Part shown: in pieces, positions 1 to 45,970 of the stretch
How positions within the stretch are numbered: the first letter of the stretch is position 1
Layout: each line of letters opens with the position of its first letter
The notes under the pieces: generated by a model
Databases searched by the model: none
Seen by the model: only the letters and a program-made list of their open reading frames with translations
Told to the model about the DNA's origin: nothing
Made by a program: the position numbers and the translations under genes
DNA from: Campylobacterota bacterium
GTDB taxonomy: Bacteria; Campylobacterota; Campylobacteria; Campylobacterales; Nitratiruptoraceae
Assembly: GCA_009659895.1 (NCBI GenBank)
Contig: PUXX01000019.1
Span: forward strand, 1 to 45,970
Direction: 5' to 3'
DNA: 45,970 bases

Positions 1-266
1 TATTCGAAAAAGGATTTGCTTGTTCCTTCCCGTTGGATGATTTCCTGTTTGATTTTCTGCTTTCGAATATATGCCCCAAGCGAAGATATAAAATGGGCTA
101 TTCTCATATGATCGATGTTATGGTAGTGTTCAGGCAAAATGTCAAGAAATCTATCTTTAAAGACTTGAAAATCATCATTGTCTATTACCTGCTCAAGTTC
201 GGTAAAAAGAGCGTCGATACATTTTTTTGTTTCTGATGGTTTGCGGGGCTTGTTGACCGTCTCCAA
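1..266 (-). CDS. Partial hypothetical protein, runs off left edge
   Basis: An open frame on the minus strand runs without a stop from a TTG at 264-266 to the left edge of the window (88 codons), so the C-terminus is missing. The start is preceded by AAAGGG at a usable distance. The product is acidic then basic and soluble, with segments such as CIDALFTELEQVIDND and HMRIAHFISSLGAYIRKQ, and looks like a real helical protein. It starts 12 bases after the integrase stop on the same strand, so it is probably co-transcribed with it and part of the same integrated element. I do not recognise a family. The TTG start is an inference; no ATG lies upstream in this frame. Confidence 0.55.
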   Translation of the reverse strand, partial: METVNKPRKPSETKKCIDALFTELEQVIDNDDFQVFKDRFLDILPEHYHNIDHMRIAHFISSLGAYIRKQKIKQEIIQREGTSKSFFE

Positions 267-277
267 GACTACCCTTT

Positions 278-1384
278 CTACCCTATCGGTGTCCCCACTA
301 CCTCATCGATGAGTTTGTAGGCCTCTTGACTCGACTTGAGCGTATTGTTGGTGAGATATTTGTTTATGGTGGTAATATCCGTATGGCCAAGCACGCCGCT
401 AAGGTATGGCGTATCAAGGCCTTTTTCGGCCAGTGCTGATACCAGGATGTTGCGTAGGTAGTGGAATGTAAGCTCCTCTATGCCGGTATACTCCTTGAGC
501 CTTCTCATTTGTGCGCGAAACTCTTTGAGGTGCGTTTTTGGGTTGAGTGGCGATTTGAAAACGTAGCCGTTCTTATCGCCATCAGGTATATCGATTAAAA
601 GCTCTTTTATACTATTAGGAAGGCTGTAGCGCTGATGCTGGTTGGATTTGGAGTGGTCGAGCCAGTAGTAGCCGTTGATGAGATCGATGTTGGCCCACTT
701 GAGCGTTAAAACTTCGCTTTTTCGTCTGCCCGTGAAGCCAAAGAGAAAGAGCGCCTGGTAGTAAGGATCGTCTTTGAAAATGGTGGTGATAGCGTTATAG
801 ACTTTACGCAGTTTGTCGCTGGCGTTTATGACGATTTTCTTTTGAGGAGGGATTTTAATGGTGATGAAGCGGGCAGGGTCTTCGTCTGCCAATTGGTTGA
901 CGAGTGCGAAGCGATAGAGTGGTTTGAGAACGTTGAGAGCCAGCTTTTGCGTTCGTGGCTTGAGTCCTTTTTGGCGAAGCTTGGCGATGAGGTCGTCGAT
1001 GTGGAGCGGTTTGACATCTCTTACCTTCATTGAACCGATATAGGGAGCCGCGTAGTTTTTGTAGTTGTGCTGTTGCTGGTAGGTCCACTTCTTTTTGGGG
1101 TCCAGCGTTTTGTAGTAGTGGTGCCACAGCTGCTCTATGGTGAGCGCTTTGGTTGGAGCTTTGCCCTGCTTTACCTCATCCTTATAGGTTGCAAGGAGTT
1201 TTTTGGCCTCCTCGATGCGCTGGCGCTTGTCCCATGCAAGGCGGTCTATGGTTATGACTTTGCGGTAACGTCTGTTTAAGTGTTTGAAGTCGAAAAGGAA
1301 CTTTGTGGGCTTGTTTTTGGAGTAGTCTTTTTGGATGTATAAGTTTTGAGCTATAAGTTCAAATTCTGCTTTGTCGATTGCCAT
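278..1384 (-). CDS. Tyrosine recombinase / phage-type integrase
   Basis: A 368-residue site-specific recombinase that would cut and rejoin DNA at an attachment site. The N-terminal ~75 residues form a basic Arm-type DNA-binding region, residues ~80-165 a SAM-like core-binding domain, and ~185-360 the catalytic domain. The full catalytic set is visible: Arg221 in TGRRKSE, Lys246, His308 and Arg311 in HYLR, His334 in LGHTD and the nucleophile Tyr343. The enzyme therefore looks intact. It starts about 150 bases from a 3' tRNA-Arg fragment and reads away from it, as in elements integrated into tRNA genes. The gene just downstream, at the left edge, is probably element cargo. The function of the rest of the element cannot be seen. 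Confidence 0.93.
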   Translation of the reverse strand: MAIDKAEFELIAQNLYIQKDYSKNKPTKFLFDFKHLNRRYRKVITIDRLAWDKRQRIEEAKKLLATYKDEVKQGKAPTKALTIEQLWHHYYKTLDPKKKWTYQQQHNYKNYAAPYIGSMKVRDVKPLHIDDLIAKLRQKGLKPRTQKLALNVLKPLYRFALVNQLADEDPARFITIKIPPQKKIVINASDKLRKVYNAITTIFKDDPYYQALFLFGFTGRRKSEVLTLKWANIDLINGYYWLDHSKSNQHQRYSLPNSIKELLIDIPDGDKNGYVFKSPLNPKTHLKEFRAQMRRLKEYTGIEELTFHYLRNILVSALAEKGLDTPYLSGVLGHTDITTINKYLTNNTLKSSQEAYKLIDEVVGTPIG

Positions 1385-1532
1385 CTATCAACCCGATTTA
1401 TCATTTAAGGTTTGCAATGGGTGTCCCCTTTCTATCCATCAAGTGCCATTTTAAGCAATTCATAAGAAATATGGAAGCCCCGTAAATACGCTATTATCCA
1501 ACTATATCCATCTTAAGCTTAATTGTGCCTTA

Positions 1533-1580
1533 AGATTGCGGTTCTGAAGGTCGCAGGTTCGAATCCTGCCGGGCACGCCA
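1533..1580 (+). other. 3' fragment of tRNA-Arg (GCG), probable attachment site
   Basis: This stretch matches the 3' part of a tRNA: the end of the anticodon stem, a loop with anticodon GCG (Arg), variable loop, T-arm GCAGG-TTCGAAT-CCTGC, acceptor strand CGGGCAC, discriminator G and encoded CCA. The 5' half is absent: the bases upstream cannot form the acceptor stem (GTGCCCG expected) or a D-arm. It is thus not a working tRNA. Its place beside an integrase suggests it is the displaced attachment-site copy left when an element entered a tRNA-Arg gene. The intact tRNA should lie at the other end of the element, outside the window. Confidence 0.8.
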
Positions 1581-1595
1581 CGACTCTTTTTTTGC

Positions 1596-1601
1596 TACAA
1601 T
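1596..1601 (+). promoter_or_regulatory. Putative -10 element for the membrane-protein pair
   Basis: TACAAT preceded by a T-run and GC (TTTTTTTGCTACAAT) matches the usual campylobacterial -10 region, which relies little on a -35 box. It lies 15 bases after the tRNA fragment and 24 bases before the TTG start at 1625. Confidence 0.55.
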
Positions 1602-1624
1602 AGAGAGTAAAAATAGGAAATCCC

Positions 1625-2179
1625 TTGAAAATCTTTCGCCCTTTTATCCTCTTTATCGAAACTTTACTGGTACTTTTTTACGTCTTTTTCGAAGAGCTCG
1701 TATGGGAGCGGCTGATTGTCCCGGTGCGGGAGTGGATTGAAAAGCGCATCGGCCAAAGGGTGATAGCTCTTATCGACTCTTTGTCCGCCACGACGGCTTT
1801 TGTAATATTCGCAGGCTCTTTGTTGACGGCGGAAGGCTTTGGACTGGCCGCGGCTCCCGTGGCGCTATTGGTCAATCCTTTTGTGGGAGCCATATTGTAT
1901 CTTCTCAAAGTGCTTATGGCTGCATTTTCTTTTTGGTTTTTCGCCCAAACCAAATCGAAACTTCTCCAAATCGCATGGTTCTCTTTTCTTTATGAAAAGA
2001 CCATCTATTTTTACGAATGGATAAAATCGACTGAACTCTACAAAAGCGTCAAGCGGTGCCTTGCAGCCATGAAGGCCTCCATAAAAGAGTACATCTCGCG
2101 CCTTCCGAAGGGTGAGCTTCGAAAGATATACAAGAGTATCAAGTCCCTCTTTAAAAGAAGCGATGAGCAAAGTTCATAA
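1625..2179 (+). CDS. Uncharacterised membrane protein
   Basis: A 184-residue protein starting at TTG. Hydrophobic helices are visible at about residues 5-24, 55-78 and 82-110. The C-terminal ~65 residues are amphipathic and basic. It overlaps the next gene by 17 bases, so the two are very probably translated from one message and may act together. I do not recognise a family. Basic stretches after the hydrophobic helices suggest the C-terminus is cytoplasmic, which is an inference from the positive-inside rule. The base composition resembles the neighbouring core genes rather than the element to the left. Confidence 0.7.
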   Translation: MKIFRPFILFIETLLVLFYVFFEELVWERLIVPVREWIEKRIGQRVIALIDSLSATTAFVIFAGSLLTAEGFGLAAAPVALLVNPFVGAILYLLKVLMAAFSFWFFAQTKSKLLQIAWFSFLYEKTIYFYEWIKSTELYKSVKRCLAAMKASIKEYISRLPKGELRKIYKSIKSLFKRSDEQSS

Positions 2180-3383
2180 AAGCGCCTATGCGATACTGGG
2201 ACTCCTGCTTTTTGCTGCCGGCGTCTATTTTTTCGACGCATGGTTTTCGTATGTTTTGCTGGCCTTTGCGGTAGTGAAGTCAAAGACGCTCTCCTTTCTC
2301 AAAGCCTCGGCGAAAAAACTTTGGCTCTATATCAAGACTTTGACTTTGGCTAAGGCCCTTGGGGTGGGCATAAAGCGCTTTATCATCGACAACTACATCT
2401 CCAAATGGATCGACGAACATATCGTTTGGCCCATTAAAAAGCCGATGATAGGGTACATGCGTTTTTTTCTCTCACTCAATTTCAAAGAGAAAATCAAACG
2501 CCTTTTGTATGTCGTCGTTCCAGTATCGATCCTACTTTACGGCGCCGCCGCTATGGATATTTTGAGCCATCTGCTCTTCTACGCGGAGATAAAAGCTTTT
2601 GTCATCGCTTTTTTCAAGTTTGTCTGGATCGTAGCGGATCGCTTGTGGGCGCTGCTCTACGATCTTTTCGTCGCTTCGTGGTTCGCTCCTATACTTCAGA
2701 TTTTCGCTTTGGCTTGGGTAATCGAGAAGGTGGAGAAAATCCCATACATAGGAAAGCCTATAACCCTTTTTTACCAAAAGTTAGAGAGCGCGGTCTCTTT
2801 TTTGTTGGGGCGGGTGCAAAAGATATGGCGCCGATATGTGGAGAGGTACGTGAGTTTTCATACGAAAAAAAGGGTGCTGCGGCTTGCTCGAAAGATGGAG
2901 CTTCATCTGGAGCGGTTGCGCTTTAAAAACGAGCTATGGGCGATGCGAGAATTTGTAGGAAAGTTCATCCGGCCTCGTAGGAGCGAAGCCTATTTTAGCG
3001 AGCATATCCGGCGATTCGCCAAAGGAAAAACAATTGAGACGATAGAGCAAAAACGAAAATTTTATCGCTATCACAACAAACATACACAAGACAATATCGA
3101 CGTAGTCGCCTTTTTCGATCTCGCTTCTATGCCGCCTATTCGAGATCTGGTGATATTGGAGAGTTTCGCTACGAAAAAAGGGGAGGGCAATAAAAGGATC
3201 GGTTTTGGCGAAAACGCTTTTTGGGTTCTCAATCTCTATGACAGAAGCGTTGAATTGGAAGCAGAAGGCAAAACATACACGATCAAACCCCGCCGCATGC
3301 GGCTTATTAGAATGAAAGAGCAAGATATCGCTTCGTTGCGACTTTTGGTGGATGGAAAAGCGATGAGGGCTTATCGAGTGTAG
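2163..3383 (+). CDS. Uncharacterised multi-pass membrane protein with basic C-terminal domain
   Basis: The chosen start is the ATG at 2163 (MSKVHKSAY), which gives 406 residues and a 17-base overlap with the preceding gene; an upstream extension in the same frame would lie wholly inside that gene. Hydrophobic helices occupy about residues 8-35, 118-150, 155-185 and 190-215. From about 240 to 340 the protein is strongly basic (KKRVLRLARKMELHLERLR). The last ~90 residues look like a small beta-rich domain (VILESFATKK, FWVLNLYDRS, YTIKPRRMRLIRM). No known domain is recognised. The pair with the preceding gene and the position before tRNA-Phe suggest a resident chromosomal unit. Confidence 0.7.
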   Translation: MSKVHKSAYAILGLLLFAAGVYFFDAWFSYVLLAFAVVKSKTLSFLKASAKKLWLYIKTLTLAKALGVGIKRFIIDNYISKWIDEHIVWPIKKPMIGYMRFFLSLNFKEKIKRLLYVVVPVSILLYGAAAMDILSHLLFYAEIKAFVIAFFKFVWIVADRLWALLYDLFVASWFAPILQIFALAWVIEKVEKIPYIGKPITLFYQKLESAVSFLLGRVQKIWRRYVERYVSFHTKKRVLRLARKMELHLERLRFKNELWAMREFVGKFIRPRRSEAYFSEHIRRFAKGKTIETIEQKRKFYRYHNKHTQDNIDVVAFFDLASMPPIRDLVILESFATKKGEGNKRIGFGENAFWVLNLYDRSVELEAEGKTYTIKPRRMRLIRMKEQDIASLRLLVDGKAMRAYRV

Positions 3384-3386
3384 AAG

Positions 3387-3462
3387 TGGTGGCCAGGGGC
3401 GGAATCGAACCGCCGACACAGGGATTTTCAGTCCCTTGCTCTACCGACTGAGCTACCTGGCC
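3387..3462 (-). tRNA. tRNA-Phe (GAA)
   Basis: On the minus strand the 76-base sequence folds as a standard tRNA. The acceptor stem is GGCCAGG with CCTGGCC, the D-arm contains AGCTCAGTCGGTAGAGC, the anticodon loop CTGAAAA carries anticodon GAA, and the T-arm contains GGTTCGATTCC. The CCA end is encoded. It lies downstream of murD on the same strand but has its own -10 element. Confidence 0.97.
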
Positions 3463-3477
3463 TTATTGATGAGTGAA

Positions 3478-3483
3478 ATTATA
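3478..3483 (-). promoter_or_regulatory. Putative -10 element of tRNA-Phe
   Basis: On the minus strand, GGTATAAT lies 15 bases upstream of the tRNA-Phe 5' end, so transcription would start a few bases before the mature tRNA. Confidence 0.5.
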
Positions 3484-3500
3484 CCGACAAATTATAAAAT

Positions 3501-4679
3501 TCAGCTTAAAATATATTGTTTGAATAGCTCTCCACGCTCCTTGTAGCTGCGAAACTGATCGAGGCTGGCACATGCGGGAGAGAGCAGGGCGACTTCGTTT
3601 TTTGTGAGCTCTTTTTTGATAGCTTCTACCGCATTTTTGAGTTGGTAGGATTTGACACAGGGGATGTCATATTGTTTGCATAGAGCTTCGATCTCGTCCG
3701 CTGCTTTGCCTATGGCGTAGACTTTGGCGTCGCGGATATGGGCGAAGAGTGGCTCCAAACTCACCCCTTTGTTATCACCTCCTAAGATGAGGTAGATTTT
3801 TCTCGTCTGATAGCGTTTGATCGCCTCTATGGTAGCATCAATATTGGTGGCTTTGCTATCATCGACCCAGACTCTTCCTAAAGCGTCAGTAAATTCTTCT
3901 TGTTTGTGAGGATCTATGAAAAAGTCGTTGATACGCTCATAAGGTGTATCGAAAAAGAGGATTTTACGCACAGCCAGTGCTAAAAGAGCATCTAGTAAAA
4001 AGGCTCCTTGAAACTTGACAAGCTCTTTTTTGAGATCGAAATAGCCTGCTAGATCTTCAGAGCTTTCGTAGCCTATGACCATACCTTTGGAAGGGATGTG
4101 GGCGTACTTTTTGGGTACAATGGCGACCTCGCCTTCTTGGAGTCTGGAGATGGGTTTGAGCTTCGCCGCCTCATACGCCTCGAAGCTGCCATGCCAGCTG
4201 ATATGATCGGGGGTGATGGGCAAAAGGACGTAGAGGTTCGGTTTGGCGGTGCGGGTGTAGTGAAGGGTAAAGGAGCTACTCTCCAAGATCCAAATAGGCG
4301 CCTTTTCGTCCAGCTCTGCCAAAGGGGTGCCTATATTACCCCCGGCGATGGCTCCTTTGTCTTGGAGGAGGTGGGCTATCATCTGGGTCGTTGTTGTCTT
4401 GCCGTTGGTACCACTTATCCAGATCGAATAGGGCATGGTTGAGGCGAAGAGATCGTACTCGCTGATGAGATTTTGGGCCTTTTGGATGAGGGGGTGGTGC
4501 GGAGGGATACCCGGGCTTGGGATCTCCAGGCAGGATCTGGCGGGATCGAAGGAGTCGCTTGGACGGTGCAAAAATCCCTCTTCGTCCACGAACTCCTTGT
4601 CGATGTCTTCGAAAAAGATAGCGTTGCCAAACTTCTTGGCGATCGCTTTGGTCGTTTTTCCGCTGCCAAAGAGTGTCAT
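3501..4679 (-). CDS. murD: UDP-N-acetylmuramoylalanine--D-glutamate ligase
   Basis: MurD adds D-glutamate to UDP-MurNAc-L-Ala in the cytoplasm, using ATP, during peptidoglycan precursor synthesis. The chosen ATG at 4679 gives [15 protein letters not shown] (392 residues), the typical short N-terminus of campylobacterial MurD; the frame continues upstream but only as antisense-like extension over mraY. The ATP-binding motif SGTNGKTTTTQMIA is clear, as are the Mur-ligase segments WILESSSFTLHYT and VWVDDSKATNIDAT. The start overlaps the mraY stop in an ATGA arrangement, so the two are translationally coupled. At 392 residues it is shorter than E. coli MurD (about 440), as is usual in this group. 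Confidence 0.95.
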   Translation of the reverse strand: MTLFGSGKTTKAIAKKFGNAIFFEDIDKEFVDEEGFLHRPSDSFDPARSCLEIPSPGIPPHHPLIQKAQNLISEYDLFASTMPYSIWISGTNGKTTTTQMIAHLLQDKGAIAGGNIGTPLAELDEKAPIWILESSSFTLHYTRTAKPNLYVLLPITPDHISWHGSFEAYEAAKLKPISRLQEGEVAIVPKKYAHIPSKGMVIGYESSEDLAGYFDLKKELVKFQGAFLLDALLALAVRKILFFDTPYERINDFFIDPHKQEEFTDALGRVWVDDSKATNIDATIEAIKRYQTRKIYLILGGDNKGVSLEPLFAHIRDAKVYAIGKAADEIEALCKQYDIPCVKSYQLKNAVEAIKKELTKNEVALLSPACASLDQFRSYKERGELFKQYILS

Positions 4680-5743
4680 CACCGTACCTTGAGAGTAATA
4701 AGGGCTATGAGGTTGGAGATGAGGGCGATGATCCAAAAACGGACGATGATCTTGCTCTCGCTCCAGCTCTTTTGCTCGAAATGGTGGTGGATAGGCGCCA
4801 TCAAGAAGACCCGCTTGCCCCGGAGTTTGTAGCTGCCTACCTGTATGATGACTGAGAGCGCTTCCATGACGAAGACGAAACCGATGACGATGAGGAGGAT
4901 CTCGCTTTTGGAGATGATGGCCATATAGCCGATGAAAGCCCCAAGGGGGAGGCTTCCGCTATCGCCCATGAAGACCTCTGCTGGATGGCAGTTGTACCAC
5001 AAAAAGCCGATCAAGCTTCCCGCAAAAGCTGCTGCTACGACCACCACTTCTCCGACGCCTATGATTTTGGGCAAGAGGAGATATTCGCTAAGCACCGCGT
5101 TCCCGGTGATGTAGGTGATGATACCCAATGTAGCTAGCGCGAAGATGGAGGGCACCGTGGCGAGCCCGTCAAGCCCATCGGTGAGATTGACGGCGTTGGA
5201 GGTGGCGACGATGACCAGCGTCCAAAAAAGGATCGCCCCCCATCCCATATCAACGACAGGATGTTTGTAAAAAGGAATGTAAAGCTCCGTGGAGAGATGA
5301 GCGCCATAAGCAAGGTACAAGGTCACAGCCAAAGCGCTAAGGAATTGTAGCGTGAATTTTGCCCTAGCGCTTAGCCCGCTTTGGTTGGATCGTTTGAGCA
5401 CTTTGCCAAAATCGTCCATCAATCCTATGAAAAGGTAAGAGAGGATCACAAAAAAGGCTCCAAGGACATAAGGATTGGTGAGTTTGGCACTCAGCAAAGA
5501 GGCTAGCAGCGTAGAAAAGACAAAGGTGAGTCCTCCCATAGTAGGTGTACCCGCCTTTTTTTGGTGATGTTCTGGAGCCAGGGAGTAGATAGGCTGGTGA
5601 GAGTTCTTTTTATTGGCCCAGGAGATAAATCTGGGCATCAAAAATAGCGTAAACCAAAATCCCATAAAAAAGGCAAATCCAGCCCGTACAGTGATGTATT
5701 GAAAGATGTTGATATGATAGAGCTCATAAAGATAGTAGAGCAT
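4679..5743 (-). CDS. mraY: Phospho-N-acetylmuramoyl-pentapeptide transferase
   Basis: MraY moves phospho-MurNAc-pentapeptide onto undecaprenyl phosphate, making lipid I in the inner membrane. The ATG at 5743 ([16 protein letters not shown]) gives 354 residues, the family length; the open frame upstream crosses into the fabG promoter and is not coding. Signature segments are [13 protein letters not shown], the aspartate-rich [37 protein letters not shown] and APIHHHFE, with about ten hydrophobic helices. It is the upstream partner of murD in a two-gene operon. Confidence 0.96.
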
Positions 5744-5784
5744 TCGGCCCCTATTCGTTAAACTGATTTGAAGAGAAATATTAC

Positions 5785-5790
5785 TACAAT
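5785..5790 (+). promoter_or_regulatory. Putative -10 element of fabG
   Basis: TACAAT (ATTACTACAATTTAGG) lies 28 bases before the fabG ATG, between the divergent starts of mraY and fabG. A clear AAGGAG ribosome-binding site follows. No convincing -35 box is seen. Confidence 0.4.
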
Positions 5791-5818
5791 TTAGGTAAAT
5801 TTTCGGTAAAGGAGCGGT

Positions 5819-6562
5819 ATGAAACTCAGTGGTAAGAACGTATTGGTCACAGGAGCGAGTCGTGGGATCGGAGCCCAGATCGCCAAGGTCTTGGCCGGAT
5901 ACGGGCTCAAGGTCTGGATCAATTATCGAAGCGGCGCTGAAGCTGCTGATAGAGTCAAGGAGGAGATAGAGGCAGCTGGGGGAGAGGCTGCGGTGATAGG
6001 CTTCGACGTGAGTGATGAACAAGCGTTCATAGACGCTATCAAGACTATCGTGGAGAGTGACGGGGAGCTGAGCTATCTTGTCAACAACGCCGGGATCACC
6101 AAAGACAAACTCGCCATTCGTATGAGCGCGGAGGATTTCGAGGAAGTGATCAAAGCCAATCTCACCAGCGCCTTCATCGGATGCCGTGAGGCTTTGAAAG
6201 TGATGAGCAAGAAGCGCTTCGGTAGCGTGGTCAACATCTCCTCTATCGTCGGTGAGACGGGCAACGCCGGACAGGTCAATTACAGTGCCAGCAAGGGTGG
6301 TATGATCGCCATGACCAAATCTTTCGCCCTGGAAGGAGCTCCTAGAAACATCCGTTTCAACTGCGTCACACCCGGATTTATCGCTACCGATATGACCGAC
6401 AAGCTCAAAGAGGATATCAAGGAGGCTTACATCGCCAAGATTCCTCTAAGACGCTTTGGCGATCCCAGGGAGGTGGCCGATACGGTGGCCTTTTTGCTCA
6501 GCGATCACGCCGGGTATATCACCGGTGAGACCATCAAAGTCAACGGTGGCATGCTAATGTAA
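5819..6562 (+). CDS. fabG: 3-oxoacyl-[acyl-carrier-protein] reductase
   Basis: FabG reduces beta-ketoacyl-ACP with NADPH in the fatty-acid elongation cycle. The 247-residue product is a classical short-chain dehydrogenase. It has the cofactor loop GASRGIG at about residues 12-18, NNAG at about 87-90, the catalytic Ser in [17 protein letters not shown] with the catalytic Tyr and Lys near 152-156, and [10 protein letters not shown] downstream. AAGGAG five bases before the ATG supports the start. It heads the run fabG-acpP-fabF-accA, all on plus and all serving fatty-acid synthesis. Confidence 0.96.
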
Positions 6563-6580
6563 GTTTAAATCTTTTTTGGT

Positions 6581-6586
6581 TAAAAT
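6581..6586 (+). promoter_or_regulatory. Putative -10 element of acpP
   Basis: TAAAAT after a T-run (CTTTTTTGGTTAAAAT) lies 30 bases before the acpP ATG. A separate promoter would allow the high expression usual for acyl carrier protein. Confidence 0.4.
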
Positions 6587-6616
6587 TGGGGCATCAAACT
6601 TTAGAAGGAGTCAGAT

Positions 6617-6853
6617 ATGGCAGATATTTTCGAGCAAGTAAAAGAGGTCGTCGTAGAGCAGCTCAACGCAAATCCCGACGAAGTAAAACCAGAGTCAAGA
6701 TTTGTCGAAGATCTTGGTGCGGATAGCCTTGATGTCGTAGAGCTTGTCATGGCGCTAGAGGAGAAATTCGGTATAGAGATCCCCGATGAGGACGCTGAAA
6801 AGATCCAGACTGTCGCGGATGCGGTCAAGTATATCGAAGAGCACAAATCTTAA
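6617..6853 (+). CDS. acpP: Acyl carrier protein
   Basis: A 78-residue acidic protein that carries growing acyl chains on a phosphopantetheine arm. The attachment site is Ser37 in [12 protein letters not shown], and the rest follows the standard four-helix ACP pattern ([16 protein letters not shown]). AGAAGGAG lies before the ATG. It sits between fabG and fabF, its usual place, and is followed by an intrinsic terminator. Confidence 0.98.
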
Positions 6854-6861
6854 GATCTTTT

Positions 6862-6890
6862 GGGGCTTTGGGCCCCGTCTTTTTGATTTT
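6862..6890 (+). terminator. Intrinsic terminator after acpP
   Basis: GGGGC, loop TTTGG and GCCCC form a GC-rich hairpin 9 bases after the acpP stop. GTCTTTTTGATTTTT follows. It may be partial, since fabF downstream has no obvious strong promoter. Confidence 0.7.
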
Positions 6891-6931
6891 TCATGAGCTG
6901 ATGAGTTGATGAAAGATCAAAAGGAGCCATT

Positions 6932-8155
6932 TTGAGAAGAGTCGTCGTAACGGGTCTTGGGATGATAAACGCTTTGGGTCATGATAAAAGGAGTGCTTTT
7001 GATGCCATCGTGCGGGGTGAGACCGGCGTCGATACCATCACCCTTTTCGATCCCTCCAACCAATCGGTCAAAATAGCCGCCGAAGTCAAAGGGTTCGATC
7101 CCACTACCGTCATGGATCCCAAAGAGGTCAAGAAGGCCGATAGATTCATCCAGCTCGGCATCAAGGCTGCACGTGAGGCGATGGAAGATGCGGGATTTGG
7201 TGAGGATATCGACAAAGAGCGCTTCGGTATCAGCAGCGCCAGTGGTATCGGCGGACTGGCTACCATCGAGAAAAACTCCGTCATCTGCAACACCAGAGGC
7301 CCCAGGCGTATCAGCCCCTTTTTCATCCCTTCGGCTCTTGTCAATATGCTAGGTGGTTTCATCTCCATCGAGCACGGGCTCAAAGGTCCCAACCTCTCCA
7401 GCGTGACGGCATGTGCCGCCGGGACTCACGCCATCACCGAAGCGGCCAAGACCATCATGCTGGGTGGCGCCGAGAGGATGCTCGTCGTAGGCGCCGAGGC
7501 CGCCATATGTCCTATCGGGATCGGTGGATTTGCGGCGATGAAGGCGCTTTCGACATACAACGACGACCCCAAGCACGCTTCACGCCCTTTTGATGCGAAA
7601 AGAAACGGCTTCGTCATGGGCGAGGGGAGCGGTGCGCTCGTACTGGAAGAGTATGAGAGCGCCAAGAGGCGTGGAGCCAAGATCTATGCCGAGCTTGTGG
7701 GCTTTGGCGAGAGCGGCGATGCCAATCATATTACGACTCCTGCTCCCGAGGGCGAAGGAGCCTATAGAGCCATGAGAGCGGCGCTGGATATGGCCGGTGT
7801 GGAGAAGGTGGACTATATCAACGCCCACGGCACCAGTACCAAATACAACGATTGGTACGAAACGATGGCTATCAAGAAGGTCTTCGGCGGCAAGGAGAAC
7901 TGCCCGCCGGTGAGCTCCACCAAAGGCCAGACGGCTCACTGCTTGGGAGCGGCGGGATCCATCGAAGCGGTCATAACCCTCATGGCGATGGAGGAGGGTG
8001 TGCTGCCACCTACCATTAACTACGAAGAGCCCGATCCCGACTGTGATCTCGACTACGTGCCCAATGAAGCCAGACGTGCCGATATAGAGGTGGCTATGAG
8101 CAACTCATTTGGCTTTGGTGGTACCAACGGCGTTGTCGTCTTCAAAAAGGTGTAG
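6932..8155 (+). CDS. fabF: 3-oxoacyl-[acyl-carrier-protein] synthase II
   Basis: FabF condenses malonyl-ACP with acyl-ACP in fatty-acid elongation. The 407-residue thiolase-fold protein starts at TTG ([16 protein letters not shown]) after AAAAGGAG. The catalytic triad is visible: the nucleophile Cys in [12 protein letters not shown], His in [11 protein letters not shown] and His in [12 protein letters not shown]. The C-terminus [14 protein letters not shown] is typical. It is 2 bases from accA, so these two are co-transcribed. Confidence 0.96.
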
Positions 8156-8157
8156 CG

Positions 8158-9096
8158 GTGGCTACCTATTTAGACTTCGAGCAAAAGCTCAAAGAGGTCG
8201 AAGCCGAGCTAGAAGCCGCCAAGGCCAGAGGCGATCAGGCTGCCATTGAGATCCTCCAAAAAGATCTCGAAAAAGAGGTGGTCAAAACCTACAAAAATCT
8301 CAGCGACTACCAAAAGCTTCAGCTAGCCCGCCATCCCGATCGCCCCTATGCTCTTGATTATGTGCGCCTCATCATGGACGAGCCCTACGAGATCCATGGA
8401 GATCGCTGTTTTCGAGACGATCCGGCGATACTTTGCTATCTTGGCTACATTGACGGACAAAAGACGCTGCTTATTGGCGAGCAAAAGGGTCGAGGCACCA
8501 AGAACAAGCTCAAGCGCAATTTCGGAATGCCCCATCCCGAAGGCTACCGCAAGGCGTTGCGGGCAGCGAAGATGGCGGAGAAGTTCGGACTGCCTATCTT
8601 GATGCTCATAGACACGCCCGGGGCCTATCCTGGCGTGGGAGCCGAGGAGAGAGGGCAGAGCGAGGCGATTGCCAGGAACCTTTTTGAGTTTAGCATGCTA
8701 GACACCCCTACCGTCTCCATCGTCATCGGCGAAGGAGGTAGCGGCGGAGCGCTGGCCATCGGCGTGGCCGATAAGCTGGCCATGCTCAAATACTCCGTCT
8801 TTAGCGTCATCTCTCCCGAAGGGTGCGCGGCCATTTTGTGGAACGATCCGGCGAAGGTAGAGCAGGCCACGAAAGCTCTCAAAATCACCGCTGAGGATCT
8901 CAAGGAGCTAGGACTCATAGACGATATCATCGAAGAGCCTCTAAGGGGAGCCCACAGAGATAAAGAGGGCGCGGCGAAACTGGTCAAGGAGTACTATCTA
9001 AATGCCCTCAAGGAGCTTTTGGCCATGGATAGCCAAGAGCGCCTAGAGAAGCGCTATGAAAAGCTGATGAGTCTGGGAAGGTTCAAAGAGGGATAA
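8158..9096 (+). CDS. accA: Acetyl-CoA carboxylase, carboxyltransferase subunit alpha
   Basis: AccA, with AccD, moves the carboxyl group from biotin to acetyl-CoA to make malonyl-CoA. The 312-residue product starts at GTG, 2 bases after the fabF stop. It has an N-terminal helical part ([19 protein letters not shown]) and the crotonase-like core with [35 protein letters not shown] and [16 protein letters not shown]. Length and motifs are complete. accD is not in the window. The 3' end nearly touches the HicA-like gene on the other strand. Confidence 0.96.
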
Positions 9097-9098
9097 GC

Positions 9099-9371
9099 CT
9101 ACGAGAGCTTCGTATCGGCGGTGATACCGTTTTGCTCCAAGAAGTGCTTGAGTTTGACCACCTCGTCTTTGTTGTTGATTTCGTGGTTGTGGACGATGAG
9201 GACCACCTCTTTGCCCTCTTCGTTTTTGATTTTGACGTGGCCTTTTTTGGTATGCTCGATCTCGAAGCCCAAATGAGCCAAAAGGCTCTCCACCCCTCTC
9301 CAGTCCAGATTGGTAGGGATGGGATGGGCGAAGATCTTTTGAAGTTTCTTTTGGAGTTTGCCGATACCCAT
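9099..9371 (-). CDS. HicA/YcfA-like small protein
   Basis: A 90-residue protein (MGIGKLQKKLQKIFAHPIP) with the double-stranded-RNA-binding-like fold expected of HicA/YcfA proteins: a LxHLGFE segment, then KKGHVKI with the candidate catalytic His, and a C-terminal helix. HicA toxins cut mRNA and are held by a HicB antitoxin encoded next door. Here no HicB is visible; the upstream neighbour is a DUF465 protein 1 base away. The gene may be a solitary, domesticated member rather than an active toxin. The family call rests on my own pattern recognition. Confidence 0.65.
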   Translation of the reverse strand: MGIGKLQKKLQKIFAHPIPTNLDWRGVESLLAHLGFEIEHTKKGHVKIKNEEGKEVVLIVHNHEINNKDEVVKLKHFLEQNGITADTKLS

Positions 9372-9372
9372 T

Positions 9373-9603
9373 TTAGAGCCCGTGCTCTTTTTTGTACTTC
9401 ATGACAATCGCATAGGCTTCGTCTTTGAGGCGCAATTTTTCGAGCTTGAGTTTTTCGAGCTCCAGGTCTTCCATGTATTCACGCCCTTCTTCTACGTCGT
9501 GGACAATCTTTTTGAGCTCGTCGTGTTTTTCGATGATCTTATCGAAATGGGGATTTTCTTGGCGGATCTTTTTGATAAGTTCTTGTGGGAATTCTTCAAG
9601 CAT
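9373..9603 (-). CDS. DUF465 / YdcH-family protein
   Basis: A 76-residue, highly charged helical protein. The pattern IRQENPHFDKIIEKHDEL followed by LELEKLKLEKLRLKDE is the characteristic YdcH/DUF465 arrangement of a two-helix coiled coil ending in KLRLKDE. The molecular role of the family is unknown to me. AAGGAG precedes the ATG. It is upstream of, and almost joined to, the HicA-like gene, so the two form a small operon downstream of argJ. Confidence 0.8.
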   Translation of the reverse strand: MLEEFPQELIKKIRQENPHFDKIIEKHDELKKIVHDVEEGREYMEDLELEKLKLEKLRLKDEAYAIVMKYKKEHGL

Positions 9604-9635
9604 AGAGAGCTCCTTTTTTTCTTTTATTGTATCAT

Positions 9636-10814
9636 CTAAGTTCTGTATTCTGCATTAATCTTGACATACTCGTAGCCCAGATCGCAGCCATAAGCGGTAA
9701 ATCTCCCCTCGCCAATTCCAAGATCGCAGATGATGCGAAACTCATCTTTTTTCATGATTTGGTGGGCTTTTTCTTCTTGCTCTTCGTCAAAAAGGATTCG
9801 GCCTTTGTCGTAGACCACGACGTTTTCGAAGGCTATGACGAGGCTCGTTTCGTCGCACTCCACGCCACTGGCTCCGATGGTCGAGGCGATCCTGCCCCAG
9901 TTGGGATCTTCGCCAAAAAGCGCCGTTTTGACAAGGAGGGAGTTGGTAAGAGCCTTGGCGGCTCTCTTGGCCTCTTGATCGTTTCTGGCTCCTTTGACTT
10001 CGAAGGCTACCAGCTTCTTCGCTCCCTCGCCGTCTTTGACGATGAGCAGGGCCAGTTCGTGCATGATTTTGGCCAAAGCGAAGTCGAAAGCCTCTTTCTC
10101 ATAAGCTCCGCTTCGTCCGTTGGCCAATAAAAAGACGCTGTCGTTGGTGGAGGTGTCCCCGTCAACGCTGATGGCGTTGAAAGAGTGCTCGGCGTTTTTA
10201 GCCAGAAGCTCTCGCATATCCGCTCTTGGGATGGCGGCGTCCGTGGCGATGAAGCAGAGCATCGTGGCGAGCTGGGGATTGATCATGCCGGCTCCTTTGG
10301 CTACGCCGGCTATCTTGAAGCTGGTCCCATCTTCGAGGCGCACCTCGAAGCCTATCTTCTTTTCGAAGGTATCGGTGGTCATGATGGATCGAGCGAAGCT
10401 CGCGTCGTCTTTGGCATTTAGATCGAAAGTTTGCACAGCGGCGATGATTTTTTCTTTTGGGAGCCGTACGCCGATGACTCCGGTGGAGCTCATGAAGGGA
10501 TTAAGAGCTGGAAAGGGCAGGGTTTGGAGGATCTCCTCGATATCGGCTATGCCTTGATCGCCCGTCATGGCGTTGGCGTTTTTGGAGTTGACGAGCAAGA
10601 AGTCGCTTTGATTGATTGAGCGGCGTTGGAAATGTTTGATGGGCGCGGCTTGGAAGCGGTTTTGGGTAAAGAGCGCGGCTACGTCGCACGGGGCGTCGCT
10701 ACGGATGAAGCCTACATCGTAGTCGTCCTCTTTGAGTCCCGCTTTGACTCCTGCGCAGTAAAATCCCTCTACGTCGGCGATGGTGTTTTTAAGAGGAAGA
10801 AGCGTGTAGGACAT
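9636..10814 (-). CDS. argJ: Arginine biosynthesis bifunctional protein (ornithine acetyltransferase)
   Basis: ArgJ transfers the acetyl group from N-acetylornithine to glutamate; some members also make N-acetylglutamate from acetyl-CoA. The 392-residue precursor should cleave itself into two chains at the Ala183-Thr184 bond in the motif [14 protein letters not shown], Thr184 becoming the N-terminal nucleophile. Other family segments are [23 protein letters not shown] and GEDPNWGRI. It lies downstream of rpmB, from which a strong hairpin separates it. Whether it is mono- or bifunctional cannot be told from sequence. Confidence 0.95.
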
Positions 10815-10840
10815 GAAAGAGCCTTTGAAAAAGGAGGGTG

Positions 10841-10863
10841 GTAACCGAAAGGGATTCGGTTAC
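10841..10863 (-). terminator. Hairpin terminator at the end of rpmB
   Basis: GTAACCGAA and TTCGGTTAC form a perfect 9-base-pair stem with a 5-base loop. On the minus strand it is followed by CACCCTCCTTTTTC, a moderate U-tract. The stem includes the rpmB stop codon, so it lies partly inside the gene. It probably ends or reduces transcription between rpmB and argJ. Confidence 0.65.
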
Positions 10864-11063
10864 AGGTCGATCTGGAAGTTCTTCTTTTTGAGGATGCGAA
10901 GTCCCTTGGCGCTCACTTTGATCTTCTTGCGTGTTCCGTCGGGAAGCGTGACGCGCACTGTTCTGATGTTGGGCAAAAATCTTCTTTTTGTCTTGTTGTT
11001 GGCGTGGCTGACGTTGTGCCCGCTCATCGGTCGTTTACCAGTTATTTGACATACCTTGGACAT
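10860..11063 (-). CDS. rpmB: 50S ribosomal protein L28
   Basis: A 67-residue basic ribosomal protein of the large subunit. The start chosen is the ATG at 11063 ([20 protein letters not shown]), which matches the family N-terminus; an upstream in-frame ATG would add 11 unrelated residues. The core [18 protein letters not shown] and the end [14 protein letters not shown] are typical. It has its own -10 element, and a hairpin overlaps its stop codon. Confidence 0.97.
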
Positions 11064-11095
11064 ATCCCGATCCTTACAATGAATTTTAGTTTGCA

Positions 11096-11101
11096 ATTAT
11101 A
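11096..11101 (-). promoter_or_regulatory. Putative -10 element of rpmB
   Basis: On the minus strand GGCTATAATTGC carries a consensus TATAAT 32 bases upstream of the rpmB ATG. A T-rich stretch with TAGCAAAAAC precedes it. Confidence 0.55.
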
Positions 11102-11153
11102 GCCGTTTTTGCTAAAAAATAGCTTAATTTAAAGTTTGTTTTAGGAAATGCTT

Positions 11154-11171
11154 TTGCTATAATTATAGCAA
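11154..11171. promoter_or_regulatory. Perfect 18-bp palindrome with -10 boxes on both strands
   Basis: TTGCTATAATTATAGCAA reads the same on both strands. It contains TATAAT on plus (11158-11163), 27 bases before the rpe ATG and preceded by the typical TTTTGC. It also contains TATAAT on minus (11162-11167), pointing to rpmB. It probably serves as the rpe promoter and may act in both directions. Confidence 0.55.
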
Positions 11172-11190
11172 TTTTTCTCAAAGGCGTGTT

Positions 11191-11829
11191 ATGCTGGTAG
11201 CTCCGAGTATCTTGAGCGCGGATTTCGGTATCTTGGCCAAGGAGGTGGTGGCGGTCTGCGAAGCGGGAGCCGATCTGGTACACGTAGATGTGATGGACGG
11301 CCACTTCGTGCCCAACATGACCATAGGCCCGGTGGTTGTACAATCGGTCGCCGAAGTGGCGACGAAGCCTTTGGACGTGCATCTGATGGTGACGGACAAC
11401 GCCTTCTTCGTCGAGCTCTTCGCCCCTTTGAAGCCCGGATACATCTCCTTTCACTACGAAAGCGAGCATCACCACCACCGCGTCGCGCAAAAGATCAGGA
11501 GCTATGGCATCTCCCCTGCCATCGTCATCAATCCCGCTACGCCCGTCAGCGTCCTCGAAGAGATCGTCAAATATGTCGATATGGTGCTTTTGATGAGCGT
11601 CAACCCGGGATTTGGCGGACAAAAATTCATCCCTATCTACGATAAGATAAAAGCGTGCAAAGAGCTCATAGAAGCCAAAAATCCCGACTGCCTCATCGAA
11701 GTAGATGGCGGCGTGAACGACGAAAACGTGCGAAAACTCAAAGAAGCTGGCGCGGATGTGGTGGTAGCCGGCAGTTATGTGTTCGGCCATAAAGATTACG
11801 CGGCGGCCATCAAGAGCCTCAAGGTCTGA
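11191..11829 (+). CDS. rpe: Ribulose-phosphate 3-epimerase
   Basis: Rpe interconverts ribulose-5-phosphate and xylulose-5-phosphate in the pentose phosphate pathway. The 212-residue TIM-barrel protein shows APSILSADFGILAKE at the N-terminus, the metal-binding HVDVMDGHFVPNMT and LDVHLMV, the sugar loop VNPGFGGQKFI, and the acid DGGVN near 170. All are complete. It is 2 bases from trpF, so the two are co-transcribed along with the downstream exonuclease gene. Confidence 0.96.
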   Translation: MLVAPSILSADFGILAKEVVAVCEAGADLVHVDVMDGHFVPNMTIGPVVVQSVAEVATKPLDVHLMVTDNAFFVELFAPLKPGYISFHYESEHHHHRVAQKIRSYGISPAIVINPATPVSVLEEIVKYVDMVLLMSVNPGFGGQKFIPIYDKIKACKELIEAKNPDCLIEVDGGVNDENVRKLKEAGADVVVAGSYVFGHKDYAAAIKSLKV

Positions 11830-11831
11830 TC

Positions 11832-12422
11832 GTGCGGGTCAAGATCTGCGGCATCACCAACCTCCAAGACGCCCTCGCGGCCGTTGACGCCGGTGCGGAC
11901 GCGCTGGGCTTCGTCTTTTATGAGAAGTCTCCAAGATACATCACTCCAAAAGAGGCGGCTCGCATCGTGGAGCAGTTGCCGCCCTTCGTGGAAAGAGTAG
12001 GGCTCTTCGTCCATGAAAGCCCCGAAAATATCGATGAGATATGCCGCCAAAGTGGTATGAGTCTGGCCCAGATCCATTTCGACGTGGAAGAGGATTTTTT
12101 CCAAAAGCTCACTATCAAAGCCTTGCCGGTGGTGCGAGCGAGGCAGCCAGAAGACATAGAGAAGTTCGCCGATCGCTACAGACTCGTGGACGCCTTCGTG
12201 GAGGGGTATGGAGGCAAGGGAGAGAGAGTGGCGCTGGAGTGGTTTAAGGATGCGGACTGCTCTAAGATTGTCCTTGCCGGTGGCCTGACGCCCCAAAACG
12301 TGGAGGAGGTGAAGCCCTACGGGTTTTACGGCGTGGACGTAAGTAGTGGCGTAGAAGCTACCAAGGGCAAGAAGGATCCCAAAAGAATCAAAGAGTTCAT
12401 ACAAAGAGCGAAATTTGAATAA
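11832..12422 (+). CDS. trpF: Phosphoribosylanthranilate isomerase
   Basis: TrpF isomerises phosphoribosylanthranilate in tryptophan synthesis. The 196-residue TIM-barrel protein starts at GTG (MRVKICGITNLQDALAA); the Cys in KICGIT is the expected catalytic residue. GADALGFVFYEKSPRYI, LAGGLTPQNVEEV and GVDVSSGVE are family segments, the last holding the phosphate site. No other trp genes are nearby, so the gene is separated from the rest of its pathway. Its stop overlaps the start of the next gene. Confidence 0.95.
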   Translation: MRVKICGITNLQDALAAVDAGADALGFVFYEKSPRYITPKEAARIVEQLPPFVERVGLFVHESPENIDEICRQSGMSLAQIHFDVEEDFFQKLTIKALPVVRARQPEDIEKFADRYRLVDAFVEGYGGKGERVALEWFKDADCSKIVLAGGLTPQNVEEVKPYGFYGVDVSSGVEATKGKKDPKRIKEFIQRAKFE

Positions 12423-13245
12423 GATCGAAAAACTGGCTCAAAAACTGATCAAAAAAAGCTATCCCAAAGAGCAGTTTTTGGGGATGTTGCAGACACTTTT
12501 CGGGATGTTCGAAGATCCCGAGATCATCTATCAGACACTCATCGCCAGAGGGTTTCCTTTGGAGGAGAAGGAGGGCAAGGTCACGCTCAAGACGGCAAAG
12601 ACCCCCTACCGCCACCAAGAGTACGTGGTGGTCGATATCGAGACCAGCGGCTCCAAGCCGGAGCACTCCCAAGTGATCGAGCTTGGGGCCATCAAGTTTC
12701 GAGGCGATCGCATCGTCGATCGGTTCGAGAGCTTCATCTACGCCGACGAGGTGCCCGAATATATCACCAAACTCACCGGCATCGAGCAAAAGCATCTCGA
12801 CGACGCTCCCAGCCAAAAGGATGTATTGCGCCGTTTCAAGGAGTTCTTGGGCGATGCCGTCTTCGTTGCCCACAACGTCAACTTCGACTACAACTTCATC
12901 TCCTCCAAGCTGGAGCAGTTAGGACTGGGGAGGCTTGCTAATAGAAAGATCTGCTCTATCGATCTGGCCAGAAAGACGATAGAGAGCGAGCGCTACGGGC
13001 TGGAGTTTTTAAACGAGGCGCTGGGAATCAACACGGCGGTGAGCCATAGAGCCTACGCCGACGCGCTGACGGCCTACAAGATCATGCAGATGGCACTGGC
13101 ACGGGTGCCCAAAGAGATCAAGAGCACCGAAGATCTCATCGCCTTTAGCAAAAGGGCCAAAAACAGGACCAAAAAGAGCCGGCCCCAAAAGCAGGCTCAC
13201 AAGAAAGAGGAGACGAGCCAAAAAAGTGCGATGGGGACGAAGTAG
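12415..13245 (+). CDS. DnaQ-like 3'-5' exonuclease
   Basis: A 276-residue exonuclease of the DEDD superfamily, related to the epsilon subunit of DNA polymerase III. An N-terminal ~65-residue extension of unknown role is followed by the exonuclease domain at about 68-230. It has VVVDIETSGSKP (Exo I, Asp and Glu), HNVNFDYNFI (Exo II, Asp) and HRAYADALTAYKI (Exo III, His and Asp), so the active site is complete. The tail is very basic (AKNRTKKSRPQKQAHKKEE). It starts at TTG, overlapping the trpF stop by 8 bases. Its last 49 bases overlap the convergent deformylase-like gene. Confidence 0.85.
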   Translation: MNKIEKLAQKLIKKSYPKEQFLGMLQTLFGMFEDPEIIYQTLIARGFPLEEKEGKVTLKTAKTPYRHQEYVVVDIETSGSKPEHSQVIELGAIKFRGDRIVDRFESFIYADEVPEYITKLTGIEQKHLDDAPSQKDVLRRFKEFLGDAVFVAHNVNFDYNFISSKLEQLGLGRLANRKICSIDLARKTIESERYGLEFLNEALGINTAVSHRAYADALTAYKIMQMALARVPKEIKSTEDLIAFSKRAKNRTKKSRPQKQAHKKEETSQKSAMGTK

Positions 13246-13976
13246 AGTCCCACGGTGCCGATGATGTTGGCGTTTTGGCAGGAGGTGCAGTTTTTGTACT
13301 TTTTGGTCTCGTATCTGGCATAAGCGGCGTAGAAAAGCAGCCACGCCGTCTCAAGAGCGAAAAGGGCACCGCCGTGCTCAATGACGAAGCGGGTAAGATC
13401 GCTAAAAAGAGCGATGACCAGCGCCACGGCGTGGAGGACTAAAAAGAAGCGAAGAGCCGCTAAGATACGGTCTTTGACGAAGTAGGTAGGGCAGGCGTCC
13501 ACGAAGCCGTACTCTTTAAAAAACTTCTTAAGCTCCTTTTTGTTGAGCTTATCGAAGAGCATCCCGCCAAAAATCATATCGATCTTTCTTTGCATCAAGA
13601 CCGCATCTTCCCCATCGAGCTCCATGAAGCGATCGTTTCCCTCCATATCTTGATACATGATCTTGATTTTTGGGAAGCGCTTGACGTCGATGGTGGCTCC
13701 CGGCAGGCTCTCGTCGCTCTCGCTGCTAATGAACGGCTCACCGCTATGGGCGAAGATGGTGGGATTGACGAGGGGGATATACTCTCCATCCTTTTCAAAA
13801 ACGATCACACGTCTTGCCACACCTATCTGGATGGCGCTGAGAGCTTTGAGGTTGTGCTCTTTTGCCGTAGCTATCATTCTATCCACAAGCTCTTTGAGTC
13901 CCGGATCGTCGAAATGACGCACATATCCTGAGATCTGCAAAAGAGTGGTGTCGGGGTATGTCAAAATCTCTGCCAT
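13197..13976 (-). CDS. Degenerate peptide-deformylase-like protein with membrane tail
   Basis: The ATG at 13976 gives 259 residues (MAEILTYPDTTLLQISGYV). Residues 1-165 follow the peptide deformylase fold order, but every catalytic motif is altered. The GxGxAAxQ motif reads ALSAIQIG (44-51). The EGCLS motif with the metal-binding Cys reads DESLPG (88-93). The QHExDH motif with the two metal-binding His reads MQRKIDM (128-134). Deformylase activity is therefore unlikely. Residues ~170-259 add about three hydrophobic helices and a CTSC pair (Cys230, Cys233). The role may be binding or structural. It overlaps the exonuclease gene tail-to-tail by 49 bases. Confidence 0.75.
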   Translation of the reverse strand: MAEILTYPDTTLLQISGYVRHFDDPGLKELVDRMIATAKEHNLKALSAIQIGVARRVIVFEKDGEYIPLVNPTIFAHSGEPFISSESDESLPGATIDVKRFPKIKIMYQDMEGNDRFMELDGEDAVLMQRKIDMIFGGMLFDKLNKKELKKFFKEYGFVDACPTYFVKDRILAALRFFLVLHAVALVIALFSDLTRFVIEHGGALFALETAWLLFYAAYARYETKKYKNCTSCQNANIIGTVGLYFVPIALFWLVSSFL

Positions 13977-14000
13977 TGGTCGCCTTTGAAAATGATGGGA

Positions 14001-14019
14001 TTGGGGCACAGGGCCCCAA
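14001..14019 (-). terminator. Hairpin after the sqr operon
   Basis: TTGGGGC and GCCCCAA form a perfect 7-base-pair stem with a 5-base loop, 5 bases beyond the stop of the 59-residue gene. On the minus strand TCCCATCATTTTC follows, a weak U-tract. It probably separates the sqr operon from the deformylase-like gene. Confidence 0.5.
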
Positions 14020-14024
14020 GAGGT

Positions 14025-14204
14025 TTAGTGGTGGCTTTTTGAGACCACTTTGAGCATTTTGAGGTTGATGATGATGAATCGAATAATCTGCCAGATGATG
14101 CACTTTCTTAGAAATCTTTGAAAAGGCCCGGGAATCATCGTCCCAAAAGTCTTCCCGTCGTATGGGTTGATATTCTTTTGAACCTCGATATAATCTTTTG
14201 CCAT
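14025..14204 (-). CDS. Small basic membrane-associated protein next to sqr
   Basis: A 59-residue open frame (MAKDYIEVQKNINPYDGKTF) preceded by AAGGAGA at the right distance before ATG. The middle and end are hydrophobic and basic (FLRKCIIWQIIRFIIINLK, then a KVVSKSHH tail), suggesting one membrane-lying helix. It starts 17 bases after the sqr stop on the same strand and is followed by a hairpin, so it is the last gene of the sqr operon. It could help dock or assemble the enzyme at the membrane; that is inference from position only. I do not recognise a family. Confidence 0.75.
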   Translation of the reverse strand: MAKDYIEVQKNINPYDGKTFGTMIPGPFQRFLRKCIIWQIIRFIIINLKMLKVVSKSHH

Positions 14205-14221
14205 TGTCTTTCTCCTTAATC

Positions 14222-15682
14222 TTATTCAGGAATGAGCGTCCAGCCGGGCTTGAGCTGGGCTTTCCACATAAACATATGATGCAAGATGTGCTTGATCCAG
14301 TGAGCTGCTAGACCGATCTCGCCGAATGTATACTCTGGATCTCGACCGGTTCCGGGGTATTTGTCGTAATCAGGTACCACCGGATAGACCGTGAGTGCTA
14401 CCGCGCTTCCGTCAAGCAACCCTTTTCCGGTAGAAGCCACACACGCTGCTCCCATTTCTGCCATAGAGGCCGTGTGTCGTGGCTTGTCGCTTTGTCCTTC
14501 GATCATCTCTACGATATTTTTTGCCACCGTTTTTCCGATGATAGCCGAAGGCATACCGGTTCTTGGAGGTGCCGGGGTGATAGGCGTGCCGTTGACGGAC
14601 TTGGCCGGTTTGCTGATAGGATGCGGAGGTGCGAAAGCAATACCTACGGCATACATGTTGTTGTAGTCTGGGTTTTGGTAGATTTTTGGCCAGTCGGAAG
14701 CTTTCCACTCCTCAAAAGGCTTTTGGGTATAGTCCGCGTCCACTTTCATAAAGCCGTTTGGAGCGAAGACCTTGTCGGTGATGTCGTTTCCGGCTTTGTC
14801 GTAGGCCTTGAGCCCCACACCACTAAATGGAGGAATGAGCATCGCAAAATCAAACTCCTCCTCACCCTCAGTGCCATCAAGAAGCTCATAGTGGAGTTTG
14901 CCTTTTTGCACCTCTTTGACATGGGCTCCCGTGATCCAGTCCACTCCCTTTTCGGTAAAGAGCGACTCCATCATCACCTTGCTAGAGACAATGTGTCCGC
15001 CCCACTTGAGGTGAACGCCAGCAACTCCGAAGTCTCCCAAGAACTGCTCGTTGGAGATCCATTTGATATCCGCTTTGTCTCTGACTCCGGCTTTGTTGAG
15101 CTCATGCTCGATGTTGAAGATATACTCGAAAGCCGCCCCTTGGCAGGTACACATACCGTGTCCCGTACCGATCAAGAATTTTTGGCGCTCGCCTTTTTTC
15201 ATCTTCTCAATAGCGTTTTGAAGGTGGGTGTTGGCCTCTGCAGCGTGGAGGTAGGTACATACCGAGAGGCTGTTGCCCTCATCGGGTCCTAGTCCTGGAG
15301 TCGCCGCGAAGTTGAGTTTCGGGCCTGTGGCGTTGATGAGGTAGTCGTATTCGACCTCTTCGGTCTGGCCCTGTTTGTTGGGATCGGTATATTCGATGGT
15401 CACGAAAGGCTTGTCGCTTCCCTCTTTGCCTTCGGGATGGATGGAGACCGCTTTGGCTTGTTTGAAGTCGATCCCCGCTTTGGCGTAGACGGGAGCTAGC
15501 TCGAAAGTGACATCTTCGGGTGTCATCTGGCCGACACCTACCCAGATGTTGGATGGAATCCAGTTCCATTTACTGTTTGGAGATACTACTACTACTTCAT
15601 GTTTATCTCCAAGCCAGTGTTTTGCAAAAGTAGCAGCAGTATGTCCAGAGACACCTGCACCTAACACAACGATTCTTGCCAT
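14222..15682 (-). CDS. sqr: Sulfide:quinone oxidoreductase family flavoprotein
   Basis: Oxidises sulfide and passes electrons to the membrane quinone pool, at the periplasmic side of the inner membrane. The 486-residue protein begins with the FAD-binding motif VVLGAGVSGHTAA. Redox cysteines are present in MCTCQGAAFEY (about residue 170-180) and in GAACVASTGKG (about 420), as expected for SQR. The segment PSNIWVGVGQ matches the flavoprotein core. No signal peptide is seen, which is usual for SQR. The C-terminus (HWIKHILHHMFMWKAQL) is amphipathic and may bind the membrane. I could not assign one of the numbered SQR types. A small gene follows in the same operon. Confidence 0.88.
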   Translation of the reverse strand: MARIVVLGAGVSGHTAATFAKHWLGDKHEVVVVSPNSKWNWIPSNIWVGVGQMTPEDVTFELAPVYAKAGIDFKQAKAVSIHPEGKEGSDKPFVTIEYTDPNKQGQTEEVEYDYLINATGPKLNFAATPGLGPDEGNSLSVCTYLHAAEANTHLQNAIEKMKKGERQKFLIGTGHGMCTCQGAAFEYIFNIEHELNKAGVRDKADIKWISNEQFLGDFGVAGVHLKWGGHIVSSKVMMESLFTEKGVDWITGAHVKEVQKGKLHYELLDGTEGEEEFDFAMLIPPFSGVGLKAYDKAGNDITDKVFAPNGFMKVDADYTQKPFEEWKASDWPKIYQNPDYNNMYAVGIAFAPPHPISKPAKSVNGTPITPAPPRTGMPSAIIGKTVAKNIVEMIEGQSDKPRHTASMAEMGAACVASTGKGLLDGSAVALTVYPVVPDYDKYPGTGRDPEYTFGEIGLAAHWIKHILHHMFMWKAQLKPGWTLIPE

Positions 15683-15714
15683 ATTAGCCCCTTTTTAGAT
15701 TTTGAGTGCAATGT

Positions 15715-15720
15715 ATTATA
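15715..15720 (-). promoter_or_regulatory. Putative -10 element of sqr
   Basis: On the minus strand GCTCTATAATACAT lies 32 bases before the sqr ATG, downstream of a very A/T-rich stretch (15730-15765) that may act as an UP-like element. AAAAGGGG precedes the ATG. Confidence 0.5.
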
Positions 15721-15809
15721 GAGCTTTTCGGTTTAAAAAAAAATTATAAAAAAAATAATGTAACTTTCTGTTTTAAGGCGAATAACCGGCAGTTATTATT
15801 TGAATAAAT

Positions 15810-16346
15810 TTATCTTATATTGTTGCGGTACTCCTCTTTGAAAGCGACATAGCGGCGAGCACTAGCGTAGAGCTCTGCGACCTCTTCGTCGCTAAGATGG
15901 CGCACGACTTTTGCGGGGCTTCCTAGGATGAGGCTGCGGGGCGGAAATACTTTGCCGCCTGTGACCAGGCTGCCGGCTCCCACGATCGACTCCTTGCCGA
16001 TCACCGCTCCGTCTAAGATGGTGGAGTTCATGCCGACAAGACAGGCGTCTTCGATGGTGCATCCGTGCAGCATCACCCGATGGCCTATGGTGACGTCACT
16101 GCCGATGATGGTAGGATATCCATCGCTCATGTCGGGCTTTTTGTAATGGGTGACGTGGATCATCGACAGATCTTGGATATTGGTGCGATCGCCTATTTTG
16201 ATGAAATGCACGTCGCCTCGTATCACGCAGCCAAACCACACAGAGCACTCTTCGCCGAGCTCCACGTTGCCGATGATGGTGCTATCGGGAGCGAACCACG
16301 TCTTTTCGCCCCATGAGGGGAACCACTCTTTGTAGCGTAAAATCAT
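15810..16346 (-). CDS. Gamma-class carbonic anhydrase family protein
   Basis: A 178-residue left-handed beta-helix protein of the gamma carbonic anhydrase / YrdA group. Hexapeptide repeats run through residues ~20-150 (DSTIIGNVELGEECSVW, GSDVTIGHRVMLHG). The metal-binding His set is consistent with HVTHYKKPD and with IGHRVMLHG. Members bind a metal and may hydrate CO2, but many have no proven activity. Its ATG overlaps the ppk stop (ATGA), so it is translated with ppk. A beta-class carbonic anhydrase lies on the other side of ppk. Confidence 0.88.
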   Translation of the reverse strand: MILRYKEWFPSWGEKTWFAPDSTIIGNVELGEECSVWFGCVIRGDVHFIKIGDRTNIQDLSMIHVTHYKKPDMSDGYPTIIGSDVTIGHRVMLHGCTIEDACLVGMNSTILDGAVIGKESIVGAGSLVTGGKVFPPRSLILGSPAKVVRHLSDEEVAELYASARRYVAFKEEYRNNIR

Positions 16347-18445
16347 CAGCTCTCCTTTAGTAGACGCCTAGCCAATCTCTTGGCTTTTGTGGTGGTGTTT
16401 TTTTGGTGGGTGGCAAAAAGGAGCTTGGCATACTCCTCCATAAGTAGCTGGGAGTTGATGGCAGGTTTTCCTTTTTCTGGTTTTCTTTTGATGTAGTTGC
16501 CATCAGGCAGCAGCACTCTGGCTTTGACGTTGTCTTTGAGCTGGATGGAGAGGATCTCAAGGAGCCTCTCAGCGATCTCAGGATCTAGGATGGGAGTCAT
16601 CAGCTCAATGCGCCGCTCCAAGTTTCTTGGCATCCAGTCCGCACTGGAGATATAGACCGAAGGAGAGGCGTGTTTGAAGTAGAAGATCCTGGCATGCTCT
16701 AGATATTTGCCCACGATTGAAATGACTTTGATATTGTCGCTCACCCCTTCCACCCCAGGCCGGAGGCAGCAGATCCCTCGGATGATGAGATCGATCTTGA
16801 CGCCGGCGATGCTGGCTTTGTAGAGGGCCTCAATGATGTCGGCGTCGACTAGGGAGTTCATCTTGGCTATGATATGTCCCTCCTTGCCCTTTTTGCTCTC
16901 TTGCTCGATGAGCTGCAAGAGCTTGGGCTTGATCTGAAAAGGAGACATATAGAGGGTGGAGAGCTTGGTCTTTTTGCTAAAGCCGGTGAGGAAGTGAAAA
17001 AACCTCGTCGCATCCTCGGTGATGCTCCTGTCGGATGTAAGAAGGCTCACGTCGGTATAGATCTTGGCGGTGGTTGGGTTGTAGTTGCCGGTGCCGATGT
17101 GGACATATTGGCGGAGTTTGTCGCCATCTTTTTTGATTACCTGGGCTATTTTGGCGTGGACTTTGAAGCCTGGGATGCCAAATATCACGTGGGCCCCCGC
17201 CTTTTCGAGCTCTCTGGCCCAGATGAGGTTGTTCTCCTCGTCGAATCTGGCTTTGAGCTCCACCATCGCTGTGACCTGTTTGCCGCTCTCAGCAGCGTCA
17301 ATGAGGGCCTTGACGATGGGGGAGTTTTTGCCGACACGATAGAGCGTCATGCGTATCGCCAAGACATCGGGATCTTTGCTCGCCTCCTCGATGAACTTCA
17401 CCACCGGCTCGAAGCTCTCATAGGGGTGGTAGAGCATCACGTCCTCTTGATCGATGACACTATAAACACTTTCGGCGCTATCGAGTGGTGGCAAGATCTT
17501 GGGCGTATAGGGCTCAAAGAGCAGGTGGGGGAAGTTTTTATTAGAGACGATCTCCCAAAGTCCCGCCAGATTGAGAGGGATGCGGTATCGATAGATGTCG
17601 TCGTCATGGATGAGAAGGTGTTCTTTCAAAAAGGCGATGAGCTCATCGTCCGCGTCGGCTCCGATCTCTAGGCGCACGATCTCCCCTTTGCGCCTGAGCT
17701 TCAAGCCTTCGGCCAGAAGCTCCATGAAGTCGTCCGCCTCTTCTTCTTCGATCTCGATATCGGCGTTGCGGGTGACGCGAAATGGGGCGCTGGAGAGGAC
17801 ATGGTAGCCCGGAAAGAGGGAGTCGATATGGGCTTGGACGACCGATTCGATGGGGATGTAGGTGTTGTCGTCGCTGCGGACGAACCGGGGCAGGACTCTT
17901 GGGATACGGATGAGGCCGTATTTGATGTCGCTTGGGTTGGCGTTGTCGGCCAGCTTGAGGGCTAGAGCGAAGCTAAGGTTGTTGAGGTGGGGGAATGGGT
18001 GGGTGGCATCCACAGCGATAGGGACGATGACGGGATAGAGATTGGAGTAGAAGTACTCATCGATGCGCTTCTTCTCCTCTTCGTCCAGTTCGCTGTAGTC
18101 TTTGAGGTAGAGCCCCTCTTTTTTGAGTCTTTCGATGATCTCGAAAAAGTCCTTTTCCAATCTCTTTTTCTCGTCGTGCAGATAGGCTCTGATGGCTCTG
18201 AGCTGCTCCAGGGGGGTCATCTTGTCCGGTCCGGTGACTCGGATGCGGTATTTGAAGAGCTTTTTGAGTCCGGCGACGCGGATCATGTAGAACTCATCCA
18301 AGTTGGTGCCATAAATCGCTATGAACTTGAGCCGTTCAAGAAGCGGGTTTTGCTCGTCTTCTGCTTCTTCGAGGACTCGTGTGTTGAATTTGAGCCACGA
18401 GAGCTCTCTGTTGATGTAGAGTTTGGGATCTTTGAGATTGACCAT
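16346..18445 (-). CDS. ppk1: Polyphosphate kinase 1
   Basis: Ppk1 reversibly builds long polyphosphate chains from ATP. The 699-residue protein matches the family length. It has the N-terminal [20 protein letters not shown], the middle region with [15 protein letters not shown] and [15 protein letters not shown], and the catalytic His in [20 protein letters not shown], which carries the phosphate during the reaction. A second His site, KVHAKI, is also present. The C-terminal domain ends in a basic tail. The gene is divergent from the beta carbonic anhydrase gene. Confidence 0.96.
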
Positions 18446-18492
18446 GGCGCCCCTTTTTGCCGTTTGTTAGCTATATTTTACTCTTTGATTGC

Positions 18493-18498
18493 TAAAAT
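18493..18498 (+). promoter_or_regulatory. Putative -10 element of the beta carbonic anhydrase gene
   Basis: TTTGATTGCTAAAAT matches the campylobacterial extended -10. It is 20 bases before the ATG at 18519, with AAAGGGGG between them. Confidence 0.5.
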
Positions 18499-18518
18499 GG
18501 GAGTAAAAGGGGGTGATC

Positions 18519-19154
18519 ATGGATATAGAGAAATTTATAGAGCGCTACAAGGAGTTTAAGAGACTAGGCTTCAAAAAGTATGAGAAGCTCTTCGTGGAGC
18601 TGGCCAAAAAGGGCCAGAGCCCAAAGACGCTCTTTATAGGATGCAGCGATTCACGTGTGGTGCCAGATCTCATCACGGGAGCTAGACCTGGAGATCTCTT
18701 CGTCTTTCGCAACGTGGGCAATTTCGTCCCGCCTTTCAAGCCCGACAAGGACTTTCACGCCACCGCTGCGGCGATCGAGTATGCGGTGAGTGTCTTGGGG
18801 GTGAGCGATATCATCGTCTGTGGCCATAGCCACTGTGGCGCTTGCGAAAGTCTCTACAAAGAGATCCCGGATACCATCGAGCTCATCCATGTCAAGAAGT
18901 GGCTTGAGATTGGCATGCCAGCCAAGAGGGCAGCTTTGGAGGAGGTGGGTGAAAATGATCGAGAGCTTTTATTGCGCACGACGGAGAGGCTCTCGATCCT
19001 GGTGCAGATAGAGCATCTGCTCACATATCCCGCTGTCAAAAGGAGGGTCGATGATGGGAGCTTGAGACTCCATGGGTGGTATTACAGGATCGAAGATGGA
19101 GTGATAGAGTATTTTGATGAGGAGGCGGGGGAGTTTAGACCTATAAACTCTTGA
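18519..19154 (+). CDS. Beta-class carbonic anhydrase
   Basis: Hydrates CO2 to bicarbonate in the cytoplasm, useful for supplying carboxylases. The ATG at 18519 is chosen because AGGGGG lies six bases upstream; a GTG two codons earlier is possible. The 211-residue product has all zinc ligands and the catalytic pair: Cys42, Asp44 and Arg46 in [10 protein letters not shown], and His103 and Cys106 in CGHSHCGAC. The [10 protein letters not shown] segment is typical. The 3' end overlaps uvrB by 14 bases on the other strand. Confidence 0.96.
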
Positions 19155-21171
19155 TCTTCTCTATCTCGTCTCGAAGCCTTGCTGCCTCTTCGAACTCCAG
19201 CTTCTTCGCCGCTTCGTTCATGGCCCGGCGAAGCTCTTTGATGATCTTCTCTTTCTCTTTTGGGGGGAGTTTTTCGAGCTTCTTTTTTTTCTCGTAGAGT
19301 TTGTCCAGATCTTCGCTTTTTAGATTTTCGTCGAGGCGCCGTTTGACCGTCTTGGGTGTGATGCCCTGTTTTTGATTGTAGGCTTGCTGTTTTTGGCGGC
19401 GCTCTATCGTCGTCTTGATGGCGCGGTACATGGAGCCGGTGATGGTCTCTTTGATCTTTTCGAGATCGTCGAGGTTTTCGATAGTGAGGGGCTTTTCTAT
19501 CTTGTCGCCAAACATAATGACCCGCCCCTGGGCGTTTCTGGCTGCGCGTCCCATCGTCTGGATGAGGCTGGTCTCGCTTCGCAAAAACCCCTCTTTGTCG
19601 GCGTCGAGGATGGCTACCAGGCTCACTTCGGGCAGATCGAGCCCTTCACGAAGGAGATTGATACCCACAAGCACGTCATATTCGCCCCTGCGAAGCCCTC
19701 GGATGAGCTGGTTGCGCTCGATCGCGTCGATGTCGGAGTGCATGTAGCGCACCTTGATCCCCAGATCTGCATAGTAGCGTGTGAGATCTTCGGCCATCTT
19801 TTTGGTCAGAGTCGTGACCAAGACTTTGTTGCCTTTGGAGGTCTCTTTTTTGATCTGATCAAAGAGCGTGGCTACTTGATCGCGGCTGGGGGCTAGCTCC
19901 ACTTTGGGATCGAGTAGTCCGGTGGGGCGGATGATCTGATGGGCTACGACGCTGCTTAGCTCAAGCTCCAGCTCCCCTGGAGTGGCGGAGACGAAGAGGT
20001 AGTGGGGTGCTTTGTTGATGAACTCCTCGAACTTCAAAGGGCGGTTGTCCAAAGCGCTGGGAAGCCGGAAGCCGTACTCTACCAGCACCTCCTTTCTGCT
20101 CCTATCTCCCGCATACATCCCCCGAAACTGAGGCAGGCTTACGTGGGATTCGTCCACGATGATGAGGTAGGGTTTGCCCATAGCCTCGAAGTAGTCGATG
20201 AGAGAGTAGGGGGTCTCACCTGGTTTTTTGCCGGTGAGGTGGCGGGAGTAGTTTTCGATCCCCTTGCATGTCCCTGTGGTCTCCAGCATCTCCAGATCGA
20301 ACTCCGTGCGCTGTTTGAGGCGCTGGTATTCGACCAGTTTGCCCTCCTTTTCGAAAAACTTCAGCCTCTCCTCAAGCTCCTTTTCGATCGATTTGATCGC
20401 TTCGCTCAAGCGATCTTGGCCCACGATGAATTGATTGGCGGCGTAGATGGTGATGGTATCCAGATCGTCGTAGGTCTCGCCCGTGATGGGATTGAAGCGA
20501 TATATCCGCTCTATCTCATCACCAAAAAACTCCACCCGAATAGCCTCCTCTTCGTAGTAGGCCGGGAAGATATCCACCACGTCGCCACTGACGCGAAAGT
20601 CGCCTCGATCGAAGAATTTGTCGTTGCGCTTGTAACCCATCTCAAGCAGCCGAAAGAGGAGCTCTCTTTGTCCTATTTCGTTGCCTACTTCGAATTTGAA
20701 AATCATCTTTTTGTATTCGTTCGGGTTGCCAAGACCGTAGTTGGCGCTCACAGATGCTACGACGATCACGTCGTCGTATTCGAGCAGGCTCGCTGTGGCC
20801 GAGAGGCGCAGGCGCTCCAGCTCGTCGTTGATGGAGCTGTCCTTTTCGATGAAGAGATCTTGGCGGGGCAGGTAGGCCTCGGGCTGGTAGTAGTCGTAGT
20901 AGCTGATGAAGTACTCCACGTGGTTTTTGGGAAAAAAGTGCTTGAACTCGCTATAGAGCTGGGCGGCCAGGGTCTTGTTGTGGGTCATGATGAGCGTGGG
21001 CATCTGGAGCTCTTCTATGATTTTGGCCATGGTGTAGGTCTTGCCACTGCCAGTGACTCCCAGGAGGGTCTGGTAGCGGTTGCCCTCTTTGATGGAGAGG
21101 GAGAGCTTTTCTATGGCCTGGGGCTGATCCCCCGCCGGAGCGAAATCGGTAACCATCTTGAATTTTGACAA
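19141..21171 (-). CDS. uvrB: Excinuclease ABC subunit B
   Basis: UvrB loads onto damaged DNA with UvrA and guides UvrC cutting in nucleotide excision repair. The 676-residue protein starts at TTG ([20 protein letters not shown]), matching the family start; a later ATG five codons in is less likely. It shows Walker [14 protein letters not shown], the beta-hairpin tip region [21 protein letters not shown], the helicase motif [16 protein letters not shown] and the C-terminal UVR domain. It shares a divergent promoter region with the coiled-coil gene at 21243. Confidence 0.97.
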
Positions 21172-21201
21172 ATCTCAAGCCTTTTAGTACTATATTTTTG
21201 A

Positions 21202-21211
21202 TACAATTTTA
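21202..21211. promoter_or_regulatory. Overlapping divergent -10 elements
   Basis: TACAAT on plus (21202-21207, in TTTTTGATACAAT) points to the gene at 21243. TAAAAT on minus (21206-21211, in TTTTGCTAAAAT) points to uvrB. The two boxes share two bases, so polymerase cannot occupy both at once. Confidence 0.55.
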
Positions 21212-21242
21212 GCAAAATTAAATTAAACTTAAAAGAGGCGGA

Positions 21243-21470
21243 ATGCAGCATATAGATCTGATGGAAAAACTGAGCGAAAAAATAGACGCACTTTTGCAAC
21301 GATGCGAAGGACTCAAGAAAGAGAATGAACAGCTGCGCAGGGAGCTGGTCACGTGCAAAGCTGCCAGCGAGGAGAAAGATAAAGAGATCCAAAAGCTTCA
21401 AGATGAGCTGGCGATGAAAAATCTAGAAATCGACGAGATCATCAAAAAGATCGAAAGCTTCGTAGGATAA
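21243..21470 (+). CDS. Small coiled-coil protein, ZapB-like in form
   Basis: A 75-residue protein that is almost entirely a charged coiled coil, with heptad-like spacing through LKKENEQLRRELVTCK and EEKDKEIQKLQDELAM. Size and form resemble ZapB-type cell-division accessory proteins, but the sequence alone cannot prove this. AAGAGGCGG precedes the ATG. The next gene starts 3 bases after its stop, so they form a pair. I do not recognise a specific family. Confidence 0.7.
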   Translation: MQHIDLMEKLSEKIDALLQRCEGLKKENEQLRRELVTCKAASEEKDKEIQKLQDELAMKNLEIDEIIKKIESFVG

Positions 21471-21473
21471 CTC

Positions 21474-21683
21474 TTGCGCAAAGTCACCATTAAGATAGAG
21501 GGCAAAGAGTATGAAATTAATCTGGACGATAGCTTCGCTATTTATATGAAAGATGAATTTGAAAAGCTCTTTCCTAAAAATGGCTCAAGCACTATCAAAG
21601 ATCTCCTAAGCGCCTATCTTAAGAAGAGTTATGACTGTTATCTCATGGAGAAAAAATTAGATAATATAATAAAAAAGATTTAG
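21474..21683 (+). CDS. Small conserved-looking hypothetical protein
   Basis: A 69-residue protein starting at TTG, 3 bases after the coiled-coil gene. The N-terminus (MRKVTIKIEGKEYEINLDDS) predicts a two-strand sheet, followed by helices ending in a Lys-rich tail. The opening KVTIKIEGKEYEI recalls the N-terminus of ZapA, and a ZapB-like/ZapA-like pair would make sense, but the rest does not clearly match. Treat the function as unknown. Genes for pseudopilins follow after their own promoter. Confidence 0.65.
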   Translation: MRKVTIKIEGKEYEINLDDSFAIYMKDEFEKLFPKNGSSTIKDLLSAYLKKSYDCYLMEKKLDNIIKKI

Positions 21684-21716
21684 ATCTTATTCAGCTCTGT
21701 TAAGAAGATTTTATGT

Positions 21717-21722
21717 TATAAT
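21717..21722 (+). promoter_or_regulatory. Putative -10 element of the pseudopilin genes
   Basis: TTTTATGTTATAATTGG carries TATAAT about 50 bases before the first pseudopilin ATG. The untranslated leader of about 45 bases ends in AAGGAGATGTC, a strong ribosome-binding site. Confidence 0.5.
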
Positions 21723-21772
21723 TGGAAATACCTTTCGGGAGTCTGGAGGGAAAACTACACTAAGGAGATGTC

Positions 21773-22225
21773 ATGAGACGAAGTGGTTTTACTATGATCG
21801 AGTTGATCTTCGTGATCGTTATTCTTGGTATTTTGGCTGCGGTTGCATTGCCGAAGTTTATCGGGGTAACAGAGCAGGCAAAAGAGGGTAATCTAAAAGC
21901 ATTTGTTGGTACACTCAATAGAACTGTTGGGCCAACTCTTTGGAGCAAATCTATGGCTAGAGGACAAAAAGGAAATATTAGTGGTATTACAGATGATTTG
22001 ACAAGATACACTGAAATTCCGGAGGGAAACACTTCAGCACCAGATTTTTCAAAATGTACAACAACAGCAGGCAGCTCTTCAGATGCTTTTATGGAGTACA
22101 AAATCGGAGATACAGAGTATAAGATCGTGTGTAGAGAGGGAAATGAAACGGATGCGCCAAGATTTGGTTTATATATAAAAAATGGTAACAGTTGGGAAGC
22201 AAGTATAGATATTCCCAGCTCCTAA
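21773..22225 (+). CDS. Type II secretion / type IV pilus-like pseudopilin 1
   Basis: A 150-residue prepilin-like protein. The N-terminal motif is RRSG then FTMIELIFVIVILGIL, with Gly at -1, Phe at +1 and Glu at +5, so the leader is a six-residue one cut by a prepilin peptidase. The hydrophobic helix would join a pilus-like fibre; the C-terminal part would be periplasmic. Two Cys (KCTTT and IVCREG) may form a disulfide. The gene is clearly related to the next one (shared TVG..LWSKS and GN.TDAP). Its codons are more A/T-rich than those of its neighbours. Confidence 0.88.
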   Translation: MRRSGFTMIELIFVIVILGILAAVALPKFIGVTEQAKEGNLKAFVGTLNRTVGPTLWSKSMARGQKGNISGITDDLTRYTEIPEGNTSAPDFSKCTTTAGSSSDAFMEYKIGDTEYKIVCREGNETDAPRFGLYIKNGNSWEASIDIPSS

Positions 22226-22228
22226 TCG

Positions 22229-22681
22229 ATGCATCGATCTTTTACTCTTATTGAGCTTATTTTTGTCATTGTTATCCTTGGGATCTTGGCCGCTGTGGCC
22301 ATCCCGAGGTACTTTGGCGTACGCCAGCAGGCTCAGCAAAATATCGCCAAATCCTTTGCAGCTACTCTTACTCGTACTGTAGGTCATACCTTGTGGTCAA
22401 AATCCTTGACAATGAATGCCAAAGGCTCCATCGCATCGGACAATGATGGTGATGCGAGTACCTTCTATGGCAAGAAACTAGAGGTCTATGTGGATATCCC
22501 CTACTACTTTGACGCTACTTCGGTCAACTTCGACAACTGTGTCAAGGGAAGTGGGCAGGCAAGCCCTTTTATAGAGAAAAACCAAAGTGCTGGAGGGGAG
22601 TACAATATCTTCTGCCGCGACGGCAACGCTACCGACGCTCCTAAATTTGTAGCCAGCAAAGAAGAAAGCTATGCGTTTTAG
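22229..22681 (+). CDS. Pseudopilin 2, paralogue of the preceding gene
   Basis: A 150-residue prepilin-like protein with MHRS then FTLIELIFVIVILGIL, so the residue before the cut is Ser rather than Gly. The C-terminal part has the same landmarks as pseudopilin 1: TRTVGHTLWSKSL in the middle and FCRDGNATDAPKF near the end. The two probably arose by tandem duplication. It lies 3 bases after the first gene and overlaps the third by 11 bases. A role in DNA uptake or type II secretion is likely from the family and from comEC downstream, but not proven. Confidence 0.88.
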   Translation: MHRSFTLIELIFVIVILGILAAVAIPRYFGVRQQAQQNIAKSFAATLTRTVGHTLWSKSLTMNAKGSIASDNDGDASTFYGKKLEVYVDIPYYFDATSVNFDNCVKGSGQASPFIEKNQSAGGEYNIFCRDGNATDAPKFVASKEESYAF

Positions 22682-23102
22682 AGCTTTTACGTTGATGGAG
22701 CTGGTCTTCGTGATCGTGCTTTTGGGGATTTTCGCCGCGCTTGCTTTGCCAAAATTCGCCCAGTCTCTCAATCAAGCCGATCTGACCAATCTCAAATCCA
22801 AGGTCTCTGCCATCAGAAGCGGTATAGAAGTCTATAAAAACAAGCATATTCTTCTAGGAGAAGATCCTCTGCCCGATACGCTAGATTCTGATTCGACACA
22901 TCTTTTTGGCAAGGTCCTGTCAAGATCTGTGACTCCTTGTAGCGATAGAGGCTGCTGGATGAAGTCCAATGGAGTCTATCGATACTATTTTGCCGATGGC
23001 AAATATATCGCCTTTACCTATGATAGCGATACGGGAGAGTTTGCGTGCGATTCTGACAAATCCACTATTGACGATGCTGAGACGATTTGCGATAATTTCT
23101 AG
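22671..23102 (+). CDS. Pseudopilin 3
   Basis: A 143-residue prepilin-like protein with MRFRA then FTLMELVFVIVLLGIF; Ala precedes the cleavage point. The soluble part differs from the other two and contains a four-Cys region (TPCSDRGCWM, FACDSD, TICDNF). It may be a minor tip-type subunit. It begins inside the end of pseudopilin 2 and its stop codon is directly followed by the priA ATG, so the message probably continues into priA. Confidence 0.85.
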   Translation: MRFRAFTLMELVFVIVLLGIFAALALPKFAQSLNQADLTNLKSKVSAIRSGIEVYKNKHILLGEDPLPDTLDSDSTHLFGKVLSRSVTPCSDRGCWMKSNGVYRYYFADGKYIAFTYDSDTGEFACDSDKSTIDDAETICDNF

Positions 23103-24929
23103 ATGAATTTCTATGAAGTCGCGATCCTTGGCAAGCCGCTCCTTTTTACCTATCAAAGTGAACAATCGTTAAGTCCCGGGGATGTAGTGCGGGTGAGGGT
23201 CAAGAGCCGTCTCTATGATGCGGTGGTGATACAAACAAGAGCCAAGCCCACCTTTGAGTGTCTGCCGATAGAGGAGGTGACCCCTTACTATTATAGCGCC
23301 GATCAGCTGGCTATCGCAAAATTTGTGGCTACGTACTACTTTAGTTCCCTTGCTGAAGCGTTGGCTCTCTTCGTGCCCTGTCACAAGGATCAAAGAAGAT
23401 CCCAGCCTCTAGAGGCCAGAGTCCCTGCCCTTTCCAAAGCCCAGCAAGAGGCGTTGGAGTTTCTCAAAGATCAGGATGTGGCGCTTCTTTTTGGAGATAC
23501 GGGCAGCGGCAAGACCCAGATCTATATGGCCTACTTCGCTCAGGTACTCAAGGAGGGCAAAGAGGCGATTTTTTTGATGCCGGAGATCTCTTTGACCCCC
23601 CAGATGCAAAAGCGTCTGGAAGCTCTCTTTGGTGATAGTGTGGTAGTGTGGCATAGCAAACTGACCAAGAAGCAAAGGCAAGAGGCTCTAGAGGCGATCT
23701 ATGCCGGCAGGGCCAAGATCGTGGCAGGTCCTAGGAGCGCGCTCTTTTTGCCACTGAAGAATCTGGGGCTTATTGTGGTGGATGAGGAGCATGATGAAAG
23801 CTACAAGGCCCAGAGCCGCCCCCGTCTCAATGCCAAGGATCTAGCTGTCTATATGGGCAAAAAACTAGGGATCCCGGTGGTCTTGGGTAGCGCGACCCCC
23901 AGTGTGGTGAGCTATCACAGATATCCCTCTTTTCGACTGAGGGGGAGTTTTTTTGAGGGTAAGAAGGAGTTTGTCTTCGATAGTGGGGATGGACTCTCCC
24001 AGGAGGTCCTAGATCACATAGAGGAGGTATTGGATCGGGGCAAACAGGCTCTGATCTTTTTGCCCACTAGAGCTCACTTCAAATATCTCATCTGCCAGGA
24101 GTGCGCAGAGACGGTCAAATGCCCCTACTGTGATGTGGGGATGAGTGTCCATTTCGACAAGAGAGCACTGGTATGTCACTACTGCAACTATAGCCAGTAT
24201 ATCCCATCTTCATGCCCTTCATGCGGTGCTTCGGATCTGAGTGCGAAGCGTTTGGGCACGAGTGAGGTGGTAGAGACCCTGCGCTCTGTCTTCGTGGACG
24301 CAAGGGTAGAGAAATTTGACAAGGACAGTGCCTCCACGCACAAAAAGCTCACCAGGCTTTTGGATGATTTTAGTAGCAAAAAGATCGATATATTGGTAGG
24401 CACTCAGATGCTCTCCAAAGGGCATGACTATCCGGATGTGGCTTTGAGTGTCATCCTGGATATCGACTATGTGCTAGCCCAAGCGGACTTTAGGGCCAGG
24501 GAGCGAGCTTTGGCTCTATGTTTGCAGATCGCTGGCAGAGCCGGACGCAAGGAGGATGCCAAGGTGGTCATACAGACAAAAAAAAGGGACTTTTTTGCCA
24601 GATATCTTGATTTTGAGCTTTTTTTGCAAGAGGAGCTGGAGTATCGAAAGGGGCTCTATCCTCCCTTCATGCGTCTGGCACATCTGCTTTTTGCTCACAA
24701 AGATCCCTTTAAGGCCAGGGAAGGGATGGAAGAGGTGCTAAGAAACCTGGAGAAGTTTGCAGATGTACAGATCGTGGGATACGGCCCTAGCGCTATCGAG
24801 CGAATTGCCGGGAAGTTTCGCTACCATATCCTGCTTCGCTCACATTCTGCCAAGGCACTGCTTCAAGCCATCCATGCTAGCAAAAACGATCTTTGTGAGG
24901 TCGATATGGATCCGGTGAATTTGGTATAA
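23103..24929 (+). CDS. priA: Primosomal protein N', replication restart helicase
   Basis: PriA recognises stalled forks and reloads the replicative helicase DnaB. The 608-residue protein is shorter than E. coli PriA (about 730), as usual in this group. It shows an N-terminal DNA-binding domain, Walker A GDTGSGKTQIYM, VVDEEHDESYK (Walker B), and a zinc-binding region with eight Cys at 24090-24240 (CQEC, CPYC, CHYC, CPSC). The helicase end includes QIAGRAGRKEDAKVVIQT. It is adjacent to the pseudopilin genes, and dnaB lies two genes downstream. Confidence 0.95.
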   Translation: MNFYEVAILGKPLLFTYQSEQSLSPGDVVRVRVKSRLYDAVVIQTRAKPTFECLPIEEVTPYYYSADQLAIAKFVATYYFSSLAEALALFVPCHKDQRRSQPLEARVPALSKAQQEALEFLKDQDVALLFGDTGSGKTQIYMAYFAQVLKEGKEAIFLMPEISLTPQMQKRLEALFGDSVVVWHSKLTKKQRQEALEAIYAGRAKIVAGPRSALFLPLKNLGLIVVDEEHDESYKAQSRPRLNAKDLAVYMGKKLGIPVVLGSATPSVVSYHRYPSFRLRGSFFEGKKEFVFDSGDGLSQEVLDHIEEVLDRGKQALIFLPTRAHFKYLICQECAETVKCPYCDVGMSVHFDKRALVCHYCNYSQYIPSSCPSCGASDLSAKRLGTSEVVETLRSVFVDARVEKFDKDSASTHKKLTRLLDDFSSKKIDILVGTQMLSKGHDYPDVALSVILDIDYVLAQADFRARERALALCLQIAGRAGRKEDAKVVIQTKKRDFFARYLDFELFLQEELEYRKGLYPPFMRLAHLLFAHKDPFKAREGMEEVLRNLEKFADVQIVGYGPSAIERIAGKFRYHILLRSHSAKALLQAIHASKNDLCEVDMDPVNLV

Positions 24930-24930
24930 T
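24925..24930 (+). promoter_or_regulatory. Putative -10 element of ispG
   Basis: TTTGGTATAAT overlaps the priA stop codon and is 20 bases before the likely ispG start. Confidence 0.45.
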
Positions 24931-24950
24931 CTGGCAAAAAAGCTGGAGTG

Positions 24951-26003
24951 ATGAGACGATATCCCACCAAGAAGATCTATGTAGGTGACGTGGCCATAGG
25001 GGGTGATGCGCCCATTAGCGTCCAGTCCATGACCTACAGTCGTACGGCGGATGTGGAAGCGACCGTGGAGCAGATACGGCGCCTGCACTTCGCCGGAGCC
25101 GATATCGTGCGGGTGGCAGTCCCCCAGCTAGAAGACGCAAAAGCTCTCAAAGAGATCAAAAAGCGCATCTCTTTGCCGTTGGTGGCTGATATACACTTCA
25201 ATCACCGTCTAGCTCTCATCGCTGCCGAAGTGGTGGACTGCATCCGTATCAATCCTGGCAATATCGGCAGCAAAGAGCGGATCAAAGAGGTGGTGCAAGC
25301 CTGCAAAGAGCGAAAAATCCCTATACGTATCGGAGTAAATGCCGGAAGCCTAGAGAGTCACATAGAGGCCAAGTATGGCGCGACGGCTGAGGCTATGGTC
25401 CAAAGTGCCCTCTATCACATCAAACTCCTCGAAGATCTGGATTTTACCGATATCAAGGTGAGCCTCAAGGCCAGTGACGTTGAGCGTACGGTAGAAGCGT
25501 ACAGAAAGCTTAGGCCTTTGGTGGAGTATCCCTTTCATCTAGGAGTGACGGAGGCGGGGACCATTTTTCATGCCACCATCAAAAGTGCCATAGGTATTGG
25601 AGCGCTGCTATTAGATGGGATAGGTGATACTATCAGAGTCTCCATCACCGGGGAGCTGGAAAAAGAGATCGAAGTGGGCCGAGCCATCATCAAGGATGCA
25701 GGTCGGGCCGAAGATGGGGTCAATATCATCAGCTGCCCCACCTGTGGCAGGATCGAAGCCGATCTGGTCAAGGCGGTAGCGGAGGTAGAGGAGCGTACCA
25801 GCCATATCAAAAAACCGCTCAACATCTCCGTGATGGGATGCGCTGTCAATGCCATCGGAGAGGCCAAGCATGCAGATGTGGCCATCGCTTATGGCAAAGG
25901 GAGTGGATTGGTGATGGTCAGAGGTGAAGTGGTGGCGAAGCTACCCGAAAGCCAGCTGGTGGATCGCTTCTTGGAAGAGGTGGAAAAAATGGCGAAAAAG
26001 TAG
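24951..26003 (+). CDS. ispG: 4-hydroxy-3-methylbut-2-en-1-yl diphosphate synthase (flavodoxin/ferredoxin)
   Basis: IspG makes HMBPP from MEcPP with an iron-sulfur cluster, in the non-mevalonate isoprenoid pathway. The 350-residue protein begins [14 protein letters not shown]; a GTG one codon earlier (24948) is also possible. The TIM-barrel part includes [11 protein letters not shown] and [10 protein letters not shown]. The C-terminal cluster domain has the Cys ligands in ISCPTCGR and [15 protein letters not shown]. Everything expected is present. It is followed by dnaB, whose promoter lies in the 3' end of this gene. Confidence 0.95.
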
Positions 26004-26004
26004 C

Positions 26005-26010
26005 TATAAT
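26005..26010 (+). promoter_or_regulatory. Putative -10 element of dnaB
   Basis: TAGCTATAATC gives TATAAT 22 bases before the dnaB GTG start, immediately after the ispG stop. AGAGGAG follows as ribosome-binding site. Confidence 0.5.
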
Positions 26011-26032
26011 CAAAAGAAAAAAGAGGAGCTTC

Positions 26033-28453
26033 GTGGAGTCACATCTTTACAATCTCAATATCGAGCGATCGGTACTTAGTTCTATCCTTTTCGATCCCGC
26101 TATCTACGAGGATGTAGCGGCGGTCCTTAAGCCATCGGACTTTTATCATCCCTTTCATCAAAATCTCTTCGCCGCTATGGAGGAGCTTTTTCGTGAGGAT
26201 CAGCCGATCGATGAGGAGTTTTTGAAAGAGAAGCTCACTATCAAAAATCAGTTTGATGAGCATGCCTTTTTGGAGATCTTGGCGGCCAATCCCATGAGCA
26301 ACACCTCAGCCTATGTCAAAGAGATCAAGGAAAAGGCAATAAAGCGGGAGCTGGTGCATCTCACTACGCAGATCAAAAAGATCACGGTGGAGCAAGATCT
26401 CCCCGTCACCGACGTGATAGACGAGATCCAGTCCAAACTCTACAAGATCACTACCCAAACCAGCAACCAGGAGTTCAAAGACTCCGCAGAGGTGATGAAA
26501 GCGACTCTAGAGCATCTGCTGAAGATGAAAGAGCGTGGCAACTCCATCCTCATAGGTCTGGATACGGGCTTTAGGGATCTCAATGTCAAGACCGCAGGCT
26601 TTAGTCCCGGCGATCTCATCATCATCGCAGCCAGGCCATCGATGGGCAAATGTCTTGGTAAAGGGACAAAGGTCTTGATGTATGATGGTACGCTTAAAAA
26701 TGTGGAAGATGTGGTAGTGGGGGATCTGCTGATGGGGGATGACTCCACTCCAAGGAGAGTGCTTTCTATTGCCAGAGGTCGGGAGAGAATGTATTGGGTG
26801 CGTCAAAACAAAGGAATAGACTATCGTGTCAACGAATCCCATATTCTCTCCTTGAAAAGAAGTCGGACAGAAGGGGCGCATCGTCACGGAGATCTTTTGA
26901 ATATCAGTGTAAGAGAGTTTTTGCAAAAGAGCCCGAAATTTCAGAACAACTACAAAGGATACAAGGTCGCAGTAGAGTTTGAGGCAAAAGATGTTCCTAT
27001 AGAACCCTACTTTTTGGGACTTTGGCTAGGAGATGGCAGACAGAGTGATGTGCGTATTACCACCTGTGATAAGGAGGTGGTGGAATATCTTGAAAAGTAT
27101 GCAAAAAGATTGGGTCTTGGGCTAAAGGTCTATCAAGATCTTGGAAAGGCTCCTGTTTATGCCATCACCGGTCAAAAGGGAGCATCTGGATCTTTGCAAG
27201 AGAAGCTAAGAGAGCTTGGCCTTTTAAAGCGCAAGCATATACCTCATCTCTTTTTGGCCAATAGTTCTGAGGTGAGATTAGAGCTTTTGGCTGGTCTTAT
27301 TGACTCTGATGGTCACTACGATGAGCAGTGTGGTGGATATGAGATCATACAAAAGAGTCTGGAGCTTGCTAAACAGATCAAGTTTTTGTGTGATACATTG
27401 GGATTTCGGACCTCTTTGATAGAAAAAAAGGTCGATTACAACGATCAAAAGCGATCTTACTATCGGGTACGATTTTTTGGGGATGTGGACAGAATACCGG
27501 TCAGGGTGGAACGTAAAAAGGCCAAGGAGTGGAGCTGCAAGCGCAGCTGGAATCAGACCGGGATCAAGATAGAGTATGATCGTGTGGATGACTATTATGG
27601 TTTTGAGATCGACGGAAACAGACTCTTTTTGCTGGAGGATTGTACCGTCACTCACAACACCGCTTTTAGCCTCAATATCGCCCAGTCTGTGCTGGATCAA
27701 AACAAAGGGGTGGTGATATTTTCCTTGGAGATGCCAGCCGAGCAGCTGATGATGCGGATGCTCAGCGCCAAGGCTTGTATACCTTTGCAGCGCCTTCGTG
27801 TGGGGAATCTCAGTGATATGGAGTGGAGTGAGATCAGTCGTCTGAGCGACTACTACGACAAAAAGAAGCTCTTCATCGACGATGAGGGGAGTATCAACGT
27901 CCACCAGCTCAGAGCCAAGCTCAGAAAGCTCAAATCCCAGCACCCTGAGATCTCCTTGGCCATTATCGACTATCTTCAGCTCATGAGCGGGAGTCAAAGT
28001 CGTGATAGACATCTAGAGATCAGTGAGATCAGCAGGAGTCTCAAGATGCTCGCCCGTGAGCTTGACATGCCTATCATCGCTCTATCTCAGCTCAATCGGT
28101 CTTTGGAGAGCAGGATCGACAAACGTCCTATGCTCAGCGATCTAAGAGAATCGGGAGCTATCGAGCAAGATGCCGATGTGATCCTCTTTGTGTATCGTGA
28201 TGATGTCTATAAGATCAAAGAGGCCAAGCAGCGGATGGAGGAGGCCAGAAAGAAAGGGGAGAAGCTGGACATACAGATAGAGGAGAAGCCCGTGGAGGAG
28301 GCCGAAATCATCATAGGTAAGCAGCGTAATGGCCCTACGGGGGTCGTGAAGCTATGGTTTCACAAAGAGTATGTCAAGTTTGCCGAAGAGGCTGCCCAGA
28401 CGGTGCGGGAATATGAGATGAAAGAGAGCAATATCGATATCCCTCCCATCTGA
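26033..28453 (+). CDS. dnaB: Replicative DNA helicase DnaB with intein
   Basis: DnaB unwinds DNA at the replication fork. The 806-residue precursor starts at GTG (MESHLYNLNIERSVLSSIL). Residues 1-206 are the N-terminal domain and the start of the ATPase domain; 207-542 are an intein; 543-806 complete the helicase. Removing the intein leaves 470 residues, the normal DnaB length, and rebuilds the P-loop ARPSMGKTAFSLN. Later motifs are intact: ALSQLNRSLESR, DLRESGAIEQDADVILFVYR and the end IIIGKQRNGPTGVVKLWF. The host gene is essential, so splicing must work. The stop overlaps the comEC start. Confidence 0.96.
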   Translation: MESHLYNLNIERSVLSSILFDPAIYEDVAAVLKPSDFYHPFHQNLFAAMEELFREDQPIDEEFLKEKLTIKNQFDEHAFLEILAANPMSNTSAYVKEIKEKAIKRELVHLTTQIKKITVEQDLPVTDVIDEIQSKLYKITTQTSNQEFKDSAEVMKATLEHLLKMKERGNSILIGLDTGFRDLNVKTAGFSPGDLIIIAARPSMGKCLGKGTKVLMYDGTLKNVEDVVVGDLLMGDDSTPRRVLSIARGRERMYWVRQNKGIDYRVNESHILSLKRSRTEGAHRHGDLLNISVREFLQKSPKFQNNYKGYKVAVEFEAKDVPIEPYFLGLWLGDGRQSDVRITTCDKEVVEYLEKYAKRLGLGLKVYQDLGKAPVYAITGQKGASGSLQEKLRELGLLKRKHIPHLFLANSSEVRLELLAGLIDSDGHYDEQCGGYEIIQKSLELAKQIKFLCDTLGFRTSLIEKKVDYNDQKRSYYRVRFFGDVDRIPVRVERKKAKEWSCKRSWNQTGIKIEYDRVDDYYGFEIDGNRLFLLEDCTVTHNTAFSLNIAQSVLDQNKGVVIFSLEMPAEQLMMRMLSAKACIPLQRLRVGNLSDMEWSEISRLSDYYDKKKLFIDDEGSINVHQLRAKLRKLKSQHPEISLAIIDYLQLMSGSQSRDRHLEISEISRSLKMLARELDMPIIALSQLNRSLESRIDKRPMLSDLRESGAIEQDADVILFVYRDDVYKIKEAKQRMEEARKKGEKLDIQIEEKPVEEAEIIIGKQRNGPTGVVKLWFHKEYVKFAEEAAQTVREYEMKESNIDIPPI
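26651..27658 (+). mobile_element. Intein with LAGLIDADG homing endonuclease, inside dnaB
   Basis: Residues 207-542 of the DnaB precursor (336 residues). It begins with Cys1 in CLGKGTKVLMYDGTLKNVED and ends in VTHN, with Thr as the first residue after it; these are standard splicing residues. The penultimate His541 and block B HxxH-like region (YRVNESHILSL) are present. The endonuclease domain has both acidic motifs, FLGLWLGDG and LLAGLIDSDG, so it may still cut DNA and be mobile. It sits between Lys and Thr of the Walker A motif, so the unspliced protein cannot bind ATP. Confidence 0.95.
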
Positions 28454-29694
28454 TGCTTGAGCCAGCTCCTCTTTTCTTGCGTCACAAAGAGCGTCTAGTG
28501 CTGTTGGTGGCTTTGCTCCTTCTTTTTGGGGTGATGGTGGGATTGGAGTATAGTCGCTACCACAGACTCATCACATCCAAGCGCTCCATCACCCAAGCAC
28601 AGGTCCTCAATCAGTACAAAAAGCAATCAAAATGGGTACTCAAACTCAGATCCCAAGAGGGCTATGTATTCTATACCACCTCCTATGAGGATCTGGCTGA
28701 TTTGAGAGCTAGATGGGTGAAGGTGATGATTTTTCCCAAGCGGATCACTTTTTGGGACTATCTTCGCTCCTTTTACGCTCCTGCTGTCATTTTGGCGGTC
28801 CATAGAGCTGATCTGCGCTACAGGCTCTACAGACAGATTGTGGCTCAGCATGAGAACGAGCAGTTGGGAGAGCTCTTTGGGGCTCTTTTTTTGGCCACTC
28901 CTCTCTCAAAAGAGATCAGAGAAAAAATTGCCTCCTTTGGTGTAAGCCATCTAGTAGCTATTAGTGGATTTCATCTTGGACTTATTGCAGGACTGCTGGT
29001 GTTTGTGTTTCTCTATCTTTTGCGTCCTCTTTTTGAGCGTTTCGTCCCATATGCCAATCTCCTTTTCTTTGCCTCTGTCATCTCCATGGTAGCCGCTCTT
29101 TTGTATCTGCTTTTTTTGGGGGTCGTCCCTTCGCTGGTGCGCTCTTTTGTCATGATGCTCTTTGGGTTTTGGCTCTTTCATCGGCATATGAGACTTTTGA
29201 GCTTCGAGACATTGGGGTGGGTGGTGCTCTTTTTGATCGCACTTTTTCCCAGATTTGCCTTGAGTTTGGCCTTTTGGCTCTCAGGAATGGGAGTTTTTGT
29301 GATCTATCTCTTTTTGCGGCACTTCTCTTCTTTGCGGGGTTGGAAGTTGGTGGTAGGGCTCAATTTTTTTGTCTTTTGGATGATGTTACCCATATCGATA
29401 GGGATCTTTCATACCTTTGATATGAAGATGCTTCTCTCACCTCTTTTGAGTCTCCTTTTTATGGTCTTTTATCCTTTGGAGCTTCTTTTCCACCTTCTGG
29501 GCATAGGAGGGCTGGCCGATCCACTTTTGGGATTTTTGGAGTGGAGAGGTTTGGGAGCTTCTGCAGAGTTGCCATCACTCTTTTTGGGATTTTATTTTTT
29601 GCTCCTGCTCTTGGCTGTGCGTTATAGGGCGGCACTCTATGGGGCAGCTCTTGCCTCGGGTGTAGTAGTCATTTATTATCTTGCAAAGCTTTAG
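28453..29694 (+). CDS. comEC: ComEC/Rec2-family DNA uptake channel
   Basis: ComEC forms the inner-membrane channel that brings single-stranded DNA into naturally competent cells. The 413-residue protein has an N-terminal helix, a short soluble OB-like part, and about eight hydrophobic helices in the Competence domain, with SHLVAISGFHLGLIAGL as the clearest motif. It lacks the C-terminal metallo-beta-lactamase domain seen in longer members, as is usual in Campylobacter and Helicobacter. It overlaps the dnaB stop, and its final 120 bases overlap yihY on the other strand. The pseudopilins upstream may belong to the same uptake system. Confidence 0.9.
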   Translation: MLEPAPLFLRHKERLVLLVALLLLFGVMVGLEYSRYHRLITSKRSITQAQVLNQYKKQSKWVLKLRSQEGYVFYTTSYEDLADLRARWVKVMIFPKRITFWDYLRSFYAPAVILAVHRADLRYRLYRQIVAQHENEQLGELFGALFLATPLSKEIREKIASFGVSHLVAISGFHLGLIAGLLVFVFLYLLRPLFERFVPYANLLFFASVISMVAALLYLLFLGVVPSLVRSFVMMLFGFWLFHRHMRLLSFETLGWVVLFLIALFPRFALSLAFWLSGMGVFVIYLFLRHFSSLRGWKLVVGLNFFVFWMMLPISIGIFHTFDMKMLLSPLLSLLFMVFYPLELLFHLLGIGGLADPLLGFLEWRGLGASAELPSLFLGFYFLLLLLAVRYRAALYGAALASGVVVIYYLAKL

Positions 29695-30438
29695 GCCATA
29701 GAGGTAGATGATCCATGAGATATAGATCCACAAAAAGAAGAAGAGTATGGCGCTAAAAGAGCCGTAGATGGTGGAGTAGGTCTTGCTGTAGATGACGTAG
29801 TAGACGAAGAGGTTTTTGCCAATATCCCAGATAAACGAGGCCACAAAGGAGCTAAGGAGTGCTGCTTTTGGGTTGATCCACGCTGTGGAGCTGATCTTGT
29901 AGGTGATAAAGAAGATCATCCAGATGATGAGGTAGGGAAAGATGCTCAAAAAGTCGATCCAGCTTGTGTAGTCGTAGCTATCCAGGAGATTTTGGACCTT
30001 GTTGGAGAGGAAGAACGACAGAGCCAGACCTATGGGTGCTAGGGTCATGAGGGTCCAATAGGTGGCGATAGAGTCCCAAAAGGATCTGGGGCGTGTTTTG
30101 AAGATCTTGTTGACGATATATTCGTAGTTTTGAAAAAACATGATAGAGGCGAAGAGCACGAAGACAAATCCTATGATACCAAGCTTTGAGCTGTTTTGCA
30201 AAAAGGTGTCGATATAGCCGTAGATCTGCTCTTGCTGGGCTGGGATGAGATTGGAGAAGATAAACTCCTTGATCCGCTCATAATGCTTCTCAAAACTTGG
30301 AAGACGAATGAAGATAGAAAAAGATACCAAGAGCAAAGGAATGACACTGAAAATAGTATGAAAACTCAGTGAGGAGGCATAGACGGTGATCTCTGGATCA
30401 TAGAGTCTGGTGAAGAAATCTTTGGCTTTTGTGAACAT
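29575..30438 (-). CDS. YihY/BrkB-family inner membrane protein
   Basis: A 287-residue membrane protein of the UPF0761 / YihY group, once mislabelled as ribonuclease BN. It has about six hydrophobic helices; typical segments are YASSLSFHTIFSVIPLLLV near the N-terminus and SSFVASFIWDIGKNLFVYYV in the second half. The last ~40 residues are charged and variable (THSQEQEQKIKSQKE) and are encoded in the 120 bases shared with comEC. The role of the family is not settled. The comEC-yihY-glcD order is conserved in Campylobacter, as far as I recall. Confidence 0.88.
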   Translation of the reverse strand: MFTKAKDFFTRLYDPEITVYASSLSFHTIFSVIPLLLVSFSIFIRLPSFEKHYERIKEFIFSNLIPAQQEQIYGYIDTFLQNSSKLGIIGFVFVLFASIMFFQNYEYIVNKIFKTRPRSFWDSIATYWTLMTLAPIGLALSFFLSNKVQNLLDSYDYTSWIDFLSIFPYLIIWMIFFITYKISSTAWINPKAALLSSFVASFIWDIGKNLFVYYVIYSKTYSTIYGSFSAILFFFLWIYISWIIYLYGLKLCKIINDYYTRGKSCPIECRPITHSQEQEQKIKSQKE

Positions 30439-30462
30439 TCAATGATTATATCTCATTTTTGC

Positions 30463-30468
30463 TAAAAT
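30463..30468 (+). promoter_or_regulatory. Putative -10 element of the Uma2-family gene
   Basis: ATTTTTGCTAAAAT matches the campylobacterial -10 closely and is 18 bases before the ATG at 30487, with AGAAGGAG in between. Confidence 0.55.
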
Positions 30469-30486
30469 AGCCTAGAAGGAGTGCAT

Positions 30487-30999
30487 ATGGAACCGATGCT
30501 TATTGAACGTTACACGATAGATGATTATCTTCACTGGGAGGGAGACTGGGAGCTTATCGGCGGCGTGCCCTACGCTATGGCTCCGGCTCCGGTGGGCAAG
30601 CATCAATGGATTATGATGCGAATAGGAGCTTTTTTAAATAGCGCTTTAGAAGAGTGCGAAACGTGTTTCGTCGTCGGTGAGGCAGAGTGGCGTATCTCTA
30701 AGGATACGGTAGTGCGTCCTGACGTGATGGTGATGTGTGGTGAACTTGTCAACTATTTTAGCGATACGCCCAAGATCATCTTCGAGATCGTCTCGCCTTC
30801 GACCAAGCTGCGAGACGAGATCATGAAAAAGGAGCTCTACTGCCATATGAAGGTACCATACTACGCTTTGGTCTATCCTGATGAGGAGAGAGTCCTTTTC
30901 TATCGCTTGGAAAGTGGCGAATACAAAGAGGCAGAGGCGAAGTTTCGCATCTGCGACAAAGATATCGAGCTAGACGAAGACTATATCTTCAGGCGCTAA
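30487..30999 (+). CDS. Uma2-family (DUF820) putative nuclease
   Basis: A 170-residue protein with the Uma2/DUF820 fold, a relative of PD-(D/E)xK nucleases. The ATG at 30487 is chosen because AGAAGGAG lies five bases before it; a GTG two codons upstream is less likely. Family features are YLHWEGDWELIGGVPYAM near the start, VVRPDVMVMC (Asp79) and IIFEIVSPSTKLRDEIMKK, which would supply the acidic and Lys residues. The biological role of the family is unknown; it is abundant in cyanobacteria. It sits alone, with its own promoter, inside a block of conserved genes, and overlaps glcD by 4 bases tail-to-tail. Confidence 0.85.
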   Translation: MEPMLIERYTIDDYLHWEGDWELIGGVPYAMAPAPVGKHQWIMMRIGAFLNSALEECETCFVVGEAEWRISKDTVVRPDVMVMCGELVNYFSDTPKIIFEIVSPSTKLRDEIMKKELYCHMKVPYYALVYPDEERVLFYRLESGEYKEAEAKFRICDKDIELDEDYIFRR

Positions 31000-32378
31000 A
31001 GCCCCATTTTGCCTGGATTGAGGATATTGTTGGGATCGAAGGCCTTTTTGATGGCTCGAAAGAGGTTCATCTCCTGGGGCGTGAAGGCCATCTTCATAAA
31101 TGGAGCCTTCGCAAGCCCTATGCCATGCTCTCCGCTCAAAGTCCCGCCAAGCTCCAGCGTCATCGCAAAAATCTCCTCGATCGCTTTATAGCCGATCTCG
31201 ACCTGTTTTGGATCGCTGCCGTCAACCATGACATTGGTGTGGACGTTGCCGTCGCCCGTGTGGCCAAAGCAAGGGATCTTGACGTTGTATTTTTTACTGA
31301 TGCGATCGACCTCTTCGAGGTATCTTGGCAGTTCGCTCCTTGGCACCGTCACGTCTTCGTTGATCTTCTTGGAGCCGTAGATGGTGATAGATTGGCTGGC
31401 GTTGCGTCTGGCAAACCAGATATCGGCCGCCTCTTTTTCGTCTTTGGCCACACGAAACTCGCTTGCACCGTTCTCTTTGAAAAACTTCTCAAGCAGAGCT
31501 ATCTGGTAGTCGATCTCCTCTTCCACATTCCCGTCGATATCGCTGATGAGGATCGCTCCGGCATCGGTGGGAAGGCCTTTGTGAAACTTCTCCTCTACCG
31601 CACGGATGGTGAGATTGTCCAAAAACTCCATCGCCACTGGGTTGGCTCCACCGGCTAAGGATTTATACACGGCGTTCATCGCGTCGGTGACGGTGGGAAA
31701 GACTCCCATGATAGTCTTTGTGAGGCGAGGCTTTGAGAGGAGCTTGAGGGTGATTTCGGTGATGACGGCGAGGGTCCCTTCGCTTGCTATCAAGATCCCG
31801 GCGATGTTGTAGCCGGCCACGTCTTTGATGGTCTTTTTGCCGGCTCGAATGATATCGCCGTTTGGCAAGACGGCTCGAAGGGCCATGACGTAGTCTTTGG
31901 TGATTCCATACTTGGCTGCTCGCATCCCTCCCGCGTTTTCTGCTACGTTGCCCCCAATCGTCGAATACTCTTGGCTGGCCGGATCGGGAGGGTAGAAGAG
32001 GCCAAGTTTTTCGACTTCTCGCTGGAGCTCTTTGTTGATGACACCGGGCTGCACCACCGCTACCATGTTTTTGGTATCGATCTCTAAGATCTTGTTCATA
32101 TGCTTCTCCACCGCCAGGACCACGCCGCCACTCACCGGCAAAGCCCCGCCGGTAAAGCCGCTGCCAGCCCCTCTTGGTACGACCGGGATTTTGTGTTCGT
32201 TGCAGTAGCGAAGGACCTTGCTCACATCCTCCTCGTCTTTGGGAAAGATGACCACGTCGGGCTTGAAGTGCTCTCTCGTGGCATCATAGGAGTAGGCGAG
32301 GCGATGGGGTTTGTCACTTTTGACGTTTTCGGCGCCTATGAGCCGTTGTAGCGCTTCGATATGGTTTTTGCCGATCAT
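30996..32378 (-). CDS. glcD: FAD-linked oxidase, GlcD family (glycolate/D-lactate oxidase subunit)
   Basis: A 460-residue FAD enzyme that oxidises a 2-hydroxy acid such as glycolate or D-lactate. The FAD-binding PCMH domain spans about residues 30-220, with VPRGAGSGFTGGALPVSGGV and YSTIGGNVAENAGGMRAAKYG. The C-terminal domain ends with CFGHTGDGNVHTNVM (His ligands) and LSGEHGIGLAK, then NPNNILNPGK-like DPNNILNPGKMGL. No GlcE or GlcF subunit is encoded nearby, so the electron acceptor is uncertain. It overlaps the PgbA-like gene by 4 bases in an ATGA arrangement. Confidence 0.9.
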   Translation of the reverse strand: MIGKNHIEALQRLIGAENVKSDKPHRLAYSYDATREHFKPDVVIFPKDEEDVSKVLRYCNEHKIPVVPRGAGSGFTGGALPVSGGVVLAVEKHMNKILEIDTKNMVAVVQPGVINKELQREVEKLGLFYPPDPASQEYSTIGGNVAENAGGMRAAKYGITKDYVMALRAVLPNGDIIRAGKKTIKDVAGYNIAGILIASEGTLAVITEITLKLLSKPRLTKTIMGVFPTVTDAMNAVYKSLAGGANPVAMEFLDNLTIRAVEEKFHKGLPTDAGAILISDIDGNVEEEIDYQIALLEKFFKENGASEFRVAKDEKEAADIWFARRNASQSITIYGSKKINEDVTVPRSELPRYLEEVDRISKKYNVKIPCFGHTGDGNVHTNVMVDGSDPKQVEIGYKAIEEIFAMTLELGGTLSGEHGIGLAKAPFMKMAFTPQEMNLFRAIKKAFDPNNILNPGKMGL

Positions 32379-33061
32379 TTGCTCTCCACTAGCATTTGGT
32401 AGTACTCAAAATAGTCTTTGATCTCATTATCTCCAAAAAAGTCGAAAATGGAGCTTTCGATCTCTTTTACCCTGGAGTAGAAAGGGAGCTGCAAGCTTTC
32501 TGTTTTGGCTGCTATAGGGTAGGAGCGAAGTGGGGTAAAGCTGTAGCAGTCGAGCTGGAGGGTGCGATCTTTGAGAGCCAAAAAGATAGTGCTCAGGGCG
32601 AATTTGTTGCAAAAGTTTTTGAAATCCTCTTTTGAGGGTGCTGGATGTTTGGCCTTGGAGAGCTCAGCGGCGAAGAGGTCGGGATGGAGCAGATCGTAGC
32701 CCTCAAACTCTTGGGCTAAGACCTGATAGGTACCAAGATTTGGAGCGATGATGAGGGCTCTGTCATCTAGATATCCCAAAATCACCCGATCGCCGGGTCT
32801 TGGTTTGATGGCCGGTCTTGGCAGAGACTCCTGGGCCAAGGCGTCAAAGACCTCAAATCGTATCCGATCGGGCGCCACCAAAATAGCACGTGCTATAATG
32901 GAGCGTAGATCCGGATTGAAGGTGTGTATCACGATCCCACTGATTCCAAGGGGGAGATCTTGGGGCTCGATAGTGGCGTGGGAGCCCTCGCTTTTTATGA
33001 TTGTGGTCTCTTGGGCTAGGAGTAGAGAGGCAGATAGCAAAATCACGATCAGATATCTCAA
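32375..33061 (-). CDS. PgbA-like secreted protein (plasminogen-binding N-terminal domain family)
   Basis: The TTG at 33061 is the likely start, with GGAGCG before it, giving 228 residues. The first ~16 residues are a signal peptide (RYLIVILLSASLLLAQE). The body resembles the N-terminal domain of Helicobacter PgbA; the segment LPLGISGIVIHTFNPDLRSI is the clearest match, from memory. A role in binding plasminogen is specific to the host-associated species and need not apply here. Position between glcD and an M23 peptidase gene matches Helicobacter pylori HP0506-HP0509, again from memory. Envelope function is likely. Confidence 0.65.
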   Translation of the reverse strand: MRYLIVILLSASLLLAQETTIIKSEGSHATIEPQDLPLGISGIVIHTFNPDLRSIIARAILVAPDRIRFEVFDALAQESLPRPAIKPRPGDRVILGYLDDRALIIAPNLGTYQVLAQEFEGYDLLHPDLFAAELSKAKHPAPSKEDFKNFCNKFALSTIFLALKDRTLQLDCYSFTPLRSYPIAAKTESLQLPFYSRVKEIESSIFDFFGDNEIKDYFEYYQMLVESK

Positions 33062-33155
33062 TTTCGCTCCTTCAAAATTTTTATAATGATACCACATTCT
33101 TCTGTCTTCAAGGCAGAGGGCTACTTTTGTGTCTGAAATTTAAGTATTTTTTAGA

Positions 33156-33161
33156 TAAAAT
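33156..33161 (+). promoter_or_regulatory. Putative -10 element of the M23 peptidase gene
   Basis: TTTTTTAGATAAAATTAAG carries TAAAAT 29 bases before the ATG at 33191; GAGGGTGG follows as ribosome-binding site. Confidence 0.4.
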
Positions 33162-33190
33162 TAAGCCTTTTTAAGCGAAGAGGGTGGTTC

Positions 33191-34375
33191 ATGGTGCGAA
33201 TTGTGTGGCTGTTGATTGTGACTTTGACGCTGCTTGTAGGTGATAGTGTCCATAAGAGCTCATGGCCCAAGGGGGAGACCTTGTTGAGCTATTTTGAGAG
33301 GGAGGGGGTGCCTAGCAAGCTCTATTACGATCTCGATCGTGAGGAGAAGGAGCTGGCTGATGAGATCCGAGCGGGAGTGGACTTTTATGAGGTGCGTGAC
33401 AACAACGGTACTTTGCGTCACGCTCTCATCCCTATCAACGAGGAGCTCCAGATCCATCTCCATCAAGAGGCAGGTTCCTTTGGGATCAGGTTCATCCCGA
33501 TCCATTATACCCTTCTTAGTGATGGCTTTATGCTCCGTATGGAGCACTCTCCTTATAAAGATATCGTCGATGCGACGGGCAATACCCGCTTGGCCCATGA
33601 GTTTGTCAACGCATTCAAGAACAGCCTGGATTTTAGCCGATCGATTCACAAGGGAGATCGTTTGGCGATCCTCTATGACCAAAAGATCCGTCTAGGGGAT
33701 CTTTTTGGGATGCCTCGTATAAAAGCGGCCATGGTGGAGACAGGAGGGAAGAGGCATTATATATTTCATTTCCACGGGCGCTACTACGATGAGAGAGGCA
33801 AGGTACTGGAGAGCTTCTTTTTAAGACGTCCTTTGCGCCATAGCCGAATCACCTCCAGATTTACTCCCAGGCGCTGGCATCCGGTGCTGCATCGCTACAG
33901 AGCCCATCTTGGAGTCGATTTTGGGGCCAGGCGTGGGACGCCGGTGATGGCTGCGGGAAGTGGCAAGGTGATCTTTGCCGGGCGCAAGGGAGGGTATGGC
34001 AACGTAATTATCATCTATCACGGCAGTGGATATAAAACGCTCTATGCTCATCTATCAAAATTTCGCCGAGGAGTACGGGCAGGTAAGAGGGTCAAACAGG
34101 GCCAAATTATCGGCTATGTAGGTAGTACTGGTCTAAGTACCGGTCCTCACTTGCACTTTGGTCTGTATAAGAACAACCGTCCTATCAACCCTTTGCGTAT
34201 GGTCAAGATCACCAAAGGGGGCCTTAGAGGCAAACAGCTCAAAGAGTTCAAGAAGATGGTGAGGCGCTATAAGGAGCAGATCGATCGAATACTCAAAGAG
34301 CAACGAGCCCCAAAAAGGGTCGAGCCTTTGGAAGAAACGATAGTCTATCTAGGAGGGGAGAATGGAAAAAGCTGA
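33191..34375 (+). CDS. M23-family peptidoglycan metallopeptidase, Csd3/HdpA-like
   Basis: A 394-residue periplasmic enzyme expected to cut peptidoglycan cross-links or side chains and affect cell shape. Residues 1-17 form a signal peptide. The N-terminal half (about 25-220) is the regulatory part seen in Csd3-type proteins. The LytM domain (about 225-340) keeps all zinc ligands: HxxxD in HLGVDFGARRG, and HLHF near the end, with YAHLSKF between. It should be active. The C-terminal tail is basic. Its start is divergent from the PgbA-like gene and its end overlaps mgtE by 14 bases. Confidence 0.88.
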   Translation: MVRIVWLLIVTLTLLVGDSVHKSSWPKGETLLSYFEREGVPSKLYYDLDREEKELADEIRAGVDFYEVRDNNGTLRHALIPINEELQIHLHQEAGSFGIRFIPIHYTLLSDGFMLRMEHSPYKDIVDATGNTRLAHEFVNAFKNSLDFSRSIHKGDRLAILYDQKIRLGDLFGMPRIKAAMVETGGKRHYIFHFHGRYYDERGKVLESFFLRRPLRHSRITSRFTPRRWHPVLHRYRAHLGVDFGARRGTPVMAAGSGKVIFAGRKGGYGNVIIIYHGSGYKTLYAHLSKFRRGVRAGKRVKQGQIIGYVGSTGLSTGPHLHFGLYKNNRPINPLRMVKITKGGLRGKQLKEFKKMVRRYKEQIDRILKEQRAPKRVEPLEETIVYLGGENGKS

Positions 34376-35720
34376 GGTTTTAAAGATCGGCCAGGTCCTT
34401 GAGGCCGAGCTCAAAAGCGGTGAGATCACGCTGCATCCTAGCGAGATCGCTGCTTATTTGAAATATCTACGAAACGAGAACGAAGAGGAGTTTTACGACC
34501 TTTTACGAAGACTCCCTGATGAGGTCTTGGGTGAGGTGCTCTTGGAGCTGCCAGAGTCGATCAAGGACGACGCAATAGAGCATCTCTCCGCCCAAAAGCT
34601 GGCCAAAGCGGTAGAGGAGCTCGATAGCGACGATGCGGTAGATCTGGTCAAGGACATCGAAGATGTGGATGTGAGCCTCGAAAAAGAGGTGATGAAAAAT
34701 ATCAGCGAGGAGTACAAAGAGGAGATCGAGACCCTCAGCTCCTACGACGAGGAACACGCCGGGGCCTATATGCAAACGGAGGTTTTCAAGGCCTATACGA
34801 ATGAGCGCATCAAAGATGCTATCGAACGTCTACGTAGACTCAAGGCCGAGGGAGAGCTCTCCAATGTCCACCAGGTCTACGTCGTGGACGAAGAGGATAG
34901 GCTCAGAGCCATTATCCCATTAGAAGATCTCATATTGTACGACTTTGAGACGAGGTTCAGCGATATTTTGCATGAGAAGCGCTATGAGCCTATTGCCGTA
35001 CGAGCCGATGAGCCTATAGGAGAGGTGATCAAGAAGTTTGAGGATTACGATCTGGCCGTCGTAGCCGTAGTGGACGAGCAAGGCAGGCTTCTTGGAAGGA
35101 TTACGTTTGATGATATTATCGATCTTATCGAAGAACAGGCCACCGAGCAGATCTACAACCTAGCCGGCGTGGATGAGGAGATCGAAGAGGAAGACGATAT
35201 CAAAGAGGTGACCAAAAAAAGAGCCTGGTGGCTGCTCATCAACCTTGGTACGGCGATTTTGGCCTCTTTTGTGATTGGACTTTTTGACGATACGATCCAA
35301 AAGTATGTGGCTTTGGCGGTCCTTATGCCTATAGTGGCTTCTATGGGGGGCAACGCCGGTACTCAGACTCTTACTGTCGTGGTGCGAAAACTAGCCCTTG
35401 GAGAGATCGACTGGCAAAACGCCAAAAAGGCTCTTATCAAAGAGACCCTCATCGCCTTTTTGAATGGGCTGATTTTTGCGGTAGTGATGGGGGCGATCGC
35501 ATGGATCTGGTTTAATGATCATATGCTAGGTGTCGTCATCGCCCTGGCGATGGTGATCAATCTTTTGGCAGCGGGTTTTTTTGGAGCGGTCATTCCTCTT
35601 TTTTTGAAAAAGATTGGTTCAGATCCTGCGGTAGGTAGTAGTGTACTGCTTACGACTGTCACCGATGTGGTAGGATTTTTCGCCTTTTTGGGGTTGGCGA
35701 AGTGGATGCTGGTACACTAA
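34362..35720 (+). CDS. mgtE: Magnesium transporter MgtE
   Basis: MgtE is a homodimeric Mg2+ channel of the inner membrane, closed when cytoplasmic Mg2+ is high. The 452-residue protein has an N-terminal acidic superhelical domain (to about 130), two CBS domains (about 135-255), a connecting helix and five hydrophobic helices. Family motifs include PIVASMGGNAGTQTLTVVVR in the pore and LLTTVTDVVGFFAFLGLA at the end. It overlaps the M23 peptidase gene by 14 bases and the next gene by 19. Confidence 0.95.
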   Translation: MEKAEVLKIGQVLEAELKSGEITLHPSEIAAYLKYLRNENEEEFYDLLRRLPDEVLGEVLLELPESIKDDAIEHLSAQKLAKAVEELDSDDAVDLVKDIEDVDVSLEKEVMKNISEEYKEEIETLSSYDEEHAGAYMQTEVFKAYTNERIKDAIERLRRLKAEGELSNVHQVYVVDEEDRLRAIIPLEDLILYDFETRFSDILHEKRYEPIAVRADEPIGEVIKKFEDYDLAVVAVVDEQGRLLGRITFDDIIDLIEEQATEQIYNLAGVDEEIEEEDDIKEVTKKRAWWLLINLGTAILASFVIGLFDDTIQKYVALAVLMPIVASMGGNAGTQTLTVVVRKLALGEIDWQNAKKALIKETLIAFLNGLIFAVVMGAIAWIWFNDHMLGVVIALAMVINLLAAGFFGAVIPLFLKKIGSDPAVGSSVLLTTVTDVVGFFAFLGLAKWMLVH

Positions 35721-36247
35721 GAATCAAACCCCTCAAAAATCCTCGTTTCATCGAGCCGGTGGCTATCTGCTACACCCAAGAAGGCAAGGAGCTGGTATGG
35801 GAGGCAGTGAAGGCACACGATAGCGTGGCGGTGCTGCTCTATCATCCCAAAAAAGAGGCCTTCGTCGTCGTCAAGCAGTTTCGCCCGGCTCTATATATGC
35901 AGCATGGCCTAGAATATAGCTATGAGCTCTGTGCCGGGATCGTGGACAAGGACAAAAGCCTCGAAGAGATAGCCTACGAAGAGGTAGTCGAAGAGACGGG
36001 ATACAGGCCCCAAAACCTTCACAAAGTCACCTCCTTTTATACCTCCGTCGGGTTTGCCGGGAGCCGTCAGACTCTCTTCTATGCCGAAGTGGAGGAGAAG
36101 ATAGAGCCTGGCGGTGGGATCGATGACGAGAGGATAGAGGTCGTCTACGTGCCTGCAAAGAGAGCGAAGGAGTTTATCTTTGACGAGTCGAAGCCGAAGA
36201 CACCTGGGCTGATGTTCGCTTTTTTGTGGTGGTTCGAAACTTTTTGA
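35702..36247 (+). CDS. NUDIX hydrolase, UDP-sugar diphosphatase-like
   Basis: A 181-residue NUDIX enzyme starting at GTG inside the end of mgtE. The Nudix box region reads GIVDKDKSLEEIAYEEVVEE followed by TGY. The core EEVVEETGY is present, but the box is spaced as in NUDT14-type nucleoside-diphosphate-sugar hydrolases, not the MutT type. Likely substrates are UDP- or ADP-sugars; that is a family inference. KQFRPALY upstream of the box is also typical of that subgroup. Its 3' end overlaps the CxxCH protein gene by 74 bases. Confidence 0.85.
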   Translation: MDAGTLRIKPLKNPRFIEPVAICYTQEGKELVWEAVKAHDSVAVLLYHPKKEAFVVVKQFRPALYMQHGLEYSYELCAGIVDKDKSLEEIAYEEVVEETGYRPQNLHKVTSFYTSVGFAGSRQTLFYAEVEEKIEPGGGIDDERIEVVYVPAKRAKEFIFDESKPKTPGLMFAFLWWFETF

Positions 36248-36551
36248 CGATATCTTCTTGTTCGATGAGCTCTTCTATCGCCTTTTGGGCGATCTCTTTG
36301 GAAAATTTTGGATGTTTGGCAGGATCGAAGCGTCGCTTGAGACCTGGAGGGAGGATGCTCTTGTCGGCAGAGGGTGAGACGAGAAAATCGGTAAGATTTC
36401 GTTTGATGCGCTCTTTGGAGCTATAGAGCAAAAGTGCACGTTTATAGATCATGACATAGGGGATCTGGCTCTTGTGGCATCTGTCGCAGTGGTGCTTGAG
36501 TATCTGGGCTCCAAGTATGAGAGGCAGGAGCATAAGGACTACTTTTTCCAT
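36174..36551 (-). CDS. Small secreted CxxCH protein, putative c-type cytochrome
   Basis: The ATG at 36551 gives 125 residues (MEKVVLMLLPLILGAQILKH), with a signal peptide of about 15 residues. Cys22-Asp-Arg-Cys25-His26 is a heme c attachment motif, followed by a helical, basic body ending in a charged tail. No clear axial Met is identified (none is predictable with confidence). It overlaps the end of the histidine kinase gene by 13 bases and is the last gene of the two-component operon. It could be a redox partner or sensor component; that is inference from position. The 3' end overlaps the NUDIX gene. Confidence 0.75.
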   Translation of the reverse strand: MEKVVLMLLPLILGAQILKHHCDRCHKSQIPYVMIYKRALLLYSSKERIKRNLTDFLVSPSADKSILPPGLKRRFDPAKHPKFSKEIAQKAIEELIEQEDIVKKFRTTTKKRTSAQVSSASTRQR

Positions 36552-37699
36552 CGTATCTCTACCTTCGTGCCTTTTTGAGGTCGACTCCAAATAGCAAACC
36601 CAAACCCATAATAATCGCATATCTTTTTGACGATGGCAAGTCCAAGACCAAATCCCCCTTCGCTAAAATTGGCTCTAAAGAAGCGTCGTGTGATCTTGGG
36701 CAGATGGTGTGGATCGATCCCCACTCCTTCATCTTCTACCAAGAAACGCTCTTGGTTGAGAGAGATAGAGATGCTCTTTTTTGGTGGAGTGTATTTGATG
36801 GCATTGGAGATGAGATTGTCAAAGAGAGTCTCAATATCGCTACGATCGATCTGGAGGATCACAGGCTCAATGTCGGTATGTAAGAAAAGATCTTTTGAGC
36901 GCATGAGAGTATGGAAGTAGTGGAGACGCTGGCGTAGTATCTCATGGATAGGCAGAGGCTGGATCTGCTTTTTGAGTTTGTGGTGAAGCTGCAAAAAGCT
37001 CAGATCTGAAAAGATCTTGCTAAGTCTCTTGGCGGCAGTTTCTATACGCTCAAGCTCTTGGGATTTCGCAAGCTCTGGATGGAACTCTTTGAAAAGCTCG
37101 ATATTGGTGATGATGGTGCTAATGGGGGTGTTGAGCTCGTGTGTGGCGTCTTTGATGAAGTTGTCCAGGAGCGTGATGGTCTGCTTGAGTGGAGCTAAGA
37201 AGATCTTGCCAAGGATATAGGCGGTAATGGCTATGATGAGCAGGGAAAAGAGGGTAAAGAGGGCAAGATCTCCATAGAGTCTAGCAAGAGCCTTTTGATC
37301 GATTGCCGAGGAGAGGACCAAATAGGCAGCCCCTAGATAGTGGGGATAGATCTTTTTGACCATGACGATACTATCTTCTAGACGCTGGATCTCTTTGGAA
37401 AAATCGATCTTGGGTGGGCGAAAATCTCCTATGATGTAGTTTTGATCGATATCGTAGATGGCGCTGTGGATACCCGGGAGTGAGGGGTATTCCAAGAGAG
37501 GATCGAAACTTTGGTGGAGTTTTTTGAGCTCCAGGGTGATCTTTTGGGCTGCCTGACGCAGATCCTGGATCGTTTTGTCTTCGATTTTGTGGATAGCGTA
37601 GCGGTAATAGAGGTACTCCCCCACCAGCACCAAAAAGAGTGTGGAGAGGATATAGAGAGCCAAGAATCGATAGAAACTCTTTTTCTCACTTGGGAACAA
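36539..37699 (-). CDS. Sensor histidine kinase
   Basis: A 386-residue membrane kinase starting at TTG and overlapping the response regulator gene by 14 bases. Hydrophobic helices at about 12-33 and 145-168 enclose a periplasmic sensing region of about 110 residues (34-144) with no family I recognise. The dimerisation domain carries the phosphorylated His187 in DATHELNTPIST. The ATP-binding domain has LISNAIKYTPPKKS (N box), VEDEGVGID (G1) and GGFGLGLAIVKKI (G2). All are intact. A HAMP linker is not obvious. The signal is unknown; neighbours suggest calcium or an envelope cue. Confidence 0.92.
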   Translation of the reverse strand: MFPSEKKSFYRFLALYILSTLFLVLVGEYLYYRYAIHKIEDKTIQDLRQAAQKITLELKKLHQSFDPLLEYPSLPGIHSAIYDIDQNYIIGDFRPPKIDFSKEIQRLEDSIVMVKKIYPHYLGAAYLVLSSAIDQKALARLYGDLALFTLFSLLIIAITAYILGKIFLAPLKQTITLLDNFIKDATHELNTPISTIITNIELFKEFHPELAKSQELERIETAAKRLSKIFSDLSFLQLHHKLKKQIQPLPIHEILRQRLHYFHTLMRSKDLFLHTDIEPVILQIDRSDIETLFDNLISNAIKYTPPKKSISISLNQERFLVEDEGVGIDPHHLPKITRRFFRANFSEGGFGLGLAIVKKICDYYGFGFAIWSRPQKGTKVEIRWKK

Positions 37700-38324
37700 A
37701 GCGATAACCTACCTCTTTGATGGTCTGGATTCTTTCTTTGCCGATGATTTTGCGAAGATTCTTGATCTGGGCTCTTAGGGCTCCTTCGCTATTTGGTTCG
37801 TGGGGATAGAGTCTGTGAAGAAGCTCTAGCTTATCCACGATTTTGCCAGGCGCTTCCAAAAAGATCTCCAAAAGCTGGGCTTCTTTTGGTTTGATATGGA
37901 GCTCTTGGCCTTTTGTGTGGATGATGAGTCTATCTGGATCGTAGGCTAGATCCGGACCGATAGGGATAGGTCCTTTTTTGTTTTTGAAGAGTGAGTCGAT
38001 GCGGAGTTTGAGCTCTTTAAGGTAGAAAGGCTTTTTGATATACTCTACAGCTCCCGCTTTGAAGCCACGTTCAATATCTTCGATGGAGTTGAGGGAGGTG
38101 ATGTAGATGGTCGGTGTGTCGATATCGTTCTCTTCCAAAAAGCGAAAGCCGTCTTGATAGGGGATCTTGACGTCAAGGAGCAGCAGATCAAAAGTATGGT
38201 TGCGTAGCTGCTCCTTGGCGCATAGAGCGTCGAAGCATTGCGTGATAGTGAAGCCCTCTTTGGTGAGGTATTTTGTTATGGTCTCGTTGAGCTCCGTATC
38301 ATCCTCGACGATCAAGACTCTCAT
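37686..38324 (-). CDS. OmpR-family response regulator
   Basis: A 212-residue transcription regulator. The receiver domain (1-115) has the acidic pair Asp8/Asp9, the phosphorylation site Asp51 in LLLLDVKIPYQDG, Ser77 in YITSLNS and Lys in EYIKKPF. The winged-helix DNA-binding domain (about 125-210) ends in IQTIKEVGYRFVPK, typical of the OmpR/PhoB group. Partner of the downstream histidine kinase. It overlaps the EF-hand gene by 4 bases (ATGA). Confidence 0.94.
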   Translation of the reverse strand: MRVLIVEDDTELNETITKYLTKEGFTITQCFDALCAKEQLRNHTFDLLLLDVKIPYQDGFRFLEENDIDTPTIYITSLNSIEDIERGFKAGAVEYIKKPFYLKELKLRIDSLFKNKKGPIPIGPDLAYDPDRLIIHTKGQELHIKPKEAQLLEIFLEAPGKIVDKLELLHRLYPHEPNSEGALRAQIKNLRKIIGKERIQTIKEVGYRFVPK

Positions 38325-38674
38325 TGCAGACCTCTTCTTCTGTTTTGAAAAGATCGAAGCTCAGCTTTGTCGATGAAGCCGTCACCATTGAGATCGATAT
38401 CCTCAAATTGGATTTTGCCGGCATTTTTGAGAGGTTTGCCCTCCTGGGCTCTCTTGCGCATTCTCTCTTGACGGCGCTCCTCCCACTCATAGCGAGAGAT
38501 TTTTCCATCGCCGTTGACATCGAAGTAGCGAAACATCTGCTGACGCTGGTTGAATTGCTGGTGTTCCATTCCAGCGCCCATACCGCCACCTCCCATACCC
38601 ATTTTGCCAGGGCCTCCCGGCCCCATGGCAAAGGATGCTATACTAAAAAAGAGTATAAGAACTAGTCTAGTCAT
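38321..38674 (-). CDS. Secreted EF-hand calcium-binding protein
   Basis: A 117-residue protein with a signal peptide (LVLILFFSIASFA), then a Gly/Met-rich linker (GPGKMGMGGGGMGAGM), then two canonical EF-hand loops: DVNGDGKISRYE (52-63) and DLNGDGFIDKAE (94-105). Both have acidic residues at 1, 3 or 5 and Glu at 12, so calcium binding in the periplasm or outside is likely. It is 11 bases after the DUF2202 gene and overlaps the response regulator start, so it belongs to the same operon and may report calcium to the kinase (inference). Confidence 0.88.
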   Translation of the reverse strand: MTRLVLILFFSIASFAMGPGGPGKMGMGGGGMGAGMEHQQFNQRQQMFRYFDVNGDGKISRYEWEERRQERMRKRAQEGKPLKNAGKIQFEDIDLNGDGFIDKAELRSFQNRRRGLQ

Positions 38675-38685
38675 CGTAGGCCCTT

Positions 38686-39924
38686 TTACATTCTACCATG
38701 ACCGTGTCCAGCGCCACCACCGCCATTGTTGGAAGGATACTCCTCAGGAGTTTTGCAGTACTCTTCTCCTAGACTGCAGCATCCTTGAGCGACACCGATA
38801 CTTTTGAGAGCGCTATCAAAGGCCCAGTAGTGGTTGTAGCTACCATTTCTCAAAAAGGTGAAGACATTGATGAGATCTTGGTTGTCCCCAGCGATCTCTA
38901 GGGCTTCGTCGAGGTCATTGACGTCGGTCACTTCGACGATACAGCCCACTTCCAAAGCGTCTTTGAGGCTTTGGGAGCCTTTGGCGTAGAGCTGATCGTA
39001 GAGTGATTGGATTTCGCTAAGAGAAAACTCTCCGCTTCCAAGAGCGCTGAGTTTGTTGGGATCGTAAGGTCCTGCAAATCCTCCTTCGACATTGGTGGCG
39101 TCGATGTCATACTTTTGTAGTAGCCCTTCTACAGCGTTCATGTGCTGTATTTCGCTTCGTGTGGCGATGTTGTAGAGTGGCATGGCCGCTTGCTCGGCGC
39201 TGTAGAGGTTGTAGAGACTAAGATAGATATCATGTGCCAGTTTTTCTTCATTCCACATATAGGCTACTTCGTAGATCTGCTCTGGAGTTAGGGTCCCAGC
39301 TGGTGTGCTTGTGAGATTGTCTGTGACGCTGGCTCCTTGATTTTGCGCTCCCTGGCCTCCGTTTTGAGCGCCATTTGAGAGGACGACGAAAGAGACAGTA
39401 GGTGTGGTGAGGCTTCCTGGTAGAGCTGTGCTTTGGGAGATGGTATAGGTAATATTTGGCAATGGATCTGGGATGTTGTCCCCATCGATATCTAGATAAT
39501 CAAAGGTATGCTCAGGTGTCGCTCCCATGAGCTTGTAGACTTGGCCACCTTTTGTGGCGTAGACCCAAGAAAATCTAGCGTCGCTATCTAGTGGGAAGTC
39601 GATATAGATAAAATAGCCATCTGGATCGCTTTTAAGATCTGTAGGTGCTGCTACAGGAGCGAAACCAAAGGCGTTGTCCTCGGTAGGAGTGACAGCTAGG
39701 AGTCGGTAAGTGGAGCCGTTTGGCACCGTTTTGTAGAGCCAGTCGTTGGCATCAATCTTACCATCTTTTTCGAAATCGTAAGCGAAAAACTCTCCATTGA
39801 GATTAAAAGAGTTTGTCATGAGGTGTTGATTGAGAGCCTGGATATAGGTATGATCGGCTGTGGCCCCAAGGAGCGTAGTCGCTAGAGCAACACTTCCAAA
39901 GAGCAGCGCTTTTGCCTTTTTCAT
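38686..39924 (-). CDS. Secreted DUF2202 (ferritin-like) protein with calcium-type loops
   Basis: The ATG at 39924 (MKKAKALLFGSVALATTLLG) follows AGGAGG and gives 412 residues with a signal peptide. The N-terminal part (24-185) has a calcium-type loop DFEKDGKIDAND (50-61) and a second acidic loop DIDGDNIPD (145-153). A Gly/Gln/Asn linker (NGAQNGGQGAQNQGA, 184-198) leads to the DUF2202 domain (about 214-377), a four-helix bundle with MWNEEKLAHDIY and SEIQHM, whose Glu and His could bind metal. The tail is Cys-rich then GHGHGRM, another possible metal site. Function is unknown; it heads the calcium/two-component operon. Confidence 0.85.
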   Translation of the reverse strand: MKKAKALLFGSVALATTLLGATADHTYIQALNQHLMTNSFNLNGEFFAYDFEKDGKIDANDWLYKTVPNGSTYRLLAVTPTEDNAFGFAPVAAPTDLKSDPDGYFIYIDFPLDSDARFSWVYATKGGQVYKLMGATPEHTFDYLDIDGDNIPDPLPNITYTISQSTALPGSLTTPTVSFVVLSNGAQNGGQGAQNQGASVTDNLTSTPAGTLTPEQIYEVAYMWNEEKLAHDIYLSLYNLYSAEQAAMPLYNIATRSEIQHMNAVEGLLQKYDIDATNVEGGFAGPYDPNKLSALGSGEFSLSEIQSLYDQLYAKGSQSLKDALEVGCIVEVTDVNDLDEALEIAGDNQDLINVFTFLRNGSYNHYWAFDSALKSIGVAQGCCSLGEEYCKTPEEYPSNNGGGGAGHGHGRM

Positions 39925-39955
39925 TTTTTCCTCCTTCTTGTATAGTGTCACTCAA

Positions 39956-39961
39956 ATTATA
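39956..39961 (-). promoter_or_regulatory. Putative -10 element of the DUF2202 operon
   Basis: On the minus strand TATCTTATAATTTGAG carries TATAAT 31 bases before the DUF2202 ATG, in the 59-base gap after the RND gene. It would let the five-gene operon be expressed apart from the efflux genes. Confidence 0.5.
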
Positions 39962-39983
39962 AGATATTCAAATGAAAAAAACG

Positions 39984-42900
39984 TTACTGCTTGGTGAGCT
40001 GAGTGTTACCTTGGGTCCGATAGATCCAGGTAAAGACGATCGGGATGAAGACTAGCGTCAAGAAGGTCCCTATCATAAGCCCTCCAATGGCCACCGCTCC
40101 AAGAGGCGCCAATCTCTCCAGTCCTATCGCCCATCCAAGGGCTACGGGCAGCATCCCCGCCGTCGTCGCAAAGGCCGTCATCAAAACGGGTCTGGTCCTG
40201 ACATGGATACTCTCTAGCATCGCCTCTTGGGGACTGAGCCCCTTTTTGAGCCCCATGAGGGCGAACTCGATGAGCAAGATGGCGTTGTTGACGATGATAC
40301 CGCTTAGCAAGATAAAGCCCATCATCGCTGGCATAGAGGTGTGATAATCAAGCAGCAGCAGTATCCACGCCGCTCCGATGAGTGTAAGGGGGATAGAGAA
40401 GATAATGAGCAGCGGCGCTTTGAAAGAGCCAAACATCGGAACAAGCACGAAAAAGATAAGCAAGATACCAAAAAAGACCGCTTTGGTCATACGCTTGGCC
40501 GAATCCTCGAACTGAGCGATATCTCCAGCCTGTACCATTTTTACCTCAGGTGGTAGCTTCACTCCTTCAAAGGCCTTTTCGAAGTTGCTCATGATGTGGC
40601 TAATGGCTGCCTTTTCTCGAAATCCGTAGACGTCGATGGTATACTCAAGCCCCTCTCTGGTAATCGAGCTAGGTGTGATTCCTCTTTGGATGGTGGCTAC
40701 CGTGCTTAGAGGGATTTTCCCTTTTGGGCTTTGGAGCAAGAATTCATCAATGGGTTTTGTGTTGTCTCCCCAGATGCGTATCTTGATGTCGTTGGCGTTT
40801 TGCACCGGTTTGGTGGCGGCGAAGCCCCCTTTGAGGTAGAGGGTGAGCTGGGAAGCGATATCGGAGGCGGTGAGGCCATATTGGAGCGCTTTGGTCTCGT
40901 CGATTTTGAGCTCGAAAATCTCTTTGTCATACTCCCATGTTTTGGAGATATTGACCAAGCCTTTGGTATGCAAGAGCACCTCATACATAATGTCGGAGGC
41001 CTTTTTGAGCAGATCGAAGTTCGGAGCGCTTAGCATCACATCCACGTTTCCTCGAATAGACGAGAGCGCCGTCGCTCCGTAGTCGAAGACGCTAAAGTAT
41101 TTGATATCGGGAAGTTTGGCGATCTCTTTTCGGATAGAGCGCTCGATCTCCCAGATACTCCTATCCCGCTCAAATCTATTGACATAGGCGGCGGTGATAG
41201 AGAGGGAGTCGATACCGCTGCCGCTGCCGATACTCATCACTCCCGCTTCGCTTCCGATAGAGCCGCTCATTCTAAGCAAAGGAGCGGCGCTTTCTAAGAT
41301 TTCGTTGACTCTCTCCATCGTCTTGGCGCTGCGCTCAATGGGGAGATTGCTATCCATCTGGATATTGATCTTGACGATTCCCGTATCCATAGGGGGCATG
41401 AGCTCCTGGCCCACCAGGGGCATCACGCCCCGAGCGGCGATGGCAAAAAGCACGAAAAGTATTATAAAGTAGAGCGCCGTGACCTTCTTGCTCTGCATGG
41501 CGTATCGGGCGAGAGATTTGAAGAAGTTTCGAGCGCCGTTGTTGAACGCGTTGCTAATTTTGCCAAACCACTCCTCAAATCTCAACACCCATGGATGTTT
41601 GATAGCCAAGAACTTCAGACTCAAAAGGGGCACCGTGGTGATGGAGATGAAGTAGGAAGCTGCCAAGGCGATGAGCAAGGTGCCCACGAGAGGGCGAAAG
41701 ATGGTCTGGGGGTAGTCGCCTACGAACATGATAGGCACCAAAGCGGCCATGGTGGTGATGGTGCCCGAAAGATCAGCGAACATGATCTCTTTGGTCCCTT
41801 CGATGACGGCTCTTTCAATCGGTTTGCCAAGCTCTTTGTAGTGGCGCTCGATATTTTCCATCACCACCACCGCATCGTCAAGCAGCAGCCCCAAAGCCAA
41901 GATAATGGCGGTGAGGGTGACGACGTTGAACTCGATGCCAAGCAGATACATCCCCGCCACCGTCGCGGCGTAGACCAGCGGAATCGTAAAGAGCACCACC
42001 AGCACCTGGCGCAAGGATGCTAGGAAGAAGAAGGCGACGATGGTGGACATCACGATAGCGTCTCGTAAGGACTCGAACATATTGACGATGCTTTGCTCAA
42101 TGGTGTCCTTTTGGGTATCAGTGATCTCAAACTGGAGTGCTGGGTATTTGAGCTTGATCGATTCAAGCTCCTTTTCGACCTTCTCGATGGTTTTGATGAC
42201 GTCGGCTTGGGTGCTTCGCTGCACCGAAAGAGCGATGGATGGTTTGCCGTTTCCAAAGTAGAGCGCGGTGTTGTCGTAGTGATCGTAGGTGACGTCGGCG
42301 ACATCTTTGAGGAGCGTCGTGGGCGTGACGGGGATATGTTTGATCTTTTCTAAGATATCTCGCTTGTTCTTGGCTTTGAGGAGGAATTTGCCTCGGTGCA
42401 GATCCAAATAACCGATGGCGAAATCCTTGTCGTTCTTGGATAAAGCCGCGAAGACATGGGCGGGGGTGAGGCCCAGGCTATCGAGCTTGGCTTTGTCGAG
42501 CTTGATGATTACCTCTTTTTTGTAGCCCCCGAAAATCTCCACATTGGCTACGCCTTGGACCTTGAGCAGATCGTTTTTTATCTCGTCTTCGGCGATCTGG
42601 CGAATCCGCATCAGATCATCGCCACTCACGCCTATCACCACCACCGGCGGCGTGGCTGCGGTGATTTTGTGGATCTGGGGCTCTTTGATGGAGGTTGGGA
42701 GGAAGGATCGAATTTTGGTGATGGCGTTGGAGACGTCGCTTGCAGCGTTGTCGATATCTTTGGTGTATTCGAACTCCGCTCGAATGACGCTCACTTCGTC
42801 GATAGTGGTGGAGTAGACTCGGCGCACTTGATCTAGGGTATAGAGTTCACGCTCAACGGGCACGGCGACGTTGGAGGCGATATCCTCCGCTCCGGCTCCG

Positions 42901-43055
42901 GGCCACTGGACGACGACGGCGATTTCTGGGCGGTTGGAGTCGGGGAAGAGTTTGCGATCGATGGAGTTGTAGCCGTAAATCCCCAAAAAGAGAAATATCC
43001 CCAAGATCGAGAGAACGGTGTGGGGCTGTTTGATGAGTCTTTCTATCCAATTCAC
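39984..43055 (-). CDS. RND efflux pump inner-membrane transporter
   Basis: A 1023-residue resistance-nodulation-division permease driven by proton flow. It starts at GTG (MNWIERLIKQPHTVL), overlapping the adaptor stop. It shows the usual two-fold layout of twelve helices and two large periplasmic loops. LLLDDAVVVMENIERHYKE in helix 4 carries the Asp pair of the proton relay and resembles the HAE (organic-substrate) class rather than heavy-metal pumps. The segment FPDSNRPEIAVVVQWPGA is typical of the first loop. The substrate is unknown. It is the last gene of the pump operon. Confidence 0.92.
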   Translation of the reverse strand: MNWIERLIKQPHTVLSILGIFLFLGIYGYNSIDRKLFPDSNRPEIAVVVQWPGAGAEDIASNVAVPVERELYTLDQVRRVYSTTIDEVSVIRAEFEYTKDIDNAASDVSNAITKIRSFLPTSIKEPQIHKITAATPPVVVIGVSGDDLMRIRQIAEDEIKNDLLKVQGVANVEIFGGYKKEVIIKLDKAKLDSLGLTPAHVFAALSKNDKDFAIGYLDLHRGKFLLKAKNKRDILEKIKHIPVTPTTLLKDVADVTYDHYDNTALYFGNGKPSIALSVQRSTQADVIKTIEKVEKELESIKLKYPALQFEITDTQKDTIEQSIVNMFESLRDAIVMSTIVAFFFLASLRQVLVVLFTIPLVYAATVAGMYLLGIEFNVVTLTAIILALGLLLDDAVVVMENIERHYKELGKPIERAVIEGTKEIMFADLSGTITTMAALVPIMFVGDYPQTIFRPLVGTLLIALAASYFISITTVPLLSLKFLAIKHPWVLRFEEWFGKISNAFNNGARNFFKSLARYAMQSKKVTALYFIILFVLFAIAARGVMPLVGQELMPPMDTGIVKINIQMDSNLPIERSAKTMERVNEILESAAPLLRMSGSIGSEAGVMSIGSGSGIDSLSITAAYVNRFERDRSIWEIERSIRKEIAKLPDIKYFSVFDYGATALSSIRGNVDVMLSAPNFDLLKKASDIMYEVLLHTKGLVNISKTWEYDKEIFELKIDETKALQYGLTASDIASQLTLYLKGGFAATKPVQNANDIKIRIWGDNTKPIDEFLLQSPKGKIPLSTVATIQRGITPSSITREGLEYTIDVYGFREKAAISHIMSNFEKAFEGVKLPPEVKMVQAGDIAQFEDSAKRMTKAVFFGILLIFFVLVPMFGSFKAPLLIIFSIPLTLIGAAWILLLLDYHTSMPAMMGFILLSGIIVNNAILLIEFALMGLKKGLSPQEAMLESIHVRTRPVLMTAFATTAGMLPVALGWAIGLERLAPLGAVAIGGLMIGTFLTLVFIPIVFTWIYRTQGNTQLTKQ

Positions 43056-44170
43056 CGCTTACGCCTTTGGCTAAAGAGTTTGGCTAGTTTTTCGTTGCTG
43101 CCGACGGCCACCGGCTCTTTGATGCGAGGATTGGGGATGAAGTAGTCTTGGGAGGCCACTTCCACTTCTATCGCCACTGGCTCGAAGCCGTTGGCGGTTT
43201 TGATGAAGACGTAGGTTTTGTTTTGCTGCTCAAAAAGAGCTTGGATAGGCAGGGCGTAATCTTTGAGGCTTTTTTGGATTACCAGTACGGGCAGTTGGGT
43301 ATCGTTTGGCAGACGAAGGGGCTCGTCGCAGAGGATTCGGGCCACTTTGAGCGAGTTGGCGCTTTGGGGGAGGATCCGATCGACTTCGCAGAGTCTATCT
43401 TTGACTTTTACCTTCATCTTCGGCTCCACTCCTTTATCGAAAGGCAGATCCAAGACGAAATTTTGGCCCAAGAGCTTGACGATCGGTTTGCCAAGAGGGG
43501 CGAAGGAGCCCTCTTTGAAAAAGAGCTTCGCCACGCTCCCTTCAAAAGGGGCTGTGATCTGGGTGTAGGTAAGAAGCTCTTTTTTAGAAGCAAGGGCGGT
43601 GATGGCTGCTTGAAGCTCGTTTCGTTTGGCGGCAAGAGCTGCTTGAGCGCTTTGAAGCTTGGCTTTTTTGGCGGCGTAGAGGGCCTCTTTGAGCTCATAT
43701 TTCTCCCTTGCCAGGGCTCCGGCTTTGTAGAGTCTGCGATCGCGCTTTAGGCTCTTGTAGGCAGCCGATTCGTCGATTTTTGCCGCATGCAAAAGCGCCT
43801 CTTGGGCTTTGATCTGGGCTTTGAGGTTTTTGACGAGGGCCTCTTGGGCGGCTATTTGGGCTTCGATCTCGCTTTTGTCCAGATCGACGAGGGGCTGATC
43901 TTTGTGGACGCTCTGTCCCTCTTGGACGTGGAGCTTTTTTACTCTTCCTGGAATCTTCGTAGCGATAAGCGCCTCGTCGTAGGCGTAGTAGCGCCCAAGG
44001 AGCCTCTTGGTCTGGTTGACCTCTTTGAGCGTCGGGTTGGCCGTTTGGACTACCAGTTCGGGCGGTTGGGGAGTGGGGAGGTTCGCTAGCTCCTCTTTTT
44101 TCTTTTTTATCAAAATGACACCCCCGGCTATGGTGAGGGCGATGAGGATGAGCCATAGGAGTTTTTTCAT
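43052..44170 (-). CDS. RND periplasmic adaptor (membrane fusion protein)
   Basis: A 372-residue adaptor joining the RND transporter to the outer-membrane channel. The N-terminal helix (LLWLILIALTIAGGVILI) anchors it. A lipoyl/barrel-sandwich part is visible in ATKIPGRVKKLHVQEGQSV and ITAPFEGSVAKLFFKEGSF, flanking a long alpha-hairpin with Ala/Lys-rich coiled coil (about 110-200). Start and stop overlap neighbours by 4 bases each, so it is tightly coupled. Confidence 0.92.
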   Translation of the reverse strand: MKKLLWLILIALTIAGGVILIKKKKEELANLPTPQPPELVVQTANPTLKEVNQTKRLLGRYYAYDEALIATKIPGRVKKLHVQEGQSVHKDQPLVDLDKSEIEAQIAAQEALVKNLKAQIKAQEALLHAAKIDESAAYKSLKRDRRLYKAGALAREKYELKEALYAAKKAKLQSAQAALAAKRNELQAAITALASKKELLTYTQITAPFEGSVAKLFFKEGSFAPLGKPIVKLLGQNFVLDLPFDKGVEPKMKVKVKDRLCEVDRILPQSANSLKVARILCDEPLRLPNDTQLPVLVIQKSLKDYALPIQALFEQQNKTYVFIKTANGFEPVAIEVEVASQDYFIPNPRIKEPVAVGSNEKLAKLFSQRRKR

Positions 44171-45387
44171 TCACCTGCCTTTAGATAGTTGATGTAAGCG
44201 ATTTTGGTGTAGAGATCGTAGTAGGTTTTGGCTAAAGAGCTTTGAGCGTTTTTGGTATTGGCGATAGCCAAGAGATAGTCGTCAATCTCGCTTCTGCCGC
44301 TCTCATATTTTATCTTTTCTATCGATTCGATCTTTTGAAGGAGTTCGAGGTTGGCTTTGAGCGAGGTGATGGTGGACTCCAAAGATGCCTTTTGGAGCGT
44401 TGCTTCTTGGAGCTTGGCTTGGAGGGCCAGTGTCTGGGCGGCGAGGTTTTTTTGGGCGATGAGAGAGGCGATTTTGCCCTTTTGATAGGTGTGGGACTTG
44501 TAGCCAAAATCAAAGAGGTTATATCCTAATGCCACCGATGTCTGCCACACTTCGGCGCTGTCGTCTTGGCCCCAGTTTTTGGCGTAGTCGGCATTGAGAA
44601 AAACTTTTGGGTAGTAAAGAGCCTTCGCCTTTTTGAGCTCCTTTTTGGCTTGGGCCGTTTGGATCTGAAGCTTTTTAATGAGATAGGGCGTAGCGTGCGT
44701 ATCTCGCAGCTCCTCTTCGCTCGCCGATTCAAAGCCATCAAAAGGTGCGCCCGTAAGAGCGCTGATGTGGGCTTTGAGAGCTTCCACAGCGTTTTTAGTG
44801 GAGACGATCTTGGAGTCGATTTGGACCAGTTGGCTTTTGATTTTGAGTAGATCCAAAGGAGCTTTGGAGCCAAGATCGACCTCTTTTTTGGTGGTGTCGT
44901 AGAGGGTTTGGAGCGCTTTTTTGTGGGCTTGGAGCGCCTCTTCGCTCTTAAGGAGCCCTAAGCCTTTGAAGTAGAGGGCTTTGATGTTGTAGATGAGCTC
45001 CTCTTTGGTGAGCTTGTAGTCTATCTGGCTCTTTTTGGCTGCCAGTTTGGAGACCTCTACTTGCGCCAAGTCCGCAAAACCTTTGAAAAGCGCTACTTTA
45101 TAAGAAGCGCCGAGAGTCGAGATATCCTTACTCACCGTGATTCCCGGAGTGATGGGCGGTGTCAAGGGTTTGAGCGTGCGAGGGATGTTGTAGTGGGTGA
45201 AGGCGCCGCTAAGATCGACCTCGCCGTACATCTTGGCTTTGTGGGCCTCCTTTTGGTGCTCTTGGAGCTTGACGGCAAGATTTTTGGCTTGGAGCGTGGG
45301 GCTTGAGCGCAGGGCTTGATCGATGGTCTCTTGGAGCGAAGCGCCATAGAGCGCCCCGCAAAGAAGGAAAAGATAGAGTCCCCTCAT
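44167..45387 (-). CDS. TolC-family outer membrane efflux protein
   Basis: A 406-residue outer-membrane channel of the TolC type, with a signal peptide (LYLFLLCGALYGAS) and two repeated helical halves rich in Ala, Lys and Leu (LQAKNLAVKLQEHQKEAHKA; LIAQKNLAAQTLALQAKLQE). It would give the pump an exit through the outer membrane. Slightly shorter than E. coli TolC. It overlaps the genes on both sides by 4 bases. Confidence 0.9.
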   Translation of the reverse strand: MRGLYLFLLCGALYGASLQETIDQALRSSPTLQAKNLAVKLQEHQKEAHKAKMYGEVDLSGAFTHYNIPRTLKPLTPPITPGITVSKDISTLGASYKVALFKGFADLAQVEVSKLAAKKSQIDYKLTKEELIYNIKALYFKGLGLLKSEEALQAHKKALQTLYDTTKKEVDLGSKAPLDLLKIKSQLVQIDSKIVSTKNAVEALKAHISALTGAPFDGFESASEEELRDTHATPYLIKKLQIQTAQAKKELKKAKALYYPKVFLNADYAKNWGQDDSAEVWQTSVALGYNLFDFGYKSHTYQKGKIASLIAQKNLAAQTLALQAKLQEATLQKASLESTITSLKANLELLQKIESIEKIKYESGRSEIDDYLLAIANTKNAQSSLAKTYYDLYTKIAYINYLKAGE

Positions 45388-45824
45388 CGCCCCATCATAC
45401 CTTTGCCCATTTTAGGATGCTTGAAGCCTTGGGGAGGGAAGTTGTCGTAGAGGTAGGATGCGATCAGTTCTAAATCTTTTTCGGGCAAATGCAGAGGTGG
45501 CATGAGGCCAAAACGCTTGACTGAGGGGCAGAGTGCCTTGGAGTGGCTTGGATTGCGGACATAATCGACGATGAAGCGCACGGCGTCGGCTTTATTGGGG
45601 TAGCGCTCCTTGACGTGCCACATCACACCCATGATAGGGGGTGCTATGAGTTTGGATCGATCTTTTGGCTTGGAGGTGACGTGACACATGGCGCAGTGGC
45701 GCTCAAAGAGCTCTTTGCCTTTTGCGTTGTCCGATTTGAGAAGGGCCGGTCTTTGGGTGTTTTGGGTGGAGCAACCTGCAAGAAGCGCTGCGGCGACGAG
45801 TGCGATGAGTGTCCATTTTTTCAT
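45384..45824 (-). CDS. Cytochrome c lipoprotein heading the efflux operon
   Basis: A 146-residue lipoprotein. LIALVAAALLAGC ends in a lipobox with Cys18, so the protein is anchored to a membrane by lipid. CAMCH (Cys44, Cys47, His48) is a single heme c site and GLMPPLHLP supplies a likely axial Met, as in class I cytochromes. It is the first gene of the RND operon and overlaps the TolC-like gene by 4 bases. Cytochromes are not a standard part of RND pumps, so the role is unclear: it may belong to respiration or to redox sensing, or be linked only by transcription. Confidence 0.88.
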   Translation of the reverse strand: MKKWTLIALVAAALLAGCSTQNTQRPALLKSDNAKGKELFERHCAMCHVTSKPKDRSKLIAPPIMGVMWHVKERYPNKADAVRFIVDYVRNPSHSKALCPSVKRFGLMPPLHLPEKDLELIASYLYDNFPPQGFKHPKMGKGMMGR

Positions 45825-45847
45825 GGTTCCATCCTTTTTAAACGAAG

Positions 45848-45853
45848 ATTATA
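45848..45853 (-). promoter_or_regulatory. Putative -10 element of the efflux operon
   Basis: On the minus strand CCGATATAATCTTCG carries TATAAT 23 bases before the cytochrome lipoprotein ATG. AAAAGGATGG follows as ribosome-binding site. Confidence 0.55.
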
Positions 45854-45875
45854 TCGGTAGTGTATGAAATTTTTG

Positions 45876-45970
45876 TTAATGGCAATACCTTTTTAACAAA
45901 CAGCTGTAATCCTCAACCCTTCGATCCCGAAAGAAGGGCCAGATATCTCGCACCTCTTTGGTGCGCTCCA
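45876..45970 (-). CDS. C-terminus of probable carbon-nitrogen hydrolase (partial)
   Basis: The last 30 codons of a gene that enters from the right edge end at TAA (45876-45878). The sequence contains VRDIWPFFRDRRVEDYS, which closely resembles the C-terminal motif RxxWPFxRDRRIDxY of nitrilase-superfamily amidases such as N-carbamoylputrescine amidase, as I recall it. The rest lies outside the window, so the enzyme and substrate cannot be confirmed. The gene ends 51 bases upstream of the cytochrome lipoprotein gene on the same strand. Confidence 0.6.
   Translation of the reverse strand, partial: ERTKEVRDIWPFFRDRRVEDYSCLLKRYCH

Follow-up and report, generated by a model that had tools for sequence, protein, structure and literature searches.

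The window, the whole stretch of 45,970 nt analysed here, comes from a Nitratiruptor-type MAG of a hot-vent bacterium and carries a nine-gene run on the minus strand. This run is best explained, at a probability of roughly 0.55, as a self-regulated envelope-stress and efflux operon of the BaeSR-MdtABC kind, in which a free-standing c-type heme protein modulates the kinase; it would be an operon for drug or metal efflux. Gene content and order, the conservation of the regulator-kinase-CxxCH block, the joint loss of the CxxCH protein and a His/Tyr pair of the sensor, and the conserved promoter boxes were read directly from the sequence. The substrate of the pump, the signal of the kinase, and the identity of the regulator acting on the box are inferred.

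All nine genes lie on one strand with gaps of 59 nt or less. The first (45384..45824) encodes a secreted monoheme cytochrome c lipoprotein that scored above the cut-off of PF00034 and has a lipobox, a CAMCH motif, and a Met-rich tail; homologues are found in L035 (13020-13541) and L033 (3548-3961). It is followed by the genes of a TolC-type outer-membrane efflux protein (44167..45387; PF02321), a membrane fusion protein (MFP; 43052..44170; PF16576), and an HAE-1-like RND pump with an LLDDAVVVMEN motif (39984..43055). The gene of a secreted, ferritin-like DUF2202 protein (38686..39924) begins 59 bp downstream of the pump gene and is therefore not the first of the run. After a gap of 11 nt come the genes of a small secreted EF-hand protein (38321..38674), an OmpR/PhoB-type response regulator (37686..38324), a sensor histidine kinase with an HELNTP H-box and a TTG start kept in relatives (36539..37699), and a small secreted CxxCH protein, predicted to be a monoheme c-type accessory of the kinase (36174..36551). 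These last four genes overlap by 4, 14, and 13 nt, respectively. The likely start of the CxxCH gene is 36551 rather than 36620; at the 3' end the gene runs into a convergent NUDIX gene, with which it overlaps. The initial annotation had described the genes from DUF2202 to CxxCH as a unit of five on one strand, four of them overlapping. Their content, positions, strand, and overlaps were all confirmed, but the five are the tail of the longer run, and the annotation had overlooked the pump, the cytochrome at the head of the run, and the promoter boxes. The sister operons L034 and L035 retain the order pump-DUF2202-regulator-kinase(-CxxCH), and L197, from another family, has TolC-MFP-RND-DUF2202-regulator-kinase. 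The pump, the DUF2202 protein, and the two-component system are kept together in several families.

Homologues of the CxxCH gene were located directly 3' of a kinase gene in 44 of 45 cases; in this and the other comparisons across loci, the rows are phylogenetically non-independent and many of the loci are MAG contigs. The two Cys residues and the His residue, which form the heme-attachment motif of class I cytochromes c, were invariant. The family shares an 'NPS..k...RFG' motif and, in profile searches, weakly matched class I cytochromes c. A distal Met was present in about two-thirds of the homologues, and the window protein, all-helical in its model, has Leu. No Pfam cytochrome model was matched by the CxxCH protein above its cut-off; the best curated match, Cytochrome_CBB3 (E = 0.0086), was obtained with 3 of 12 members of the family and not with the window protein. 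A fold search with the model returned cytochrome c6A without significance (TM 0.40-0.48, E > 7), and the CxxCH profile matched PDB sequences at the level of the motif only. With neither a curated nor a significant fold match, the protein was not classified as a cytochrome at the Pfam or fold level. The genome encodes a ResB/CcsB-type maturation protein, and therefore maturation of a heme on the CxxCH protein is possible.

The periplasmic sensor segment of the kinase (residues 34-142; 37274..37600, minus strand) contains His62 and Tyr121. His62 was present in all 43 kinases with a CxxCH partner and in about 25% of those without one, and Tyr121 in 95% versus 7%. Three label changes were needed on the kinase tree, in which two CxxCH-lacking clades are nested inside the partnered kinases. 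The partner was thus lost at least twice, and the His signature is missing from both loss clades. Mirror-tree partial correlations of the CxxCH protein with the sensor (0.34) and the kinase domain (0.37) did not discriminate between the two. The sensor had been described as unrecognised; it has indeed no Pfam match, but the kinase subfamily is spread across the Campylobacterota. In the favoured reading, the CxxCH protein most probably bears a single covalent heme and acts on the sensor domain of the kinase as a modulator; we infer both the attachment of the heme and physical contact with the kinase. The pairing of a sensor kinase with its own small heme-type protein, which is kept in much of the phylum, is apparently undescribed, and a search for papers on two-component systems of Campylobacterota with EF-hand or cytochrome partners found none. 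A broader claim, which we put at somewhat below even odds, is that a three-component module is widespread in free-living Campylobacterota, in which the monoheme cytochrome-like protein would be the obligate input of an OmpR-type system via the sensor His/Tyr and which in some lineages would govern efflux pumps and the secreted ferritin-like protein. It is part of this same tentative claim that the CxxCH protein itself receives redox, NO/H2S, or metal input.

The c-type heme sensor domains (sCache_heme/DUF3365, GSU0582, GSU0935) likewise use a CxxCH-bound heme for periplasmic signalling, and stand-alone versions of them exist (PMC12889525, PMC3460858). In contrast, the CxxCH of the window belongs to a small helical protein of its own, which has no Cache fold and whose gene lies 3' of that of the kinase. 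In the kinase sensor there is no CxxCH, such as would occur inside a Cache-fold sensor (sCache_heme, DUF3365/Tll0287), and Tll0287 gave a single sub-threshold match.

In the mdtABCD-baeSR locus of enterobacteria, which is concerned with envelope stress, the regulator and kinase of the locus control the pump. The window resembles this locus in combining a TolC-dependent HAE-type RND pump with an OmpR-type regulator and a kinase, and MdtB is the solved structure nearest to its pump. On the other hand, the window has one RND gene instead of mdtB and mdtC, and adds the cytochrome c, DUF2202, EF-hand, and CxxCH genes. The kinase (81.5 bits against BaeS_SmeS, cut-off 500), the regulator (69.2 bits against BaeR, cut-off 380), and the pump (341 bits against NF007798, cut-off 1584) were all below the NCBIfam cut-offs for the Bae/Mdt families. 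BaeR is responsive to several metals (PMC3160322).

The combination of a tripartite RND pump, a two-component system, and small periplasmic proteins is also found in CusSR-CusCFBA and CzcRS-CzcCBA. By analogy with these, the sensor itself could bind a soft metal (Cu, Ag, or Zn), the cytochrome, EF-hand, and DUF2202 proteins could buffer or oxidise the metal, and the CxxCH protein could be an electron or metal relay instead of a sensor. We regard this as unlikely. The sensor model (pLDDT 90) had the sensor domains of CusS (silver-bound) and CzcS as its top four fold matches (probability 0.57-0.91), with weak E-values of 0.05-0.09 (0.048-0.055 for CusS and 0.076-0.086 for CzcS); none was below 0.001, and PhoQ and CpxA-type domains also appeared. 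The EF-hand protein and the cytochromes have Met-rich tails; these, more broadly the Met/His/Gly-rich tails of the cytochrome, EF-hand, and DUF2202 proteins, and genes read from sequence as P-type ATPase, CDF, or cobalt/nickel-type transporters near some relatives would also fit a metal signal. However, the pump is HAE-1-like and nearest to MdtB; it scored 305.9 bits against the HME model TIGR00914 (cut-off 701.45) and has the HAE-1 'DD' motif instead, and a CusA- or CzcA-type pump was rejected on motif and family scores. In addition, the kinase and regulator were below the cut-offs of TIGR01386/TIGR01387.

A box of the form TAAC-N7-TCAT-N10-TATAAT, the geometry of which is PhoB/OmpR-like, was found at two promoters on the minus strand. 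P1 (TAACAAAAATTTCATACACTACCGATATAAT; 45848..45878), a putative regulator operator with a -10 element, starts 54 bp before the ATG of the cytochrome c gene, and L035 and L033 have the same geometry ahead of their cytochrome genes. P2 (TAACGTTTTTTTCATTTGAATATCTTATAAT; 39956..39986) is located 62 bp before the DUF2202 gene. The window holds 2 exact matches against 0.02 expected, for a box that was first noticed by eye, some of the loci behind it also serving in its test. The one further exact match in the genome (G000:C90) overlaps a start codon and is the reverse complement of a ribosome-binding site plus start codon; it was rejected as a member of the regulon. Outside the genus, 16 of 56 loci show the geometry ahead of DUF2202, compared with 17 of 1736 other ORFs; it also precedes TolC in L197 and recurs in other families. 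The box is a candidate operator of the window regulator. Boxes of a similar kind precede pstS and TonB-receptor-like genes, and therefore another OmpR/PhoB-family regulator could own the box, leaving the window two-component system as a neighbour of the pump without control over it. This is improbable in our judgement. The pstS promoters of relatives bear a similar TAAC-N7-TAAT box, and the box also stands before 11 of 33 DUF2202 genes that have no two-component system linked to them; yet no pstS turned up in the genomes bearing the efflux operon, and a Pho box was rejected for this reason. The linkage of pump, DUF2202, and two-component genes in several families also argues against a foreign owner.

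The DUF2202 protein matched PF09968 with 96.6 bits (cut-off 22) and aligned to MJ0754 of Methanocaldococcus (PDB 3q4n; E = 2e-26), with which it shares the domain and conserved E/H/N-H positions; its conserved residues are E226/E227, E258, H261, E331, and H365. It differs from MJ0754 in being secreted and in having an extra N-terminal domain with acidic loops. The library searched held no literature on DUF2202 or MJ0754. Two calcium-type loops had been claimed for the DUF2202 protein. The first (residues 50-61; DFEKDGKIDAND) is a full EF-type loop, whereas the second (DIDGDNIPD) lacks the position-12 acid. DUF2202 genes are enriched near two-component genes (OR 5.6, p = 1.6e-5) and are also found beside pumps.

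The EF-hand protein has a Gly/Met-rich N-terminal stretch and, as annotated, two canonical loops (DVNGDGKISRYE and DLNGDGFIDKAE). The four sister operons keeping DUF2202 and the regulator lack its gene, the regulator following DUF2202 within 28 nt, and PF13202 had no match anywhere in their genomes. Across the class, EF-hand genes showed no significant enrichment next to two-component genes (OR 1.9, p = 0.27), although they adjoin related kinases in L155, L196, L253, L250, and L072, and the distant L196 (in G312) has all five parts in the order EF-hand-regulator-kinase-CxxCH-DUF2202. The proposal of the initial annotation that calcium bound by the EF-hand and DUF2202 loops is reported to the kinase is thus very improbable: the loops are canonical and both DUF2202 loops are broadly retained in four sister proteins, but the EF-hand gene is not conserved, many DUF2202 homologues lack the loop-bearing domain, and the invariant accessory is the CxxCH protein. 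A periplasmic metal or redox theme remains plausible. The proposed gene order holds in relatives for regulator-kinase-CxxCH and the DUF2202 neighbourhood, and the tie between secreted proteins and the two-component system stands for DUF2202 and CxxCH through gene order and probably the shared promoter box, but not for the EF-hand protein.

In the self-regulated efflux operon that we favour, the kinase would monitor the periplasm jointly with its own small CxxCH heme protein, which would modulate the sensor domain according to redox state, a gas, or a bound metal. The phosphorylated regulator would then act on the direct-repeat-like TAAC-N7-TCAT box at both promoters, P1 driving the cytochrome c lipoprotein, TolC, MFP, and RND pump genes and P2 those of DUF2202, EF-hand, regulator, kinase, and CxxCH. 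The DUF2202 protein, ferritin-like and probably di-metal, the cytochrome c, and the EF-hand protein may be periplasmic protection or buffering factors, the last, among the sisters, in the window strain only.

RND pumps under two-component control are already familiar; what would be new is the dedicated heme partner, kept across the phylum and co-lost with the sensor histidine. The idea lends itself to direct testing through the invariant His, the lineages that have naturally lost the partner, and the predicted operators. The regulon link would offer a first functional handle on secreted DUF2202 proteins and, if true, a kinase with a stand-alone c-type heme partner would represent a new way in which gene expression is coupled to the redox or gas chemistry of the periplasm.

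The five genes named in the initial annotation all lie on the minus strand at the positions assigned to them in contig C65, the window, of a 1.39-Mb MAG (86% complete): those for the DUF2202 protein (38686-39924), the EF-hand protein (38321-38674), the OmpR-type regulator (37686-38324), the histidine kinase (36539-37699) and the CxxCH protein (36174-36551). The DUF2202 and EF-hand genes are separated by 11 nt, and the EF-hand/regulator, regulator/kinase and kinase/CxxCH pairs overlap by 4, 14 and 13 nt, respectively. Both loops of the EF-hand protein are canonical. Of the two acidic loops described for the DUF2202 protein, one is full but the other is partial; they sit in an N-terminal domain common to the four sister proteins. 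The gene run extends upstream on the same strand through RND, MFP, TolC and cytochrome c lipoprotein genes, with gaps or overlaps of at most 59 nt. The lipoprotein gene (45384-45824, minus strand; 146 residues, Met-rich tail) lies at the contig edge, and in sister genomes its homologues stand 5' of either the pump or DUF2202. The RND pump carries the HAE-1 'DD' motif; its nearest solved structure is MdtB, and it scored below every cut-off of the curated subfamily models. A convergent MgtE magnesium transporter gene (34362-35720, plus strand) adjoins the operon, as in locus L034. Elsewhere in the window, a replicative DNA helicase gene (26033-28453, plus strand; 806 aa) has an apparent intein (CLGKGTKVLMYDG...HNTA) within its P-loop region.

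The five genes had been read as a periplasmic calcium or metal sensing circuit. When sister loci were retrieved around the kinase gene, the order DUF2202-regulator-kinase(-CxxCH) was found to be kept in four sister genomes (G006, G007, G013 and G014), preceded in G006 and G014 by TolC-MFP-RND; however, none of these four operons contains the EF-hand gene, the DUF2202-to-regulator spacing being 28 nt or less, and PF13202 had no match in the four genomes. TolC-MFP-RND-DUF2202-regulator-kinase also occurs in another family (L197), and the pump genes accompany regulator-kinase-CxxCH in other arrangements in L039, L040 and L046 (G027, G046 and a Sulfurovum contig). The only other locus with all five parts is L196 (G312), arranged EF-hand-regulator-kinase-CxxCH-DUF2202. 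Within loci fetched by DUF2202, two-component genes made up 22 of the 167 nearest-two ORFs versus 8 of 304 at least four places off (OR 5.6, p=1.6e-5), with ORFs from a simple custom caller and related genomes not independent. The same comparison around EF-hand genes gave 8/164 versus 6/231 (OR 1.9, p=0.27). Nothing links calcium to the kinase; it is possible that the loops of the EF-hand and DUF2202 proteins themselves bind calcium. Related two-component systems in L051, L053, L154, L155 and L170 stand beside TolC-MFP, an FtsX-type permease and an ABC ATPase (the latter two named from sequence) without RND, so the pump type is swapped between related loci.

The CxxCH protein is a conserved accessory of the two-component system. 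Its profile matched in 43 of 60 related genomes, the C, C and H are invariant in homologues, and 44 of 45 homologues in fetched loci are encoded directly 3' of the kinase. The regulator-kinase-CxxCH triad was found in Sulfurovum, Sulfurimonas, Sulfurospirillum, Arcobacter and Nitratiruptor loci, and no CxxCH gene accompanies the best-matching kinases of Campylobacter jejuni, C. showae and Helicobacter cinaedi. A triad paralogue on contig C37 of the window genome adjoins c553-type cytochrome genes in relatives. Weak profile matches and a shared 'NPS..K...RFG' stretch relate the protein to Met-ligated cytochromes c of ~140 residues, some with fused EF-hands. Monoheme cytochrome c/EF-hand fusions occur near kinases of this kind (L155, 8785-9531; L072, 11264-11977; L241, 1243-1776). 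AlphaFold predicts a helical protein (pLDDT 80), and a fold search with this model gave no significant match. We infer that the CxxCH protein binds heme from its motif and signal peptide, from these relatives, and from the window genome having a ResB-type maturation gene.

The kinase sensor was compared across the aligned sequences of 74 kinases and the window kinase. Every kinase with a CxxCH partner (43 of 43) has sensor His62, versus about a quarter of the unpartnered ones; Tyr121 and Tyr71 are present in 95% versus 7% and 91% versus 11%, respectively. The kinases of L056 and L109, counted as lacking a partner yet placed among partnered kinases, probably have or had one, so the real contrast is, if anything, stronger. 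The maximum-likelihood kinase tree required three changes of partner label versus a shuffled mean of 21.5. Two CxxCH-lacking clades, one Sulfuricurvum-type and the other sister to the kinases of the Nitratiruptor operon, fall with starred support inside partnered kinases, and the His/Tyr signature is missing from their printed alignment rows. Given this signature and the partner loss on the tree, we read the CxxCH protein and the sensor as functionally coupled, contact not thereby being proven; a mirror-tree test of the CxxCH protein did not separate the sensor from the kinase domain. The sensor model (109 residues, pLDDT 90) had sensor domains of CusS (silver-bound) and CzcS as its four best PDB matches (E 0.05-0.09), followed by PhoQ and CpxA domains; these matches, below significance, suggest a PDC-like metal or envelope sensor fold.

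A promoter box, TAAC-N7-TCAT-N10-TATAAT, was found 5' of the cytochrome gene (P1, 45848-45878) and of DUF2202 (P2, 39956-39986), two exact matches in the window versus 0.02 expected from shuffles. The single further exact match in the genome overlaps a start codon on the opposite strand. The geometry recurs 5' of DUF2202 in L032, L033 and L035, the last two of which also have it 5' of the cytochrome gene, and a diverged version was read by eye in L034. The TAA of P2 doubles as the RND stop codon in the window and in L035, so that part of its conservation is not independent there; in L032 and L033 the box is kept though no RND gene lies upstream. Since the box was first noticed by eye, genus-level counts are post hoc, and other families are the fairer test: outside the genus, a slightly relaxed box (TAAC-N7-T[AC]A[CT]-N10-TA...T) precedes DUF2202 in 16 of 56 loci and TolC in L197, compared with 17 occurrences before 1736 other ORFs. 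In these families it frequently forms a clean 11-bp direct repeat, TAACACT-N4-TAACACT; PhoB/OmpR-type operators are direct repeats of such a kind. A similar repeat occurs in pstS promoters of relatives, and TAAC-N7-TAAC precedes TonB-dependent-receptor-like and ExbB-like genes, named from sequence (L094, L095, L201, L252 and L262). The box is therefore not specific proof of control by the operon's own regulator, for which it is a predicted operator. pstS had no match in the same-genus carriers of the DUF2202-kinase operon (G000, the window genome, and G006, G007, G013 and G014), some being incomplete MAGs, and was present in seven same-genus genomes without it.

In the simplest account, the run would be a self-activating envelope-stress operon resembling BaeSR-MdtABC, with DUF2202 and the cytochrome c within the regulon of the two-component system. 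In Salmonella, iron, copper, zinc and indole each induce BaeR (PMC3160322). The sCache_heme family includes stand-alone c-heme signalling proteins (PMC12889525); those are Cache folds, whereas the CxxCH protein has none. The new element would be a heme-type partner of the kinase, together with DUF2202 and a cytochrome c in the regulon.
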